A DNA stretch of 64,000 nt. It comes from Thermus neutrinimicus. GTDB taxonomy: Bacteria; Deinococcota; Deinococci; Deinococcales; Thermaceae. The DNA lies in NCBI RefSeq assembly GCF_022760955.1, contig NZ_JAKTNU010000003.1, positions 1 to 64,000 of the forward strand, read 5' to 3'. Below the pieces are notes generated by a model. It made no database searches. It was not told where the DNA came from and saw nothing but the letters and a program-made list of their open reading frames with translations. Below are positions 1 through 64,000 of this stretch, one piece after another. The stretch's first letter is position 1. The number at the start of each line of letters is the position of its first letter. A program made the position numbers and the translations under genes.

Positions 1-60
1 CACGTGGGCGCAGGTCCATCCTAAAGGGGTGGTCCCACGTTTTGACGTGTACTGAGGGGC

Positions 61-906
61 ATGGGCTATCTTTCGCTTTCCAAGGCCATAGAGGGGGTTC
101 TCCTCCGAAAGGCGGAGGCTCCGAGAAGGCAGGTCCTTCCCATCCCGGGAGGACAGTTCTTGGTGATGCCCGCCGCAGACCAGGAGGTGGTCCTGTGCAA
201 GCTGGTCACGGTGGATGCCTCCCGAAGGGAACAACCTGGGCCTAACCGCCAGCCCGCGGTGCAGGCGGAGGTGTGGGCCAAGAGGCTGGATACCGGGGAG
301 GTCTTTCACCTGCCGGGGGAGGAGATCACGAAAAGGCGCACTGCCGCCCTTTCCCTTCTGGCGGCCCGGCTCCTTGCCCCAAGGCAAGAAGGAGCCCTTC
401 TCCTGGTGGGGCCTGGGGCTCAGGGAGAGGCCCACCTCGAGGCCTTCGCCGAGGGATTCAGCCTGGAGCGGGTGTGGATCCGGGGAAGGAGCAGGGAAAG
501 AACCGAGGCCCTCTTGGCCAAGGCCAGGGGCATGGGCCTCGAGGCGGAGGAGTGGGCGTCCCCTGAGGTGCCAGAGGGGGTGGCCTTCATCGTCACAGCC
601 ACCTCGAGCCCCACCCCGGTTTTACCCGAAAGGGTGCCGGAGGGTGCCTTTATCGCCGCCGTGGGAGGCTTCCGCCCGGAAATGCGGGAGGTGCCAAGGG
701 CCTTGGTGGAAAGGGCAGCGGTTTACTGCGATACGGAGGATGCCCTTGTGGAGGCGGGGGAACTTCAGGGCCTGTCTAAGCCCGTGGTAACCCTAAGGGA
801 AGCCCTTTTGGGCAGGCGCTCGGAAGGGGACCCCGTGCTTTTCAAGAGCGTGGGCCACGCCCTTTTTGACCTGGCGGCGGTGCGGCACCTCCTGGGCTTG
901 GACTAA
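61..906 (+). CDS. Ornithine cyclodeaminase / mu-crystallin family protein
   Basis: The 281-residue protein has the family layout: an N-terminal substrate-binding half, then a Rossmann NAD(P) half with the glycine-rich stretch LLLVGPGAQGEAH at about residues 113-125, and ATSSPTPVLP and AAVGGFRPEMRE further on. Members are either ornithine cyclodeaminases or NAD(P)H-dependent ketimine (pyrroline/piperideine-2-carboxylate) reductases; the sequence does not decide between them. It is shorter than the usual 310-350 residues, mainly at the N-terminus. The ATG follows a GAGGGG ribosome site. It stands alone and converges on a decayed oxidoreductase gene, so context gives no pathway. Confidence 0.8.
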   Translation: MGYLSLSKAIEGVLLRKAEAPRRQVLPIPGGQFLVMPAADQEVVLCKLVTVDASRREQPGPNRQPAVQAEVWAKRLDTGEVFHLPGEEITKRRTAALSLLAARLLAPRQEGALLLVGPGAQGEAHLEAFAEGFSLERVWIRGRSRERTEALLAKARGMGLEAEEWASPEVPEGVAFIVTATSSPTPVLPERVPEGAFIAAVGGFRPEMREVPRALVERAAVYCDTEDALVEAGELQGLSKPVVTLREALLGRRSEGDPVLFKSVGHALFDLAAVRHLLGLD

Positions 907-1433
907 AGGCGGATGACGACCTTGCCCACATGGCCTCGGTCCAGAAGGACTTGGAGGGCGGCCTTGGCCTCAGAGAAGAGGAAAATCCATCCCACCTCGG
1001 GCTTGAGCTCCTGGCCCAAGCGGGGCAGGAGAAACGTTAGGGCCGCCTGCACCAGGGCTTCTTCCCTGAGGAGGGGAGCCAGCCAAAAGCCCATTGCCGT
1101 AAGGTTCCTGTGCATGCGGCGGAAGGGATTCAGGGGCGCCATCTACCCCTGGGCGGCCCCGATAGAGACCAGCCTTCCCCAAGGGTTTAGAAGGGAAAGA
1201 CGTCCCTCCAGGTGGCTACCGCGCGCATCCAGAAGGACCTCCACCCCGCCGAATGCTTTGACCTTTTCGGGGGCTCCGCATAGGTGGCGGAGGTATCCGC
1301 CAAGGCGTGTGAGGTAGTCGGCAAAGTTCAGGCCCTCCACTTCCAACAGCACCTCTGTCGGCCCCGGCGTGGAGGCGGGGATCTCCTTAAGGACCATGGG
1401 GCCTTAAAGGCATTTTTGTACCCAGGCGCGCAT
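903..1433 (-). pseudogene. Decayed zinc-type (MDR) quinone oxidoreductase
   Basis: Reading on the minus strand from the ATG at 1433, one frame gives a recognisable quinone oxidoreductase of the medium-chain dehydrogenase superfamily, but it is broken. The tenth codon is TAA, just before GPMVLKEIP. A second in-frame stop (TAG, 1145-1143) lies between VSIGAAQG and MAPLNPFRRMHRN. Between GLNFADYLTRLGGYL and EKVKAFGGVEVLL most of the catalytic domain and the GxGxxG nucleotide-binding part are missing, roughly 130 residues compared with intact relatives from memory. The C-terminus (LLDRGHVGKVVIRL) is intact. It lies just downstream of the sugar ABC operon and overlaps the preceding convergent gene by 4 bp. 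Confidence 0.8.
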
Positions 1434-1442
1434 GGGAGGCGT

Positions 1443-2248
1443 CTACCCCTTCACCGAGCCAGCCAAGAGCCCCCGGAGGAAGTACCGGCCCAGGAAGATA
1501 TAAACCAGAAGGGTGGGTAAAGCGGCGAGGATGGCCCCGGCCATGGGCAGGTTCCACTTCACCGCCTCGCCTCCTGCCAGTTGTGCCAGGGCCACGGTGA
1601 TGGGCTGGCTTTCCGGCCGGGTAAGGGTTACAGCGAAGAGGAACTCGTTCCAGATCTGGGTAAACTGCCAAATGGCCACCACCACGAAGGCAGGGGCGGA
1701 AAGGGGCAGGATCACATGGCGGAAGATGCCGAAGAAGCCCGCACCGTCTATGCGGGCTGCCTCCACCAGCTCGTCAGGGATTTCGCTGTAGTAGTTCTTG
1801 AAGATAAGGGTGACGATGGGGATCCCGTAGACCACGTGGACCAGGATGAGGCCCCATAGGGTGCCGTAAAGGCCTATAGCCTTTACGAACTGGAAAAGGG
1901 GGATGAGGATGCTCTGGTAGGGAATAAACATGCCGAAGAGCATGAGGGCAAAGAGGAGGTTGGAGCCCCTGAAGGGCCACTTGGCCAGGACGTAGCCGTT
2001 TAGCGCCCCGATCAACGCCGAGAGCATGGTGGCGGAAAGAGCTAGGACCACGCTGTTTTGGAACTTGGGCCGGAAAGCATTCCAAGCGATGTTGAAGCTT
2101 TCCCAGTACAGTGGGTCTGGCCAGTGCCAGACCGTGTCCAAGGTAATCTTGGCGGGTTCCTTTAGAGCGGTAAGGATCACCAGGTAGACGGGGAGCAGGA
2201 AGAAGAGGGTGGCGAGGAGTAGGAAGGCGTACAGGAAGAACCGGCCCA

Positions 2249-2249
<1 letters not shown>
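1443..2249 (-). CDS. Sugar ABC transporter permease (MalG/GlcG type)
   Basis: Inner-membrane permease of the CUT1 carbohydrate ABC family, 268 residues with about six membrane helices. The cytoplasmic EAA loop that docks on the ATPase is visible as [17 protein letters not shown] near residue 155. The ATG overlaps the TAA of the upstream permease by one base (TAATG), so the two are translationally coupled. It is the last gene of the ROK - binding protein - permease - permease operon. No ATPase gene is present; in T. thermophilus a shared MalK-type ATPase encoded elsewhere serves several sugar transporters, which probably applies here. Confidence 0.93.
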
Positions 2250-3358
<1,109 letters not shown>

Positions 3359-3370
3359 AAGGCCTCCGGG

Positions 3371-3402
3371 AAAAGCCCGTGGGGGCTTTTGCCCCCACGG
3401 GC
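3371..3402 (-). terminator. Attenuating hairpin between binding protein and permeases
   Basis: Perfect 12-bp inverted repeat (GCCCGTGGGGGC at 3375-3386 and its complement at 3391-3402) with a 4-base loop. On the minus strand it is followed by TTTT (3374-3371), as in an intrinsic terminator. It sits in the gap between the binding-protein gene and the first permease, where partial termination gives high binding-protein levels in many ABC operons. Confidence 0.75.
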
Positions 3403-3411
3403 CAGGGGGTT

Positions 3412-4647
3412 TTAGCGGCCCAAGCCCACCTGGTTGGCGATGGCCTGGGCGGCGTTGGCGGCTGCTTGCGGGTTCTTGCTTTGCAGGAAGATCTCCATCA
3501 CCGTGCCAAACTGGCTCATGAAGCTTTCGGGTGCCACCGCCCCGTGCACCAAAGAGCCCACGATGCGGTTGGACTGCCAGTCCTTCATGGCCGACTGGCC
3601 GTAGGCGTTGTACTTGGCGGGGTCGGAGTCCAGCCGGGCGGCGATGGACCCCTTCAGGGGATTAAAGGTATCCTGTCCCTCCTTGGAACCCACCAGCCTG
3701 AGCCAGTTGATGGCGTTTTGCCGGTTCTTGGCTCCCTTGGGTAGGCCAAAGGAGTCGGAGAGCATCATGAAGATGCCGGAGGTACCGGGGGACGGGGCCC
3801 AGGCAAAGTCGGTGCCGGGCTTGAGTTTCAAGGTGGTGCTCATATAGCCGGCAGCCCAGTCGCCCATGATGTTGAAGGCAGCCTTGCCCTGGACTACTCG
3901 ATCCACCGCCTGCTGCCAGGAAAGCCCCGCGGCATCCTTGTTAGCACAATCCAGCACCTTTCCGAAGGTTTCCCACACGGCCACCGCCTTGGGATCGGTG
4001 AACTTTAGCTTGCCGCTCCAGAGGTTGGCCCAGCCGTCGGCCCCCAGGGTGGCCAGGGCCACGCTTTCCCAGAGGTGTTGCTGGGTCCAGTTCTCGCCCA
4101 GAGCTAGGGGCGCCTCGAGGCCCTTTCGCTTCAAGGCCTGGCAGGTGGCGAGGAACTCCGCCCAGGTTTTGGGCGGGGCCACCCCCCATTCCTTCAGCTT
4201 GGCGGGGATGTACCACATGACGTTGGAGCGGTGGATGTTGACGGGCACGCTCCAGATGCCTCCCTTGTAGGAAAGGAGGTCGATAAGGCCCTTGGGGAAG
4301 GCTTGGAGCCAACCCTCCTGCCGGAAGAGGTTGGTGAGGTCCTCCATACGCTCGGCCACCACCCAGGTGCCGATGAGTTCTTGCCCGGCGTGCACCTGGA
4401 AGGTGTCGGGCGGGTCACCTCCCAGCATGCGGGTCTTCAAGACCGCCTTGGCGTTTACCCCTGCTCCGCCGGTAACCGTGGCGTTGATGACCTCCACGCC
4501 AGGATACTTTTGCTTATAGAGCCGGATAAGGGCCTCGAGGGCCGGGCCTTCGTCTCCCGCCCACCAGGAGAAGATCTCCAGCTTCCCCGTCTGGGCCAGG
4601 GCGCTAAGCCCCAAGGCCATGCCGATTGCCAAAAGCCACTTCCTCAT
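3412..4647 (-). CDS. Glucose/galactose-type ABC substrate-binding protein
   Basis: Extracytoplasmic CUT1 binding protein. The signal peptide is [19 protein letters not shown]; the mature protein begins [19 protein letters not shown]. From memory the sequence is nearly identical to the crystallised T. thermophilus glucose/galactose-binding protein (ttGBP), including [23 protein letters not shown] and [12 protein letters not shown], so glucose-type hexoses are the expected ligands. The start at 4647 was chosen over an in-frame ATG at 4698 because it begins the signal peptide and follows GGAGGTAGGT. It overlaps the end of the upstream ROK gene by 44 bp and is followed by an attenuator and two permeases. 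Confidence 0.93.
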
Positions 4648-5797
4648 ACCTACCTCCATTGCGACGTGGGCTTTCCGCCCACAAGCCGCCCAGCTCAAAG
4701 AACTTCACCAGGAAGAGGCTGGCCCCGCCCACCGCTGGAGCCAGGTGACCGTAGACGGAAGGTTGTACGGGTAAGGAGCGGTGTGCCTCCAAAAAGGCAT
4801 GGGCCACCAAGGACTGGCGCATGGGGCGCTCTAGGTAAGGGAAGAGCTCGGCTGCCTTGCCGCCTATGACCACCCGGGCCGGGTCGTAGGCCACCGCCAG
4901 GTTGGCCAGGAAGCGGCCCATGGCCTCGCCCAAGTGGCGGATGGCTTCCAAGGCCAAAGCCTTCCCTTGCTTGGCCTGCTGGAGCAGGGCCTCGAGGTCC
5001 CCCGCCTTCCCGCCCAGGGAGCGGTAATGCTCCAAAAGGGCACCGAGGCCTAGTTCGGTTTCCAAGCACCCCACCCGGCCGCAGGCGCAGGGCCTGTGTC
5101 CCTGGCCGAGCCAGTGGCCCAGTTCCCCAGCGGCCCCACCCGCTCCCCGCAGGATCCGGCTATCCGATACCACCCCGATGCCCAAGCCCGTGCTGAGCAC
5201 CAGGAAGGCGAGATTGGCCTCCCCGTGAAAGAAGACCTCGGACAGGGCCGCGGCCTTGGCATCGTTTTCCAAAGCCGTGGGCAGGGGAAAGTGGGAAAGC
5301 AAGGGCCGTAGGTCCAGGTTTTTCCAGCCCAGATTGGGGGCCAGGAGAAGCCGGTCCTCCACCACCACCCCAGGCAGGGTGAACCCGAGGCCCAAAGGCC
5401 CGGGTACATGGGAAAAAACCTCCTGCAGAAGCCGTTCCAGGCGTTCCCTAGGGCCGGCCTCCCGGGGGTGGCTCCATTCCTTGGCCCATAGAACCTCCCC
5501 CCGCCAGTCCAAGGCCAAAAGGACGGTTTCCTCCACCCCCAGTTCCGCGCCCAGGGCAAAGCGGGCACCGGGGCGCAGGTGCAGGAGGGTGCCAGGCCGT
5601 CCCACGGGGGGAGAGGTAAAAGCCCCTTCCTCCAGAAGGCCCTCTTGTAAGAGCTCGTCCACCAGGCGACTGACCGCGCTTTTAGCCAAACCGGTAAGCC
5701 GGGAAAGGTCCGCACGGGTAAGGGGGCCCCGCCTCAGGTGGGCCAGGATGGCCCGGCGGTTGAGCCTGCGGATTTCCTGGGTGTCCCCTTTGCGCAT
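4604..5797 (-). CDS. ROK-family transcriptional repressor
   Basis: Protein of 397 residues. The N-terminal winged helix-turn-helix (about residues 15-65, [20 protein letters not shown]) is followed by a ROK sugar-kinase-like domain with [11 protein letters not shown] and the zinc motif CACGRVGC. It most likely senses a hexose and represses the downstream glucose transporter and itself. The ATG at 5797 follows AAGGAG. The last roughly 28 residues ([13 protein letters not shown] onward) look non-conserved and run 44 bp into the binding-protein gene, perhaps after loss of an earlier stop. A matching promoter and operator-like palindrome lie directly upstream. Confidence 0.9.
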
Positions 5798-5820
5798 CCT
5801 TGCTCCTTCCCCTTGCCCCT

Positions 5821-5869
5821 TTAGTTCGTTCTCGGGACTAAGTAAATCATCCCTCCCTGGACGTGTCAA
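5821..5869 (-). promoter_or_regulatory. Promoter and ROK-like operator of the sugar ABC operon
   Basis: On the minus strand TTGACA (5869-5864) and TTTACT (5846-5841) are 17 bp apart. Directly downstream, over the expected transcription start, lies an imperfect palindrome at 5821-5841 with half-sites TTAGTTCGTTC and GGGACTAA. This resembles the TTAGTTTGTTT-type operators of XylR/ROK repressors. Autoregulation by the adjacent ROK protein is inferred. Confidence 0.7.
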
Positions 5870-5942
5870 GCCCTTGCCTTTTTGCCCCGTTGGGCTTAGC
5901 CTTGCCTTAAGGCCCGCTAGGGCCTCAAAGCCAGGTCCGTTG

Positions 5943-6075
5943 CCCTGGTGCCTGGGCGCGTAGTCCAGGCTTAAAGTGGGGAAGTCCGGTGCAAGTCCGG
6001 CGCTGTCCCGCAACGGTAACCGGCCACGCTATGGGCTTGAGCTTCGTAGGCCGGAAGCCCGAATACCTGCCAGGG
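5943..6075 (+). promoter_or_regulatory. Cobalamin (adenosylcobalamin) riboswitch
   Basis: The conserved core is present in order: GGTGCCTGGG, TTAAAGTGGGGAAGTCCGG, GCGCTGTCCCGCAACGGTAA and the B12-box region GAAGCCCGAATACCTGCC. The outer P1 helix is CCCTGG (5943-5948) with CCAGGG (6070-6075). It precedes a rho-independent terminator and btuFCD, so cobalamin should switch off transcription of the B12 uptake operon. Confidence 0.95.
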
Positions 6076-6147
6076 CCGCCCGCCACACCCCGAGGCGGGC
6101 ACCTCACGCGGATGGGGGAGCGATGGGGGTTTGCAAAGCCATTTGCG

Positions 6148-6174
6148 CCCCTGCCGCTTTCCGGCAGGGGTTTT
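6148..6174 (+). terminator. Riboswitch-controlled intrinsic terminator
   Basis: A 9-bp perfect stem (CCCCTGCCG at 6148-6156, CGGCAGGGG at 6162-6170) is followed by TTTT. It lies between the cobalamin aptamer and btuF and is the obvious expression platform. Confidence 0.85.
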
Positions 6175-6220
6175 CCCTACCTCCCCCGGGCCTGGCCCTA
6201 GCGGCCTTAGGGAGGTAGGC

Positions 6221-7075
6221 ATGAGAAGAATGTTGGTCTTCCTTGCGGCTTTTTGGGCCTTGGCTTTGGCCTTCCCCTTGACGGTCACCGACGACCTAGG
6301 GCGCACGGTTACCGTCAAGGCACCGCCCAAACGGATCGTCACCATGTTGCCCTCGGTGACGGAAACGGTGTGCGCCCTTGGGGCTTGCGACCGCATCGTG
6401 GCCACCGACGACTACTCCGACTGGCCCGAAAGGGTGAAGGCCCTGCCTAAGGCGGGAGGGCTTTACAACCCCAATCCCGAGTTCATCGTTTCCTTGAAGC
6501 CGGACCTGGTTCTGGTTTCCAAGTATGGCCGGCTGTACGAGACCCTGGAGCGGGCAGGGCTGACGGTGTATGCGGTGCGCACGGAAACCTACGAGGACAT
6601 CTTCCGCACCACCCGCACCCTGGGGAAACTCCTGGGCCTCGAGGCCCAGGCGGAGCGCCTGGTGGCCCAGATCCAGCAGGAGGTGTACGGAGAGGAGTCC
6701 CGTGCGGCCAAGGCCAAGGCCCGGCCCAGGGTCTACTACGAGATCGACCCCACCCCCTACACCGTGGGCCCGGAGAGCTTCATCGGGGTCTTGATCCAAA
6801 AGGCTAGGGGGGTGAACATCATCCCCAAGGAGCTGGGCCTTTTCCCCAAGATCGCCCCGGAGTTCGTGGTGGAAAAGAACCCCGAGGTGATCGTGGCCAC
6901 CTACCCGGGGGCCCTGGAAACCATCCGGGCTAGGCCGGGATGGAGCCGGGTGAGCGCGGTGCAGACAGGGCGGATCTGCGTGTTTACCGGGGGTCAGGAT
7001 AGCCTCCTCTCCCGCCCAGGTCCCCGGGTAGCCCAGGGGCTTAGGCTCCTGGTGGATTGCTTCCATGGGCGCTAG
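6221..7075 (+). CDS. btuF: Vitamin B12 ABC transporter substrate-binding protein
   Basis: Secreted class III (BtuF/FhuD-type) binding protein of 284 residues. It has a signal peptide (MRRMLVFLAAFWALALAFP), then the two-lobed fold with VTDDLGRTVTVKAPPKRIVT, PSVTETVCALGACDRIVATD and YNPNPEFIVSLKPDLVL. The ATG at 6221 has the strong site GGGAGG upstream and begins the signal peptide. It is the first gene behind the cobalamin riboswitch and is followed 3 bp later by btuC, which together make B12 or another corrinoid the likely ligand. B12 is needed here for CarH-type light sensing, among other uses. Confidence 0.92.
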   Translation: MRRMLVFLAAFWALALAFPLTVTDDLGRTVTVKAPPKRIVTMLPSVTETVCALGACDRIVATDDYSDWPERVKALPKAGGLYNPNPEFIVSLKPDLVLVSKYGRLYETLERAGLTVYAVRTETYEDIFRTTRTLGKLLGLEAQAERLVAQIQQEVYGEESRAAKAKARPRVYYEIDPTPYTVGPESFIGVLIQKARGVNIIPKELGLFPKIAPEFVVEKNPEVIVATYPGALETIRARPGWSRVSAVQTGRICVFTGGQDSLLSRPGPRVAQGLRLLVDCFHGR

Positions 7076-7078
7076 GCC

Positions 7079-8107
7079 ATGACCCGGGCCCTCCCCCTGG
7101 CCCTCAAGCGGAGCCTGGTCTTTTTCTGGCTCCTCTTCCTCCTCTTCCTGGCCTTGGTGCTGGGGGTAGCCATGGGGGCGGTGAGCCTGCCGCCGGGCGA
7201 GGTGCTCCAAGCCCTTTTGGGTTTAAAGGAAAATCCCATCGTCACCGAGATGCGGCTTCCCCGGGTCCTGGGGGGCATGCTGGTGGGGGCGGCCTTGGGG
7301 GTGGCAGGGGCCAGCTTTCAGGGGCTTTTCCGTAACCCCCTGGCCGACCCCTACCTCATGGGCTCTGCCGCGGGAGCGGCCTTCGCGGTGACCCTTCTGG
7401 CCAGCTTGTTGGGGGGCCTAGCCCCCGCTTTTGCCCAGCACGCCATCTTCCCCAGCCTACCCCTTTCCGCCACCCTGTTTGGGTTTCTCGGGGCCCTCTT
7501 TGCCACCCTCCTCACCCTGGTCCTGGCAGGGGGAGCGGCGCGGACGGGGGAGCTGGTCCTGGCGGGGGTGGTGGTGGGGAGCGTCCTGACCGGGGCCACC
7601 ACCTATCTGATGCTCCAGGATGCCGACCGGGTGCGGGCGGTCTTCGCCTACACCCTGGGCAACCTGGCCTTCATGGGCTGGCCTTCGGTGAGGGCCATGG
7701 CGCTTTTTTTCCTTCTGGCCCTTCCCCCGCTGTTGCTTTTGGGCCGGGTGTTGAACGCCCTTCAGCTGGGGGAGGAGGTGGCCCGGAGCATGGGGCTACC
7801 CCTCGAGGGCCTGAAGCTTCTCCTCCTCCTCGCCGCAAGCCTCCTGGTGGCGGCTGCCGTGTCCCAAGCGGGGATCATCGGCTTCGTGGGCCTGATTACC
7901 CCCCACCTCCTCCGGCGCCTCTTGGGTGAGGACTACCGCCTGCTGCTACCTGCTTCCGCCCTAGGGGGGGCGGCCCTTCTGGCGTTGGCGGATCTCCTGG
8001 CCCGCACCCTCACTCGGCCGGTGGAGCTTCCCGTGGGGGTGGTCACCACCCTCCTAGGGGGGCCCTTTTTCCTCTACCTCATGTGGAGGCGGCGTGGAAG
8101 GGCTTGA
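7079..8107 (+). CDS. btuC: Vitamin B12 ABC transporter permease
   Basis: FecCD/BtuC-type permease of 342 residues, strongly hydrophobic with about ten helices. Family motifs are visible: LRLPRVL-like MRLPRVLGGMLVGAALGVAG near residue 60, FQGLFRNPLADPYLMGSAAGAA, and the ATPase-coupling region IGFVGLITPHLLRRLLGEDY. It starts 3 bp after btuF and overlaps btuD by 14 bp, so all three are one translationally coupled unit under riboswitch control. Confidence 0.93.
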   Translation: MTRALPLALKRSLVFFWLLFLLFLALVLGVAMGAVSLPPGEVLQALLGLKENPIVTEMRLPRVLGGMLVGAALGVAGASFQGLFRNPLADPYLMGSAAGAAFAVTLLASLLGGLAPAFAQHAIFPSLPLSATLFGFLGALFATLLTLVLAGGAARTGELVLAGVVVGSVLTGATTYLMLQDADRVRAVFAYTLGNLAFMGWPSVRAMALFFLLALPPLLLLGRVLNALQLGEEVARSMGLPLEGLKLLLLLAASLLVAAAVSQAGIIGFVGLITPHLLRRLLGEDYRLLLPASALGGAALLALADLLARTLTRPVELPVGVVTTLLGGPFFLYLMWRRRGRA

Positions 8108-8846
8108 GGCCAAGGGGGTTCAAGGGCCTTTCGTCCTACAGGGGGTGGACCTGGCCCTAAGGCCTGGGGAGTGGGTGGCCCTTTTGGGTCCCAACGGTTC
8201 GGGAAAGACCACCCTTCTACGGGTCATGGCCGGCCTCCTGCGGCCTAGGAAAGGGGAGGTCTTCTTGGACGGAAGGCCCCTTCGGGCTTACGGCAGCTAC
8301 GCCCGGGGCCGGCTCCTTGCCTACCTTCCCCAGGGGGGCCCTTACCCCGAGGGGCTTTTGGTGGAGGAGGTGGTGCGCCTGGGGAGGCTTCCCCACCTGG
8401 GCCTTTGGGGGCGGGAGGGACGGGAGGACGCGGAAGCGGTGGAGTGGGCTTTGGAGGCCACCGGGGCCGCCCGTTTCCGGGGCCGGTACCTGGGTAGCCT
8501 TTCCGGCGGGGAGCGCCAGCGGGTTCTTCTGGCCCGGGCCCTGGCGGCCAGGCCCCGTTACCTCCTCCTGGACGAGCCCACCACCTTCCTGGACCTGGAG
8601 TACCAGGGTGGGTTCCTTGCCCTCTTTCAAGGCCTGGCGGCCAAGGGAATGGGGATTCTTTCCGTCCTTCACGATCCTAACCAGGCCGCTTTGGCAAGGC
8701 GGGTGGCGGTTTTGAAAGGGGGGCGGCTCTTGGCGGAGGGGGGGCCGGAGGCGGTTTTCACGGAAACCCTTCTGCAAAACCTCTACGGCCCCAGGGTGCG
8801 GGTGGCTCACCTTATGGGGAGGCCCCATGTCTACCTGGACGGATAG
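8094..8846 (+). CDS. btuD: Vitamin B12 ABC transporter ATPase
   Basis: ABC ATPase of 250 residues with Walker A GPNGSGKTT (near residue 34), Q-loop YLPQGG, signature LSGGERQR, Walker B YLLLDEPT and switch histidine LHDPN. It starts with GTG inside the end of btuC (14-bp overlap). It energises BtuC. It overlaps the next gene by 20 bp, which suggests that the downstream uncharacterised protein belongs to the same transcription unit. Confidence 0.93.
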   Translation: MEGLEAKGVQGPFVLQGVDLALRPGEWVALLGPNGSGKTTLLRVMAGLLRPRKGEVFLDGRPLRAYGSYARGRLLAYLPQGGPYPEGLLVEEVVRLGRLPHLGLWGREGREDAEAVEWALEATGAARFRGRYLGSLSGGERQRVLLARALAARPRYLLLDEPTTFLDLEYQGGFLALFQGLAAKGMGILSVLHDPNQAALARRVAVLKGGRLLAEGGPEAVFTETLLQNLYGPRVRVAHLMGRPHVYLDG

Positions 8847-9153
8847 GGCTAGGCTCTACATCCGGGGCCGGGCTTTCCTCTTGGACCTTGGGGAGGAGGT
8901 GGCCTTTTACACGGAATCCGGGCCCAAGAGGGCCCGTTACCTCCTGGTGGGCAGGCTTTCCCTGCCCGAGCGCTTGCGGCTAGGCCTGCCCCGGGAAGAG
9001 GTTCTCCACTACCCTTTGCCGGTGGACCCCTTGGCCTTTGAGTGGGAGGGGGAGACCCTGGTCCTTCCGGGGCTTAGGGTGTATCTGGGAGGGCCCCCAG
9101 CCTTTGTGGAAACCCCTTACTATGCCTGGCGGCTGGGGGCAGGGGATGGGTAA
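8827..9153 (+). CDS. Uncharacterised protein in the B12 uptake operon
   Basis: I do not recognise this 108-residue protein. It has no signal peptide or membrane helix and looks like a small soluble beta-rich protein (RLYIRGRAFLLDLGEEVAFY, RARYLLVGRLSL, TLVLPGLRVYLGGP). It overlaps the end of btuD by 20 bp in another frame, with an ATG start, and continues the riboswitch-controlled btuFCD transcript. Position suggests a role in corrinoid handling, but nothing in the sequence shows this. The codon pattern matches its neighbours, so it is likely a real gene. Confidence 0.7.
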   Translation: MSTWTDRARLYIRGRAFLLDLGEEVAFYTESGPKRARYLLVGRLSLPERLRLGLPREEVLHYPLPVDPLAFEWEGETLVLPGLRVYLGGPPAFVETPYYAWRLGAGDG

Positions 9154-9166
9154 GGCCAGCGGGTCC

Positions 9167-9216
9167 TTGACGGGAAGTCCCGCAAGGGATAGGGTGAACT
9201 TACCGACCGTTCGGTC
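9167..9216 (+). promoter_or_regulatory. Promoter with overlapping TetR-type operator
   Basis: TTGACG (9167-9172) and TAGGGT (9190-9195) are spaced by 17 bp. The palindrome TACCGACCGTTCGGTC (9201-9216, core CGACCG/CGGTCG) covers the expected start of transcription of the SDR gene. The site fits the consensus I recall for PfmR, a TetR-family repressor of fatty-acid and phenylacetate genes in T. thermophilus. That assignment is from memory; the palindrome itself is certain. Confidence 0.7.
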
Positions 9217-9237
9217 GCCAAGCGCGGGAGGTGGCGG

Positions 9238-9975
9238 ATGCGGCTGAAGGACAAGGTGGTGTTGATCACGGGGGCGGCCCACGGGATCGGCCGGACTACC
9301 CTGGAGCTTTTTGCCCGGGAGGGGGCCAGGCTGGTGGCCTGCGATCTGGAGGAGGAGCCCCTGGGGGAGGCGGCGGCGGCCACCGGGGCCTTGGCCATCC
9401 CCATGGATGTGGCCGATCCCCTTTCGGTGGAAAGGGGGTTTGCGGAGGCCCTTCGGGCCATGGGCCGCCTGGACGGGGTGGTGCACTATGCGGGCATAAC
9501 CCGGGACAACTTCCACTGGAGGATGCCCCTAGAGGACTGGGAGGCGGTGTTGCGGGTGAACCTTACGGGAAGCTTCCTGGTGGCCAGGGCGGCCTCCGAG
9601 GCCATGCGGGAGCGGAACCCTGGTTCCATCGTGCTCACCAGTTCCCGGGTGTACCTGGGTAACCTGGGGCAGGCCAACTATGCCGCTTCCAAGGCGGGGG
9701 TGGTGGGGCTTACCCGCACCTTGGCCCTGGAGCTGGGGCGGTATGGGATCCGGGTGAACGCCCTGGCCCCGGGGTTCATCGAGACCCGGATGACGGCCAA
9801 GGTGCCGGAGAAGGTGCGGGAGAAGGCCATCGCCGCTACACCCTTGGGCCGTGCGGGCCAGCCCATAGAGGTGGCCCATGCCGCCCTTTTCCTGGTTTCC
9901 GATGAGTCCAGCTTCATCACCGGCCAGGTCCTTTTCGTGGACGGGGGCAGGACGGTGGGGGCTGCTCCCGCCTGA
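9238..9975 (+). CDS. fabG: Short-chain dehydrogenase, 3-oxoacyl-ACP reductase type
   Basis: Classical SDR of 245 residues: cofactor motif TGAAHGIG (residues 11-18), HYAG in place of the usual NNAG, catalytic Ser in VLTSSRVY, YAASK as the catalytic Tyr-Lys pair, and the FabG-like end ITGQVLFVDGGRTVG. FabG reduces 3-oxoacyl-ACP with NADPH, but many such SDRs act on other acyl substrates. The operator just upstream, resembling that of a fatty-acid-responsive repressor, supports an acyl-related role. The ATG at 9238 follows GGGAGGTGG. A serine hydrolase follows after 30 bp. Confidence 0.82.
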   Translation: MRLKDKVVLITGAAHGIGRTTLELFAREGARLVACDLEEEPLGEAAAATGALAIPMDVADPLSVERGFAEALRAMGRLDGVVHYAGITRDNFHWRMPLEDWEAVLRVNLTGSFLVARAASEAMRERNPGSIVLTSSRVYLGNLGQANYAASKAGVVGLTRTLALELGRYGIRVNALAPGFIETRMTAKVPEKVREKAIAATPLGRAGQPIEVAHAALFLVSDESSFITGQVLFVDGGRTVGAAPA

Positions 9976-10005
9976 GCATCGGGGCCGGGCCAGCAAGGGG
10001 GAACC

Positions 10006-11172
10006 ATGGATTTTTCCCGGCTAGATGATTTTTTAAAGAGGCAGGTGGCTGAGGGCCTCCTCCCGGGTTATGTGGCCCTGGTGGCCCGGGGGGGAGAGGT
10101 GGCCTACCAGGGAGTGGGGGGGTATCTGGACCCGGATAAGGGCCTTCCCATGCGGGAAGATGCTCTTTTTCGCATCTACTCCATGACCAAACCCTGGGTT
10201 TCCGTCCTGGCCCTAACCTTTGTGGAGGAGGGCAGGCTCTCCCTCCTGGACCCTGTGGAAGGGTACCTGCCGGGGTTCGCCGGGATCAAGGTGGGGCGGG
10301 AAGTGGGGGAGGAGGTGGTCCTCGAGCCCCTGAGGCGGCCCCTCACCGTCTACGATCTCCTTCGCCACACCGCAGGCTTCACCTATGGGGTCTTTTTCCG
10401 CTCCCCCGTGAAGCGGCTCTACCTGGAGGCAGGGGTGGACCGGTTTGACCTCTCCCGGGAGGCCTTCTTGGAGCGGCTTGCCGCCTTGCCTCTCCGCTTC
10501 CAGCCTGGGGAAGCCTTTGAGTACGGGCTTTCCACCGATGTGCTTGGGCACCTTTTAGAGGCTCTTACAGGTAAAAGCCTGGCGGAGCTGTTGGAGAAGC
10601 GGGTGTTTGCTCCCTTGGATATGCGGAGCTCAGGCTTCTTGGCCCGGGACCCTACCAGTCTGGCCCAACCCTTTTCCCAGGACCCGGAGACGGGCCGGTC
10701 CATCCGCCTCATCCCCGTGGAAGCGGAGCCGCCCCGGTATGCGGGGGGCTTGGGTGGCGTGAGCACGGCCTTGGACTACCTGCGGTTCCTGGAGGCCCTG
10801 CGCACGGGCCGGGGGCTTTTGCATCCCCGCCTTTGCCGCTTCATGACCCAGGACCACCTGGGCCCCCTGTACGAGGCTGGGTTGCGGCGGGGCCTCGAGT
10901 ACGCCCCTGGCCCGGGCTACGGCTTCGGCCTGGGGGTGGCGGTGCGTTTGGGCCATGGGGGTTTGGCCCCAGGAAGCCCCGGGGACTTTTACTGGTGGGG
11001 GTTTGCCGGCACCTACTTCCTGGTGGATCCCACCCAAGGGGTGAGCGCCCTGCTCCTCACCCAGGCCCCCAACCTCCTTTCCGTGCTGGAGCCGGAAAGG
11101 GCCCTTCATTCCCGGCTTGGGCAGAGGCTTGGCCTGGCCTTCCGCGCCCTGGTTTACGGAGCCCTTTCCTGA
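10006..11172 (+). CDS. Beta-lactamase-family serine hydrolase (EstB-like)
   Basis: Protein of 388 residues with the class C beta-lactamase / penicillin-binding fold. It has SMTK (residues 59-62, the SxxK nucleophile), EYGLSTDVLGHLLE carrying the Tyr of the YxN/YxS motif, and GHGG late in the sequence in place of KTG. Such proteins are usually esterases or peptidases rather than antibiotic-hydrolysing enzymes. There is no clear signal peptide, so it is probably cytoplasmic. It lies 30 bp after the SDR and likely shares its promoter. Its end overlaps the convergent DtxR-family gene by 19 bp. Confidence 0.88.
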   Translation: MDFSRLDDFLKRQVAEGLLPGYVALVARGGEVAYQGVGGYLDPDKGLPMREDALFRIYSMTKPWVSVLALTFVEEGRLSLLDPVEGYLPGFAGIKVGREVGEEVVLEPLRRPLTVYDLLRHTAGFTYGVFFRSPVKRLYLEAGVDRFDLSREAFLERLAALPLRFQPGEAFEYGLSTDVLGHLLEALTGKSLAELLEKRVFAPLDMRSSGFLARDPTSLAQPFSQDPETGRSIRLIPVEAEPPRYAGGLGGVSTALDYLRFLEALRTGRGLLHPRLCRFMTQDHLGPLYEAGLRRGLEYAPGPGYGFGLGVAVRLGHGGLAPGSPGDFYWWGFAGTYFLVDPTQGVSALLLTQAPNLLSVLEPERALHSRLGQRLGLAFRALVYGALS

Positions 11173-11825
11173 AGGGGCTCCACTCCCACCGCCTGGGCCA
11201 GCTCCTCGGGGAGGCGCAACACCTCCCCGGCGATATCGATGGCCACCCCGTCTCCCTTTTCCACCACCCTAAGGACCTTTCCGGGAACCAGGCCCAGCCT
11301 GGCCAGAAGGTTTAGGGTGCCCCTGTCCTGAGCCAGGGCCCGCACCACCCGGGCCTCCCCCAAGGGGGCCTGCGAGAGGGGAAGGGCGGGGGCTTCCGCA
11401 AGGGCCAGGTCCTTGGTGGGGATGGGGTCCCCGTGGGGGTCAAAGGGAGGGTGGCCTAAGAGCTCGGCGATCCTTTCCTCAAAGGCCTCGCTGATCACGT
11501 GTTCCAGCCTTTCCGCCTCCTGGTGGACCTCTTCCCAGCCGTAGCCCAGGGCCTGGTGCAGGTAGGCCTCGAGGAGCCGGTGGTGCCTTAGAACCTCCAG
11601 GGCGATCCGCCGTCCGGCCTCGGTGAGCCGGGCCCCCTGGTAGGGGGCATGCTCCACCAGGCCCAAGGCGGTGAGCTTCTTGAGCATCTCCGTCACCGAG
11701 GGGGGTTTTACCCCCAGGCGCTCGGCAAGCGCCTGGGTGGGTACCGGGCTTTGCCCCTTGGCCTCCAGGAGGAAAAGCTGCTTCAGGTAGTCCTCCTGGG
11801 CCTCGGATAGGGGAGGGCGCGCCAT
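11154..11825 (-). CDS. DtxR/MntR-family metal-dependent regulator
   Basis: Three domains can be seen in 223 residues: a winged helix (residues 5-65, VPTQALAERLGVKPPSVTEML), a metal-binding dimerisation domain (HHRLLEAYLHQALGYGWEEVHQEAERLEHVISE, split here: HHRLLEAYL and EVHQEAERLEHVISE), and a C-terminal FeoA/SH3-like domain (LVPGKVLRVVEKGDGVAIDI). Family members repress Mn or Fe uptake when metal is bound. The ATG at 11825 is preferred to an upstream TTG at 11834 because TACCTT lies seven bases upstream, as expected for a leaderless transcript. No metal transporter is adjacent, so its target is unknown. Confidence 0.85.
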   Translation of the reverse strand: MARPPLSEAQEDYLKQLFLLEAKGQSPVPTQALAERLGVKPPSVTEMLKKLTALGLVEHAPYQGARLTEAGRRIALEVLRHHRLLEAYLHQALGYGWEEVHQEAERLEHVISEAFEERIAELLGHPPFDPHGDPIPTKDLALAEAPALPLSQAPLGEARVVRALAQDRGTLNLLARLGLVPGKVLRVVEKGDGVAIDIAGEVLRLPEELAQAVGVEPLQERAP

Positions 11826-11853
11826 CCCCCTCAAGGTAGCATGAGAACGGGGG

Positions 11854-12762
11854 TTAAAGGAGCCGTTTGGCCCAGGGGGGAGGTCCTAAACCCAGGAGGC
11901 GTTTTAGCCCCAAGGCCGCCTCTACCCCTTGGGTGCCGAAGTTGTTGTTGAAGATGACGAAGACTGTATCCGCCCTCTCCGCCAGGGTGTGGGTGGCCTG
12001 GACCAGATCCAGAAGCTCCTCCTCCGAGTAACGCCAGTTGAAGCGCTCATAGGGCTTCCGGTGGGGGCCTTTCCAGGAGTTTGCGTTCCTTCCGTGGCAT
12101 CTTAGCACCGCCACGGGGTGGGTGGGTTCCAGGACCCGGGGTGGGGCCTCGGGGTGGGGTGGGGCATCCACGCTCACGTGGATGAACCCAAGCCGCTCAA
12201 GCTCCCGCCGCACGAATCCCCAGGCCACGTACCACCTGGGGTTGCGGAACTCCACCGCCACCCAAAAGCCTTGGGTCCTTTCCGCCAGGTGCTCCAAGTA
12301 CTGGAAGCTTCGGGGCTTGGGTTCGGTCCAAGGGGGCAGGCCAAAGTGGAGGTAGCCCAGCTTTTCTGCTTGCCTGAGGGGCTCGATGGCGGAGAGAAAA
12401 CGGCTCCAGGCTTCCTCGATGACCTCCCTGGGCACTTCCCTCTGGGCCAGGTGGCCTTCCTGTCGGGGGAGGAGGGAGCGGAGGTCCTTGGGAAGGGCGG
12501 TGGCCTCGAGGCCATGCCCGGTGAAGGCGGAAAAGGCCTTCACGTGGAAGAGAAAGCCGGGCGGGGTCCTCTCCGCCCATCTCGCCACCACCTCCCGCCT
12601 GGGCAGGGCGTAGAAGGTGCTGTCCACCTCCACGGTGTCAAAGTGTTCCGCGTAGTAGCGGAGGCGCTTTTCCGGATGGTTTCGCACCTCAGGTGGGTAC
12701 CAGCCCGAGGCAAGGAGGGTTTCATCCGTCCAGCTGGCGGTGCCCACCCGGATCTCTCCCAT
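11854..12762 (-). CDS. DUF72 (YecE-type) family protein
   Basis: Protein of 302 residues with the DUF72 signatures: N-terminal IRVGTASWTDETLLASGWYP, YYAEHFDTVEVDSTFYALP, and C-terminal NNNFGTQGVEAALGLKRLLG. The family has a TIM-barrel fold and remains biochemically undefined. The gene lies 28 bp upstream of the DtxR-family gene and points the same way, so they may be co-transcribed. It is a complete protein of normal family length. Confidence 0.9.
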   Translation of the reverse strand: MGEIRVGTASWTDETLLASGWYPPEVRNHPEKRLRYYAEHFDTVEVDSTFYALPRREVVARWAERTPPGFLFHVKAFSAFTGHGLEATALPKDLRSLLPRQEGHLAQREVPREVIEEAWSRFLSAIEPLRQAEKLGYLHFGLPPWTEPKPRSFQYLEHLAERTQGFWVAVEFRNPRWYVAWGFVRRELERLGFIHVSVDAPPHPEAPPRVLEPTHPVAVLRCHGRNANSWKGPHRKPYERFNWRYSEEELLDLVQATHTLAERADTVFVIFNNNFGTQGVEAALGLKRLLGLGPPPWAKRLL

Positions 12763-12801
12763 GCCCCCATGGTGGCAGGGAGGGAACCGTTAGGCAAGGG
12801 T

Positions 12802-13146
12802 TTAAACCGCTTTGGCCGCGGCCCTCTCCGCTTGGCGGGCCAGGTGAAGGAGCTCGTGGGCCAGGGCTTCTAAGGCCCCGGGCTTCAAGCGAAAATAGGT
12901 CCAGCGCCCCACCCGCACGCCCTCCACCAACCCCGCCTCGCGGAGGATCCTAAGGTGGTGGCTTACCGTGGGGCCCGAAAGCCCGGTCTTCTCCTTCAAG
13001 TGGCAAAAGCAGACCCCATAGGCGCTACCACAGCGCGGGTCAAAGGCGGTGTGCTCGTCGGGAAGCTCCGCCAGTAGCCGGACGATGGTGATCCGGGCAG
13101 GGTGGGCTAGGGCCTCGAGGCGGCCTTGCACCAGGTCGTGCCCCAT
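12802..13146 (-). CDS. ArsR/SmtB-family metalloregulator
   Basis: Winged-helix repressor of 114 residues. The pair of cysteines in the recognition-helix region (YGVCFCHLKEKTG) corresponds to the ELCVCDL metal site of ArsR. A further Cys lies in FDPRCGS, and the DNA-reading helix is TGLSGPTVSHHLRILR. It resembles the As/Cd-responsive T. thermophilus regulator usually called TtSmtB, as far as I recall. The ATG at 13146 is chosen over the GTG at 13155 because it is preceded by TAAAGT and seven bases, a leaderless arrangement. Divergent aioBA makes arsenic sensing likely. Confidence 0.85.
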   Translation of the reverse strand: MGHDLVQGRLEALAHPARITIVRLLAELPDEHTAFDPRCGSAYGVCFCHLKEKTGLSGPTVSHHLRILREAGLVEGVRVGRWTYFRLKPGALEALAHELLHLARQAERAAAKAV

Positions 13147-13153
13147 GGCTCCC

Positions 13154-13194
13154 ACTTTAGCAAACGAAAACGGGATGCGGTGAAAGACATCACA
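13154..13194 (-). promoter_or_regulatory. arsR promoter with CRP-like site
   Basis: On the minus strand TAAAGT (13159-13154) lies seven bases before the arsR ATG. Centred about 40 bp upstream of the expected start is GGTGA-N6-TCACA (13179-13194, plus-strand reading), nine of ten matches to the CRP consensus TGTGA-N6-TCACA. The spacing fits a class II activator site. Which CRP-family member binds it is unknown. Confidence 0.6.
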
Positions 13195-13299
13195 TTTTTA
13201 TGGGTTCATGGGGGTTTTGCTTATGCGTACAAGAGCCCTTGGGTAGGGGGTTTAGGCCCCGGTACCCCTAAGAGGTATTTGGAAGCCGTGCTAACGGGA

Positions 13300-13329
13300 T
13301 TGACAAATGTCCCGGGAGTTTGATACGCT
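13300..13329 (+). promoter_or_regulatory. aioBA promoter
   Basis: TTGACA (13300-13305) is followed by an extended -10 (TG at 13321-13322, TACGCT at 13324-13329) with an 18-bp spacer. A ribosome site AAGGAGG then precedes aioB. No clear ArsR inverted repeat was recognised over it. Confidence 0.65.
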
Positions 13330-13357
13330 TCAAACGCACCCAAGGAGGTGTATGGCT

Positions 13358-13840
13358 ATGACGCAAACCTTGTCCCGTAGGCGGTTTGTAAAGCTGACGG
13401 CGGCGGCCACCGCCCTCTTCACCGCGGGAGGGAAGGCCCAATGGGGCTATGCCCCCAGCCTCACCTACCCGGCGGTGAAGGTGGCCAACGTTGCCCAGGT
13501 GAAAACAGGCCAGCCCATCACCTTCAACTACCCCGATGCCTCCGCCCCGGCCATCCTGGTCAAGCTGGGCAAGCCGGCCATTGGGGGCGTGGGGCCTGGG
13601 CGGGACATCGTGGCCTTTTCGGCCCTTTGCACCCACATGGGCTGCCCCCTCCAGTACGAGGGGGGAAGGTTCATCTGCCGGTGCCACTACTCCATGTTTG
13701 ACCCCTCCAAGGCTGGGCAGACTTACCAGGGCCTGGCCAGCTCCTGGCTTCCCCAGATTCCCCTCCGTATTGACGGGAAGGGCGATATCTATGCGGTGGC
13801 CGTGGCCGGCCTCATCTGGGGCCGCGTGAAGAACGTATAG
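13358..13840 (+). CDS. aioB: Arsenite oxidase small (Rieske) subunit
   Basis: Protein of 160 residues. It has a twin-arginine signal (SRRRFVKL, residues 6-13) and a Rieske [2Fe-2S] domain with CTHMGCP (91-97) and CRCHYS (107-112), including the cysteine pair that can form the disulfide. It carries electrons from the molybdenum subunit and anchors or exports the complex to the periplasm. The ATG at 13358 is preferred to 13352 because the AAGGAGG site is then eight bases away. It is followed 12 bp later by the large subunit; the small-large order is usual for aio operons. Confidence 0.93.
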   Translation: MTQTLSRRRFVKLTAAATALFTAGGKAQWGYAPSLTYPAVKVANVAQVKTGQPITFNYPDASAPAILVKLGKPAIGGVGPGRDIVAFSALCTHMGCPLQYEGGRFICRCHYSMFDPSKAGQTYQGLASSWLPQIPLRIDGKGDIYAVAVAGLIWGRVKNV

Positions 13841-13852
13841 GAGGTGGAGCGT

Positions 13853-16438
13853 ATGGCGCTTATTCCTAGAAGGGACCAGCTTCCCATTCCCCCCAAGAAC
13901 GCGCGGGTGCACAACACGGTGTGCCAGTACTGCAACGTGGGGTGCGGCTACAAGGTGTACGTTTGGCCTGTGGGCGAGCAGGGCGGCCTGAAGGCCAACC
14001 AGAACGCCTTTGGCGTGGATCTGTCTCAGCCTCAGCCTCCTTTGGCCGGGCAAAGCTACACGGAAACCATGCATGCCATCACCGTGGGCAAGGACGGCCG
14101 CCAGTACCACGTGGTGATCGTGCCCGCCAAGGACAGCCCCATAAACCGGGGCAACTATTCCATCCGCGGCGGTACCAACGCCCTCACCGTGTGGAGCCTG
14201 GACCGGGGTACCCAGGACCGCCTCCTCTACCCCCTCCTGCGGGTGGGGGATCTGTTCCAGGCCATCACCTGGCAGGATGCCCTCACCCTGGTGGCAGGGG
14301 TCATCAAGGGTATCCGCGACCGGGATGGCAACGACGACAACATTACCGTGAAGGCCTACGACCATGGGGGCTCGGGCCAAGGGTTTGAGGATAACTACGG
14401 AGCGGGCAAGCTGTTCTTCGCCGCGCTTTCCGTGAAGCACATCGCCATTCACAACCGGCCCGCCTACAACTCCGAGGTCTGGGGTAGCCGCGAGCGGGGG
14501 GTGCACGAGCTCAACTACACCTACGAGGACGCTCGGCTGGCTGACACCATCGTTCTCTGGGGAGCTAACACCTATGAAACCGCCACGGTGTTCTACGTGG
14601 AGCACATGCTTCCCAACATCCAGGGGAACACGGTGGCGGAGAAACAGCAGGTCTTCGACCGCGGTGAGCCTGCCGAACCTGGCTACCTAATCGTAATAGA
14701 CCCGCGGAAGATCTCCTCCTACACCATTGCCGAAACCGTGGCCAAGGACCGCGTGCTCCTCCTGCGCCCCAACTTGGGCACGGACTACATCTTGGCCAAC
14801 GCCATTGCCCGGGCAGTCTGGGAGCGGGGCTATTACGACATGGCTTACCTCGAGGCCCGCACCGACATGAAGCTTTTCGAGGAGTACAAGGAGAAGAGCC
14901 TCAAGCTTCGGGTGCCCTATGGGGAGTTCATGGCCCAGGTGGAGCGGATCACTGGGGTGCCCCGGGCCCAGATTGAGAAGGCCGCGGACTGGATCGCCAA
15001 GCCCAAGGCGGGCAGGTTCAAGCGCCGCACCCTCACCATCTACGAGAAGGGCATCATCTGGAACATGAAGAACTATGACCAGGTGGCGGCCATCGTGCAG
15101 CTGGCGGTCTTCACCCATAACATCGGCCGCCCCGGCACGGGCTGTGGCCGTCAAGGCGGGCACCAGGAGGGTTACGTGCGGCCTCCTGCTCCCACCCCGG
15201 GCTCCATCTACCGGGGCGGCCCTCCCGTAAACGTGGACAAGTTCCTCACCGATGGTAAGGGCAAGTTCTACTGGGTGATCGCCACGGACCCCTACCTTTC
15301 CACCCCTAACGCCCAGGTTTTCCGCAAGCGCATCCAGGAACGCACGGAGAAACTCACCAAGGCTCTGGGCGTGGGCGGGGAGCCTGGCTCCATCCAAGAA
15401 CTGGTAAAGAAAATTTTGGACGTGCTCTACTCCGACCCGGATGCCCTCTTCATGGTGGTGCAGGACATCTACATGACGGAAACCGCCCGCGATGCCCACC
15501 TGATCCTGCCCGCTGCTGCCTGGGGTGAGGCCAACGACACCTCCATCAACTGCAATAGCCGCCTGCTTCGCCTCTACGAGAAGTTTATGGACCCGCCCGG
15601 CGAGGCTAAGCCCGATTGGGAGATCTTCAAGCTGGTGGGGCAGCGGATCGCCGAGCTCTACCGCGCCGAGGGCAAGGCCCAGGAGGCGGCCAAGTTCGAG
15701 TTCGGCAAGAACTGGAAGACGGACGAGGATGTCTTCCTGGCCGGGGCGGAGGAGTTCAAGGATAACCGGGTGAGCGAGGAGGACGAGGCCATCCTGGAGC
15801 CCGAGAACTACAAAGGGGTCACCTACAAGTTCCTCAAGGAGGTAGGGCAGCAGGGCATCCAAACCCCTGTGCGCCGGGACCCCAAGACCGGGAAGCTGGT
15901 GGGTACCGTGCGCCGCTACACCCACAAGTTCGGCACCCCCGACGGCAAGTTCAAGTGGTACGGCACCGACGACTGGGAGGGGTACCCCACTGAGGTGGCC
16001 AAGTACCTGGAAGGGGAGAAGGCCAAGCAGTATCCCTTCTGGGTCACCACAGGGCGGGCCCAGACCATCTGGCAAACCGCCTACCACGACCGCCACTTGC
16101 CGGAAAAGGTTACCGCCTTACCCCTGCCCTACGTGGAGGTCCACACCGAGGATGCCAAGAAGTTTGGCCTGCAGTCCGGGGACCTGGTGGAGGTTTACAA
16201 CGAGGAGGGTAACGGCACCTTCCTGGTGTACGTGACCGATGCGGTAAAGCCTGGCATGCTCTTCCTGGTCATGTACCACTGGCGGGGTACTTCCAACTCC
16301 TTGGTCTCCGGCTACACCGACCCCAAGACCACCATCCCCTGGTACAAGGGGACCCGGGCCAATCTGCGCAAGCTGGCGGGAGCCATCCCCTCCGTGCAGC
16401 AGACGGCAAGCCTCCTGCAGCAGAACAAGTTTGACTAA
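13853..16438 (+). CDS. aioA: Arsenite oxidase molybdopterin subunit
   Basis: Catalytic subunit of 861 residues in the DMSO reductase superfamily; it oxidises As(III) to As(V). The [3Fe-4S] binding motif CQYCNVGC (C24, C27, C31) is followed by Ser103 (NYSIRGG) where other family members have a fourth Cys, a hallmark of AioA. Other AioA-type stretches are HNTVCQYCNVGCGYKVYVWP and NRPAYNSEVWGSRERG. It has no signal peptide and is exported with AioB. GTG at 13844 was rejected in favour of the ATG at 13853 with GGAGG upstream. No cytochrome gene is adjacent. A terminator-like hairpin follows. Confidence 0.93.
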   Translation: MALIPRRDQLPIPPKNARVHNTVCQYCNVGCGYKVYVWPVGEQGGLKANQNAFGVDLSQPQPPLAGQSYTETMHAITVGKDGRQYHVVIVPAKDSPINRGNYSIRGGTNALTVWSLDRGTQDRLLYPLLRVGDLFQAITWQDALTLVAGVIKGIRDRDGNDDNITVKAYDHGGSGQGFEDNYGAGKLFFAALSVKHIAIHNRPAYNSEVWGSRERGVHELNYTYEDARLADTIVLWGANTYETATVFYVEHMLPNIQGNTVAEKQQVFDRGEPAEPGYLIVIDPRKISSYTIAETVAKDRVLLLRPNLGTDYILANAIARAVWERGYYDMAYLEARTDMKLFEEYKEKSLKLRVPYGEFMAQVERITGVPRAQIEKAADWIAKPKAGRFKRRTLTIYEKGIIWNMKNYDQVAAIVQLAVFTHNIGRPGTGCGRQGGHQEGYVRPPAPTPGSIYRGGPPVNVDKFLTDGKGKFYWVIATDPYLSTPNAQVFRKRIQERTEKLTKALGVGGEPGSIQELVKKILDVLYSDPDALFMVVQDIYMTETARDAHLILPAAAWGEANDTSINCNSRLLRLYEKFMDPPGEAKPDWEIFKLVGQRIAELYRAEGKAQEAAKFEFGKNWKTDEDVFLAGAEEFKDNRVSEEDEAILEPENYKGVTYKFLKEVGQQGIQTPVRRDPKTGKLVGTVRRYTHKFGTPDGKFKWYGTDDWEGYPTEVAKYLEGEKAKQYPFWVTTGRAQTIWQTAYHDRHLPEKVTALPLPYVEVHTEDAKKFGLQSGDLVEVYNEEGNGTFLVYVTDAVKPGMLFLVMYHWRGTSNSLVSGYTDPKTTIPWYKGTRANLRKLAGAIPSVQQTASLLQQNKFD

Positions 16439-16456
16439 GCCCTAACGCTCGCCTAT

Positions 16457-16479
16457 CCCCGCCCCCTTTGGGGGCGGGG
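16457..16479 (+). terminator. Hairpin after aioA
   Basis: Perfect 10-bp inverted repeat CCCCGCCCCC/GGGGGCGGGG with a TTT loop, 18 bp after the aioA stop. There is no long T-run behind it, but its strength and position suggest transcript termination or 3'-end protection. Confidence 0.65.
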
Positions 16480-16569
16480 GCCTCCTATCTCGGCTGGAGG
16501 AGTGGTACCGCGGGGGAAGCCCCAGGGGGCCAAGGCGGGGCCCTTTTAGGGTTTAGGGAGGGGCTCTCC

Positions 16570-20118
<3,549 letters not shown>

Positions 20119-20125
20119 AGGAAAG

Positions 20126-20131
20126 AGTCTA
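20126..20131 (-). promoter_or_regulatory. crtI -10 element, probably leaderless
   Basis: TAGACT, identical to the carH -10, is placed seven bases before the crtI ATG. There is no good TTGACA at -35, as expected if an activator such as LdrP is needed. Confidence 0.5.
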
Positions 20132-20163
20132 TCCCGTTTCCCCTGGCAAACCTGGGTTTCCGC

Positions 20164-21204
20164 CTACACTATGGGCCTTCCCTTCCACCGTTTCCCGGGA
20201 AGGAGGGCCTGGAGGTAGATGGGGAGGAGGAGGACCGGCGCCAAGGGGGTGAGGAGGGCCGGCCACCAAGGCCCCCCCAGGGCCGCTTGCAGGAGAAGCC
20301 TTTCCCCAAGGCCCAGAAGCCCCAAATCCGGCCGTCCCAGGAGCCAAGGGAGGGTGTATAGGGCCAGATGGTAAAAGGCCGAACCCCACAGGATGGCAGG
20401 GTTTTTCAGGTGGATCTCCAGGAAGTTTTTGCCGAAGCCCTCCAGGGCTTCCCCATAGCTCCGGTACATGCGCACCCGGAATAGCCCCGTGCCCAAGGCC
20501 AGCCGGTAGCTGGGGGCCTTGCGGGCCAGGGCCACGTCCTCCAAAACCTCCCCCTTCACCGCCTCATGCCCCCCTAGGGCGAAGTAGGCTTCCCGGCGGA
20601 AGGCCAGGACTTGGCCGTTGGCCACCCGGAGGCGCTCGAGGAGGGGGTGGGGCAGGAAGGAGAAAAGCCCGCCCATCACAAAGGGGACCACGGCGCCCAC
20701 GGAGGGGTTCTCCACCTCCTGCCGGGGCAGGGCCGAGAGGAGGGGGCTATCCCCTAGGCCGGCCAAAAGGGCCCCCAAGGCTCCCTCCTCCCAGACCACG
20801 TCCGCATCGGTGAAGATCAGAACCTCCCCCTTGGCCTCCTGGGCCAGTTGCCAGCAGGCCCAGTTCTTCCCCTTCCAGCCGGGGGGTGGAGGGGTGCCGG
20901 GGAGGAGGCGGAAGGCAGGTTGGCCCTGGCCTAGGGTCTGCGCCACCTGGGGGGTGCCGTCTTGGGAGAGGTCGTCTAGGACCAGGACCTCGAGGGCCCC
21001 CTGCCTAAGGAGGCTTGGGAGGCTACGGCGGAGGTTTTCCGCCTCGTTGCGGGCCGGAACCAGGATGGAGGCCGTGGGCCTTGGGGGGGTGGGGGAGGGC
21101 CTTAGGCGGGGGAAGCGGAGGAGATTGTAGAGGAGGGCCAGCCAGCGCAAGAGGAGGAAGAGGAGGACGCCAAAGAAAAAGTCAAACTGCGAAAAGGGGC
21201 TCAT
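20164..21204 (-). CDS. Family 2 glycosyltransferase of the carotenoid cluster
   Basis: Membrane-bound GT2 of 346 residues: an N-terminal helix (residues 8-28), catalytic domain with ASILVPARNEAENL, VLDDLSQDGT, FTDADVVWEEG (DxD), and LEDVALARK (acceptor-site ED), then two or three C-terminal helices. GT2 proteins of this kind are found in carotenoid clusters. Inference: it transfers glucose to zeaxanthin to give the glucoside found in Thermus thermozeaxanthins. It overlaps plsC by ATGA, and that gene supplies the acylation function needed for the final product. Confidence 0.85.
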   Translation of the reverse strand: MSPFSQFDFFFGVLLFLLLRWLALLYNLLRFPRLRPSPTPPRPTASILVPARNEAENLRRSLPSLLRQGALEVLVLDDLSQDGTPQVAQTLGQGQPAFRLLPGTPPPPGWKGKNWACWQLAQEAKGEVLIFTDADVVWEEGALGALLAGLGDSPLLSALPRQEVENPSVGAVVPFVMGGLFSFLPHPLLERLRVANGQVLAFRREAYFALGGHEAVKGEVLEDVALARKAPSYRLALGTGLFRVRMYRSYGEALEGFGKNFLEIHLKNPAILWGSAFYHLALYTLPWLLGRPDLGLLGLGERLLLQAALGGPWWPALLTPLAPVLLLPIYLQALLPGKRWKGRPIV

Positions 21205-21869
21205 AGCCGTTTAAGGGCCTCCACCCACGGGCGTACCCTTTCCTCCAGGCTTTGCCTACCCCTCAGGGCCTGTTGGAATCCTGGGGGGAGGGCGCGGGGA
21301 TGGGTGTCCTGCAAAAGCCCATCCAGCTGCCGCAGGAGCTCTGCCAAGGCCCCCTCGAGCCCAGCCCCGGGAGGAAGGGGTTCCCCCACCAGGAGAAAGG
21401 CCTCGGGATGGGAGAAGCCCCGCACCACCACCCGGGCGGCCACGGGGAGGAGGGGCACCCCGGCCCTTTGCGCCAGCCATGAGGCCCCAGGCCGCAAGGG
21501 GGCCAAGGGCCCGGGGTAGCGCAGGGCGCCTTCGGGAAAAACCGCCACCCACTCCCCTCGGCCAAGCCGCCGCAAGGCCTCCCGCAGCTGGCCCGTTCCC
21601 AGGGCCCCGGCCAAGGAGAGGACGGGAAAGGCCTTCAGGTTCTCCTCGGCCACCAGGAGGCTTGTGGGCCTTCCCGCCAACCGCCCCAGGAGCCAGACCA
21701 GGTGGCCGTCGTAAAAGCTATGGTGGTTCATGGCCAGGACCAAGGGAGTCTTGGGAAGCTCTCCCCTCAGGTAGACCCCCCGCAGGTTCCCCTTGAGGCT
21801 ACCCAGGAGCAGGCCCTCCACCACCCCCTTGAGGAGGCGGGCAAAGGGGCCATGGGGTTCCCCGGTCAT
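21201..21869 (-). CDS. PlsC-family acyltransferase of the carotenoid cluster
   Basis: Protein of 222 residues with the lysophospholipid-acyltransferase motifs NHHSFYDG (HX4D) and FPEGALRYPG. PlsC proteins acylate lysophosphatidate; here the gene is locked between lycopene cyclase and the GT2 by ATGA overlaps on both sides. This suggests that it acylates carotenoid glucoside with a branched fatty acid to give thermozeaxanthin. That role is inferred. A housekeeping phospholipid role cannot be excluded. The start at 21869 is fixed by the overlap and begins MTGEPHGPF. Confidence 0.83.
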   Translation of the reverse strand: MTGEPHGPFARLLKGVVEGLLLGSLKGNLRGVYLRGELPKTPLVLAMNHHSFYDGHLVWLLGRLAGRPTSLLVAEENLKAFPVLSLAGALGTGQLREALRRLGRGEWVAVFPEGALRYPGPLAPLRPGASWLAQRAGVPLLPVAARVVVRGFSHPEAFLLVGEPLPPGAGLEGALAELLRQLDGLLQDTHPRALPPGFQQALRGRQSLEERVRPWVEALKRL

Positions 21870-22567
21870 CGCAGGCGCCTTAAGGCCTCGGGGTGCCAGG
21901 CCAGCAGAAGCCCTTGGACCACGGCCAGGTTGGTGAAGAGGAAGAAGACCATCTCCTCCAGGGGCAGGCCCCAGGCCTTTAGCCCTAGGATATAGGCCTC
22001 GGAAATCCACCATATCCCTTCCTGGGCGATGGCGAAGTGGTCCGCTCCCCAAAGGTAAAGGGTGGGTAAGGCCACCCCAAGCCCAGAGGGTTTCCACCAA
22101 GCCACCAGGAGATCCCCTGCAAAGGCCCACTGCAGGAGGAAGACGGGGGAGAAGTAGGCCAAGATGAGGCCCAGATAGAGAAACTTCCCTCCCAAGGCCA
22201 GGAGGAGCACCCCTAAGGCGGTCACCAGGAGCCAGATCCCTCCGCCCACCACCCGGGCAAGCCCCGGCCCCGCCGGGGGGGGTGCCCCGGCCAGCCTGAG
22301 GAGCAGGGCCCCGGTCAGGAGGGGCTGGAGGAGGAAGAAGAGGTATTCCTCGAGGGGAACGTAGCCGATGCGCAGGAGGACCCGCCCCTCGGGGTACCCC
22401 CATACCCCCTTCCACACCAGGTAGTTGTCCCAAGGGGTGGTGTAGGCCAGGGCGATGAGGGGCATGAGGAGGTAGGCCCAAAGCCTGGGCGGCCTGGGCC
22501 TGGCCCACAGGAGCAGGGCGAGGAGGGGAGGAAGGAGGAAGAACAGGTGGAACTGGAGGTAGGTCAT
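21866..22567 (-). CDS. Lycopene beta-cyclase, fused CrtYcd type
   Basis: Integral membrane protein of 233 residues with six to seven helices. Each half of the fused heterodimeric-type cyclase has its signature: TTPWDNYLVWKGVWGYP and VPLEEYLFFLLQP in the first, LPLEEMVFFLFTNLAVVQG in the second. It closes the beta-ionone rings of lycopene to give beta-carotene. The ATG at 22567 overlaps the P450 stop as ATGA, and its own stop overlaps plsC in the same way. Confidence 0.9.
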   Translation of the reverse strand: MTYLQFHLFFLLPPLLALLLWARPRPPRLWAYLLMPLIALAYTTPWDNYLVWKGVWGYPEGRVLLRIGYVPLEEYLFFLLQPLLTGALLLRLAGAPPPAGPGLARVVGGGIWLLVTALGVLLLALGGKFLYLGLILAYFSPVFLLQWAFAGDLLVAWWKPSGLGVALPTLYLWGADHFAIAQEGIWWISEAYILGLKAWGLPLEEMVFFLFTNLAVVQGLLLAWHPEALRRLR

Positions 22568-23730
22568 GCCCCTTCCAAGGTAACCCAAAGCCCCCCTTTG
22601 GGCCTAAGGGTAACCCCGGCCTGCACCTGGGCCTTGGGGAGGGGAGGGAGCCGGAAGCGCCGGAAGAAGGCCCTAAGGGCCACGGTCCCCTCCAAGAGAG
22701 CGAAGTCCCGCCCCAAGCAAAGCCGCCTTCCCAGGCCAAAGGGGAAGTACCGCCCGCTGGGCCGGCCGCTGTCTTCCAGGAAACGCTCCGGCAAGAAGGC
22801 CTCGCCGTGGGGAAAATGGAGGCGGTGGGTCACGTAGGGGGAGAGCACCACCGTGCTCCCTTTGGGGAGGACATCCTCCCCGAGCCTTAAGGGGGTTTCT
22901 GCCTTTCGGGTGAGGATCCAGGCCGGCGGGTACAGGCGCAGGGCCTCCAGGAAAGCCGCCCGGGCGTGGGCCTCGCCGTGGGCCACCGCCTCCTGCCATT
23001 GGGGCCTATGGGAGAGGAGGTAGAGGCTCCAGGTGAGGGCGCTGGCCGTGGTTTCGTGCCCCGCCACCAGGAGGGTGATGGCCTCGGCCAAGGCCCTATC
23101 CCTGGGAAGCGCGGAAAGGGGGGGAAGGGAGATCAGCCCTTCGGCCTCCTTCAGGAGGGCCCCCCGCACCCTTTGGAAACGCCACTCCGCCCAGGGGTTG
23201 AGGCGGGTGAGGGGGTGCTGCATGCGCGCCATGATCCGTTCCAGGGCCGCGAGGGCCAGGGTGGCGATCCTTTCCGGCAAGGGCCTTCCCCAAAGGGCCC
23301 TACCCAGAAAGCGCAGGGAGAGGGCCAGCATCTCGTGGTCCAGTTCCCGTCGTTCCCCGGACCGCCAGGAGGCGAAGAAGGCTTCCGCCTCCTCCTCCTC
23401 GAGGGCCTCCCGGTAACCCGCCACGCTCCTAGGGAGGAAGGGCTCCTTGAGGAGCTTGCGCGCCTTTTGGTACTCCTCCCCCCAGTCCGTGAGGAGGCCC
23501 CTTCCCGTCAGGCGGGCGAGCTCTTGGTACTGAAAGGTGGCCTTGTTGTCGGTGGTGTGGAGCACGAGTTCCACCCCTTCCGGGTCAAACACCAGGAATA
23601 GGGGCATCCCCGGCAGGGGGAGGTGCAGGCGGGAATGGGCCCGTCCCCAACGGAGGAGGGTGTCCAGGGGGTCATCCCGGAGCCCCTTGAGGTGGGGGAG
23701 GGCCTGCCGGAGGCCCAGGGTGGGGGTCAT
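22564..23730 (-). CDS. Cytochrome P450 CYP175A-type beta-carotene hydroxylase
   Basis: P450 of 388 residues, closely similar to T. thermophilus CYP175A1, which hydroxylates beta-carotene at C3/C3' to zeaxanthin. Motifs: I-helix AGHETTAS, EALR (ExxR), PERFLEDSGRPSGRYFPFG (split across the meander) and the heme loop FGLGRRLCLGRD with the Cys ligand. No transmembrane anchor, as in other bacterial P450s. The ATG at 23730 overlaps the stop of the small upstream membrane protein (ATGA). A redox partner is not encoded nearby. Confidence 0.94.
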   Translation of the reverse strand: MTPTLGLRQALPHLKGLRDDPLDTLLRWGRAHSRLHLPLPGMPLFLVFDPEGVELVLHTTDNKATFQYQELARLTGRGLLTDWGEEYQKARKLLKEPFLPRSVAGYREALEEEEAEAFFASWRSGERRELDHEMLALSLRFLGRALWGRPLPERIATLALAALERIMARMQHPLTRLNPWAEWRFQRVRGALLKEAEGLISLPPLSALPRDRALAEAITLLVAGHETTASALTWSLYLLSHRPQWQEAVAHGEAHARAAFLEALRLYPPAWILTRKAETPLRLGEDVLPKGSTVVLSPYVTHRLHFPHGEAFLPERFLEDSGRPSGRYFPFGLGRRLCLGRDFALLEGTVALRAFFRRFRLPPLPKAQVQAGVTLRPKGGLWVTLEGA

Positions 23731-23909
23731 GGGCGCCGGACCAAGGGGCAATACCCCGTTCGGGCCATGAGGAAGGCGAAGAGGGCAAGGCCCAGGAAAA
23801 GCCAGGTTTCCGGCCTGACCACAGCGAGGACCAAAAACAGCAGGGACATTCCGTAACGCAGGAGGCGGACGGTCTTCAAGGCCCTGTCGGGATCCCTAAC
23901 CCTGAACAT
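23727..23909 (-). CDS. Small DUF2892-type membrane protein
   Basis: Sixty residues. After the polar start RVRDPDRALKTVRLLRYG come two closely spaced hydrophobic helices (MSLLFLVLAVV and WLFLGLALFAFLMA), ending TGYCPL, the typical DUF2892/YgaP membrane-domain ending. The function is unknown. It is the first gene of the P450 - cyclase - plsC - GT2 unit and is coupled to the P450 by ATGA. TAGCCT six bases before the ATG suggests a leaderless start. Confidence 0.75.
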   Translation of the reverse strand: MFRVRDPDRALKTVRLLRYGMSLLFLVLAVVRPETWLFLGLALFAFLMARTGYCPLVRRP

Positions 23910-23959
23910 GGGAAGAGGCTAGCATGGCCCAAGGCCCAGGGGTGTAGGCCCTGCTACCC

Positions 23960-25207
23960 TTATTGGCCCGCCACCAGGGCCAGGTACCTCCTTCGGGCTT
24001 CCCCCAGGTCCACCACGGGGTTTTGTGGCTCGTAACTTGGGTACTCTGGGGCAAAGCGCCTCCGCCAGCTGCCGTCGGGGTCGTGGCGCTTTCCCTGCTC
24101 CACCAGGTTGAAAACCCGGAAGTAGGGGGCGGCGTCCACCCCCAGGCCTCCCGCCCACTGCCAGCCTTGGAGGTTTTGCGGGGTATCCCCGTCCAGGAGG
24201 AGTTCCTTGAAGGCCTTTTCCGCCCGCTTCCAGGGGAGAAGCAGGTACTTCACGGCAAACTGGGCCACGCACATCCGGGCCCGGTTGGACAGGAAGCCTG
24301 TGGCCCAAAGCTCCCGCATGGCGGCGTCCACCAGGGGCACCCCGGTCTTTCCCAGAAGCCAGGCCTGGAAGAGTTCCTCATCCTCCCGCCAGGGAAAGGC
24401 GGCGAACCGGGGGTCTAGGGGGGTTTCCCGCATGTGGGGGAAGTGGTAGAGGAGATGGTAGGAGAAGTCTCGCCACAGGAGCTCAGAAACCCACTTTTTT
24501 GCCCCTTCCCCGCCCCTTTTCAGGGCCTCCCAGGCGGCCTGGCGGGGGGATAGGACCCCTAGGGTGAAGTAGGGGGAGAGCCTCGAGCCCCCCTCCCCAT
24601 CCAGCCGGTCCCGCCTCAGGTGGTATTCCCCAAGGCCCGCCCGCAGGAAGTGTTGGAGCCTTTTCCAGGCGGCCTCCTCCCCGGCCTCGGGGAGGGGGAT
24701 GCTTGCCACCTCCTGGGGAACCTCGCCTTCCTCCGGGCCCTGGGGCAGGGAGTCGGGGGCCGGCAGGGGGGGTTCCACCCCCTGGAAGTGGCGGCTAAAG
24801 GGGGTGTAGACCCGGTAGGGCCTGGGGAGGTCGGGGGGGATCAGGTGGGGGGCGGGGAGGAGGTAGAGGGGAACAGGGAGGGCTTCACGCACCCGCCCGT
24901 CCCGGTGGCGGCCATAGGGGGTGTAGGACCTGAGGGCGTACACCCCCTTGGCCCGAAGGCGTTTCGCCGCCTCTGGTACCTTCTCCCAGGGGTAGCCCTC
25001 TAGGACCCAAAGGCTTCCTCCGCGCCTGCGGTAGGCTTCCCTCAGGGCGCGAACGTTCTCCAAAAACCAGGCCCGGCGCCGGGGCGTGGTCCTCAGGTTG
25101 TTGGGGTCCAGCACCACCAGGCCAACCACCGGTCCCTGGGACAGGGCCTCGAGGAGGGCGGGGTGGTCGGCAAGCCTGAGATCGGCGCGGTGCCAGACCA
25201 CGTACAT
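23960..25207 (-). CDS. phrB: DNA photolyase
   Basis: Photolyase/cryptochrome family, 415 residues: the N-terminal antenna domain (VVWHRADLRLADHPAL) and C-terminal FAD/DNA domain (KKWVSELLWRDFSYHLLYH split as VSELLWRDFSYHL, TGFLSNRARMCVAQF, WQWAGGLGVDAAPYFRVFN). It repairs cyclobutane pyrimidine dimers with blue light. The ATG at 25207 is chosen by homology, since no strong ribosome site precedes it. It lies 25 bp after crtB and shares the light-controlled crtB promoter, a logical pairing of UV repair with photoprotective pigment. Confidence 0.93.
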   Translation of the reverse strand: MYVVWHRADLRLADHPALLEALSQGPVVGLVVLDPNNLRTTPRRRAWFLENVRALREAYRRRGGSLWVLEGYPWEKVPEAAKRLRAKGVYALRSYTPYGRHRDGRVREALPVPLYLLPAPHLIPPDLPRPYRVYTPFSRHFQGVEPPLPAPDSLPQGPEEGEVPQEVASIPLPEAGEEAAWKRLQHFLRAGLGEYHLRRDRLDGEGGSRLSPYFTLGVLSPRQAAWEALKRGGEGAKKWVSELLWRDFSYHLLYHFPHMRETPLDPRFAAFPWREDEELFQAWLLGKTGVPLVDAAMRELWATGFLSNRARMCVAQFAVKYLLLPWKRAEKAFKELLLDGDTPQNLQGWQWAGGLGVDAAPYFRVFNLVEQGKRHDPDGSWRRRFAPEYPSYEPQNPVVDLGEARRRYLALVAGQ

Positions 25208-25232
25208 GGGCCCGAGGTTAGCCTCCCTGGGC

Positions 25233-26081
25233 CTAGGCTTCCGTAGCCGGTATCCCACTCCGGGAAAGCCTCAGGGCCTGCGGCAGAAGCCCAAGCCGCT
25301 CCCAGGGCTTCAGGTGGGCCCTCTGGCTCAGGTTGTCGTAACCGGAACGGCGCAGCTTGTCCAAGATGGCCTGGTACTGCAGGGCAGCCAAAGCCACCGC
25401 GGCCCTGCCCACCCGGAGGTGATGGAGCCCCTTTAACCCTTCCCGGTAGAGGTGGCGGGCCCGATCTTCCAGATAGGCCATCAAGTTCCGGTACTCCGGC
25501 GTGATCCGGCCTTGCTGCAGGTGGGCTTGGGATACCCCGAAGCCTTCCAGGAGTTCCGCGGGCAGGTAGATGCGATCCCGCCTAAGATCCTCCCCCACGT
25601 CCCGCAAGATGTTGGTGAGCTGCATGGCCTGGCCCAGGAGGATGGCTCTTTCCTCCGCCTCCCTTCCCCCTCCGGCGATGGGGACCATCATCCGGCCCAC
25701 GGTGCCGGCCACCTGGTAGCAGTACCCCATAAGCTCCTCCTCTGTCTTGAGCCGCACCCGGCCCAGGTCCAGGGCAAAGCCCTCCCGCATGTGCCAAAAG
25801 GCCTCTTGGGGGATGGGCCACCGCTCCAAGGCCCAGGCCAGGGCCTTCTCCCACTCCGCCACCGGCTTTCCCCCATATGCCCTCTCCACCCCTTGCCACC
25901 AGGCCGCCAAGGCCTCCTCCCCCGCCCCAGGTCCGTCCACGGCCTCGTCACCAAGGCGGCAGGCGGCGTACACGGCCCAGGCTCCCTTCCTTTCCTCCCG
26001 AGGGAAAAGCAGGCTTCCCCAGTAGAAGGTGGCGGAGTGGAGGCGCAAAAGGGTTCTGATACTGGGCCAGTTGGGTTCCAT
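25233..26081 (-). CDS. crtB: Phytoene synthase
   Basis: Protein of 282 residues of the squalene/phytoene synthase family, condensing two geranylgeranyl diphosphates. Motifs: YAACRLGDEAVDG (first Asp-rich region), YCYQVAGTVGRMM, LGQAMQLTNILRDVGEDLRRDRIYLP (second Asp-rich region, split as QLTNILRDVGEDLRRDRIYL). The ATG at 26081 follows GAAGGGG. It is divergent from carH, and the 106-bp region between them carries the light-response sites. Confidence 0.94.
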   Translation of the reverse strand: MEPNWPSIRTLLRLHSATFYWGSLLFPREERKGAWAVYAACRLGDEAVDGPGAGEEALAAWWQGVERAYGGKPVAEWEKALAWALERWPIPQEAFWHMREGFALDLGRVRLKTEEELMGYCYQVAGTVGRMMVPIAGGGREAEERAILLGQAMQLTNILRDVGEDLRRDRIYLPAELLEGFGVSQAHLQQGRITPEYRNLMAYLEDRARHLYREGLKGLHHLRVGRAAVALAALQYQAILDKLRRSGYDNLSQRAHLKPWERLGLLPQALRLSRSGIPATEA

Positions 26082-26187
26082 ACCCCTTCAGGCTGACCCT
26101 CGAGGCCAATAGAGACTTTTGTCCTGACCACAGTCACAACTAGGACACATACTTGACATAGCTTGTACATCCCTTTAGACTAAGGCC
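26082..26187. promoter_or_regulatory. crtB-carH divergent light-response region
   Basis: For carH (plus): TTGACA (26153-26158), 17-bp spacer, TAGACT (26176-26181), ATG six bases later, so a leaderless transcript. Three direct repeats with ~10-bp period cover the -35: GGACACATA (26143), TTGACATAG (26153) and TTGTACATC (26163). These are the probable CarH operator. Toward crtB a CRP-like site CCTGA-N6-TCACA (26123-26138) is a candidate LdrP site. TCTATT (26113-26108, minus) may be the crtB -10. The operator identity is inferred from position and family. Confidence 0.7.
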
Positions 26188-27024
26188 ATGACCCGCCCTG
26201 GGGTGTACACCATCGCCGAGGTGGAGGCCATGACCGGCCTTTCCGCCGAGGTGCTGAGGCAATGGGAGAGGCGGTACGGTTTTCCCAAGCCGGAAAGGAC
26301 CCCCGGCGGCCACCGCCTTTACCGGCCCGAGGATGTGGAGGCCCTCCTGGTGGTCCGCCGTTTCCTGGAGGAGGGAGCCACCCCTCAGGCGGCCATCCGC
26401 CGGTACCTGACCCAAGAGTCCCGGCCCGAAGGGCTTCCCCAGGAGCTTCTTGCCGCCCTTCTGGAGGCGGACCTCCCCCGGGCTGAGGCCCTCTTTCGCC
26501 GGGGGGTCAAGCTCTTGGGTCCGGAAGGGGCCCTAAGGGGGCTTCTGGTGCCCGTGCTCAAGGAGGTGGGGGAGGGCTGGCACCGGGGGGAGGTGAATGT
26601 GGCCCAGGAGCACCTGGCCACCCAGTTCCTCCGTTCCCGGCTTCATGAGCTTTTGGACCTGGCGGGGTATCCCCGGGGTGCCCCCATCCTGGTCACCACT
26701 CCCCCGGGGGAACGGCACGAGCTTGGGGCCATGCTGGCCGCCTACTACCTGAGGCGGCGGGGGTTTCCCGCCCTGTACCTGGGCCCCGACACCCCCCTTC
26801 CCGACCTGGAGAACCTCTCCCGGGAGCTTGGGGCGAGGGCGGTGGTGCTTTCCGCTTCCCTCTCGGAAACCCTAAAGGCCCTTCCCCAAGGGGCGCTGGG
26901 GCGCCTAGCCCCAAAGGTGTTCCTGGGGGGCCAAGGAGCGGATGAGGCGATGGCTAAAGGTTTGGGGGCCACGTACGTGCCGGACCTGGAGGCCTTGCTC
27001 CAGGCGTTGGAGGAGGAAGCATGA
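26188..27024 (+). CDS. carH: Adenosylcobalamin-dependent photoreceptor repressor
   Basis: CarH/LitR, 278 residues. It has a MerR-type winged helix ([20 protein letters not shown], residues 7-26), a four-helix light-sensing domain with the W131/E141/H142 motif ([12 protein letters not shown]) and a B12-binding Rossmann domain with lower ligand H177 (PPGERHELG). The numbering agrees with that known for T. thermophilus CarH. In the dark the AdoCbl-bound tetramer represses carH and the crt genes; light breaks the Co-C bond and releases DNA. The stop overlaps ldrP as ATGA. B12 supply is linked to btuFCD in this same window. Confidence 0.94.
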
Positions 27025-27608
27025 AGAGGCTTAACCGTAAAGAGGTGGTGTTCCTGGCGGGCGACCGGGCGGATACCCTGTACCGGCTTCGGGAGGGCTT
27101 GGTGCGCATCGTGGAGCTTCTCCCCGATGGCCGGACCCTTACCCTGCGCCACGTCCTTCCCGGGGATTTCTTTGGGGAGGAGGCCCTGGAGGGCAAGCGC
27201 TACCGCTACGCGGCCGAGACCATGACCGAGGCGGTGGTGGAGGGGTTGGACCCCAAGGGGATGGACCACGAGGCCCTGCACCAGGTGGCCCGCAACCTGG
27301 CCCGGCAGATGCGGCGGGTGCAGGCCTATGAGGCCCACCTGCAGTCGGGGGAGCTTCGGGCCAGGATCGCCCGTTACCTGCTCTTCCTGGCCGACACCCC
27401 CGCCTCCTTCCGGGATGAACAGGGCCTTTTCGTGACCGCTTCCCATGAGGAGATCGCCGACGCCACGGCCTCCACCCGGGAGTCGGTGTCCAAGATCCTT
27501 TCCGATATGCGGTACCAGGGCCTGATCGCCACCGCCTACCGCAGGGTTTATCTCCTGAACTTGAAGGCCCTGGAGCAGGAAGCCCAAGGGATCCTCGAGG
27601 CGGCCTAG
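27021..27608 (+). CDS. ldrP: CRP/FNR-family activator LdrP
   Basis: Protein of 195 residues: a cyclic-nucleotide-binding-like beta barrel (residues 5-80, [12 protein letters not shown]) without an obvious cAMP pocket, a long dimer helix, and a C-terminal HTH ([21 protein letters not shown], split as [20 protein letters not shown]). It corresponds to T. thermophilus LdrP, which activates crtB, P450 and phr promoters without a known effector. Its production is controlled by the upstream CarH gene through co-transcription, giving a light cascade. Confidence 0.92.
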
Positions 27609-28472
27609 ATGCGGGTCTTGGTGGTGGGGGGAACCGGGTTCGTGGGCCAGCACCTGGTCCTCCGCCTCCTGGAGGGGGGCCACACTCCCCTGGTCCTCTC
27701 CCGTTCGGCCAGGAGCCTGCCCCAGGGCGCGGTCCATATCCCCGGGGACATCACCCGGGAGGTACCGGACCTGGAGGGGGTGGAGGCCGCCATCTACCTG
27801 GCGGGGATCATCCGGGAGAGGGGCCAGACCTTCCGGCAGGTTCATGTGGAGGGGGTGGAAAACCTCCTCCGGGGCCTTCGGCAAGCTGGGGTAACCCGCG
27901 TCCTCCACATGTCCGCCCTGGGGGCAAGAAGGGGGACGGGTAGCCGCTACTACGAGACCAAGGCGGAAGGGGAGGAACTGGTGCGGGATAGCGGCCTGAG
28001 CTACGCCATCTTCCGCCCCAGCCTCATCTTTGGCCCGGGGGATGAGTTTTTTGGCCAGGTGCTTAGGGGCCTCGTCTGCGGGCCCTGGCCCTTCCTGCCC
28101 CTGATTGGGGATGGAAGCTTCCCCTTTCGCCCCGTCTACGTGGGGGATGTGGCCGAGGCCTTTGCTGGGGCTTTGGAAAGGGGCCTCGAGGGCACCTTTG
28201 ACCTGGTGGGGCCCAAGGAGTACACCTTCCGGGAACTTCTCCAGCTTTGCCAGGAGGTCTTGGGCCGATGGAAGCCCTTTCTCTCCATCCCCCTCTTCCT
28301 CATGGACTGGACCATTCCCTTCCTTTCCCTCCTCCCCTTCGCCCCCATCACCCGGGACCAGTACCTCATGCTCAAGGAGGGGAACACCGCTCCCTTTCCC
28401 GAAGCCCTAAAGGACCTCCTCCCGGCGCCAAGGACCCTGGAGGAGGTCCTACCCGCCTACCTCAGGTGCTAG
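27609..28472 (+). CDS. NAD(P)-binding epimerase-like (NDUFA9-type) protein
   Basis: Atypical SDR of 287 residues: VVGGTGFVGQHLVLRL at the start, HMSALGARRGTGSRYYETKAEGE (YxxxK within GSRYYETKAEGEEL), IFRPSLIFGPGDEF and a C-terminal part with hydrophobic stretches. It resembles the NDUFA9-like family of NAD(P)H-binding proteins, some acting on quinones or lipids. It starts directly after ldrP, so it likely belongs to the carH-ldrP light-induced operon. No substrate can be assigned. Convergent overlap of 11 bp with the next gene. Confidence 0.83.
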   Translation: MRVLVVGGTGFVGQHLVLRLLEGGHTPLVLSRSARSLPQGAVHIPGDITREVPDLEGVEAAIYLAGIIRERGQTFRQVHVEGVENLLRGLRQAGVTRVLHMSALGARRGTGSRYYETKAEGEELVRDSGLSYAIFRPSLIFGPGDEFFGQVLRGLVCGPWPFLPLIGDGSFPFRPVYVGDVAEAFAGALERGLEGTFDLVGPKEYTFRELLQLCQEVLGRWKPFLSIPLFLMDWTIPFLSLLPFAPITRDQYLMLKEGNTAPFPEALKDLLPAPRTLEEVLPAYLRC

Positions 28473-29667
28473 GCAGGCCCCTTCCCGCCCGGCCCTCGTT
28501 TTCCAGGCGGCAGGCAGGCCTAAGCCGCACCCCGAGGGCTGTGCCCAGGAGGGCGAAGACTCCCCAGAGAGGGCCGTGGAGGCTGAAGGAGGCGGTGCCC
28601 CCCAGGTAGGCCCCGATGTTGCAACCCCCTGCTAGCCGGGCGCCGTAGCCCATGAGCACCCCTCCCAGGAAGACCCCCAGGTGGGTGGTCCAGGGGATGC
28701 GGCGCAGGTCCTGAAGCCTAAAGGCCCCGCCCAGGGTGGCCCCCAGGAAAGCTCCCAGGAAGACCCCGAGGTTGGTCACGCTGGTGGGGTCTTTGAGGAT
28801 GCTCTGCCCCAGCTTTTCGGCGAAGGCCGGGTTGTTGAAGAGGGCCCAGTCCATCACAGGTATCCCCAGAAGTTGGGCCAGCTTTCCTCCCCAAAGGGCG
28901 AAGGCCGCCGTTACCCCCCAGGGGCGGCCCAATAGGAGGAGGATAAGCAGGCTCCCCAGGGCTAGCACCGCGGCACCCCCCACCAGGCTCCAGGGGCCGA
29001 AGAGGGGATGGGTGGCTTCCCCTTGCCAGAGGGGTACCAGCTGGCCCGTCCGCCTTTTCTCCAGCCCGGAAACCAGGAGGTAGAGGAGGGCCAGAAGGCC
29101 CATCCAGAGGAAAAGGCCCAGGTAGGGGGAGGAGAACCAGGTGAGGGCGCTACCTGGGTTCCAGGCGGGAAGGGCCTGCCAGTAGGGAAGGTGGTACACC
29201 CCCAGCAAAGAGCCTGCCATGAAGCCCAAAAGAACCAGAATCCCTCGGGTGTCCCCGCCTCCCGTGTGGTAAAGGGTACCGGAGGCGCATCCGTCCCCAA
29301 GCTGCATGCCGATGCCGAAAAGGAAGGCCCCCACGGCGAGTGCGATCCCGATGGGTACCACAAATCCCTGCACCGCCTGGCCAAAGGCCTCCCCCTGGGC
29401 TAGGAAGGGGAAGAAAAGCAGGCTGGCGAGGGCAAAGAGGAGGAAGTGGGCTCGCAACAAACGGCTTTCCCCCGTGAGGAGAAAGCGTCGGAACCCCGAG
29501 GCGAAGCCAAACTTGGCGTGGAATAGGGCTAGGCCAAGGAGGATCGCCACCCAGAAGGCCAGGACCAGCCTGGTACCGGAAGCCAGCCATATGGCGTAGG
29601 AGAGGCCTAGGGCTCCCAGGAGAAAAAGGCCCAGATAAAGGGGTTGGATGGGCTGCGGCCGGTTCAT
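28462..29667 (-). CDS. YeeE/YedE-type sulfur-compound transporter
   Basis: Membrane protein of 401 residues with about ten helices and the two DUF395 signatures, each with a key Cys: FGIGMQLGDGCASGTLY and ARLAGGCNIGAYLGG. Related TsuA takes up thiosulfate through cysteine relay. The partner TusA-like protein (TsuB) is not adjacent. The ATG at 29667 is chosen over 29685 because TACTAT at 29680-29675 is seven bases upstream, giving a leaderless mRNA. It precedes the sulfur/oxyanion molybdoenzyme operon in map order but has its own promoter and points the same way. Confidence 0.88.
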   Translation of the reverse strand: MNRPQPIQPLYLGLFLLGALGLSYAIWLASGTRLVLAFWVAILLGLALFHAKFGFASGFRRFLLTGESRLLRAHFLLFALASLLFFPFLAQGEAFGQAVQGFVVPIGIALAVGAFLFGIGMQLGDGCASGTLYHTGGGDTRGILVLLGFMAGSLLGVYHLPYWQALPAWNPGSALTWFSSPYLGLFLWMGLLALLYLLVSGLEKRRTGQLVPLWQGEATHPLFGPWSLVGGAAVLALGSLLILLLLGRPWGVTAAFALWGGKLAQLLGIPVMDWALFNNPAFAEKLGQSILKDPTSVTNLGVFLGAFLGATLGGAFRLQDLRRIPWTTHLGVFLGGVLMGYGARLAGGCNIGAYLGGTASFSLHGPLWGVFALLGTALGVRLRPACRLENEGRAGRGLPST

Positions 29668-29674
29668 GCCTTCT

Positions 29675-29702
29675 ATAGTACCCATGAGCCTGTAAAAGTC
29701 AA
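29675..29702 (-). promoter_or_regulatory. Promoter of the YeeE/YedE gene
   Basis: TTGACT (29702-29697), 16-bp spacer, TACTAT (29680-29675), then seven bases to the ATG at 29667. Transcript probably leaderless. Confidence 0.7.
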
Positions 29703-29728
29703 GGGTATATTCTTCCTGATAGGGTAAC

Positions 29729-29753
29729 GGGCCTGGAAAAGGCTTCCAGGCCC
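29729..29753 (-). terminator. Hairpin ending the molybdoenzyme operon
   Basis: Perfect 10-bp stem GGGCCTGGAA/TTCCAGGCCC with a 5-base loop, 15 bp beyond the stop of the DOMON gene. There is no T-run, so this is a structural rather than canonical terminator. Confidence 0.6.
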
Positions 29754-29768
29754 GAAGGGTAGAGCCCC

Positions 29769-30320
29769 TTAGAAGATGAAATCCTCGAGGTACCAGCGCT
29801 CGGTCTTCTTGTGCTCCTCCTTGGGGTCCATCTTCCCGGCATAGGCCAGCATGACGAGGATCTTCTTGCCGGGCACCATCTCCACGTCGGTGGCTTCCCC
29901 AGTCTTCAGCTTGCGGCTGAACTCCACCACCCAGGTGTCGTTCTCGTACGTGGCCGCGGCGGCCAGGATGGAGTTTTTCCCTCCCTCCTTCTCGTCGACC
30001 ACCGGGGCACCCGTGCGCTTAACCTGGTACATGTCCAAGGCCACCAGCTTGCCCGCATCCATGTAGAAGAGGTACTGGTCAGCTCCCTTCTTCTTGTCGC
30101 CCTTTTCCGGCAGGAAACCGATGCCAATCCAACCCTTGCTCTTGCCCTCGAGGGCCAGATACAGGGTGTCCCCCACGATGCTCCAGTAGAGGGTGATGCC
30201 GCTCTTTTCGTGCCTATAGGTCTTGGCGTACTCCCCGGGCGCAATCCTGCCGTCCACCTTGGGAGCCTGGGCCCCCGCCACGCCTAAGGCCAACACCAGA
30301 AGCCAGATCCATCGTCTCAT
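29769..30320 (-). CDS. Secreted DOMON-domain protein of the molybdoenzyme operon
   Basis: Protein of 183 residues with a signal peptide (MRRWIWLLVLALGVAGAQA) and a single DOMON-type beta-sandwich: WSIVGDTLYLALEGKSKGW, GIGFLPEKGDKKKGADQYLFY, GKLVALDMYQV. DOMON domains often bind b-type heme or sugar. In the DMSO reductase superfamily, distantly related heme-b gamma subunits carry electrons out of the FeS subunit. A Met/His or Met/Lys heme pair is possible (VEMVPGKK, KEEHKK) but not proven. Last gene of the operon. Confidence 0.78.
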   Translation of the reverse strand: MRRWIWLLVLALGVAGAQAPKVDGRIAPGEYAKTYRHEKSGITLYWSIVGDTLYLALEGKSKGWIGIGFLPEKGDKKKGADQYLFYMDAGKLVALDMYQVKRTGAPVVDEKEGGKNSILAAAATYENDTWVVEFSRKLKTGEATDVEMVPGKKILVMLAYAGKMDPKEEHKKTERWYLEDFIF

Positions 30321-30335
30321 CTTTCCATCACCTCC

Positions 30336-30779
30336 CTAGTCCCTTATGGTGATCCCCACCACGAAGGCCACCGCGCCCACGTGGGTATGGGCCAAAGCCG
30401 CAAGTACCGGCCGGCTTCCCTTGAAGGCCTCCAGAAAACCGGCCAGGCTCCAGAGGCTAACCTCCGCATCCTGGGCGTTCCAGACCAGGTGGTAATAAGC
30501 CCCAAGAATCCCGGTGAGCACGCTTACCAGCATCCAGAGCAGGAAGGGGTAGCGCACCCACTTGCCCCGATGGAAAAACATGAGAAGGGTCAGGGGGAAT
30601 CCCACCAAGGACACAAAGAAGGGGATCTTGCTCTGCCAGGTTTCCGTCCAGTGGTCCAGGATCCAGTGCTCCATGCCATAGAAGACAAAGCCCACCATGG
30701 CGATGAGGAGGAAGATGGAGCGCAGAAACTCTAAGAGCCTTTCCTCCTCGGTTTTGGCTTTGATCAGGGCTTCTACCAT
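30336..30779 (-). CDS. Four-helix membrane protein, copy 2, with conserved His
   Basis: Unrecognised family. The 147 residues form four hydrophobic segments. The motifs HWTETWQSKIPFF (between helices 1 and 2), GILGAYYHLVWN (helix 3) and GSRPVLAALAHTHVGA (helix 4 entry) are shared with its neighbour. It overlaps none but lies 9 bp after that gene and 15 bp before the DOMON gene. Conserved His residues in helices 3 and 4 could bind heme b, making the pair a quinol-linked anchor for the molybdoenzyme. This function is inferred only from position and motif. The ATG follows GGAGACAGG. Confidence 0.75.
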   Translation of the reverse strand: MVEALIKAKTEEERLLEFLRSIFLLIAMVGFVFYGMEHWILDHWTETWQSKIPFFVSLVGFPLTLLMFFHRGKWVRYPFLLWMLVSVLTGILGAYYHLVWNAQDAEVSLWSLAGFLEAFKGSRPVLAALAHTHVGAVAFVVGITIRD

Positions 30780-30788
30780 GCCTGTCTC

Positions 30789-31226
30789 CTATCTGGCCCG
30801 GTAGATGGCCAAGAGCCCGGTCACGCCCATGTGGGTGAAGGCCATGGCGGCCAGCACCGGGCGGCTTCCCGCCATGGCCTCCATGGCGGCCTCAAACTCC
30901 CAAGCCACCTCCCCCTCAAAGTTCCAGAGCAGGTGGAAGTATGCGCCCAAGACCCCCGTGAACACCGAGGCCCACATGGTGAGGATATAGGCCCAGCGCA
31001 ACCAGGGGGTCTTGCGGTCAAAGAGCACCCAAAGGGTGAGGATAAACCCCGGGATGGCCACGAAGAAGGGAATCTTGCTCTGCCAGGTTTCCGTCCAGTG
31101 TTCTAGCAGGAGTAGCTCCACCGGGTACATCACCCATCCCACCAGGCAGAGGAGAAGCATGACCAGGCGGATAAACTCCAAGGCCCACTGGGTTGGGGTT
31201 TGTGCGCTTCTAAAGGCGGGTATCAC
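30789..31226 (-). CDS. Four-helix membrane protein, copy 1, with conserved His
   Basis: Paralogue of the next gene (145 residues). Four hydrophobic segments; shared motifs HWTETWQSKIPFF, GVLGAYFHLLWN and GSRPVLAAMAFTHMGV. I cannot place it in a known family. It starts with GTG at 31226 behind GGGAGGTG. It is separated from the catalytic subunit gene by a strong hairpin. It has an N-terminal extension rather than a signal peptide, so the N-terminus is probably cytoplasmic. The likely role is a membrane anchor or electron carrier for the molybdoenzyme. Confidence 0.75.
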   Translation of the reverse strand: MIPAFRSAQTPTQWALEFIRLVMLLLCLVGWVMYPVELLLLEHWTETWQSKIPFFVAIPGFILTLWVLFDRKTPWLRWAYILTMWASVFTGVLGAYFHLLWNFEGEVAWEFEAAMEAMAGSRPVLAAMAFTHMGVTGLLAIYRAR

Positions 31227-31278
31227 GGTTCACCTCCCTACCCCTGTCAAAAGCCTAGCATGGGTATCGCAGGAAGGT

Positions 31279-31306
31279 TGTCCCCCGGGGGTGCCCCCGG
31301 GGGACA
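31279..31306 (-). terminator. Intra-operon hairpin after the catalytic subunit
   Basis: Perfect 13-bp inverted repeat TGTCCCCCGGGGG / CCCCCGGGGGACA with a 2-base spacer, 3 bp past the catalytic subunit stop. No T-run follows on the minus strand. It could be a partial terminator or protect the upstream mRNA, giving different amounts of catalytic and membrane subunits. Confidence 0.55.
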
Positions 31307-31309
31307 TCC

Positions 31310-34300
31310 TTAAACGGGGATCAGATTGACCCGGGTTTCGTAGAAGACCACGCTCCCTCCCACCACGTCGGTGAGGGCCATGTCCTTGAGGTAGGGGTCC
31401 AGGCGCATGGCGGCGTTGGCGTGCACGCCCTTGGCCCGCCTGGGGTCACCTTTGATCACCTGGCCGTTGATGACCATGTCGCTGGCCCCATAGGCCCAGT
31501 GGCCAAAGCCCAAGGGGAAGGCCACGCAGCCTGGCCTGAGGCCCTGCACCACCTTGACCTTGCCCACCATGGGTTTTTTGCCGAAAGGCCCAAGGTCCCA
31601 CTCCCCCTTGGGGTTGGTGGCGGAAACCACCTTGACCAGCTGGCCGTCCCGTAGGCCAAGCCGTGCCGCATCCTGGGCGTTCACCAGGATTTCGTTTTCG
31701 GGTTTTATGGCCAAGAGCCAGTAGTTGCTGATGGTGCGGCTCTTGGTCTGGAGGATATCCCGATGGGTGAGGAGGGTGAGGCCATACCCAGGGTCCCTAA
31801 GGAGGTTCCCCAGAACGTCCCGGTAGGGGAGGAAGTAGGCGGGCAGGGGCCAGTACGGTTTTCCCGTCATGGGGTGGAGGGAGAGGGCCTGTTTTTCCAG
31901 GAAGAGGTTGACCTGTTTCCCGTAGCGGTTAGCCACCAGGTCGCCCGGGGCGTAGGCCTTGTGGAACTCCTGGAAGCGCCCGCCCCTGTTCAGGAGGTAC
32001 ACGGTGCGGCGGAAAAGGCCTGGGTCGCCGATGGCCTTTTGCCAGCGTTCCTCGTCAAATACCGAGGGGGGAAGGTGGCGGCGGGCCTTGCGGAAGACCT
32101 CGAGCTCCTCCTCACTGGCCTCGGGAAGGGCATCCGATCCATCTGCTCTCTCCCCAAAGGCCAGGTTGGCGGCCAGTTTCAGGTAGAAGTGGTCGGGGTG
32201 GGTGAAGGGCATGCCGTTGGCGAACCCCTTTTCCCCGAAGCCCGGCAGGCCCAGGTGTTCCGCCAAGGCCAGGAGGAAGCTCTCCAACGAGATGGGCATC
32301 CTCTCGCCAAAGACCTCCACCTCTTCGGGAATAGGGGCGATGGCGGGTTGGCGAACGGGCTGGACCTTCCAGATGATGGAGGGATGGCTGCCGTGGAACT
32401 CCCAGCGCTCCAGATAGGTGAGATCAGGGATGATGTAGTCGGCGAAGAGGTAGGTGTCCCCCACCACGATGTCAAAGGCCACGATGAGGGGGATCTTGTC
32501 GGGGTCCAGCATGGCCTGGATCTGTTCGCCTCCCCCAGGCAGGGCATAGGCGGGGGAGCCCATGTAGTGGAAGAGGATCTTCACGGGGTACGGGTAGCCC
32601 TGGGCAGCCGAGGGCAGGATCTCCTGGTAGACGTCGGAGGCATGGGGGTACCAGGGGCGCTTGGCGGGGAAGCCCTCAAAGAGGGTGGTGTCCTCGTACT
32701 TCACCTCGTGGCGGATGATGCTGATGCCAAATGGAGCCAGGGGTTTGGGGTGGAGCCTGCTCATGGGGAAAGGACCTCCCGCCTTGCCCCCGGTGATGTC
32801 GTAGGTGCTGGCCTGTACGGATCCACCCTGGTGGTCAAAGTTGCCCAAGAGGGCGTTCACCGTAAACCAAGCGAAGGCGTTGTAGAAGCCGTTGGTGTGT
32901 TGGCTGGCCCCGCGGTGGACGTCCACCACCGCCTTTTTGCCGTATTGGGCTAGTTTTTCCGCCAGAAAGCGGATGTCTTCCTCCTGCACCCCAGCGAAGG
33001 CTGCCCAGGTCCGCACCTGGTGCCGGAAGGCTTCTTCCCTGATGAGCTGGAGGGCGCTCTTTACCGGGATGCCCTGCAAGGTGGTGTTTACCCAGAGATC
33101 ACCGAAGACCGGCTGCTTCTCGTCATTGGGGTTAAGGGCTACAGGGCGGCCCTCCTGGAGGACTACAGGGGCGTCCAGCTCCACCTCCTTGTCCCCTACC
33201 TGGGCCTTGGGTTTGGGAAGGCCCAGGTCGCTGGCCCGAAGAAGCCTTTCCGGCCTGCCGTCCTTGAGCTTGACCAGCCAGGTGGCGTTGGTCCAACTGG
33301 ATTCGCCCATGGCCTTGGCGGCGGCCTTGTTGGCGGCAGAGAGGAATCGGCTATCCACCTTGCCCCATTCCATCAGAAGCCGTATCACCCCCATGGCGAT
33401 GGCGGCGTCGTGGCCGGGCTTGGGGGCGATCCAGCGGCTGGCGCCCTTCACCGCCTTTTGCGCCCGGGGGTCCACGATGGCGTACTCCAGCTCCCCCTTG
33501 CTGGCCCTTTCCGTGATCCAACCTACCCGGAGGGGAGGACCGTAGTTCCCTTCAAAGACGTTGGCCCCCACGAACACCACGAAGCGGGCCTTGGACAGAT
33601 CCGCCTGCCAGTAGAACTTGGCCCCGCCCGACCAGGAAAGCTTGCCGGAAGCGTCAAAGGTGGGTTGTTCGCTCATGGCCTTGCCGGTGAAGTACAAGGA
33701 GCCCTGGCAGACGGTGGTGTGGCCGTGGAGGTTTAGGGTGCCGAAGCTTTGCGAGAAGAACCAGCGGATGAAGTCCGAGCGGCCCGCCTTGAGCCTGCCC
33801 CAGGCGAAGACCACCTGGTTGTTCTTGGGGCCGAGGTCGGGGTGGTCGGGGTCGATGAGGGTGTGGAGATGTTCCTTGAAGTCCTCCTTGAACTTCTCCA
33901 CCAGAGCCCTTTTCTTCTCCCGGTCCTTTTCCGCCCAGATGGCCCTCACCGCCTGGGCCATCCGGCGCATGACCTCGGGGTCCCTAAGGGCCCAGAGGTC
34001 TTTAAGCCCGGGGTAGACCCTTTCGTCCCCCAGGTGGGCAAAGAGCTTGCCCCCCTCGGCAATCTCCTTCACCGCCTGATGGAAGGGAATCTCTTCCCAC
34101 TTGCCGCTTCCCCGGGGGCCAGCCCGCTTCAGCACCTTGCGGATACGGTAGGGGTCGTAGGCGGTTTGGATCCCCGCCTGGCCCTTGGGGCAGAGGGCGC
34201 CGTCCACCTTGGCCAGGGTATGGAGGTCGGTGGTGAGGGGCAGGTGGGGGCGGAAGGTCCAGGGGGAAAGGGGGTTGCCGTCGATCTTGCTGGCCACGCC

Positions 34301-34495
34301 CTCGTAGAGCTTCACCTTGATGGGGCAGCCGGTGTTGCACTGGAGGCAGCTGGAGTAGATCGTGTTCTCAGGGAGCTGGATCTCGTAGGCCTCCATGCCA
34401 TGGGCGCTTTCCTCCTGCAGGGCAAGACCCACAGGACCCAGCAGGGCGCCTGCACTGGAGAGCTTCAAAAGCTCGCGCCGGGAAATCTTTTCCAT
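31310..34495 (-). CDS. Molybdopterin oxidoreductase, tetrathionate-reductase-like
   Basis: Catalytic subunit of 1061 residues in the DMSO reductase superfamily. TAT signal SRRELLKL (5-12). [4Fe-4S] ligands C50, C53, C57 and C102 (CLQCNTGC ... LCPKGQAG). The likely Mo ligand is C263 in TVCQGSLYFTGKA. Length and sequence flavour place it in the TtrA/SrdA/ArrA group of anaerobic oxyanion reductases, most like TtrA. Substrate could be tetrathionate, another sulfur oxyanion, selenate or arsenate; the sequence does not decide. Exported to the periplasm with the FeS subunit encoded 9 bp upstream. ATG at 34495 follows GGAGGTACCT. Confidence 0.88.
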   Translation of the reverse strand: MEKISRRELLKLSSAGALLGPVGLALQEESAHGMEAYEIQLPENTIYSSCLQCNTGCPIKVKLYEGVASKIDGNPLSPWTFRPHLPLTTDLHTLAKVDGALCPKGQAGIQTAYDPYRIRKVLKRAGPRGSGKWEEIPFHQAVKEIAEGGKLFAHLGDERVYPGLKDLWALRDPEVMRRMAQAVRAIWAEKDREKKRALVEKFKEDFKEHLHTLIDPDHPDLGPKNNQVVFAWGRLKAGRSDFIRWFFSQSFGTLNLHGHTTVCQGSLYFTGKAMSEQPTFDASGKLSWSGGAKFYWQADLSKARFVVFVGANVFEGNYGPPLRVGWITERASKGELEYAIVDPRAQKAVKGASRWIAPKPGHDAAIAMGVIRLLMEWGKVDSRFLSAANKAAAKAMGESSWTNATWLVKLKDGRPERLLRASDLGLPKPKAQVGDKEVELDAPVVLQEGRPVALNPNDEKQPVFGDLWVNTTLQGIPVKSALQLIREEAFRHQVRTWAAFAGVQEEDIRFLAEKLAQYGKKAVVDVHRGASQHTNGFYNAFAWFTVNALLGNFDHQGGSVQASTYDITGGKAGGPFPMSRLHPKPLAPFGISIIRHEVKYEDTTLFEGFPAKRPWYPHASDVYQEILPSAAQGYPYPVKILFHYMGSPAYALPGGGEQIQAMLDPDKIPLIVAFDIVVGDTYLFADYIIPDLTYLERWEFHGSHPSIIWKVQPVRQPAIAPIPEEVEVFGERMPISLESFLLALAEHLGLPGFGEKGFANGMPFTHPDHFYLKLAANLAFGERADGSDALPEASEEELEVFRKARRHLPPSVFDEERWQKAIGDPGLFRRTVYLLNRGGRFQEFHKAYAPGDLVANRYGKQVNLFLEKQALSLHPMTGKPYWPLPAYFLPYRDVLGNLLRDPGYGLTLLTHRDILQTKSRTISNYWLLAIKPENEILVNAQDAARLGLRDGQLVKVVSATNPKGEWDLGPFGKKPMVGKVKVVQGLRPGCVAFPLGFGHWAYGASDMVINGQVIKGDPRRAKGVHANAAMRLDPYLKDMALTDVVGGSVVFYETRVNLIPV

Positions 34496-34504
34496 AGGTA
34501 CCTC

Positions 34505-35356
34505 CTACACCAGGTAGTAGACCCGCGGCTTGGTGCCCGCTTCCTCCTTTAGGCGCATCACATTGGGTTGTTTGATGAGCTGCGAGACCAAGGAGGAGGG
34601 ATCCTCGAGGTCCCCGAAATAGGTGGCCCGGCCGATGCAGGTGACCACGCACTGGGGCAAGAGGCCCCGCTCAATGCGGTGCAGGCAGAAGTGGCACTTG
34701 CGCACCTTGTCCATGGGCCCCGCCTCGTCGTCCCGGTTCACCTTCTTCCCCCACTCGTACACCGGGAGCTCCTCGTAGGGCATCTGCCCTTGGCCGGGGG
34801 TGTTTTCCGTCCAGAAGTACCCGTCGTCCTTGTGGCGGGAGTTGTAGGGGCAGGGGGGGATACACTTTTCGCATCCCACGCAACGCTCATAGTCGATCTC
34901 CACAATCCCGTCCTTCCGCTTCCAGGTGGCGTCGTAGGGACAGGCGGGAACGCAAGGGGGTTCATCGCACTGCATGCAGGGTTGGGGCACGAAACGGTAG
35001 GTGACCTTGGGGAAGACACCTATTTCCTGCTCGCTCACAGGCCGGTAAACCACCCCTGGGGGTAGGCGGTTTTCCGCCATGCAACTCACCGTACAGGCGT
35101 GGCAGCCCACGCACTTCCGGAGGTCGATCACCATTCCCCAGCGCCGGTTGGGGTTCTTGAGGGCCCGCTCCAACTCCTTATGCATCCGCAGAAGGACGTC
35201 CTCCTCCTCCGGGGTAGGGGGTGTGGCCGGGGCCTGGGGCAGGCCCTGGGCCAAGCCGGGTGCCACCATGGAGGCGAAGACAGCGCTGGCCATCTTGGTC
35301 AGAAAGCGCCGCCGCTCCACGGACGACTCCGGATTTGTCCGGATTTCCTGATCCAT
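34505..35356 (-). CDS. Four-[4Fe-4S] electron-transfer subunit (TtrB/DmsB-like)
   Basis: Protein of 283 residues. TAT-like signal ERRRFLTK (14-21), then four cysteine clusters: [36 protein letters not shown] and [20 protein letters not shown]. This is the NarH/TtrB/PsrB electron relay that feeds the molybdenum subunit. It is the first gene of the operon; the ATG follows GAGGAGGTG. Having its own TAT signal is TtrB-like. The usual NrfD/TtrC membrane partner is missing from the operon. Confidence 0.92.
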
Positions 35357-35378
35357 CCCTCACCTCCTCTCGTCCTTA

Positions 35379-35449
35379 CGCTAAGGAGGCTTGGTGGGGC
35401 CAGGTAGCGGTGTGTGGACGGACATTCCTGTCGGATGAATTTCCGACAG
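35379..35449. promoter_or_regulatory. Palindrome between molybdoenzyme operon and two-component genes
   Basis: A perfect inverted repeat at 35428-35449 has arms CTGTCGGA and TCCGACAG with a 6-base centre TGAATT. It sits between the divergent units and is the best candidate operator for the NarL-type regulator encoded nearby. Toward the operon, TAGCGT (35384-35379, minus) is a possible -10 about 50 bp away, with no -35, consistent with activation. On the other side TATTCT (35481-35486) may serve the small lipoprotein and kinase genes. Confidence 0.6.
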
Positions 35450-35493
35450 CCCACGGGACATCTATACCCCTTAGCCCCGTTATTCTGGGAGTA

Positions 35494-35691
35494 ATGGGAT
35501 TAGGCTGGCTGGGACTTCTTCTCCTGGTGGGTTGCCGCGGCCTTCCGGGGGTGGCCCTGGTTCTGCCTTACGCCCTGAAGGTCCAGGAAGGCGAGGCGCG
35601 AGGGGTGGTGGCGGGGATGGGGTCGCCGGGGGGGCTAAAGCCCTATCGCACCTTTAACAGGGGTGGGGAAGGGCTTTGGGGATCAGGGTAG
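35494..35691 (+). CDS. Putative small lipoprotein upstream of sensor kinase
   Basis: Sixty-five residues starting MGLGWLGLLLLVGCRGLP, with the lipobox LVGC (Cys near residue 14), followed by a small polar domain ending LKPYRTFNRGGEGLWGSG. The ATG has GGGAGT upstream, and TATTCT seven bases before it would also allow a leaderless start. It lies 34 bp before the kinase start in the same direction. Not recognised; could be a periplasmic accessory to signal sensing, or a chance frame. Confidence 0.45.
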   Translation: MGLGWLGLLLLVGCRGLPGVALVLPYALKVQEGEARGVVAGMGSPGGLKPYRTFNRGGEGLWGSG

Positions 35692-35725
35692 GGGTATTGG
35701 GACGGCGTACCTGGGAGGTCTTGCC

Positions 35726-37414
35726 ATGAGGCTTGGCGTCCAGCTAATGCTTACCGTGCTCTTGGCTGCCACGGCCACTGGGGGAGTCCTGATCCTGGGA
35801 GGAGGTGCTTTCCTGTATGCCGAAGGGGAAAAGGCCTTATGGCAGGAGGTACGGCTCGGGGCCCGGGACCTGGCCACCCTGTTAACCGACGATGTTCTCT
35901 TGCGGGATTTCCTGGCGGTTCAGAGAAAACTGGATGCGATCCAGAAGCGGTACCCGGGCTTTGCCTACGCCTATGTCCTGGATCCTCAAGGCGGGGTGAT
36001 AGCCCACACCTTCGAGGGCGGGGTTCCCCAGGCCTTGGTTGCCTTTGCGGGGGAAGGGGTGTTGAGGTTTGCAGGGAAGGTGGTGTACCAAGCGGAGGCC
36101 CCCATCCAAGGGGGTGAGGCGGGTTGGGTACGCTTGGGGTTTTACCAGGCTCCCTTGTGGGCGCAGTTGGGCCGGGTGGTGCGCACCGGATTTTTTGGCC
36201 TTCTATGGGCGGTGGGCCTGGGGGTGGGCCTGGGGTACTTCCTCCTCACCCGGACCCTCGAGCCCCTTTACCAGATGGCGGAAGGAGCGAGCCGACTGGG
36301 CCGGGGGGAGTGGGTCCGGTTCCCTGAGCCCAGGGGGGAACTGGGCCTTCTGGGCCGGGCCTTGAACCGGATGGTGGAGGAGGTGAAAAGGCGGCAAGGG
36401 GAACTCACCCTCCTCAACCGGATCCTGGCGGAAAGCCATGCCCTGCGAGTTGAGGAGCTCGTGGACCGGGTCCTGTCCCTGTTGGTACGTGAGCTGGCCT
36501 TTACCTGCGGGGAGTTCTGGTTGGAGGGTAGGGTGCTGAGGAGCCGGGGTTGCCAGGAGGCATGCCCTGCGGCTGAGGCCAGGGGTTTGGCGGAGGAGGC
36601 CCTGCGGCGGGGGCAGGTGGTGGGCCGAAAGGGGGCTTTGGCGGTGCCGGTTCCGCCTCGAGGGGCCTTGATTCTCTATGGAGACCCCCAGGTGGACCAA
36701 GCCTGGCTCCAGGGTCTTCTGACCGCGCTTTCTGGTCCCCTTGCCACCGCTTTGGAGAATGCCCGCCTGTATGAGCTTTTGGAGGAGAAGGACAGGCAAC
36801 GGGCTGAGCTTTTGCGGGCGTGGCTTAGAACGCAGGAGGACGAGCGGAAGCGCATCGCCCGGGAACTGCACGACGAGGTGGGCCAGGCTCTTACCGGGCT
36901 CATTCTGGGCCTCGAGGGGCTTGCGGGCGAGAAGGCCTTGGCCTTAAAGGAGCTTGCCCGCCACACCCTATCCGAGGTGCGGCGGCTGGCTTTGGACCTC
37001 AGGCCCAGCGTTTTGGACCACCTGGGCCTCGAGGCGGCCTTGCGCCGCTATGTCCGCGAGTTCAGCGAGCGCACGGGTATTGAGGTGGATCTTTCCTTCC
37101 ACCTGGGCCGGTCCCTTCCCCAGGAACTGGAGATGGTCATCTACCGGGTGGTGCAGGAGGCCCTCACCAACGTGGCCCGCCACTCCGGGAGCTTCAGGGC
37201 AGCGGTAGGGGTGTTGGAAATGGGAGGGGAGGTCCGGGTTTTCGTGGAGGACGAGGGGAAGGGTTTTGATCCCCAGGCGGTGGGTCTGGGGCACCAGGGC
37301 CTTCTGGGCATGCGGGAGCGGGTGGAGCTGGTGGGGGGTAGACTGATTTTGGAAAGCGCTCCTGGGGAGGGTACCCGCATCCAGGTACGGCTTCCCTTGG
37401 AGGTGGCAGCGTGA
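35726..37414 (+). CDS. Sensor histidine kinase (NarX-like, HisKA_3)
   Basis: Protein of 562 residues: helix 1 (about 5-28), a periplasmic domain of ~115 residues, helix 2 (about 153-178), HAMP, a GAF-like domain, the dimerisation box RIARELHDEVGQALTG with the phospho-His, and a HATPase ending in DEGKGFDP and GLLGMRERVELVGG. This is the NarX/DegS architecture. It probably senses an electron acceptor in the periplasm. ATG at 35726 follows GGAGG and begins the first helix. It overlaps the response regulator by GTGA. Confidence 0.9.
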   Translation: MRLGVQLMLTVLLAATATGGVLILGGGAFLYAEGEKALWQEVRLGARDLATLLTDDVLLRDFLAVQRKLDAIQKRYPGFAYAYVLDPQGGVIAHTFEGGVPQALVAFAGEGVLRFAGKVVYQAEAPIQGGEAGWVRLGFYQAPLWAQLGRVVRTGFFGLLWAVGLGVGLGYFLLTRTLEPLYQMAEGASRLGRGEWVRFPEPRGELGLLGRALNRMVEEVKRRQGELTLLNRILAESHALRVEELVDRVLSLLVRELAFTCGEFWLEGRVLRSRGCQEACPAAEARGLAEEALRRGQVVGRKGALAVPVPPRGALILYGDPQVDQAWLQGLLTALSGPLATALENARLYELLEEKDRQRAELLRAWLRTQEDERKRIARELHDEVGQALTGLILGLEGLAGEKALALKELARHTLSEVRRLALDLRPSVLDHLGLEAALRRYVREFSERTGIEVDLSFHLGRSLPQELEMVIYRVVQEALTNVARHSGSFRAAVGVLEMGGEVRVFVEDEGKGFDPQAVGLGHQGLLGMRERVELVGGRLILESAPGEGTRIQVRLPLEVAA

Positions 37415-38040
37415 TCCGGGTGGTGCTGGTGGAGGACCATGTGTTGGTGCGGTCAGGGCTACGGCATCTTCTGGAGGCTCGAGGACCCATCCGGGTGGTG
37501 GGGGAGGCGGGTACCGGGAAGGAGGCCTTGGCCCTTTTAGAGGAGGTGGAGGCGGATGTGGCCATCCTGGATATTTCCCTTCCCGACTGCACGGGCATTG
37601 AGCTTTGCCACACCCTTCGGGGACGCTTTCCTGGGCTTAAGCTTCTCGCCCTTTCCATGCACGAGGACCTGGAATACGTACGGGGCTTCCTTCAGGCGGG
37701 AGGCCAGGGTTACGTGAGCAAGGCAGCGGTGGATCAGGAGCTCTTGGATGCGGTTTTAGCCGTGGCCCGGGGGGAGCGGTACTTGAACCCTAGCCTGGCC
37801 ATGCGCCTGGCCTTGGAGATGGTGCGGGAGGAAGAGGATGAGGAACCCCTTTCTCCCCGGGAGGAGGAGGTGCTCCGCCTCCTGGCCCAGGGGCTCTCCC
37901 ACAAGGAGGTGGCGGAGGCGCTGGCCATTTCGGAGAAAACGGTGGCCACATACCGGGAGCGGGGCATGGAGAAACTGGGTTTGAAAAGCCGAAGCGAACT
38001 CCTAAGGTATGCGGTCAAGAGGGGTTGGTTGCGGGGTTAG
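37411..38040 (+). CDS. NarL/LuxR-type response regulator
   Basis: Protein of 209 residues: receiver domain (VVLVEDH, phospho-Asp in VAILDISLP, Lys in GYVSKAAV) and a C-terminal LuxR-type HTH ([40 protein letters not shown]). Starts with GTG overlapping the kinase stop. Partner of the upstream kinase; likely activates the divergent molybdoenzyme operon through the 35428-35449 palindrome. Its end overlaps convergent uvsE by 26 bp. Confidence 0.93.
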
Positions 38041-38914
38041 GCCCAGGGGCTTCCCGAAGGAGAAAGGTTTGGGCCCCTAGGGGTAGGCCCCTTTCCTTAC
38101 CCTTGGCCTCCACCATCACGTGGGCCGGACCGGGAAGGGCATGGAGAAGCCTCTCCCAGTCCTCCTCCCGCACCTGGAAGGCATGGGCTCCAGGGCGCCT
38201 GTGCGGGTCTTGGCTGGAGAGGTGCACCTTGGGAGTACCCTTCCAGGTGGTAAAGGCGAGGGTTAGGGCTTCCCTTAGGGATAGTCTTCCCGGATTGAGG
38301 TGGTGGTGTAGGGTGTCCACCACCACCCTGACCCCCAGGGCCTCGGCGGCCAGGAGGACGTCCTCTACCCGCCAAAGCCTCTCGTCGTTTTCCAGGGCCA
38401 GGTACCCAAGGACCTCCCCTTCCCCCCTCAGGTTTTCCACAAACCGGGCTAGCGTCCGCCTGGGGTTGCCGTAGCTCCCCCCAAGGTGTACCACCACCAC
38501 CCCATCCTCTGCTCCGAGAAGGCTTAGAAGGCGGGCGGAGTAGCGGAGCTCCGCTAAAGAGCGCTCCACCACCTTGGGGTCTGGGCTTCCTGGGTTTGTG
38601 TACTGGCCGGGGTGGAGGGAGAGGCGTTGGCCCAGGGTTCTGGCCAGCTTCCCCAGGCGGGAAAGCTCCTCTTTGTGGGCCCTTTCCCAGTCGTAGGGGA
38701 AACGGGGGTGGGAGGCGAAGGGGATGAGGTGCTGGCCAAGGCGGAAGAGGCGGAAACCCTGCCGGTGGTTCCAATGGAGGATGCGCTCCAGGTCCTCGAG
38801 GTTTTGGGCCACCTTGTCCCGTACCCGGGCTTCCTCCAAGGAGGCCAGGCGCAGGGTATGGTTGGTGCTGGCCTTTAGGCTGAGGTTTTCGCAGGGGTAA
38901 CCTAGGCCAATCAT
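38015..38914 (-). CDS. uvsE: UV damage endonuclease
   Basis: UVDE of 299 residues, a TIM-barrel metalloenzyme that nicks 5' of UV photoproducts. Motifs: [13 protein letters not shown] at the start, [61 protein letters not shown] and KVHLSSQDP, which carry the metal-binding His/Glu/Asp residues. It overlaps the YceI gene by ATGA and is the last gene of the SDR - flavin reductase - YceI - uvsE unit. Confidence 0.94.
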
Positions 38915-39420
38915 CGCCTTACCGCGGCCTCCACGAGGACGTCCACCTCGTCCCGCACCTCTAGGAAGAGGAAGCGGGGTCTCTCCAGGCCCCAGTCGGA
39001 AAAGCGGGTGCGGAAGGTGCCCTTAAACCTGCCCCTTTCCGGGCTTCCCTCCAAGACCCCCTCTAACCGAACGGGAAGCCTTCTGCCTGCCATTTCCAGC
39101 TCACCTTCCACCACGAAACGGGCCCCCTGGTAGCCCGCGCGTTTAGGGTAGAGGCAGGCCAGGGGAAAGGCCTCCGCCTTCAGGATCTCCCGGGCCTTTT
39201 TGTCCCTTTCCCCGTTGCCCGAATCCCAGGCCCTTTGCTCCAGGCAGACCTGGCCCTTGGCCTGGGCTCCATCCCAAAGCACCTCTCCCTTGGCGGTGGG
39301 GTTTCTCCCCTCCCAGCTTCCCAAGGGGTAGTATCCCCGGTAGCGCACCTCCCCCGTGATCCCATAGGGGGCCTGGGCCAGGGCCAGGAGCGGCAAAAGG
39401 AAGGGTAGCAGTCTTCTCAC
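38911..39420 (-). CDS. Secreted YceI-like protein
   Basis: Protein of 169 residues with a signal peptide ([17 protein letters not shown]) and a lipocalin-like YceI beta barrel ([37 protein letters not shown]). YceI proteins bind isoprenoid quinones or other lipids in the periplasm; the ligand here is unknown. Starts with GTG overlapping the preceding stop (GTGA), and ends overlapping uvsE (ATGA). Two cysteines (VCLEQ, LACLY) are unusual for a periplasmic Thermus protein and might form a disulfide. Confidence 0.78.
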
Positions 39421-39917
39421 GGCCTAAACCTCCAGGTTTCCCCTAGGGTGGCGTAGTCGCGAAAGCCTAAGAAGAGGATGGGCCTCTCCTTGGCCCGGGG
39501 GCTTCCCTCCACGTGCACCACGTCCCCCAGGAAAAGGGCGTGATCCCCTTCTAAAGGCCACTCCGTGACCCTCATCTCGTAGACGGCCAAGGCCTTTTCC
39601 GGCACCCAGGTGTGCCCCAGGTTCCGGGTTTTCCGCAGGGTAACGCCAAGCCTCTCGGCCTTGCGCACCCTGCGGCCTGAGAGGTATCCGGCTCGCACCA
39701 CCCATGCCCGCTCCTCCCAGGGGAGGAAGGAGAGGGCGGCCTCCCCCAGTTCCCGCAGGAGGGTGAGGGTGTGGTTTTCACGATCCATGGCGAAAAGGAG
39801 GCGGAAGGGTTTTTTGGATACCGGGGTCCACCAGGCTAGGGGCATGAAGTTTTCCCCCACGGAGAGAAGGGCCAGGCGCATGGGGTAGAAGTAGGCGCGG
39901 TAAGGGGCTTCGGCCAT
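39417..39917 (-). CDS. Flavin-reductase-like FMN-binding protein
   Basis: Protein of 166 residues with the FMN-binding split-barrel fold of the flavin reductase family: VSVGENFMPLAWWTPVS-type entry (SVGENFMPLAWWTPVSKKPF) and AVYEMRVTEWPLEGDHALFLGDV (late strand EGDHALFLGDVVHV). It probably reduces or binds FMN; no monooxygenase partner is adjacent. It begins 3 bp after the SDR gene and overlaps the YceI gene by GTGA. Confidence 0.82.
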   Translation of the reverse strand: MAEAPYRAYFYPMRLALLSVGENFMPLAWWTPVSKKPFRLLFAMDRENHTLTLLRELGEAALSFLPWEERAWVVRAGYLSGRRVRKAERLGVTLRKTRNLGHTWVPEKALAVYEMRVTEWPLEGDHALFLGDVVHVEGSPRAKERPILFLGFRDYATLGETWRFRP

Positions 39918-39920
39918 GGC

Positions 39921-40544
39921 CTATACCTCCAGGACCTCCGGAGGGGGCTCTTGGAAGACCCCTTCCAACACCCTGCGCACGGCCTCCTCGGGGGAAAGGG
40001 CCCCCTTGGGCGGTCCGCCCAGGGGGGCCCAAAGCCCCGTGGCCACGGCCGGGAGCCGGACCAAGACCAACCGGATGCCCTCCCGCCTCAGCTCCTTCCG
40101 CGCCGCCTCCAGATACCACTCCAAGGCTCCTTTGGCGGAGGCGTAGGGGGCAAACCCGGGAACCTGAACGTAGCGGGGATAGGCTCCGAAGAAGACCACG
40201 CGCGCCCCAGGGCGGAAGTGGGCGTACTTGAGGAGGAAGTGGGAGGTGAGGAGGTGAGTCTTGAGGAGGTTTTCCACGTGCTCCCGTTCCGCTTCCCGTA
40301 TGGGGGCTTTGACCGCGTGTCCCACCGCGTGGAAGGCCATGTCCAGCCCACCTACCTCCTCCAGGAGGGCTTTGGCCTCGAGCTCGTCGGCCAGATCTGC
40401 GGGTACGGCCTGGCCTCCCACCTCCTTGGCCAGTTCCCCGAGGGCCCGTGCCCGGCGGCCCGAAAGGAAGAGGTCATGGCCCTTTAGGGCCCGTGCCAAG
40501 GCTCCTCCGAGTCCACCCGTGGCACCGAGGATGAGGATGCGCAT
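39921..40544 (-). CDS. Short-chain dehydrogenase/reductase
   Basis: SDR of 207 residues with the cofactor motif GATGGLGGALARAL (residues 7-20), catalytic YASAK (Tyr-Lys) preceded by VVFFGAYPRYV in place of the usual Ser strand, and a short C-terminus. Substrate unknown. Start ATG at 40544 begins the Rossmann fold and follows GAAGGA. First gene of a four-gene unit that ends with uvsE, and divergent from a CrtI-like oxidoreductase. Confidence 0.85.
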   Translation of the reverse strand: MRILILGATGGLGGALARALKGHDLFLSGRRARALGELAKEVGGQAVPADLADELEAKALLEEVGGLDMAFHAVGHAVKAPIREAEREHVENLLKTHLLTSHFLLKYAHFRPGARVVFFGAYPRYVQVPGFAPYASAKGALEWYLEAARKELRREGIRLVLVRLPAVATGLWAPLGGPPKGALSPEEAVRRVLEGVFQEPPPEVLEV

Positions 40545-40684
40545 GTCCTTCACCGTACTGACTTGAGGGAAGAGACTTTGTAGCGTGAGGGGCAATGGCA
40601 AGGGAGGGCTGGGAGCCTGCTTTGGCCCTGGGTTTGCGGCCTGGACTAAGATCCCGGACAGATGGCAAGGTTAGCGTTCTGGCT

Positions 40685-42076
40685 GTGAGGGCGGTGGTGG
40701 TGGGGGCAGGGATCGGCGGCCTGGTGGCGGCCCGGCTTCTCCGGAGGGCGGGCCTCGAGGTGGTGGTCCTCGAGGCCCACACCTACCCTGGGGGCCTTGC
40801 CGGAAGCTTCCACCACCGGGGCCACCGTTTTGAGGCGGGGGCCACCCTCCTTTCCGGCCTGGCCCCTGGGGCCCCCTTGGACCTGGTGGGGCGGCTTGTG
40901 GGGCTAAGGTGGCCGGCGGAGCCCCTGCCTCGGGGTTTTCCCCTCCTGGAGGTCCTTTTGCCCCAGGGAAGGGTGGTGCGCCCCGTGGGTCGGGAGGAGG
41001 AAAGGGCGGCCCAGACCGAGGCCTTTGGCCGGGAGGTGCTGGCCTTTTGGCGGTGGCAGGAGGACCGGGCGAGGAGGCTTCTCGCCCTTGCTCCTTGGCT
41101 CCCTTGGCCTCCGGAGCGGGAAGAGGTTCTGGCCTTGGCGGGGCGGATTCCTGAGCTTCTTCCCCTGCTTCCCGACCTCTTCCTAAGGGCATCCAGGCGG
41201 GCGCCCCACCACCCGGGTTTTCGGCGTTTCCTCGAGGCCCAGCTCCTCATCAGCGCCCAAGCCACCGATGCCTACGCCCTCTACGCCGCCATGGCCCTGG
41301 ACCTACCCCACCTGGGCCCGGCCTTGGTTCCAGGGGGTTTGGGCCGGGTGGCGGAGGCCCTGGCGGAGGGCCTCGAGGTGCGCTACCGGGCCCGGGCGGA
41401 GAGGCTTTGCCTGGCCGGGGATAGGGTGGTGGGCGTGGAGGTGGCCTATGGGGGAAGGCGCAAGGGGGAAAGGGAGGTGCTTAAGGGGGAGGTCTTCCTC
41501 CTGGACGTCCCCCCAGAGCCCCTCCTGGGCCTAGCGGAGCCCGCCCCGCAGGACGGTTGGGGAGCCTTCGTGGTCTATGGGGTCCTTCCCTTCCGGGTGG
41601 AGCCCCCCCTCTACCGGCAAAACGCTCGGGAAAGGCCCTTTGCCTTTCTCTCCCTGCGCCCCGAAGGCGAAAAGACCGTGTTCTCCCTCTCCTTGCACAC
41701 CCCCCTGGCCCTTTGGCAGGGGCTTTCCCGGGAGGAGTACCAAAGGCTTAAGGCCCAGTGGCAAGGGAGGGCCTTAGCCTTGGGGGAGGCCCTGCTGGAG
41801 GGGCTAGGGGAGGCTGAGCTCCTCTTTGCCGCCTCTCCCCTTACCTACCGCCGCTTTGCGGGGAGAGCCTGGGTGGGAGGGCATCCCCAGACCCATCCCT
41901 TCCGGTTTCCCCGGGTGCGGATTTTCCCGAATGCCTTTCGCTTGGGAGAGGGGGTGTTTCCGGGGCAGGGCATCCCTGGGGTAGCCCTTTCCGGGATGCG
42001 GGCAGCCCGCCTGGCCCTGGCCTACCTGGGCCTCAGGGAAGCCCAAGGCCTTGCAGGTAGGCCAGAAGGATCCTAG
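40685..42076 (+). CDS. FAD-dependent oxidoreductase, phytoene-desaturase-like
   Basis: Protein of 463 residues with the N-terminal FAD motif VVGAGIGGLVAARLLRRAGL and YPGGLAGSF, followed by RFEAGATLLSGLAPG, and a C-terminal FPGQGIPGVALSGMRAARLA. It belongs to the CrtI/CrtO-like flavoprotein group, which includes carotenoid desaturases, isomerases and unrelated amine oxidases. GTG at 40685 is chosen because it precedes the Rossmann strand by two codons and TAGCGT (40672-40677) lies seven bases upstream (leaderless). Outside the main crt cluster, so a carotenoid role is only possible. Overlaps convergent hydrolase by 44 bp. Confidence 0.8.
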   Translation: MRAVVVGAGIGGLVAARLLRRAGLEVVVLEAHTYPGGLAGSFHHRGHRFEAGATLLSGLAPGAPLDLVGRLVGLRWPAEPLPRGFPLLEVLLPQGRVVRPVGREEERAAQTEAFGREVLAFWRWQEDRARRLLALAPWLPWPPEREEVLALAGRIPELLPLLPDLFLRASRRAPHHPGFRRFLEAQLLISAQATDAYALYAAMALDLPHLGPALVPGGLGRVAEALAEGLEVRYRARAERLCLAGDRVVGVEVAYGGRRKGEREVLKGEVFLLDVPPEPLLGLAEPAPQDGWGAFVVYGVLPFRVEPPLYRQNARERPFAFLSLRPEGEKTVFSLSLHTPLALWQGLSREEYQRLKAQWQGRALALGEALLEGLGEAELLFAASPLTYRRFAGRAWVGGHPQTHPFRFPRVRIFPNAFRLGEGVFPGQGIPGVALSGMRAARLALAYLGLREAQGLAGRPEGS

Positions 42077-43283
42077 CCGTTCGTCCCTCCCGTTCCGTGA
42101 GGAGGTCCAGGTGGGTGAGCCCCTTGAGGATCTCCACCCGGGCTTGGGTGTCGGGGAAAAGGCTCTTCAGGCGAAAGGCCTGGGCTTCGGGGATGAGTCC
42201 CCTAGCCGCGCCTAGGGCAAGGACGGGGTAGGGCAGGGCCTTTGGCCCGAGGCCCAAGCCCGTGTGGGGATAGCCGGCCACCTCCAAGAGGAGCCGGTAA
42301 GGGAAGTACCACTCGGAGAATCCCATCTCGGGTAGGGCGAAGGTCCTGAGGAACTCCCGGGGGTCCGTGGCCTCGCCGGTATCCCGCCACTCCACCACCC
42401 TTCCCCTGGGTCCCCGTACCGTGTGGACCACCCTCCCCTGTAAAAGCCCCAGGAGGTTCAGGCCTTCCCGGGCCCAGGCCCGGCCTACGCTCACGCTGAA
42501 GACGGGGAGGAGGCTGTAATGGTCGTCCACCCGGAGAAGCGCCCTTGCCTCCCGGGTGGCCCGGTAAGGTCCGAAGGGGACGGGTTCCAGGGGGCGCCGG
42601 GCGGCCAGAAAGGCCTCGGCCTCCGCCAGGGCCAGGTCCCTGGGGGAGAGGAAAGGGGGGCGGAAGGCCGGGTCCCCTTGGCCCAAGAGGAGGGCCCTAA
42701 GGCCAGGCAGGGGGCCAAAGGGGGTGGTGGTTCCCTCCCAGAAGGCTTCCCGGGAAAGGGGAGGGTCGGGCAGGCTTCCATCCAGGAGCACCAGGCCGGC
42801 GAGCTTTTCCCCCTGGGCCCAGGCGTAAAGGGTGGCTAGGCTTGCTCCCAAGGAGTGGCCCACGAGGACCACGGGGGCCCGCCTTCGGGCCGCATCCACC
42901 GCCAGATCCAGGTCCTTCAGGTGGACCTCTAGTCCCCAGTGACGCAGGGGACTCAGGTCGGGCTCGGCCATGGACCGGTAGTAGGCCAAGGGGTCTTCCA
43001 GGAGGAAACCCCGACGGTCCTCCAGACCGTTGGCCCGCCGTTCCCAAGCCCAGACCTCGAGGTCCGGCCCAAGCCTCCCCAGGTGCTCGGCCAGGAGGGC
43101 AAAGTTGGTGCTTCCCCCAAGGAGGCCAGGTACCAAGAGGAGGACCGCCCGGGGCCTCTCTGCGGGGTAGATGAGGGCGTAGCTTCGGTCCAAGGGTCCC
43201 TGGCCCGTGTCGGCCCCGGGCAGGGGGATGTATTCCTGGGCCATGGCCAAGGAAGCGCTCAGGAGGAGGGCAAGGGCACGCAT
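42033..43283 (-). CDS. Secreted alpha/beta hydrolase
   Basis: Protein of 416 residues with signal peptide MRALALLLSASLAMAQ and an alpha/beta-hydrolase fold: LLLVPGLLGGSTNFALLAEH, the nucleophile elbow GHSLGA with Ser, and a C-terminal GLTHLD with the likely catalytic His. Likely a periplasmic esterase or lipase; substrate unknown. The ATG at 43283 lies six bases after GATAAT (43295-43290), so a leaderless mRNA is likely. Confidence 0.82.
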   Translation of the reverse strand: MRALALLLSASLAMAQEYIPLPGADTGQGPLDRSYALIYPAERPRAVLLLVPGLLGGSTNFALLAEHLGRLGPDLEVWAWERRANGLEDRRGFLLEDPLAYYRSMAEPDLSPLRHWGLEVHLKDLDLAVDAARRRAPVVLVGHSLGASLATLYAWAQGEKLAGLVLLDGSLPDPPLSREAFWEGTTTPFGPLPGLRALLLGQGDPAFRPPFLSPRDLALAEAEAFLAARRPLEPVPFGPYRATREARALLRVDDHYSLLPVFSVSVGRAWAREGLNLLGLLQGRVVHTVRGPRGRVVEWRDTGEATDPREFLRTFALPEMGFSEWYFPYRLLLEVAGYPHTGLGLGPKALPYPVLALGAARGLIPEAQAFRLKSLFPDTQARVEILKGLTHLDLLTEREGRTARILLAYLQGLGLP

Positions 43284-43348
43284 GGCCCCATTATCCCCTG
43301 CGGCCCACAGGGCTAAAGGACCTTGGGCCACAGGTTGGCGGGATGGCC

Positions 43349-44071
43349 TTAGGGGGCCTGGGCTAGGAGTATCCCCAAGGCGCCGTGGGTTTCCAGGTGG
43401 GCGCGAAACCCGAAGGTCCTTAGCAAGTTCACAAACTCCCCAGGGCCTGGCCGCCAGAGTCCCAAGGAGGGCCCCGGCCCCAGGAGGAGCATACCGAAAA
43501 GCCTTCCCCCAGAGCGGAGGACCCTTCGCGCCTCCCGCATGGCCCCTTCCGGATAAGTAAACTCATTCCAAGTGGGGCCGATGGCCACTCCACCCATGGA
43601 GCCTGTCCTAAAGGGAAGAGCCTCCCCATGCCCCAGCAGGTAGGGCCCGGGGCGCCTTTGCCGGGCCACCTGCAGGAAGGCGGGGGAAGGGTCCATGCCC
43701 ACAGCCTTTTCGCCCAAGGTTTCCCGGTAAATGCCCGTCCCGGTGCCCACGTCCAGGAAGGGCCCCCCCGTGGGCAGGAACCAGCCTCTCATCAGCTCGA
43801 GCTCCTCCCCCAGGGAGAGCCTGCCCCGGGAAAGCAGGGCCGTGGACCGCATCCGCCACAGGTCATAGGTCTGGGCCACCGGTGGAAGCCGGTTGATGGC
43901 CCAAAGGTGGATCCTTTCTCGGCTAACCCTGAGGTCCACCAGACCGTTTCGCTCGGGGAACCGGGCGCCGCAGGTGGGGCAACGGGCCCCAGCATCCGTT
44001 TCCAGGGGCTCCTGACACCGGGGACAGGCAAGGAGGGGAAGTAGCCAGGGAGGTAGGGAAAGTGGTCTCAT
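43349..44071 (-). CDS. SAM-dependent methyltransferase with zinc ribbon
   Basis: Protein of 240 residues: an N-terminal Trm112-like zinc ribbon (CPRCQEPL and CPTCGARF, four cysteines), then a class I methyltransferase domain with motif I DVGTGTGIYRETLG, acidic end of strand 2 GMDPSP and LPFRTGSMGG. Similar fusions are known among biosynthetic and rRNA methyltransferases; substrate not evident. The ATG at 44071 was chosen over a GTG at 44086 because the latter lies inside the terminator of the upstream gene. Confidence 0.8.
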   Translation of the reverse strand: MRPLSLPPWLLPLLACPRCQEPLETDAGARCPTCGARFPERNGLVDLRVSRERIHLWAINRLPPVAQTYDLWRMRSTALLSRGRLSLGEELELMRGWFLPTGGPFLDVGTGTGIYRETLGEKAVGMDPSPAFLQVARQRRPGPYLLGHGEALPFRTGSMGGVAIGPTWNEFTYPEGAMREARRVLRSGGRLFGMLLLGPGPSLGLWRPGPGEFVNLLRTFGFRAHLETHGALGILLAQAP

Positions 44072-44073
44072 CC

Positions 44074-44108
44074 CAAAAGAAGCCACCCCTCCCCTAAGGA
44101 GAGGTGGC
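44074..44108 (-). terminator. Intrinsic terminator of the DUF4397 gene
   Basis: Minus-strand stem GCCACC / GGTGGC with inner CTCC/GGAG pairs (44108-44082), followed by TTCTTTT. It lies 14 bp after the DUF4397 stop and just before the methyltransferase start. Confidence 0.75.
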
Positions 44109-44121
44109 GGCGGGGGCGGTT

Positions 44122-44790
44122 CTACCGGTTTCCTCCCAGGGCAGCGGCGTCCACCACGGGCACCACGGTGAGGGTTCCATCCCTCACGCTGCCCACGGCA
44201 AACACGGTGTAGGTTTTCCCGCTCTCTAAGGTCACACCGGGAAGCTCCAAGGCCACGGTGGTGGTACCCGCTACCCGGACTTCTAGGTCATAGGTTCCCG
44301 CGGCCACCACCAGGTACTGGCTGGCCCTGGGGAAGGGAAGGTTCTGGAAGAGCACGGGACCCCCTTTCACCGCCACATCCACTGCCGGGGCGTCGGGGGA
44401 GGTGTGCACCACGCGTACCCGAGCGAAGCCGGCTCGCGGAAAGAGCCCGGCAAGGGCATCCGTGTAGACTTGGGGCCGAATGGAGGCTAGGAAGCCTGTG
44501 GCAGCCACGGTGTAATAAATGCCCTCCCTGAGGTCAAGCTCAGCATCGATCACCACAGGGGCGTCCTGGCCAGTGGGAACCACCTGGACCCGAACTCGGG
44601 CAGCGGGCAGGGGAATATAAGGGGTGATCTCTTTGAAGGCCAGGTTGGTGATGGCCCGCTGTCCATTCACCAGCACATCCACGGCCGGGGCGTCGGGGGA
44701 GAGATGGGCCACCCGCACCATGGCCCCTTGGGCCAAACCAAGGCTTCCTACCGCCAATGCCAAAGCCACGACACTCAGGAACCTTTTCAT
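44122..44790 (-). CDS. Secreted DUF4397 protein with two repeats
   Basis: Protein of 222 residues with a signal peptide (MKRFLSVVALALAVGSLGLAQ) and two homologous DUF4397 beta domains, starting VRVAHLSPDAPAVDVLVNG and VRVVHTSPDAPAVDVAVKG about 104 residues apart. It is exported and may be a cell-surface protein; no biochemical function is known for the family. The ATG follows GGGAGGTAAGCG. Monocistronic between its own terminator and an upstream inverted repeat (44838-44854). Confidence 0.88.
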   Translation of the reverse strand: MKRFLSVVALALAVGSLGLAQGAMVRVAHLSPDAPAVDVLVNGQRAITNLAFKEITPYIPLPAARVRVQVVPTGQDAPVVIDAELDLREGIYYTVAATGFLASIRPQVYTDALAGLFPRAGFARVRVVHTSPDAPAVDVAVKGGPVLFQNLPFPRASQYLVVAAGTYDLEVRVAGTTTVALELPGVTLESGKTYTVFAVGSVRDGTLTVVPVVDAAALGGNR

Positions 44791-44907
44791 CGCTTACCTC
44801 CCACCTGGTATCTTTGCTCGGGACGCTGGAGGGGATGTTTGTCCTTGATACAAATCTCGCTGAGAATAGGATCCCCCTTGCCCCTGGCCTTCAGGGAGCC
44901 CTTGGCC

Positions 44908-45408
44908 CTAAAGGGCTTTGCTGGCCCCCATGCGGGCGTAAAAGGCGTGGGTCAGGGCGATGGCCAGGGCGTCCGCTAGGTGGCTGGGCTTAGGAGCCTC
45001 CGTAAGGCCCAGGATGTCCCGGACCATCAGGGCCACCTCCTCCTTGCCCGCATGCCCGTGCCCGGCCAGGGCCTGCTTCACCTGCATGGGGCCGTAGGCG
45101 TAAACGGGAACCCCAGCCTCATAGGCCGCCACCAACACCGCCCCCAGGGCCCAACCCACCTTGTAGGCCAGCTCGTTTTGCCGATAAAAGTACTGCTCCT
45201 CCACCGCCAGGGCCTGGGGGTGGAAGCGGGCAAGGGCCTCCTTTACCCGGGCGTGGATGCGCCCCACCCGTTCCTGGGCGGGTTCCCTGTGGGAGGTCCG
45301 CACCACCTCCCCGTGGAGGAGGCGGGCTTTGAGGGTCCCCTTGGGCTCCACCTCCACTACCCCCAGGCCCAGGTGGGTGATGCCGGGGTCTATGCCCAAA
45401 ACCACCAT
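44908..45408 (-). CDS. ruvC: Holliday junction resolvase RuvC
   Basis: Protein of 166 residues. The four acidic residues of the RNase-H-like active site can be placed: GIDPGITHLG (Asp near 7), AVEEQYFY (Glu near 70), and HLADALAIALTH (two Asp region near 145). It resolves Holliday junctions with RuvAB. It lies 12 bp after ftsZ on the same strand and probably is read through from the dcw cluster; ruvA and ruvB are not nearby. Confidence 0.95.
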   Translation of the reverse strand: MVVLGIDPGITHLGLGVVEVEPKGTLKARLLHGEVVRTSHREPAQERVGRIHARVKEALARFHPQALAVEEQYFYRQNELAYKVGWALGAVLVAAYEAGVPVYAYGPMQVKQALAGHGHAGKEEVALMVRDILGLTEAPKPSHLADALAIALTHAFYARMGASKAL

Positions 45409-45420
45409 GCCCCAGGGTTC

Positions 45421-46476
45421 CTAGTTGCCCTTTCTAGGGGGATAATCCGCATCCCCGTAACGGATAAAGGCGGGGATGTCGAAGTTGTAGGGGTCGGCGT
45501 GGGTGGGAAAGTCCACGGGGCGGAGGGGTTTTGGCACCACGGTGCTCTCGCCAAAGCCGGCGGCGATGAGGATTACCCGGAGTTCGTCCTGGGCCCGGTC
45601 GTCGTAGGTGACCCCGTAGAGGATGTCCACATCCTCATGGCCCGTGGCCTCCCGCACCCTCTCCACCACCTCCGCCGCCTCCATGAGGGACAGGTCCTCA
45701 GAGCCCACCACGTTCAGAAGAAGCCGCTTGGCACCCTCAATGGAGCGCTCCAGCAGGGGGCTGTGGGTGGCGGTCTTGGCGGCTTCCTCCACCCGGTTTT
45801 CCCCCCGTCCCGCCCCGATGCCCATGAGCACCTGGCCTGCTCCCTCCAGGAGGGTTTTCACGTCGGCGAAGTCCACGTTGATGAGGCCCGGGAGGTTGAT
45901 GACGTCGGTGATGCCCTTGACCCCGTGGTAGAGGACGCGGTCGGCGATGAGAAAGGCATCCTTGAGGCTCACCTTTTTGTCCACGGCAGAGAGGAGGCGG
46001 TCGTTTTGCACCACCACCATGGCGTCCACCCGCTCCTTAAGGCGCCTGATACCTTCCTCCGCCGCCTTGAGGCGTTTGGGACCTTCAAAGCTGAAGGGGC
46101 GGGTCACCACGGCCACGGTGAGGGCCCCGAGCCGCTTGGCGATGTCTGCCACCACCGGGGCGCTTCCCGTACCGGTACCCCCTCCCATGCCGGCGGTGAT
46201 AAAGACCAGGTCGGCCCCCTCCAGGGCCTCTGCGATCAGGTCCTGGGCCTCGAGGGCCGCCTTCTCCCCGATCTCGGGATTGGCCCCCGCCCCCAGGCCC
46301 CGGGTGAGCTTCTCCCCGAGCTGGATCCGCTGGTCGGCCAGGCTTTTGGCCAGGACCTGGGCATCGGTGTTGGCGGCGATGAACTCCACCCCCACGAGCC
46401 CTGCCTCAATCATGCGGTTCACCGCGTTGTTTCCTGCTCCCCCGAGACCGATGACCTTGATGACCGCTCCCTCCAT
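45421..46476 (-). CDS. ftsZ: Cell division tubulin homologue FtsZ
   Basis: GTPase of 351 residues that forms the division ring. Motifs: [18 protein letters not shown], the tubulin signature [10 protein letters not shown], the T7 loop [14 protein letters not shown], and the C-terminal conserved peptide [10 protein letters not shown], which binds FtsA. The linker between the core and the peptide is very short compared with most bacteria. It is preceded by ftsA with a 29-bp gap and is the last division gene of the cluster. Confidence 0.97.
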
Positions 46477-46505
46477 CTCTGCCTCCTCTCCTCAACACAA
46501 TGGCA

Positions 46506-47750
46506 CTAAAATAGGTTGTTTAAAATCTCCTTAATCCGGGCCCAAAGGCCTTCAGCCTTCGCCTTTTCCTCGCGCCTTTCTTTTCTTTCCCTGGCCTTTC
46601 GGGGTTCGGGGGTGGAGACGGGTAGGGTGGTGGCGTATCTGACCAGGCCCACGGCGGTGGCGTGGGCAGGGGTGGCCACCACGTCGGTGAGGCCGGAGAC
46701 CCCATGGGGTTTGCCCACCCGCACGGGAAGGCTGTACTGTTGCCTTGCCAGGAGGTCAAAGCCCTTGAGGAGGGCGGTCCCCCCGGTGAGGATGACCCGG
46801 TTCACCTTGATCTCCAAAGGCCCCAGGGCCTCGTCCACCGACTGGCGGGCCAGGTGCAGGATCTCCCGCAGGCGGGGGCGAATGATGCGGGCGAGCTCGG
46901 GAGCCGGCACTTCCCCCAAGGAGCCCCCTTCCTGGTTGATCTCCAGCACCAGCTCCGGATCCGCGAGTTCGGGTAGGGCGGCCCCGTACTTGCGCTTCAC
47001 CCTCTCCGCCTCCTCAAAGGGAATCTTGAGAAGCTGGGCAATGTCCTGGGTCACGTGGTCCCCGCCCAAGGGCAAAACCGAGGAGTGGGCCAGGCGGCCT
47101 TCCCGGAAGACCGCTACCTCGGTGGTACCCCCGCCCACGTCCAGGAGGAGCACGGTCATATGCTCCTCCTCAGGACCCAGGGCCCCGAGGCCACTGGCCA
47201 GGGGCTGGGCCACCAAGGCCTCGATCTCCAGCCTCGCATCCTCTACCGCCCGGCGCAGGTTGGCTAAAGGCCCGCGGCCCGCGGCCACCAGGTGCACGTC
47301 CACCTCGAGGCGCACCCCCGCCATGCCCACGGGGTCGCGGATGCCCTCCTGGCCGTCCACCTTGAACTCCAGGGGCAGGGCGTGCAGGAGTTCCAGATCG
47401 GCATCAAAGGGGTAGGCCTTGGCCTGTTCTATGGCCCGCTCCACATCCGCCGCGCCGATGCTCTGGCCCCGACGGATGGCCGCCAGGCCATGGCTGGTCA
47501 CGCTTTTGAGATGGGGTCCACCCACCCCCAGGATGACCCGCTCCACCTTGACCCCGGCCACCCTTTCCGCCTGGTGGACACTTTGGCGGATGGCCTCCGT
47601 GGTGCGCTCCAGGTTGACCACCACGCCCCGCTTCAACCCTTGTGAGGGCACGGTGCCCTCGCCGATGATGTCCAAGACGCCATCGGGGGCCAGCTCCCCG
47701 ATCACGGTGGTGACCTTGCTGGTGCCGACGTCCAATCCAGCGATAATCAT
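46506..47750 (-). CDS. ftsA: Cell division actin homologue FtsA
   Basis: Actin-like protein of 414 residues that tethers FtsZ to the membrane. ATP motifs: AGLDVGTSKVTTVIGE and LLLDVGGGTTEVAVF; VILTGGTALLKGF near the end. The C-terminal amphipathic helix (WARIKEILNNLF) is the membrane-targeting sequence, after a charged linker rich in Lys, Arg and Glu. The ATG at 47750 overlaps the ftsQ stop (ATGA), which fixes the start. Confidence 0.95.
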   Translation of the reverse strand: MIIAGLDVGTSKVTTVIGELAPDGVLDIIGEGTVPSQGLKRGVVVNLERTTEAIRQSVHQAERVAGVKVERVILGVGGPHLKSVTSHGLAAIRRGQSIGAADVERAIEQAKAYPFDADLELLHALPLEFKVDGQEGIRDPVGMAGVRLEVDVHLVAAGRGPLANLRRAVEDARLEIEALVAQPLASGLGALGPEEEHMTVLLLDVGGGTTEVAVFREGRLAHSSVLPLGGDHVTQDIAQLLKIPFEEAERVKRKYGAALPELADPELVLEINQEGGSLGEVPAPELARIIRPRLREILHLARQSVDEALGPLEIKVNRVILTGGTALLKGFDLLARQQYSLPVRVGKPHGVSGLTDVVATPAHATAVGLVRYATTLPVSTPEPRKARERKERREEKAKAEGLWARIKEILNNLF

Positions 47751-48331
47751 GGGCCTACACTCACCCCCCAAGAATACAGGTAAACCCTGCCCTTTGGTCC
47801 TCCTGCCTGGGCATACTTTACAAGAAGCCGGGCTTCCGGGGCAAAGGCCACGCCTTGGGGTGTTTCCACCCAAAACCCCGCGGGCGTGTAGCGGAGCCGG
47901 ATGGCCTCAGGGTAGGCCCGGGCCAGGGCCAGGAGGTCGTGCACGGGCAGGGGGCCTTGCCCCTCCACCCGGGGGCCCTTGGCCAGGCGGGCCCCCCCGG
48001 GAAGCAGGGTTCCATCGGTGGCCAGGGCGTTGCCGTCCGCCAGGGGAAGGAAGGGTTCCCGTTCCCTAAGGACCAGGAGGACCTCTCCCACCCGGGGCTT
48101 TTCCAGCCGGGCCTCCGCCACCCAGGGGTCCTGCCGGAGGTCCTGGAGGCGGCCGGCGCCAATCCAAAGCCAGGGCTCCCCCACGTAGAGCCGGGTGCGG
48201 GCGAGGATCTCCTCGGTTTTCAGATGCTTGTTGCCCGCCACCGCGATATGTTCCACGGGGAAGAGCACCAGGCTGGCCACGTAGAGGGTGGCGGCGAGGA
48301 GCAAGGCCAGCAGAACCCTCATCCCTCCCAT
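47747..48331 (-). CDS. ftsQ: Cell division protein FtsQ/DivIB
   Basis: Bitopic protein of 194 residues: one N-terminal helix (MRVLLALLLAATLYVASLVL), then an extracytoplasmic POTRA domain (FPVEHIAVAGNKHLKTEEIL) and the FtsQ beta domain (LEKPRVGEVLLVLREREPFL, split in two: EKPRVGEVLLVLREREPF). Small for the family. Start ATG 48331 has a G-rich site 6 bases upstream; an ATG at 48322 is the alternative. ATGA overlap with ftsA. Confidence 0.9.
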   Translation of the reverse strand: MGGMRVLLALLLAATLYVASLVLFPVEHIAVAGNKHLKTEEILARTRLYVGEPWLWIGAGRLQDLRQDPWVAEARLEKPRVGEVLLVLREREPFLPLADGNALATDGTLLPGGARLAKGPRVEGQGPLPVHDLLALARAYPEAIRLRYTPAGFWVETPQGVAFAPEARLLVKYAQAGGPKGRVYLYSWGVSVGP

Positions 48332-48364
48332 CTTAATCCCCCCCTGTGAAAGGGCTGCGAAACC

Positions 48365-49162
48365 TCAAGGCCACACCTCCCATTCCAACTCCAGGGGCAG
48401 TTCCTCCTGGATTCGCTTCAGGAGTTCCACCACGTCTTTGGCCGTGGCCTGTCCCAGGTTAACGATAAAGTTTCCGTGTTCCAGGGACACCATGGCGTCG
48501 CCCACCCTTAGGCCCTTGAGGCCCCTTTCGTCTATGAGCCTTCCCGCAGAGTGGCCCGGGGGGTTCTTGAAGGCGCAGCCGGCGCTTTTCCGCTTGGGCT
48601 GTCCCTTCCTGGCGGCGTCCACCTCCGCCATGCGCCGCCGGATCTCCTCGGGGGAGCGTTCCTGAAGCCTCAGTCGAACCCGGGTCACGATGCCCCCGGG
48701 GGGAAGGCGGCTTTGCCGGTAGCCGAAGCCCAGTTCCTGGGGGAGGTAGATGTGAAAGCGCCCCTCGTGGAAGATCTCCACCGCCTCGAGGGCATCCGCC
48801 ATCTCCCCAAACCGGGTGCCCGCGTTCATCTTGACCGCCCCTCCCACCTGGGCGGGGATGCCCAGGAGGCCCTCGAGGCCGGAAAGCCCTTGGCGGGCCG
48901 CTTCCTGCACCAGGAGGGGAAGGAGAACCCCCGCCCCCACCCAGCCCCTCAGGTCATACGTGGCGAACTCCCCTGCAAGGCGGATCACCCTTTCGGGCAC
49001 CCCCTCGTCCATTACCAGGAGGTTGGAGCCGTTGCCCAGGACCCGATAGGGGGCTTCCGTGGCCTTAAGGAGATCCTCCTGGGTTTCCACGGTCCAAAGC
49101 TCCGCCGGGCCTCCCACCCCAAGGGTGGTGTAGTCTTTGAGAAGCACCCGTTCAACCCTCAT
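48365..49162 (-). CDS. murB: UDP-N-acetylenolpyruvoylglucosamine reductase MurB
   Basis: FAD/NADPH enzyme of 265 residues making UDP-MurNAc. Motifs: DYTTLGVGGPAELW, VLGNGSNLLV, GLEGLLGIPAQVGGAVKMNAG, GYRQSRLP and a late Glu region. The segment SAGCAFKNPPGHSAG carries Cys where the usual GSxFKNP motif has the proton-donating Ser; Thermus MurB enzymes are known to differ here, as I recall, so it should be active. Overlaps murC by 11 bp. Confidence 0.93.
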   Translation of the reverse strand: MRVERVLLKDYTTLGVGGPAELWTVETQEDLLKATEAPYRVLGNGSNLLVMDEGVPERVIRLAGEFATYDLRGWVGAGVLLPLLVQEAARQGLSGLEGLLGIPAQVGGAVKMNAGTRFGEMADALEAVEIFHEGRFHIYLPQELGFGYRQSRLPPGGIVTRVRLRLQERSPEEIRRRMAEVDAARKGQPKRKSAGCAFKNPPGHSAGRLIDERGLKGLRVGDAMVSLEHGNFIVNLGQATAKDVVELLKRIQEELPLELEWEVWP

Positions 49163-50492
49163 GGACGAGCCTCCAGGCGAGCTCCGTCACGTCCCCTGCC
49201 CCCAGGGTTAGCCAGAGGTCATGGGGTGTGGCGGTGGTCCTGGCGTAGGCCAAGGCCTCCTCCTTGTCCAGAAAACGGGCGGGCCTTCCCAGGGCCAAAA
49301 GCCGCTCCACGATCCTTCGGGAAAGGGCTTCTGGGGTAATCTCCCCCTTTTCCCCTGCGGTGTAGACGGGTAGAACCACCACCTCGTGGGCGGAGGAGAG
49401 GGCCTCGACAAACTCCTCCCAAAGCTCCTGGGTGCGGAGGAGGCGATGGGGCTGGAAGAGCACCCGCACCCGGCGTCCCAGGAGGTGGGCGGTGGCCAGG
49501 GTGGCCTTCACCTCCGTGGGGTGGTGGGCGTAGTCGTCCACCACCCACGCACCCCCCACCTCCCCGATCCTTTGGAACCGGCGCCCCACCCCCGGGAAAC
49601 GGGCCAGGCCCTCGAGGATGGCCCCAGGCTCCAACCCGAAGCTCAGAGCGGCCAGGGAAGCGGCCAGGGCGTTTTGCACGTTGTGGGCGCCCGGAACCTG
49701 GAGCCTGGCCTCCCCCAGGGCCTGGCCTTGGTACACCAGCCGGAAGCGGCTTCCCCAGGGACCAAGCTGGGTTTCCTCGGCCCAAAGATCCCCTCCCCTC
49801 CCGAAAAGCCTCCTGGGGAGTCCCTGGGAAAGCCTGAGGAGCTTAGGGTCAAAGGCGGGCACCACCACCTGCTTGGCCCTGTGCAAAAACCCCCGCATGG
49901 CCCCTTCCAACTCCTCCAGGCTTGCGTGGTAGTTGGGGGCCCTCTGCCCGGCGGGGGCGACGTGGTCCGCCTCCAGGTTGGTGGCCACCGCCACCTCCAC
50001 CTCCACCTCCTGGAAGAGGGGGTCGGACTCGTCCACCTCCGCCAGGCGAGGCCCACGGCCGAAGCGGGCGTTGCCGGGAAGGAGGGAGAGCTCGCCCCCG
50101 AGGAGCACCCAGGGGTCCAGGTCCGCGGCCAGGAGGATGCTGGCCAGCATTCCCGTGGTGGTGGTCTTGCCGTGGGTACCGGTGACCCCCAAGGAGGGCT
50201 TTTGCCTGAGGAGATGGGCGAGAAGCTCCATCCTCCTCAGCACCCGCATCCCCTTGCGCCTGGCCTCCTCCACCTCGGGGTGGTCCAGGGGAATGGGGGT
50301 GGGAACCACCAGGGTGTCCTCCTCCTGGAGGTGGGCGGGATCATGGCCCCTATGAACCGGTACCCCTAGGCTCTCTGCCCGCCGGCCAGGGGCCAGATCG
50401 CACCCGGTTACCCCTATTCCTTCTCCTAATAGGAGGCGGGCCAAGGCGCTCATGCCCACCCCCTCGAGGCCCATGATGTGCACCCGTTTCAT
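49152..50492 (-). CDS. murC: UDP-N-acetylmuramate-L-alanine ligase MurC
   Basis: Mur ligase of 446 residues adding the first L-alanine. N-terminal UDP-binding MKRVHIMGLEGVGMSALARL, central ATP motif GVTGTHGKTTTTG, VDDYAHHPTEVKA (metal/ATP-linked HPTE motif of MurC), and the C-terminal domain with QPHRLLRT. The ATG at 50492 overlaps the murG stop as ATGA, ruling out the GTG-type start six codons upstream. Confidence 0.96.
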   Translation of the reverse strand: MKRVHIMGLEGVGMSALARLLLGEGIGVTGCDLAPGRRAESLGVPVHRGHDPAHLQEEDTLVVPTPIPLDHPEVEEARRKGMRVLRRMELLAHLLRQKPSLGVTGTHGKTTTTGMLASILLAADLDPWVLLGGELSLLPGNARFGRGPRLAEVDESDPLFQEVEVEVAVATNLEADHVAPAGQRAPNYHASLEELEGAMRGFLHRAKQVVVPAFDPKLLRLSQGLPRRLFGRGGDLWAEETQLGPWGSRFRLVYQGQALGEARLQVPGAHNVQNALAASLAALSFGLEPGAILEGLARFPGVGRRFQRIGEVGGAWVVDDYAHHPTEVKATLATAHLLGRRVRVLFQPHRLLRTQELWEEFVEALSSAHEVVVLPVYTAGEKGEITPEALSRRIVERLLALGRPARFLDKEEALAYARTTATPHDLWLTLGAGDVTELAWRLVHEG

Positions 50493-51508
50493 AGGAACTC
50501 CTCCAGCCAATCCGCCAACCTGGCCGCGGCCCCTTCAGGGGAAAGCCGGGCCATACCCTCCCGGTAGGGCTCGGGGTGGGCCAGGATCCCTTCCACCTGC
50601 TTGGTGAGCCTGGTCAGATCCCCAAGCTCCGCCCCACCCGCCTGCCGGTAGGCTTGGGCGTTGGCCGCCTGGGCACCCCCATCCAGGCTTGGGGAAAGGG
50701 GAAACAGCACGGCGGGCAGGTGGTGGTAGGCGGCCTCCGCCAGGGTACCCGCCCCCGCCCGGGCGAGGAGGAGGTCCGCGGCGCTCATGGCCAAGGGAGC
50801 GTCCACGAAGCCGGCAATCCGGTAGCCTTCCTCTTCCAGATGGCGGTAGCGCTCCAGCCACCGTTCCCCCACCTGGTGAAGGACGGGGAGGCCCAGGGGC
50901 TTCAGCAGGGGAGGAAGCTTCTCGTTGAGCTCCAGGCTGCCCTGGCTTCCCCCGAGAACGAGGAGCAAGGGCCTATCCGGGGGAAAGCCCAGCCTGGCCT
51001 TGGCCTCCATCTTGGGGTAGCGCACCTCCCGTACGGGGTAGCCGGTGACCCGGGCCTTGCGGGCAAGCCCGGGGGAAAGCCTCACCGGCACGGAGAGGGC
51101 CAGGCCCCGGGCCATGGGGGCGAGGAGCCTTATGGCCAGACCCAGCTTGGCGTTTTGCTCGTGCAGGAGGACGGGAATCCCCTTGAGCTCCCCCACCATG
51201 GCCCCGGGAAAGCCGGCGTACCCTCCGGTGGAGAGGATGGCCCTGGGCCTTTTCCCCACCAGAAGCCGCCAGGCCGCCCTCAGGCCTAGGAGAAGTTTCT
51301 GGGCTTCCCTTGGCCTGAAGGCGCTCCGGTCCAGCTTGCCCGCGGGGATCAGGGCGTGGGGGATGGAGGTTGTGGGGAGGAGGCGGGCCTCGAGGCCCCC
51401 CTGGCTTCCCAGGTAGAAGACCTCCCTGCCCCGCCTCCTAAGCTCCTCCGCCACCGCCAAGGCGGGGAAGAGGTGCCCCCCGGTGCCGCCCCCGGTCAGG
51501 AGGACCAC
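50489..51508 (-). CDS. murG: UDP-GlcNAc transferase MurG (lipid II synthesis)
   Basis: GT28 enzyme of 339 residues making lipid II from lipid I at the inner membrane face. Motifs: LLTGGGTGGHLFPALAVAEEL, ILSTGGYAGFPGAM, HEQNAKLGLA, VLGGSQGS and LLLARAGAGTLAEAAYHHLP with QAANAQ. Starts with GTG (51508), overlapping ftsW by 13 bp; ATGA overlap with murC. Confidence 0.95.
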   Translation of the reverse strand: MVLLTGGGTGGHLFPALAVAEELRRRGREVFYLGSQGGLEARLLPTTSIPHALIPAGKLDRSAFRPREAQKLLLGLRAAWRLLVGKRPRAILSTGGYAGFPGAMVGELKGIPVLLHEQNAKLGLAIRLLAPMARGLALSVPVRLSPGLARKARVTGYPVREVRYPKMEAKARLGFPPDRPLLLVLGGSQGSLELNEKLPPLLKPLGLPVLHQVGERWLERYRHLEEEGYRIAGFVDAPLAMSAADLLLARAGAGTLAEAAYHHLPAVLFPLSPSLDGGAQAANAQAYRQAGGAELGDLTRLTKQVEGILAHPEPYREGMARLSPEGAAARLADWLEEFL

Positions 51509-52554
51509 GGTTCCACCCCCTTCCTGGGCACTTCCCTGGCCAGGCGCATCAGGGCCCCCACGGCGAAGCCGGAGACCAAAAGGGAACTTCCCCCATAGGA
51601 AACCAGGGGCAGGGGCACCCCCGTGACCGGCAGGAACCCCACGGTAACCCCGATGTTCAGGGCAGCCTGCAGGGTGAGGTAAAGGGTAAGCCCCAGGGCC
51701 ACCAACCCCAAGGGTCCGGGGAGCCTGAAGGCCAGGGAGAGCCCCCGGGCGAGGATCAGGAAGTAGAGGAGGATCACCATGAACCCTCCCAGCCAGCCGG
51801 TGGCGAAGACCACGCTGGCGAAAACCATGTCGTTGTGGGCCTCGGGCAGGTGGGGCAGGTTTCCCGAGGGACCCTGGCCCAGGGGGCCGGCCAGGATCAG
51901 GGCCTTCTGGGCCTGGAGGACCTGGTAGGCCGTCTGGGAGGGGCTGGCTTCACCCTGAAGGTAATCCAGGAAGCTAGTGAAGCGTTCGGACACATAGCGG
52001 AAACGGGCGAGGTAAAGGCCGGAGAAGGGGGCTAGGACCATGGCCCCCGCCAAGGTCACCATGATGAGCCGCCGCAAGGGAACCCCCGCCAGGATGAGGA
52101 GGAGGCCGGCTAGGGTCAGCAGGAAGAGGGCGGTGGCGAAGTCGGGTTCCACCAGCACCAGCCCTGCGGTAAGGCCCACCAGGGCCGCGGCTCCCACAAT
52201 GGGGTAGTCGTTTCCCTTACGCCCCACGAAGGAGGCCAGGTAGTAGACCAGCACCACCTTGGCGAGTTCCGAGGGTTGAAAGGCTAAGGGCCCCAGGTAA
52301 AACCACCGCCGCACCCCCCCCGGGCCGCTTCCCACGACGAGGACCGCCACCAGGAGAAGGGAGGTGGCGGCGAGCAGGAGTCGGGCGTGGCGAAGAAGCC
52401 TTTCGGGGGGCAGGAGAAAGCCTAGGCCCATGGCCCCAAGCGCCACGCCGATGCGAAGGAGGTGGTTTGGGAGGAGGGTGGGCTCGGCCACCCCTACGCC
52501 CAGGAGGCCAAAGGCCATAAGGAGGAGGGCGCTCAGGAGGAGGATGGGGTCCAC
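51496..52554 (-). CDS. ftsW: Peptidoglycan glycosyltransferase FtsW
   Basis: SEDS-family polymerase with about ten helices, 352 residues. SEDS signatures: VRRWFYLGPLAFQPSELAK, LVEPDFATALFLL, QGPSGNLPHLPEAHNDMVFA and GFLPVTGVPLPLVSYGGSS. It polymerises glycan strands at the septum together with FtsI. Starts with GTG inside the end of murD (22-bp overlap). Confidence 0.94.
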   Translation of the reverse strand: MDPILLLSALLLMAFGLLGVGVAEPTLLPNHLLRIGVALGAMGLGFLLPPERLLRHARLLLAATSLLLVAVLVVGSGPGGVRRWFYLGPLAFQPSELAKVVLVYYLASFVGRKGNDYPIVGAAALVGLTAGLVLVEPDFATALFLLTLAGLLLILAGVPLRRLIMVTLAGAMVLAPFSGLYLARFRYVSERFTSFLDYLQGEASPSQTAYQVLQAQKALILAGPLGQGPSGNLPHLPEAHNDMVFASVVFATGWLGGFMVILLYFLILARGLSLAFRLPGPLGLVALGLTLYLTLQAALNIGVTVGFLPVTGVPLPLVSYGGSSLLVSGFAVGALMRLAREVPRKGVEPWSS

Positions 52555-53786
52555 GGCTCACCTCCCAGGGCATAGACCGCATCCCGGAAGGCCTGGGCGC
52601 GGTCCTGGTAGTCCCTGAACTGGTCGAAGCTGGCCGCCAGGGGGGCCAGGAGGACGCTTCCCCGCTCCAGACGCCTTAGGGCTTCGGCCACCGCCTGGCG
52701 CAGGGCCTCCCGGCCGTCGGCGTGGGGGAGGACCACCACCTCCACCCCTCCCCCCAGGGCCTCGGCCATCTTGGGCCCGTCCCGGCCTATGGCCAAAACC
52801 ACCCGTACCCGGGAAAGGAGGGGGCGCAGGGGCTTTAGGTCCGCCCCCTTGTCCTCCCCGCCTAGGATCCAGGCGATGGGCGCGGGGGCGGCCTCCAAGG
52901 CCGCGGCCACCGAGGGGGTGCGGGTGGCGATGGAGTCGTCGATGAAAATCACCCCTCCCTTCCTGGCAAAGATCTGAAAGCGGTGGGGCGGGGTGGGGAC
53001 GGTTTTCAGGCTCTCTTGAAGAAGCTCCGTGTTCAAAGGGCGGCCCAGGAGGTCCAGGTAGGCCCGGGTGGCCTCGAGGGCCGCCCTTAGGTTGCTTTCC
53101 CTGGGGGAGTTCCCTGGGGTGAAGGGGTAAAGCCGGGCTGGGGAGGCCAGGGCAGCCCGCCGCACCCGGGGATCCGCTTGGTTGTAGACCAGGGCGTCCT
53201 CGGGGGTGAGGTTTTTTAGGAGGTTGAGCTTGGCCCCGTGGTAGGCCTCCAGGCTTCCATGCCGGTCTAGATGGTCCACCCCCAGGTTCAGGAGGACCGC
53301 CACCCGGGGGCGGAAGGTGTGGATCCGCTCCAGCTGGAAGCTGGAAAGCTCGGCCACCGCCACCTCGGCCTCGTCCACCACGCTCACCAAGGGAGGATCC
53401 ACGTTGCCTCCCTCCAGGGCCCTAAGCCCCTGCCCCCTAAGGAGGTGGGCGGTGAAGAGGGTGGTGGAGGTCTTGCCGGCGGTGCCGGTGATGCCCACGA
53501 TGGGGGTGGAAGAGAGGCGGTAGGCCAGCTCGGCTTCCCCCAGGATCAGGGCCCCGCGGGCCTTCAGGGCCTCGAGGCGGGGATGGGAGAGGGGTACCCC
53601 GGGGGCAGCCACCACCTCCCCGTAATCCCCCTCCAGCCGCCAGTCCGGGGTGAAGCCCAGGCTCGAGGCCTCCTGCACCTCCACTTCCTTGGGACGATCG
53701 TCAAAGAAGCGGGCGGAAAGCCCCCGCCTCTTCAAGAAGCGCAGCACCCCAAGCCCGCTTCGTCCCAGGCCATAGACCAGGATCAT
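52533..53786 (-). CDS. murD: UDP-MurNAc-L-alanine-D-glutamate ligase MurD
   Basis: Mur ligase of 417 residues adding D-glutamate. ILVYGLGRSGLGVLRFL at the N-terminus, ATP motif GITGTAGKTSTT, LNLGVDHLDRHGSLEAY, and FIDDSIATRTPSVAAALEA in the C-terminal half. The ATG at 53786 overlaps the mraY stop (ATGA) and follows GGGAGGAGC; a TTG four codons earlier is the alternative. Confidence 0.95.
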   Translation of the reverse strand: MILVYGLGRSGLGVLRFLKRRGLSARFFDDRPKEVEVQEASSLGFTPDWRLEGDYGEVVAAPGVPLSHPRLEALKARGALILGEAELAYRLSSTPIVGITGTAGKTSTTLFTAHLLRGQGLRALEGGNVDPPLVSVVDEAEVAVAELSSFQLERIHTFRPRVAVLLNLGVDHLDRHGSLEAYHGAKLNLLKNLTPEDALVYNQADPRVRRAALASPARLYPFTPGNSPRESNLRAALEATRAYLDLLGRPLNTELLQESLKTVPTPPHRFQIFARKGGVIFIDDSIATRTPSVAAALEAAPAPIAWILGGEDKGADLKPLRPLLSRVRVVLAIGRDGPKMAEALGGGVEVVVLPHADGREALRQAVAEALRRLERGSVLLAPLAASFDQFRDYQDRAQAFRDAVYALGGEPWTPSSS

Positions 53787-54640
53787 GCTCCTCCCCAAAG
53801 GCTAAAGGCCAAGGCGGTGGCCAAGGCGGTGAGGACGGCGAAGCGGAAGACGATCTTGCTCTCCTCCCATCCGGAAAGCTCCAGGTGGTGGTGCAGGGGG
53901 CTCATGCGCAGAAGGCGCCTCCCCGTCTTTCGGAAGTAGAGCACCTGAACCACCACGGAGAGCACCTCCAGCACGGGTATGATGCCTGCCAAGGGCAGAA
54001 GCCAAAGCTTTCCCGTAAGGGTGAAAAGCCCGGCCAGCATGGCCCCCAGGGCCTGGCTCCCCGTGTCTCCCATGAAGACCTTGGCCCGGGGGGCGTTGTG
54101 CCAGAGGAAGCCCAAGAGGGCACCCAGAAGGGTTTGCGCGAAGGGATACGGGTAAAAGGGGAGGAGGAGAAGGGCGGCGATGCTGGCCAAAAGACCGTCC
54201 AGGCCGTCCGTGAAGTTGAAGGCATTGGCCGCGCCCACCACCGCCAGGAGGATGAGGAGCACGTCCAGGATGGGCCAGGGGGTGTAGGCCACCTGCCGCA
54301 CCGCCCAAAGGGCGAAGATCAGGGCCATGAGGGTTTGGAGGGCCAGTTTCTCCCGGGCCCTTAGAGGCCGGGCAAGGCTTCCTGCCAGGTCGTCCAATAG
54401 CCCCAGGAGGGCGAAGCCCAGGCCCAGGAGCCAAAGGCCTTGGAATCCGTCCCAGCCCACCAGGCCATAGGCCAGAAAGCCCGCCAGGAGGAAGGCCACC
54501 CCCCCCATGCTGGGGGTACCCTCCTTGGCCAGGTGGCTTTGGGGTCCGTCGGCACGGACCCTCTTGCCCAGGCCCAGGCTTTTCATGAGCACGATCCAGA
54601 CCGCGGTGAGGAACCAGGAGAGGAAAAGGGCTAGGGCCAT
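53783..54640 (-). CDS. mraY: Phospho-MurNAc-pentapeptide transferase MraY
   Basis: Integral membrane enzyme of 285 residues forming lipid I. Motifs: AKEGTPSMGGVAFLL, LLDDLAG (Asp pair), NAFNFTDGLDGLLA, and MSPLHHHLELSGWEESKIV. It lacks part of the usual N-terminal first helices, so it is somewhat shorter than the typical 320-360 residues. Start ATG at 54640 overlaps the upstream lipoprotein gene by 10 bp, and the stop overlaps murD. Confidence 0.95.
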   Translation of the reverse strand: MALALFLSWFLTAVWIVLMKSLGLGKRVRADGPQSHLAKEGTPSMGGVAFLLAGFLAYGLVGWDGFQGLWLLGLGFALLGLLDDLAGSLARPLRAREKLALQTLMALIFALWAVRQVAYTPWPILDVLLILLAVVGAANAFNFTDGLDGLLASIAALLLLPFYPYPFAQTLLGALLGFLWHNAPRAKVFMGDTGSQALGAMLAGLFTLTGKLWLLPLAGIIPVLEVLSVVVQVLYFRKTGRRLLRMSPLHHHLELSGWEESKIVFRFAVLTALATALAFSLWGGA

Positions 54641-55338
54641 ACCACCTCCTTGCAGGAGACCGCCCGCCTGCCCGGGGTAAGGTAGAGGGTTTCGCCCCAG
54701 GCGGCGAAGTCCTGGGCCTGGGCCACCGGTTTGGCTCCCTCGGGCCGCACCAGGTAGACCCAGCCCCCCATGAGGGCCACCACCCCGCAGGCCCCGGCCT
54801 GGGCCTTCTGGACACCCTGGGGCAGGGGAAGGCTTAGGCCTTCGGGGTAGAAGTAGGCTTCCCGGCCCAGGGCCACTACCCCCCTGTCCCAAGCCACCAC
54901 CTGGGAGAAGGCCCCTGGGTGGAGTAGGGCGGTTTCCCGGTATAATCCCCCTTCTCCCACCCAGAAGAGCCCTTCTTTCCCCCAGGCGGCGTCGCGGGCG
55001 GGGTAGGGGAGAGGCCCTTCCTCGGTGTACACCCCATCGCCGAACCCCACCGCCACCTTCCCTGAAGAAGCCCTAAGGAATCTCGGGACGCCCGGTAAGG
55101 GGAGGCTTTGCAAATGGGCATCCCGGTAGATGAGAAGCTGGTATGGGTAGGCGGCGTAGAGGCTGTCCTGGTCCGCATCCAGATAGAGGGGGGGGCCTGG
55201 CAGGGCCACAAGGAAGCGGCCCGTCACCCAGCCTCCCTCGGCGAAGCCGCCGGGGTAGGGAAGCACGGGGGCGGTGGCCTGAAGGGGAGCACAGGCGCTG
55301 AGGAGGACCAGGAGGGGCAGGGCGTTCAGGCGTCCCAT
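54631..55338 (-). CDS. Uncharacterised lipoprotein inside the dcw cluster
   Basis: Protein of 235 residues. Signal sequence MGRLNALPLLVLLSAC with lipobox LSAC (Cys16), then a repetitive beta-rich region with short strand pairs (SLYAAYPYQLLIYRDAHLQ, KVAVGFGDGVYTEEG, GKEGLFWVGEGGLYRETALL, VVALGREAYFYPEG) suggestive of a small beta-propeller. Not recognised as any known family. It overlaps both murF (13 bp) and mraY (10 bp), so it is co-expressed with wall synthesis genes and may act at the cell envelope. Confidence 0.8.
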   Translation of the reverse strand: MGRLNALPLLVLLSACAPLQATAPVLPYPGGFAEGGWVTGRFLVALPGPPLYLDADQDSLYAAYPYQLLIYRDAHLQSLPLPGVPRFLRASSGKVAVGFGDGVYTEEGPLPYPARDAAWGKEGLFWVGEGGLYRETALLHPGAFSQVVAWDRGVVALGREAYFYPEGLSLPLPQGVQKAQAGACGVVALMGGWVYLVRPEGAKPVAQAQDFAAWGETLYLTPGRRAVSCKEVVWP

Positions 55339-56612
55339 AGCTCCAGAATCCTTTCCAGGCCCACGCTCCTCGAGGCCTTGAGGTAGACCAGGTCCCCGGG
55401 CTGCACGCGCTCCTTGAGCCAGGCTATGGCCTCCTCGAGGCTCCCCACCGCTTCCCCCCCAAAGGAGGCCTGGGCCTTGGCGTAAGGGCCCAGGTACAGG
55501 GGCTTAAGGCCCAGCCGGGCTGCTTCCCCGGCCACCTCCAGGTGGAGCCTCAGGGCTTCCTCCCCCAGCTCCCGCATCTCCCCCAGGACCACCCACTTCC
55601 TGCCGGGTTGCAGGGCCAGCCAGGCCAGGCCCGCTTTCACCGAAAGGGGGTTGGCGTTGTAAGCGTCGTTCACGAACACCACCCCCTCCTTTTCCCAACG
55701 CTCCATCCGCCCCGGGGGAAGCGCCAGGTGGGCCAGCCGCTCGGCCACTTCCCTTGGGTTTAGGCCCAGCATCTCCGCCACCCCCAAGGCGGCCAGGGCG
55801 GCCAGGGCGGGGCCCATGCCGGGGTAGGGGATGCGCACCTCGAGGGCACCGTAGCGGAAGTGGCTTTCGTGAGGGAGAAGCCTGAGATCCTCCCCCCGGA
55901 AGGTGGCCTCCCCAAAGCCGTAGGTGGGTAGGCCCCGGCCCAGACCAAAGCGCCCCAACACCTCGGCTGCCTGCAGGCTTACCAGGGCCTGGGGGGCGGA
56001 TAACAGGCCGGCCTCCTCCTCCACCACTCCCTGGAGGCTACCGAAGGCTTCCAGGTGCTCCTCCCCTAAGGCGGTGAGCACCGCAAGGTGGGGCCTGGCC
56101 AGGCCCATGAGCTCCGCCATCTCCCCCACCCGGTCCACCCCGAGCTCCACCACGCAGCCCAGGGCCTGGGGATCCAGCCTGAGGAAAAAGCGGGCAAGAG
56201 GCGGGGCCGTGTTCTGGTTGCCGGGAGGAGCCGGGAACCCCAGGCCTTGGGCCAGGGCTTCCTTGGTGGTGGTTTTGCCCGAGCTGCCCCCCACCGCCAC
56301 CACCTGGCCGGGAAAGAGCTCCCGCAAGGCCCTTCCTAGGCGGAGGAGGGCTTGGGGAGTGTCCGCCACCTCCACCGTGGCGGGTCCGGGGCGGTCGGAG
56401 AGGACCAGGTGGGCCCCCTTGGCCCGGGCTTCCTCCGCATACTCCCGCCCATGGGCCCGTTTGCCCGGCAGGGCCACGAAGAGACTCCCGGGGGTGGTCT
56501 CGCGGCTATCCCAGTGGAGGTCGCGCACGGGTTTCCCCCCGGGGTGAAGCCTTCCCCCGATGGCCCTGGCCACCCACTCCGGCGTTACTTCCCTAACATG
56601 ATGAAGATACAC
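55326..56612 (-). CDS. murF: UDP-MurNAc-tripeptide-D-Ala-D-Ala ligase MurF
   Basis: Mur ligase of 428 residues adding D-Ala-D-Ala. N-terminal DLHWDSRETTPGSLFVALPG, ATP motif VGGSSGKTTTKEAL, ENQNTAPP-type GNQNTAPPLARFFL, VELGVDRVGEMAEL, and FVNDAYNANPLSVKAGL. The start is uncertain: no ATG lies at the expected N-terminus. GTG at 56612 (7 nt after the ftsI stop) is preferred; ATG at 56636 inside ftsI would add eight residues. Confidence 0.92.
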   Translation of the reverse strand: MYLHHVREVTPEWVARAIGGRLHPGGKPVRDLHWDSRETTPGSLFVALPGKRAHGREYAEEARAKGAHLVLSDRPGPATVEVADTPQALLRLGRALRELFPGQVVAVGGSSGKTTTKEALAQGLGFPAPPGNQNTAPPLARFFLRLDPQALGCVVELGVDRVGEMAELMGLARPHLAVLTALGEEHLEAFGSLQGVVEEEAGLLSAPQALVSLQAAEVLGRFGLGRGLPTYGFGEATFRGEDLRLLPHESHFRYGALEVRIPYPGMGPALAALAALGVAEMLGLNPREVAERLAHLALPPGRMERWEKEGVVFVNDAYNANPLSVKAGLAWLALQPGRKWVVLGEMRELGEEALRLHLEVAGEAARLGLKPLYLGPYAKAQASFGGEAVGSLEEAIAWLKERVQPGDLVYLKASRSVGLERILELWDA

Positions 56613-56619
56613 AAGCCAC

Positions 56620-57939
56620 TCACCACCCTTCAGCATAGGGGGGTACGCCGCGGTACGCCAAGAGCCCGGCGGCCACCTCCCGGAAGATGGGGGCGGCCAC
56701 CTGGCTGCCGTGGATCTCCCCTTTGGGATGGTGGACGGCCACCACCACGGTGTAAAGGGGCTCGTCCCCGGGCACGAAGCCGGCAAACCAAGCGGTGAAC
56801 ACCTCCTGGGAGTATCTCCCGTTCACCACCACCTGGGCGGTTCCCGTCTTGCCCGCCAAGGGGTACCCCGGCAGGGAGGCACGGGGAGCAAGGCCTTCTT
56901 GCAGGGCCTGGCGGATGGCCTTGGCGGTGGCGGGGGAGAAGACCCGCTTGGGCTCGCCTTCCTGCTGGACGAAGAGCCTGGGCGGGCGGTAGAGGCCATC
57001 CACCAGGGTGTGGAAGGCGGCGGTGAGGTGCAGGGGGGTGATGAGAAAACCTTGGCCGAAGGTATGGTTGGCGTAGGCGGCGCGGCTCCAGGTTTGGGGA
57101 GGGGTAACTATGGGGCTAGCCACCCTTACCCCAGGCAACGGGCTTTGGTCAGTGAGGTGTAGCCGTTCCATATACTGGTGGAACACCAGCTGGGGCAGTG
57201 CCTCAGCCAGCAGGCTGATGCCCACGTTGGAGGAGTAACGAAGCACCTCGGCCAGGGTGAGGACAGGGGGGTGGGGAAGGGCGTCCCGGATGGTCCATCC
57301 ATCCACCACCCGGCGCATGGGGGCTTCCACGCGGGTGGAGAGGCTGGCTGCCCCTTCCTCCAGGAGCATGGCAGCGGTGAGGGCCTTCATGGTGGAGCCG
57401 GGCTCCAGGGGTACCAGAAAGGCGTGGTTCCGCCAGGAGATGTCGCGGTTGGGATCCCCCCTGGGGGCCAGGGGATCGAAGGCTGGCCCGTTGGCCACGG
57501 CCCTGAGGTTGCCTTCCCGGTCCATGACCAGCAGGGCGCCAAAGGCTCCCCGGCTACGGGCCAGGCCCTCCCAGAGTGCCTTCTCCGCCATGGCCTGGAT
57601 CCAGGGGTCCAGGGTGAGGGTAAAGGAGCGGCCCGCCTCGAGGGCCCCGTTCAGATCCCGCTCCAGCCCCTCAAGCCCCTTCCCCGAGCCCCGTTCCCCA
57701 AAACCCAAGAGCTGGCTCGCGCTCTTTCCCAGGGGGTAGTAGCGCCCTCCCTTGAGATCCAGGGCCAAGGGGGTGCCGTCCTGGGCGTATAGGCTGCCTC
57801 GAGGGGGGGCAGGGGGAGGCGGAGGAGGGGCAAACCTCGGAGGGCGGTTGATCAGGCTGTAAAGCCCTAGGGCGAAGAGGAGCGCCCAGAGGGCGAAGCC
57901 TAGAAACACCCAGGAGACCCGGCTTACCCCTACGGTCAA
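56620..57939 (-). CDS. ftsI: Septal transpeptidase FtsI (class B PBP), short form
   Basis: Class B penicillin-binding protein of 439 residues. One N-terminal helix (WVFLGFALWALLFALGLYSL), a proline-rich stretch (FAPPPPPPAPPRG), then a shortened linker domain and the transpeptidase with PGSTMK (nucleophile Ser), YSSN (SxN) and KTGTAQ. E. coli FtsI has 588 residues; much of the N-terminal pedestal domain is missing here. The TTG at 57939 overlaps the ftsL stop as TTGA and is eight bases after GGGGAGG, better than the GTG at 57948. Confidence 0.9.
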   Translation of the reverse strand: MTVGVSRVSWVFLGFALWALLFALGLYSLINRPPRFAPPPPPPAPPRGSLYAQDGTPLALDLKGGRYYPLGKSASQLLGFGERGSGKGLEGLERDLNGALEAGRSFTLTLDPWIQAMAEKALWEGLARSRGAFGALLVMDREGNLRAVANGPAFDPLAPRGDPNRDISWRNHAFLVPLEPGSTMKALTAAMLLEEGAASLSTRVEAPMRRVVDGWTIRDALPHPPVLTLAEVLRYSSNVGISLLAEALPQLVFHQYMERLHLTDQSPLPGVRVASPIVTPPQTWSRAAYANHTFGQGFLITPLHLTAAFHTLVDGLYRPPRLFVQQEGEPKRVFSPATAKAIRQALQEGLAPRASLPGYPLAGKTGTAQVVVNGRYSQEVFTAWFAGFVPGDEPLYTVVVAVHHPKGEIHGSQVAAPIFREVAAGLLAYRGVPPYAEGW

Positions 57940-58198
57940 GGCGCCCACCTCCCCTGGCTCATGGGCACGAAGCCCTGTTCCTTGGCCCAGGAAAGCACCC
58001 GGTGGGGCTGGGTGGCCTGCCAGCCTTCCTTGAGCAGGGCCTCCTCCTGGGCTTTTAACCTGGCGAGTTCCTCTCCCATCTCGGCCTGATGGGCCTTTTC
58101 CATCTGGTTGCGGTGGCCCACGGCAAAGACCAAAAGGAGGGCTAGGAGGTAGAGGAGGCCGAAGCGGAGGGCTGCCCTCAGACTTCCTTGGCGGTGCA

Positions 58199-58199
<1 letters not shown>
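57936..58199 (-). CDS. ftsL: FtsL-like cell division protein
   Basis: Bitopic protein of 87 residues: a short basic N-terminus, one helix (LLYLLALLLVFAVGH), and a periplasmic coiled-coil (MEKAHQAEMGEELARLKAQE). Position between rsmH and ftsI and this architecture identify FtsL, whose sequence is poorly conserved; it scaffolds FtsQ, FtsW and FtsI. The ATG overlaps the rsmH stop by one base (TGATG). Confidence 0.82.
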
Positions 58200-59065
<866 letters not shown>

Positions 59066-59500
59066 CTATCCAATGAGCCCCTTGAGGGCCTCGGGGGCCG
59101 GGGGGTTTTGCATGATTTCCTCGATGGTCTTCCACCAGCGTTCCAGGCTCCAAATCTCCAGCCTTCCCGGGGCACCGGCGATCACCACTTCGCCGCCTTC
59201 CTGGAGGCCAGCGAACTGGCGGAGCGGCGGGGGAATCAGGACCCGGGAGGCGTTGTCCATGCGGGTTTTGTGGGCTCCGGAATAGAAGAAGCGCACAAAG
59301 GCCCGGGCTTGGGCGTCGGTGAGGGGGAGGTTCACCAGCTGTTCCTCAATCTTGCGCCAGCGGTCCGAGGGGAAGACATAGAGGCAGCCCTCCATTCCCC
59401 GGGTGAGCACCAGGCCGTCCTCGAGGAAGTCCCGGAAGGGGCCGGGGATCACCACCCGCCCCTTGTCGTCCAGGCTGTACTGGTACTCGCCGAAGGGCAT
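59066..59500 (-). CDS. mraZ: Transcriptional regulator MraZ
   Basis: Protein of 144 residues built of two AbrB-like swapped-hairpin repeats, each with a DKGRVVIPGPFRD-type and ASRVLIPPPLRQFAG-type core. MraZ forms rings and binds repeated GTGGG-type boxes to control its own operon. Such boxes are seen just upstream. First gene of the dcw cluster. Confidence 0.96.
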   Translation of the reverse strand: MPFGEYQYSLDDKGRVVIPGPFRDFLEDGLVLTRGMEGCLYVFPSDRWRKIEEQLVNLPLTDAQARAFVRFFYSGAHKTRMDNASRVLIPPPLRQFAGLQEGGEVVIAGAPGRLEIWSLERWWKTIEEIMQNPPAPEALKGLIG

Positions 59501-59647
59501 TTCCCACCTGGTCCCACCCTCTGGGGCTGGCCGGGCTTGGGCGTCCGGTTAGGAGCCTTACCCACAGAGGGGTTCTTGCCAAGGAGTATATCACGGATTC
59601 CCCACAGTTTTCCACTAGCTCCCACTTATGTCCCACTTTCTTCCCAC
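59501..59647 (-). promoter_or_regulatory. mraZ promoter with MraZ-box-like repeats
   Basis: TATACT (59590-59585, minus) is the likely -10. Upstream, five GTGG(G)-type repeats (plus-strand CCCAC or TCCAC at 59601, 59611, 59621, 59632 and 59643) follow each other at 10-11 bp. Two more (CCCAC at 59503 and 59513, 10 bp apart) sit just before the mraZ ATG. MraZ proteins bind such tandem boxes in other bacteria, so autoregulation of the dcw cluster is inferred. Confidence 0.7.
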
Positions 59648-59657
59648 CCTCGAGGCA

Positions 59658-59685
59658 AAGAAAAACCCCAAGCCGAAGCTTGGGG
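59658..59685 (-). terminator. rnpB intrinsic terminator
   Basis: Minus-strand 8-bp perfect stem CCCCAAGC/GCTTGGGG closed by a TTCG tetraloop and followed by TTTTT and TTT. It starts two bases after the RNase P RNA 3' end. Confidence 0.92.
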
Positions 59686-59686
59686 A

Positions 59687-60058
59687 GCCCCAGGACAGGG
59701 CGTAAGCCGGGTTCTGTTTTCGGCGGTCATCTCTCTGGGACCGGCGTCGCCGCCGGCCTCAAGCGGCCCATCCCAGGGGTTGTGACGGGCCGGGCAAGCC
59801 CTTCCCCTCTACTGGGCCTTGCACCGGGTGGGGTTTGCCGTGCCGCCCCTGTTTCCAGGAGGCGCGGTGGGCTCTTACCCCACCGTTTCACCCTTGCCCG
59901 CACCAGGTCTCGCCTGGCCGCTGGCGGTCTTTTCTCTGTGGCACTTTCCGTCGGGTTACCCCGCCCAGCCGTTAGCTGGCACCCTGCCCTATGGTGCCCG
60001 GACTTTCCTCGCCTGGGAGGATCGGCCCCCGGGCGCGACCGCCCCCCTTTCCTGGGGC
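59687..60058 (-). ncRNA. rnpB: RNase P RNA (bacterial type A)
   Basis: On the minus strand the conserved GAGGAAAGTCCGGGC (P3/P4-CR I region) lies near the 5' end, with GGGGTAAGAGCCCACCGCG, GGAAACAGGGGCGGCACGGC and, near the 3' end, ACAGAACCCGGCTTACGCC. The terminal helix pairs GCCCCAGGA at the 5' end (60058-60050) with TCCTGGGGC at the 3' end (59695-59687), which sets the boundaries of this ~372-nt catalytic RNA. It matures tRNA 5' ends. A promoter and a terminator flank it. Confidence 0.96.
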
Positions 60059-60065
60059 ATCCTTT

Positions 60066-60094
60066 ATTCTAGCTCAGCCAGGGGTTAAAGTGAA
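60066..60094 (-). promoter_or_regulatory. rnpB promoter
   Basis: TTCACT (60094-60089) and TAGAAT (60071-60066) with a 17-bp spacer on the minus strand place the start of transcription at about 60059, the predicted 5' end of RNase P RNA. Confidence 0.75.
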
Positions 60095-60097
60095 GGT

Positions 60098-60280
60098 GTG
60101 AAGCTTCCCTGGTATCTGCCCCTTCTCCTCCTCTTGTTGGCCCTGGTGGGGCTTGGGGTTTTGGGGATTCTCTGGCTCCTGGCGGTCTTAGGCCTGGGGA
60201 TAGGGCTGTTCTGGGTGGCCTGGGAGCGGCTACGCCGCCGCCTCTTTGGTCCCAGGTGGCGCCGCTTACCCCCGCCTTGA
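60098..60280 (+). CDS. Small hydrophobic protein of unknown function
   Basis: Sixty residues, almost entirely one or two hydrophobic segments (LPLLLLLLALVGLGVLGILW, LAVLGLGIGLFWVAW) ending in a basic tail (RLRRRLFGPRWRRLPPP). GTG start after AAGGT. It is divergent from rnpB and ends 80 bp before rpmE. It could be a real small membrane protein with positive-inside tail; no family recognised. Confidence 0.5.
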   Translation: MKLPWYLPLLLLLLALVGLGVLGILWLLAVLGLGIGLFWVAWERLRRRLFGPRWRRLPPP

Positions 60281-60282
60281 GG

Positions 60283-60354
60283 TTGCGGGATGGCCCTAGG
60301 CCCTGGTAGAGTGGGAGATGGTTTTGCGCACGGCCAAGACCGTGCGAAAGGAGG
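60283..60354 (+). promoter_or_regulatory. rpmE promoter and leader hairpin
   Basis: TTGCGG (60283-60288) and TAGAGT (60307-60312) with an 18-bp spacer. In the leader a 7-bp stem CGCACGG/CCGTGCG (60327-60346, 6-base loop) directly precedes the ribosome site AAAGGAGG. Such a structure could allow L31 to control its own translation, but this is inferred. Confidence 0.5.
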
Positions 60355-60360
60355 CGAAAC

Positions 60361-60576
60361 GTGAAGGAAGGCATCCATCCCAAGCTGGTTCCCGCCCGCA
60401 TCATCTGCGGTTGCGGCAACGTCATCCACACCTATTCCACCCGTCCGGAGATCCACGTGGAAGTTTGCAGCAACTGCCACCCCTTCTACACGGGGCAGCA
60501 GCGCTTCGTGGACACGGAAGGCCGGGTGGAACGCTTCCAGCGCCGCTACGGAGACTCCTACCGCAAGGGGCGATAG
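60361..60576 (+). CDS. rpmE: Ribosomal protein bL31 (zinc form)
   Basis: Protein of 71 residues of the 50S subunit. Zn ligands C16, C18, C36 and C39 (CGCGN and [10 protein letters not shown]) mark the zinc-containing C+ form. Typical start [22 protein letters not shown] start, 6 bp after AAAGGAGG. It is followed by a strong terminator, so it is monocistronic. Confidence 0.97.
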
Positions 60577-60591
60577 GAGTCTAGGAGGTGG

Positions 60592-60626
60592 GGCGAGGCC
60601 GTGTGGGCCTCGCCTCTTCCTTTTGT
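60592..60626 (+). terminator. rpmE terminator
   Basis: Perfect 8-bp stem GGCGAGGC (60592-60599) / GCCTCGCC (60607-60614) followed by TCTTCCTTTTG. Confidence 0.88.
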
Positions 60627-60883
60627 GGCCACAGGAAAGGGGCTTTTCCTCCGTCTCACCTCCACGGGGAGGTGGGCTAGCGGGTTTTCTGGGGCCCCCT
60701 CTTCTCCCAAAGGGGCCAGGTGTTCCTCCAGCCCCAAGGCTTCGGCCGGGGTCTCGTCCCGGGACAAGGCCAGGTGGGGCCGGGCCTCCCCGCCAAAGCC
60801 CTTCTCCAGGTTTCCGGAACCCCCCTCCAGGGCTATTCCGGTTTGCGGCAGGCATAGGGCCCTTAGGTAGAATCCGGGGCAGG
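60627..60883 (+). other. Noncoding stretch with tdk promoter
   Basis: Apart from the rpmE terminator before it, I see no gene in this gap. Near its end TAGAAT (60868-60873) is a convincing -10, with TTGCGG (60843-60848) as a weak -35 at 19 bp. Transcription would begin at about 60880, only a few bases before the tdk ATG. Confidence 0.55.
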
Positions 60884-61462
60884 ATGCCTCCGGTACTGCA
60901 CCGCCAAGGTTGGATTGAGGTTATTACCGGGCCCATGTTCTCCGGCAAGAGCGAGGAGCTCATCCGCAGGGTCAAGCGGGCCCTCATCGCCCGGCAGCGG
61001 GTGTTGGTGTTTAAGCCCAGGCTGGACACCCGCTACCACGAAAGCCAGGTGGTGAGCCACGACGGCCAACAGGTGGAGGCGATTCCCATAGCCCACGCCC
61101 GGGAGATAGAGGCCCGCTTGCGCCCTTTGCCCCAGGTGGTGGCGGTGGACGAGGTCCAGTTTCTGGACACAGGCCTTCTGCCCTTGGCGGAAGGCTTAGC
61201 CCGCCAGGGGGTACGGGTGATCCTGGCGGGGCTGGATTTGGACTTCCGGGGTGAGCCCTTCGGCCTCATGCCCGAGCTCTTGGCCCGGGCGGAGTTCGTG
61301 GAGAAGCTTACCGCCATCTGCGCCCAGTGCGGAGCCCCCGCCACCCGCACCCAGCGCTTGGTAAACGGACAGCCTGCCCGTTACACGGACCCCATCATCC
61401 TGGTGGGGGCCAAGGAGCACTACGAGCCCCGCTGCCGGGCCTGCCACCAGGTTCTTTACTGA
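60884..61462 (+). CDS. tdk: Thymidine kinase
   Basis: Type II thymidine kinase of 192 residues. P-loop [22 protein letters not shown] (Walker B), [12 protein letters not shown], and the lasso/zinc cysteines CAQC and CRAC with the thymidine-binding AKEHYEPRC. It phosphorylates thymidine for dTTP salvage. ATG at 60884 is close to the predicted transcription start; the longer upstream frame lacks homology. Converges on the Hsp20-like gene with a 7-bp overlap. Confidence 0.95.
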
Positions 61463-61863
61463 GATAGGGGTAAAGAGGTGCCCTTCCGCTTCTTGAAGCG
61501 CACCTCCAGCACCCCCTGGCGGAGGCTGGCCTGGGCGGTGCCCTCCTCTATGGGGCCGGGTAGGTCCAGGGTGCGACGAAAGGTGCCCATGGGCCGTTCC
61601 TCCAGAAGATAGACCCCGGGCAAGGGGTGGCGCACCCCGGCCAAGGTGATGCGGCTTCCCTCCTCCAAAAGCTCCAGGTCCTCGGGGCGCACCCCGGGAA
61701 GGTCCACCAGGAGGACGTAGTGATCCTCGTCCTCGAGGAGGTCCACCTTGGGGGTCCAGGCGGCGGGTTCCTCCCCCGTGAGCTGGTAGGCCAGCTCGGC
61801 GATGCGCTCCTGTAGCTCTTTCAGCTTGCGCAGGGTCTCCAGGCGGTCTAGGCGCTCCAGCAT
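61456..61863 (-). CDS. Hsp20/alpha-crystallin-like small heat shock protein
   Basis: Protein of 135 residues: an N-terminal helical part with heptads ([20 protein letters not shown]), then an alpha-crystallin domain ([44 protein letters not shown]). Binds unfolding proteins without ATP. The C-terminal tail ends GTSLPLSQ and lacks a clear IxI motif, so higher oligomer formation may differ. TATGCT lies six bases before the ATG (leaderless). It is divergent from miaA, only 18 bp apart. Confidence 0.85.
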
Positions 61864-61881
61864 GCCCTTAGCATAAAGGAT
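61864..61881. promoter_or_regulatory. Shared -10 region of divergent hsp20-like and miaA genes
   Basis: TATGCT (61875-61870, minus) and TAGCAT (61869-61874, plus) overlap. Each lies six or seven bases before its start codon (ATG 61863 and GTG 61882), as in leaderless Thermus genes. The -35 regions would lie inside the opposite coding sequences. Confidence 0.5.
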
Positions 61882-62790
61882 GTGGAGGCGATCCCGGTCC
61901 TGGCGGGCCCCACGGGGAGCGGAAAGACCCTCCTGGCCTTGAGGCTTGGGGAGGAGCTTCCCCTCGAGGTGGTTTCCGCCGATGCCACCATGGTCTACCG
62001 GGGCCTGGACATAGGCACCGACAAGCCCAGCCCAGAGGAGAGGCAGAGGGTTCCCCACCACCTGGTGGACGTCCTGGAGCCCTCGGAGGCCTTGAGCGTG
62101 GTGCGCTGGGTGGAGCTGGCGGAGGCGGCCATCGCCGATACCCTGGCCCGGGGAAGGGTACCCTTGGTGGTGGGGGGGACAGGGTACTACATCCGGGCTC
62201 TTTCCCAGGGGCTTCCCACCCTGCCCCCGCCTGATCCGAGGGTCCAAGAGGCGCTTTGGCGGGAGCTTGCGGAAAGGGGTATTGAGGCCTTGGTGGCGGA
62301 GCTTTCCCGGGTTAGCCCGGAGGATGCCCTGCGGGTGGATGGGAACCCGAGGCGGCTGGTGCGCGCCTTGGAGGTTCTCCGGCGCACCGGCCTGCCCCCT
62401 GCCCGCTTTCCCCCACGCCCGCCCCGCTTCGCCTTCAAGAAGCTGGTCCTCTGGCCCGAGCGCAGTTGGCTTTTCCCCAAGCTGGAGGAAAGGGCAAAGC
62501 GCCAGTTCGCCCGGGGTCTGGTGGAGGAGGTGAGGGCCCTGGTGGCCCGGTACCCCGCCATGCCCACGGCGCTTCAGGCTATTGGTTACAAGGAGGTGGT
62601 GGGGTACTTGCAAGGAGCCTACAGCCTGGAGGAAGCCCTGGCCCGGGACATCCGGGCGGTTAAGGCCTACGCCAAGCGACAGTACACCTGGTTTCGCCAC
62701 GAGCCGGGGGACGTCACCTATTTGCCCAGGGGAGGGGAGGAGGGTTACCTGGGCTTTCGGGACTGGCTTAGCCTTCACTTCGGGCTATAG
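61882..62790 (+). CDS. miaA: tRNA dimethylallyltransferase
   Basis: Protein of 302 residues transferring dimethylallyl to N6 of A37 in UNN-reading tRNAs. P-loop [52 protein letters not shown], and [12 protein letters not shown]. The substrate DMAPP is the same pool used by the carotenoid pathway. GTG start at 61882. gatA follows 7 bp after the stop. Confidence 0.96.
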
Positions 62791-62797
62791 TAGGGGC

Positions 62798-64000
62798 ATG
62801 TTGGCCCACGAGATCCGCGCCAAGGTGGCGCAAGGGGAGGTATCTCCCCTGGAGGTGGTCCAGATTTATCTGGAGCGGATCCGCTCCTTGGACCCAGGCC
62901 TCGGAGCCTTTCTCACGGTAAACCCAAGGGTGCTGGAGGAGGCCAGGTCCTTGGACCCTTCCCTCCCCCTTGCCGGCCTTCCCGTGGCCGTTAAGGACAA
63001 CATTGTCACCAAGGGAATCCCTACCACGGCGGGCAGCCGTCTTTTAGAAGGATTCCTGCCCCCTTATGAGGCCACGGCGGTGGCCCGGCTAAAGGCCCTG
63101 GGCGCCCTGGTCATAGGCAAGACCAACCTGGACGAGTTCGGGATGGGTTCCTCCACCGAGCACTCCGCCTTTTTTCCCAGCCGCAATCCCTTTGACCCCG
63201 CCCGGGTCCCCGGGGGGTCCAGCGGGGGAAGCGCGGTGGCGGTGGCGGCGGACCTGGCCCCTTTGGCCCTGGGCTCGGATACCGGGGGTAGCGTGCGCCA
63301 GCCTGCGGCCTTTTGTGGCATTTACGGCCTTAAGCCCACCTACGGCCGGGTAAGCCGGTTTGGCCTCATCGCCTACGCCTCGAGCCTGGACCAAATCGGC
63401 CCCATGGCCCGCTCGGTGCGGGACCTGGCCCTTCTCATGGACGCCATCTCCGGCCCCGACCCCTCCGACGCCACCAGCCTGGACCTGAGGCCCCGGTTCC
63501 AGGAGGCCTTGGAAGCCCCCCTGCCCTCCTTGCGGCTTGGGGTGGTGCGGGAGGCCCTTTCCGGGAATAGCCCTGGGGTGGAGGGGGCTTTGCAGGGGGC
63601 CCTGGAGACTTTCCAGAGGCTTGGTCTTGGGGTGAAGGAGGTGTCCTGGCCTTCCCTGCCCCTGGCCCTGAACGCCTACTACATCCTGGCCCCCGCGGAG
63701 GCCAGCTCCAACCTGGCCCGCTACGACGGGACCCTTTTCGGCTACCGGGCCGAGGGGGAGGAGCTATGGCGGGTGGTGGAGGAGACGCGGGCCCGGTTTG
63801 GTCTCGAGGTGAAGCGCCGCATCCTGGTGGGTACCTTCGTGCTCTCCAGCGGGTACTACGAGGCCTACTACGGCCGGGCCCAGGCCTTCCGCAGGCGGCT
63901 TAGGGCAGAGGCCCAAGCCCTCTTCCAGGAAGTGGACCTTCTCCTCCTCCCCACCACCCCTCATCCCGCCTTTCCCCTGGGAGGCAGGCCCGATCCCTTG
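62798..64000 (+). CDS. gatA: Glu-tRNAGln/Asp-tRNAAsn amidotransferase subunit A (partial)
   Basis: The first 401 codons are present; the gene runs past the window end. Amidase-signature triad: K66 (AVKDNI), cis-S141 and nucleophile S165 (GGSSGGSA and [10 protein letters not shown]). GatA hydrolyses glutamine and passes ammonia to GatB for transamidation of mischarged tRNA. The ATG at 62798 follows AGGGG, 7 bp after the miaA stop, so they are co-transcribed. Confidence 0.95.

Follow-up and report, generated by a model that had tools for sequence, protein, structure and literature searches.

In the molybdoenzyme class considered here, the usual connection to quinone is a membrane subunit of the NrfD type (PMC8076601), and SrdA and the archaeal arsenate reductases fall into the same clade as TtrA (PMC10100899). 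The locus described below lies in a stretch of 64,000 nucleotides (the window), part of a 2.06-Mb Thermus genome, and no description of it was found in the open-access papers searched. It resembles TtrABC and SrdBCA in its periplasmic Mo subunit with a cysteine ligand, its four-cluster FeS subunit and its two-component regulator, and the NrfD-bearing relatives of its enzyme keep the TtrB-TtrC-TtrA order; unlike TtrABC, it has no NrfD/TtrC, its kinase and regulator are not TtrSR, and its TtrA score is far under the cut-off. Enzymes of the type II DMSO-reductase family have an aspartate Mo ligand and a histidine in FS0 (PMC8840923). Ethylbenzene dehydrogenase, SerABC and DdhABC, which belong to that type, share with the window locus the lack of NrfD and the proximity of the FeS/Mo pair to a periplasmic protein of DOMON/EB_dh type, possibly a heme b gamma subunit, whereas the window enzyme has a cysteine ligand and four cysteines in FS0, and the DOMON protein accompanies membrane proteins, not the enzyme. 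The PsrABC system of Thermus occurs in the same host and consists of the same CISM subunit types on the periplasmic side, but it has kept PsrC (NrfD_2), and the Mo subunits are alike only in short stretches, at about 28-42% identity.

The minus strand encodes, from 35356 down to 28462, the FeS subunit, the Mo subunit, two small membrane proteins (tmA and tmB), the DOMON protein and a YedE-type transporter in turn (Table 1). The first-pass annotation had described the first five of these genes, and all five open reading frames are in place, with the Pfam domains Molybdopterin, Fer4_11 and DOMON; the divergent NarX/NarL-type system that it named is likewise genuine (35663-38040). Since nine further Thermus species keep the frame of the Mo enzyme, with 86-95% identity, the open reading frames of the locus are genes. 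Homologs of the kinase and of the regulator also occur at NrfD-bearing Mo operons, mostly at 37-42% and 50-54% identity, respectively, and the regulator, which scores 55 bits on the TtrR model against a cut-off of 290, is of the NarL/MctR type. A YeeE/YedE gene adjoins the DOMON gene in 13 of the 16 Thermus loci examined, which is no more than a hint of sulfur chemistry.

Table 1. Features of the molybdoenzyme locus and its flanking genes in the window
Feature	Position	Strand	Remarks
NarL/MctR-type response regulator	37411..38040	+	divergent, with kinase
NarX/MctS-type sensor kinase	35663..37414	+	divergent from FeS gene
FeS subunit (TtrB/DsrO-like)	34505..35356	-	283 aa; Tat-type N-terminus; four Cys motifs
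Mo catalytic subunit, TtrA/SrdA group (by sequence)	31310..34495	-	1061 aa; Tat signal SRRELLK; predicted Mo ligand Cys263
GC-rich hairpin, perfect, TGTCCCCCGGGGGCACCCCCGGGGGACA	31279..31306	-	directly 3' of Mo gene
Promoter-like element GGGACA...ATACC-GTG-TA	31250..31284	-	upstream of tmA; conserved
tmA	30789..31226	-	four-helix membrane protein; invariant E37, H43, H98, N102
tmB	30336..30779	-	four-helix membrane protein, tmA paralog
DOMON protein, secreted	29769..30320	-	EbDH gamma/cellobiose-dehydrogenase heme b domain fold
YeeE/YedE sulfur-transport family protein	28462..29685	-	adjoins DOMON

As judged from sequence, the Mo subunit belongs to the TtrA/SrdA group, and its cysteine Mo ligand and Fe-S motifs are intact: Cys263 and the FS0 cysteines (CxxCxxxC) align with those of Klebsiella TtrA and of PsrA, and the FeS protein carries 16 cysteines in four motifs, for four [4Fe-4S] clusters. 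The best NCBIfam models are TtrA (NF011567) for the Mo subunit, at 409 bits against a curated cut-off of 1750, and TtrB for the FeS subunit, at 180 bits against 416; the placing relative to SrdA, ArrA and the archaeal arsenate reductases, whose sequences are outside our catalytic tree, derives from such model scores. Because both subunits have Tat-type N-termini, the pair is taken as periplasmic.

The absence of NrfD/TtrC, which the first-pass annotation had pointed out, holds for the locus, where no NrfD gene was found, and the window genome has no homolog of the 411-aa NrfD of its closest relatives; its only NrfD-type proteins are PsrC, beside PsrAB, and two of the alternative complex III, ActC and one like ActF. 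Six Thermus species carry at another locus a Mo enzyme about 70% identical to that of the window, the genes being ordered FeS, NrfD (411 aa), Mo (L034-L039), with a divergent kinase/regulator at five of the six loci; the 411-aa NrfD is present in exactly these six among 27 Thermus species, two of which (G001 and G002) contain both enzyme forms. The same gene order recurs in Meiothermus and deeper Deinococcota. A homologous NrfD was detected in 16 of 111 Deinococcota genomes, beside a TtrA-like gene in all loci read, and NrfD adjoins all complete TtrA-like relatives that were examined outside the NrfD-less clade, be they from Thermus, Meiothermus or other Deinococcota (L126, from the Meiothermus group, was left out because only part of the gene is there). 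More distant plasmid relatives from haloarchaea, Azospirillum, Pseudomonas and Klebsiella also have an annotated NrfD/TtrC. On the conjugative plasmid pEL-ars2 of Enterobacter ludwigii (L129), a TtrA-like operon stands beside an arsenic resistance cluster, the gene in the membrane position being an unnamed open reading frame annotated only as hypothetical, and copies scoring like it occur on plasmids of Citrobacter, E. coli and Salmonella.

In a maximum likelihood tree, the catalytic subunits of 11 NrfD-less enzymes group in a single clade (SH-aLRT 100) within the NrfD-bearing ones, with the NrfD-bearing copies of Thermus as sister group (86) and those of the Meiothermus group outside, indicating that NrfD was lost once. 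This clean single loss, together with the six Thermus species that hold NrfD-bearing kin, offers a direct test of what can replace NrfD. The FeS subunits of the NrfD-less enzymes are again one clade, on a long stem (0.62) and at a deeper position, which is likely due to long-branch effects. Fixed differences between the NrfD-less and NrfD-bearing forms number 11 in about 283 columns of the FeS subunit and 11 in about 1061 of the Mo subunit (Fisher p 0.002); several of those in the FeS subunit alter the charge near Cys motifs III and IV (R163E, Y164K, T175H, G216D and N217K), which would fit a lost or altered partner surface.

The tmA-tmB pair is present in 31 Deinococcota genomes, namely in 18 of the 27 Thermus species and in 13 others, mostly Trueperaceae, and DOMON follows it in nearly all loci read. 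Because the NrfD-less enzyme is missing from 19 of these 31 genomes, and because tmA has its own promoter-like element after a hairpin, the tmA-tmB-DOMON cassette cannot be a dedicated subunit set, and the earlier idea of a membrane module devoted to this enzyme has to be given up; the cassette is older than the NrfD-less enzyme and independent of it. Besides the window, 16 Thermus loci were read, and the Mo genes are adjacent to the cassette in nine of them (ten including the window) and absent in seven; outside Thermus they adjoin it in none of the loci read, those of G071 (Thermus sister genus) being on another contig. In one of the seven (G024), degenerate kinase/regulator remnants next to tmA (L033, 9814-10346) indicate that the Mo block was lost there.

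A GC hairpin directly 3' of the Mo gene occurs in every Mo-bearing Thermus locus read, at -34 to -39 kcal/mol for a 60-base stretch; that of the window (TGTCCCCCGGGGGCACCCCCGGGGGACA) is terminator-like, without a T run. Loci without Mo genes do not have the hairpin in that form, although G024 retains part of it and G023 has a weak version, and the promoter-like element upstream of tmA is common to loci with and without Mo genes. As hairpin and conserved element stand between the Mo gene and tmA, the Mo block and the cassette are probably two transcription units, and the single five-gene operon of the first-pass annotation is doubtful. A sigma-70 scan gave no match beyond chance.

The proteins tmA and tmB (145 and 147 aa) have four helices each, are 49% identical to each other, and match no Pfam or NCBIfam model. 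The AlphaFold2 model of tmB, with a mean pLDDT of 91, consists of four long helices; Foldseek returned no solved structure resembling it, and neither Foldseek nor profile searches revealed similarity of tmA/tmB to known cytochromes. Nine residues are invariant across 59 tm sequences (E37, H43, P53, G90, G93, H97, N101, P124 and G135), among which E37, H43, H97 and N101 would lie on the periplasmic side if the basic loop between helices 2 and 3 is inside. Two four-helix paralogs might be thought to represent the two four-helix halves of NrfD, an idea ruled out by an hhalign probability of 0.1% and the lack of any NrfD-type Foldseek match. Distant single-copy tm relatives adjoin genes for a helix-hairpin-helix protein, two-component systems or copper proteins and give no functional clue; in other Deinococcota, for example, such relatives stand behind genes for ComEA-like helix-hairpin-helix secreted proteins (L094, 8655-9780; L159, 4515-5647; L160, 4750-5737), a puzzling pairing that recurs. 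No plasmid-borne tm relatives were found.

In the eukaryotic CYBDOM proteins (DOMON-cytochrome b561), a DOMON domain is joined with a small membrane domain of several helices, whereas the four-helix proteins of the window are twins with neither a Pfam family nor a solved fold. PMC10784552 gives an example of a DOMON-cytochrome b561 protein. The DOMON protein of the window reaches 35.0 bits on PF09459 (EB_dh) against a cut-off of 33.3 and stays far below the cut-off of TIGR03477. Its model (pLDDT 72) finds the best fold matches in EbDH gamma (2ivf chain C), fungal heme b domains and NXR-C, and H37, M164 and H170, invariant or nearly so, are candidate heme ligands.

The association between enzyme and cassette runs one way. 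The cassette is present in each of the 12 genomes that have the NrfD-less enzyme, and none of the nine Thermus species without the cassette has the enzyme (Fisher p 0.003, with the poorly assembled G020 left out). On an rpoB-region tree, five independent pairs show enzyme and cassette changing together, and no pair shows them changing in opposite ways (sign test median p 0.06); the NrfD-bearing form shows no tie to the cassette on that tree. In G071 both are present and unlinked. Thus, the tie between these genes and the enzyme proposed in the first-pass annotation survives in one direction, in that the enzyme always has the cassette for company, but not in the other, as most genomes with the cassette lack the enzyme, an outcome that the first-pass annotation had itself named as one that would refute its proposal. 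Because 10 of the 12 enzyme loci are linked to the cassette, so that linkage can explain much of the co-loss, the co-occurrence is suggestive and short of proof. At the G071 enzyme locus (L117), which has no cassette beside it, a gene downstream encodes a secreted protein in which HLSPDAPAVDV-type motifs are repeated. Secreted proteins with CxxCH motifs are encoded near two other kinds of locus, one of multiheme type near the PsrABC locus of L041 (2057-3172) and a similar one near the tm cassette in L084/L085. A Mo-enzyme copy in G020 (contig C65), from a 65%-complete assembly, contains four in-frame TGA codons, probably a sequencing error.

We tentatively favor the view that, after the single loss of NrfD, on the branch that gave rise to Thermus and its sister genus, the pre-existing tmA-tmB-DOMON cassette came to connect the enzyme with the respiratory chain, with DOMON as an EbDH-gamma-like protein, although we would not put this at even chances. 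The ancestor would have had an FeS-NrfD-Mo operon, and electrons would pass, in either direction, between the quinone pool, tmA/tmB on the P side, DOMON heme b, the FeS clusters and Mo-bisPGD, with DOMON acting like a type II heme b gamma subunit, as in ethylbenzene dehydrogenase. In this scheme, heme and quinone binding, complex formation, direction and substrate are predictions. The new electron route suggested earlier is a plausible hypothesis, and the unannotated twin-membrane/DOMON cassette is a candidate new electron carrier system in cultivable thermophiles. A broader proposal, speculative and rather unlikely as a whole, is that Deinococcota possess in tmA-tmB-DOMON an undescribed electron conduit of general use from membrane to periplasm: the two four-helix paralogs would form a quinol module on the P side, joined by the DOMON heme b protein, and in Thermus this conduit would have replaced the NrfD subunit of an enzyme of the tetrathionate/selenate reductase type.

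The two subunits of the NrfD-less enzyme may instead be soluble in the periplasm and exchange electrons with a cytochrome c that is likewise soluble, the cassette being unrelated and its co-occurrence a product of linkage and shared ancestry. We regard this as quite possible, if on balance doubtful. It agrees with a cassette that is older, occurs in 19 genomes without the enzyme and is probably transcribed apart; in the related family, perchlorate reductase with its soluble heme c gamma subunit provides a precedent (PMC8840923), and quinol can probably reach cytochrome c, since an ActC-sized protein is present in every NrfD-less genome searched with PF03916. However, the enzyme is never without the cassette, even where the two are unlinked, and the independent pairs stand at 5:0.

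An improbable alternative is that DOMON alone serves the enzyme as heme b gamma subunit, the tm pair having another role with DOMON, and that electrons may exit to cytochrome c, in which case the enzyme would oxidize a reduced sulfur compound. Likeness of DOMON to EbDH gamma and NXR-C in both sequence and fold, the high potential of the EbDH heme b, which probably feeds cytochrome c (PMC8840923), and the YedE-type sulfur transporter next door all speak for it, but nearly all lineages keep tmA, tmB and DOMON as a trio, whether the enzyme is there or not, so DOMON belongs first with the membrane pair. The potential of the EbDH heme b also bears on the cassette as a substitute for NrfD: so high a potential suits oxidation better than quinol-driven reduction (PMC8840923), which makes an outward-running oxidase a serious alternative to a reductase, and the oxyanion reductase of the first-pass annotation a putative role.

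That the enzyme borrows PsrC or ActC in trans, for which the window genome would have PsrABC and the alternative complex III at hand, is very unlikely, because the FeS subunit diverged upon the loss of its own NrfD and because, although the tree puts the enzyme among NrfD-partnered ones, as the first-pass annotation had allowed might tell against a new route, three genomes with the NrfD-less enzyme (G005, G012 and G071) have neither PsrC nor a TtrC-like protein, their sole PF03916 protein being ActC-sized.

In Thermus, the conserved neighborhood of the cassette is a light-response cluster, which in the window (23960-28472) comprises photolyase-like, crtB-like, CarH/LitR and LdrP genes. The promoter-like motif was not found as a recurring regulon within the window. 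The CarH/LitR repressor scores 484 bits against a cut-off of 400 and LdrP 382 bits against 300, and one idea is that the promoter-like element of tmA is perhaps controlled by LdrP.
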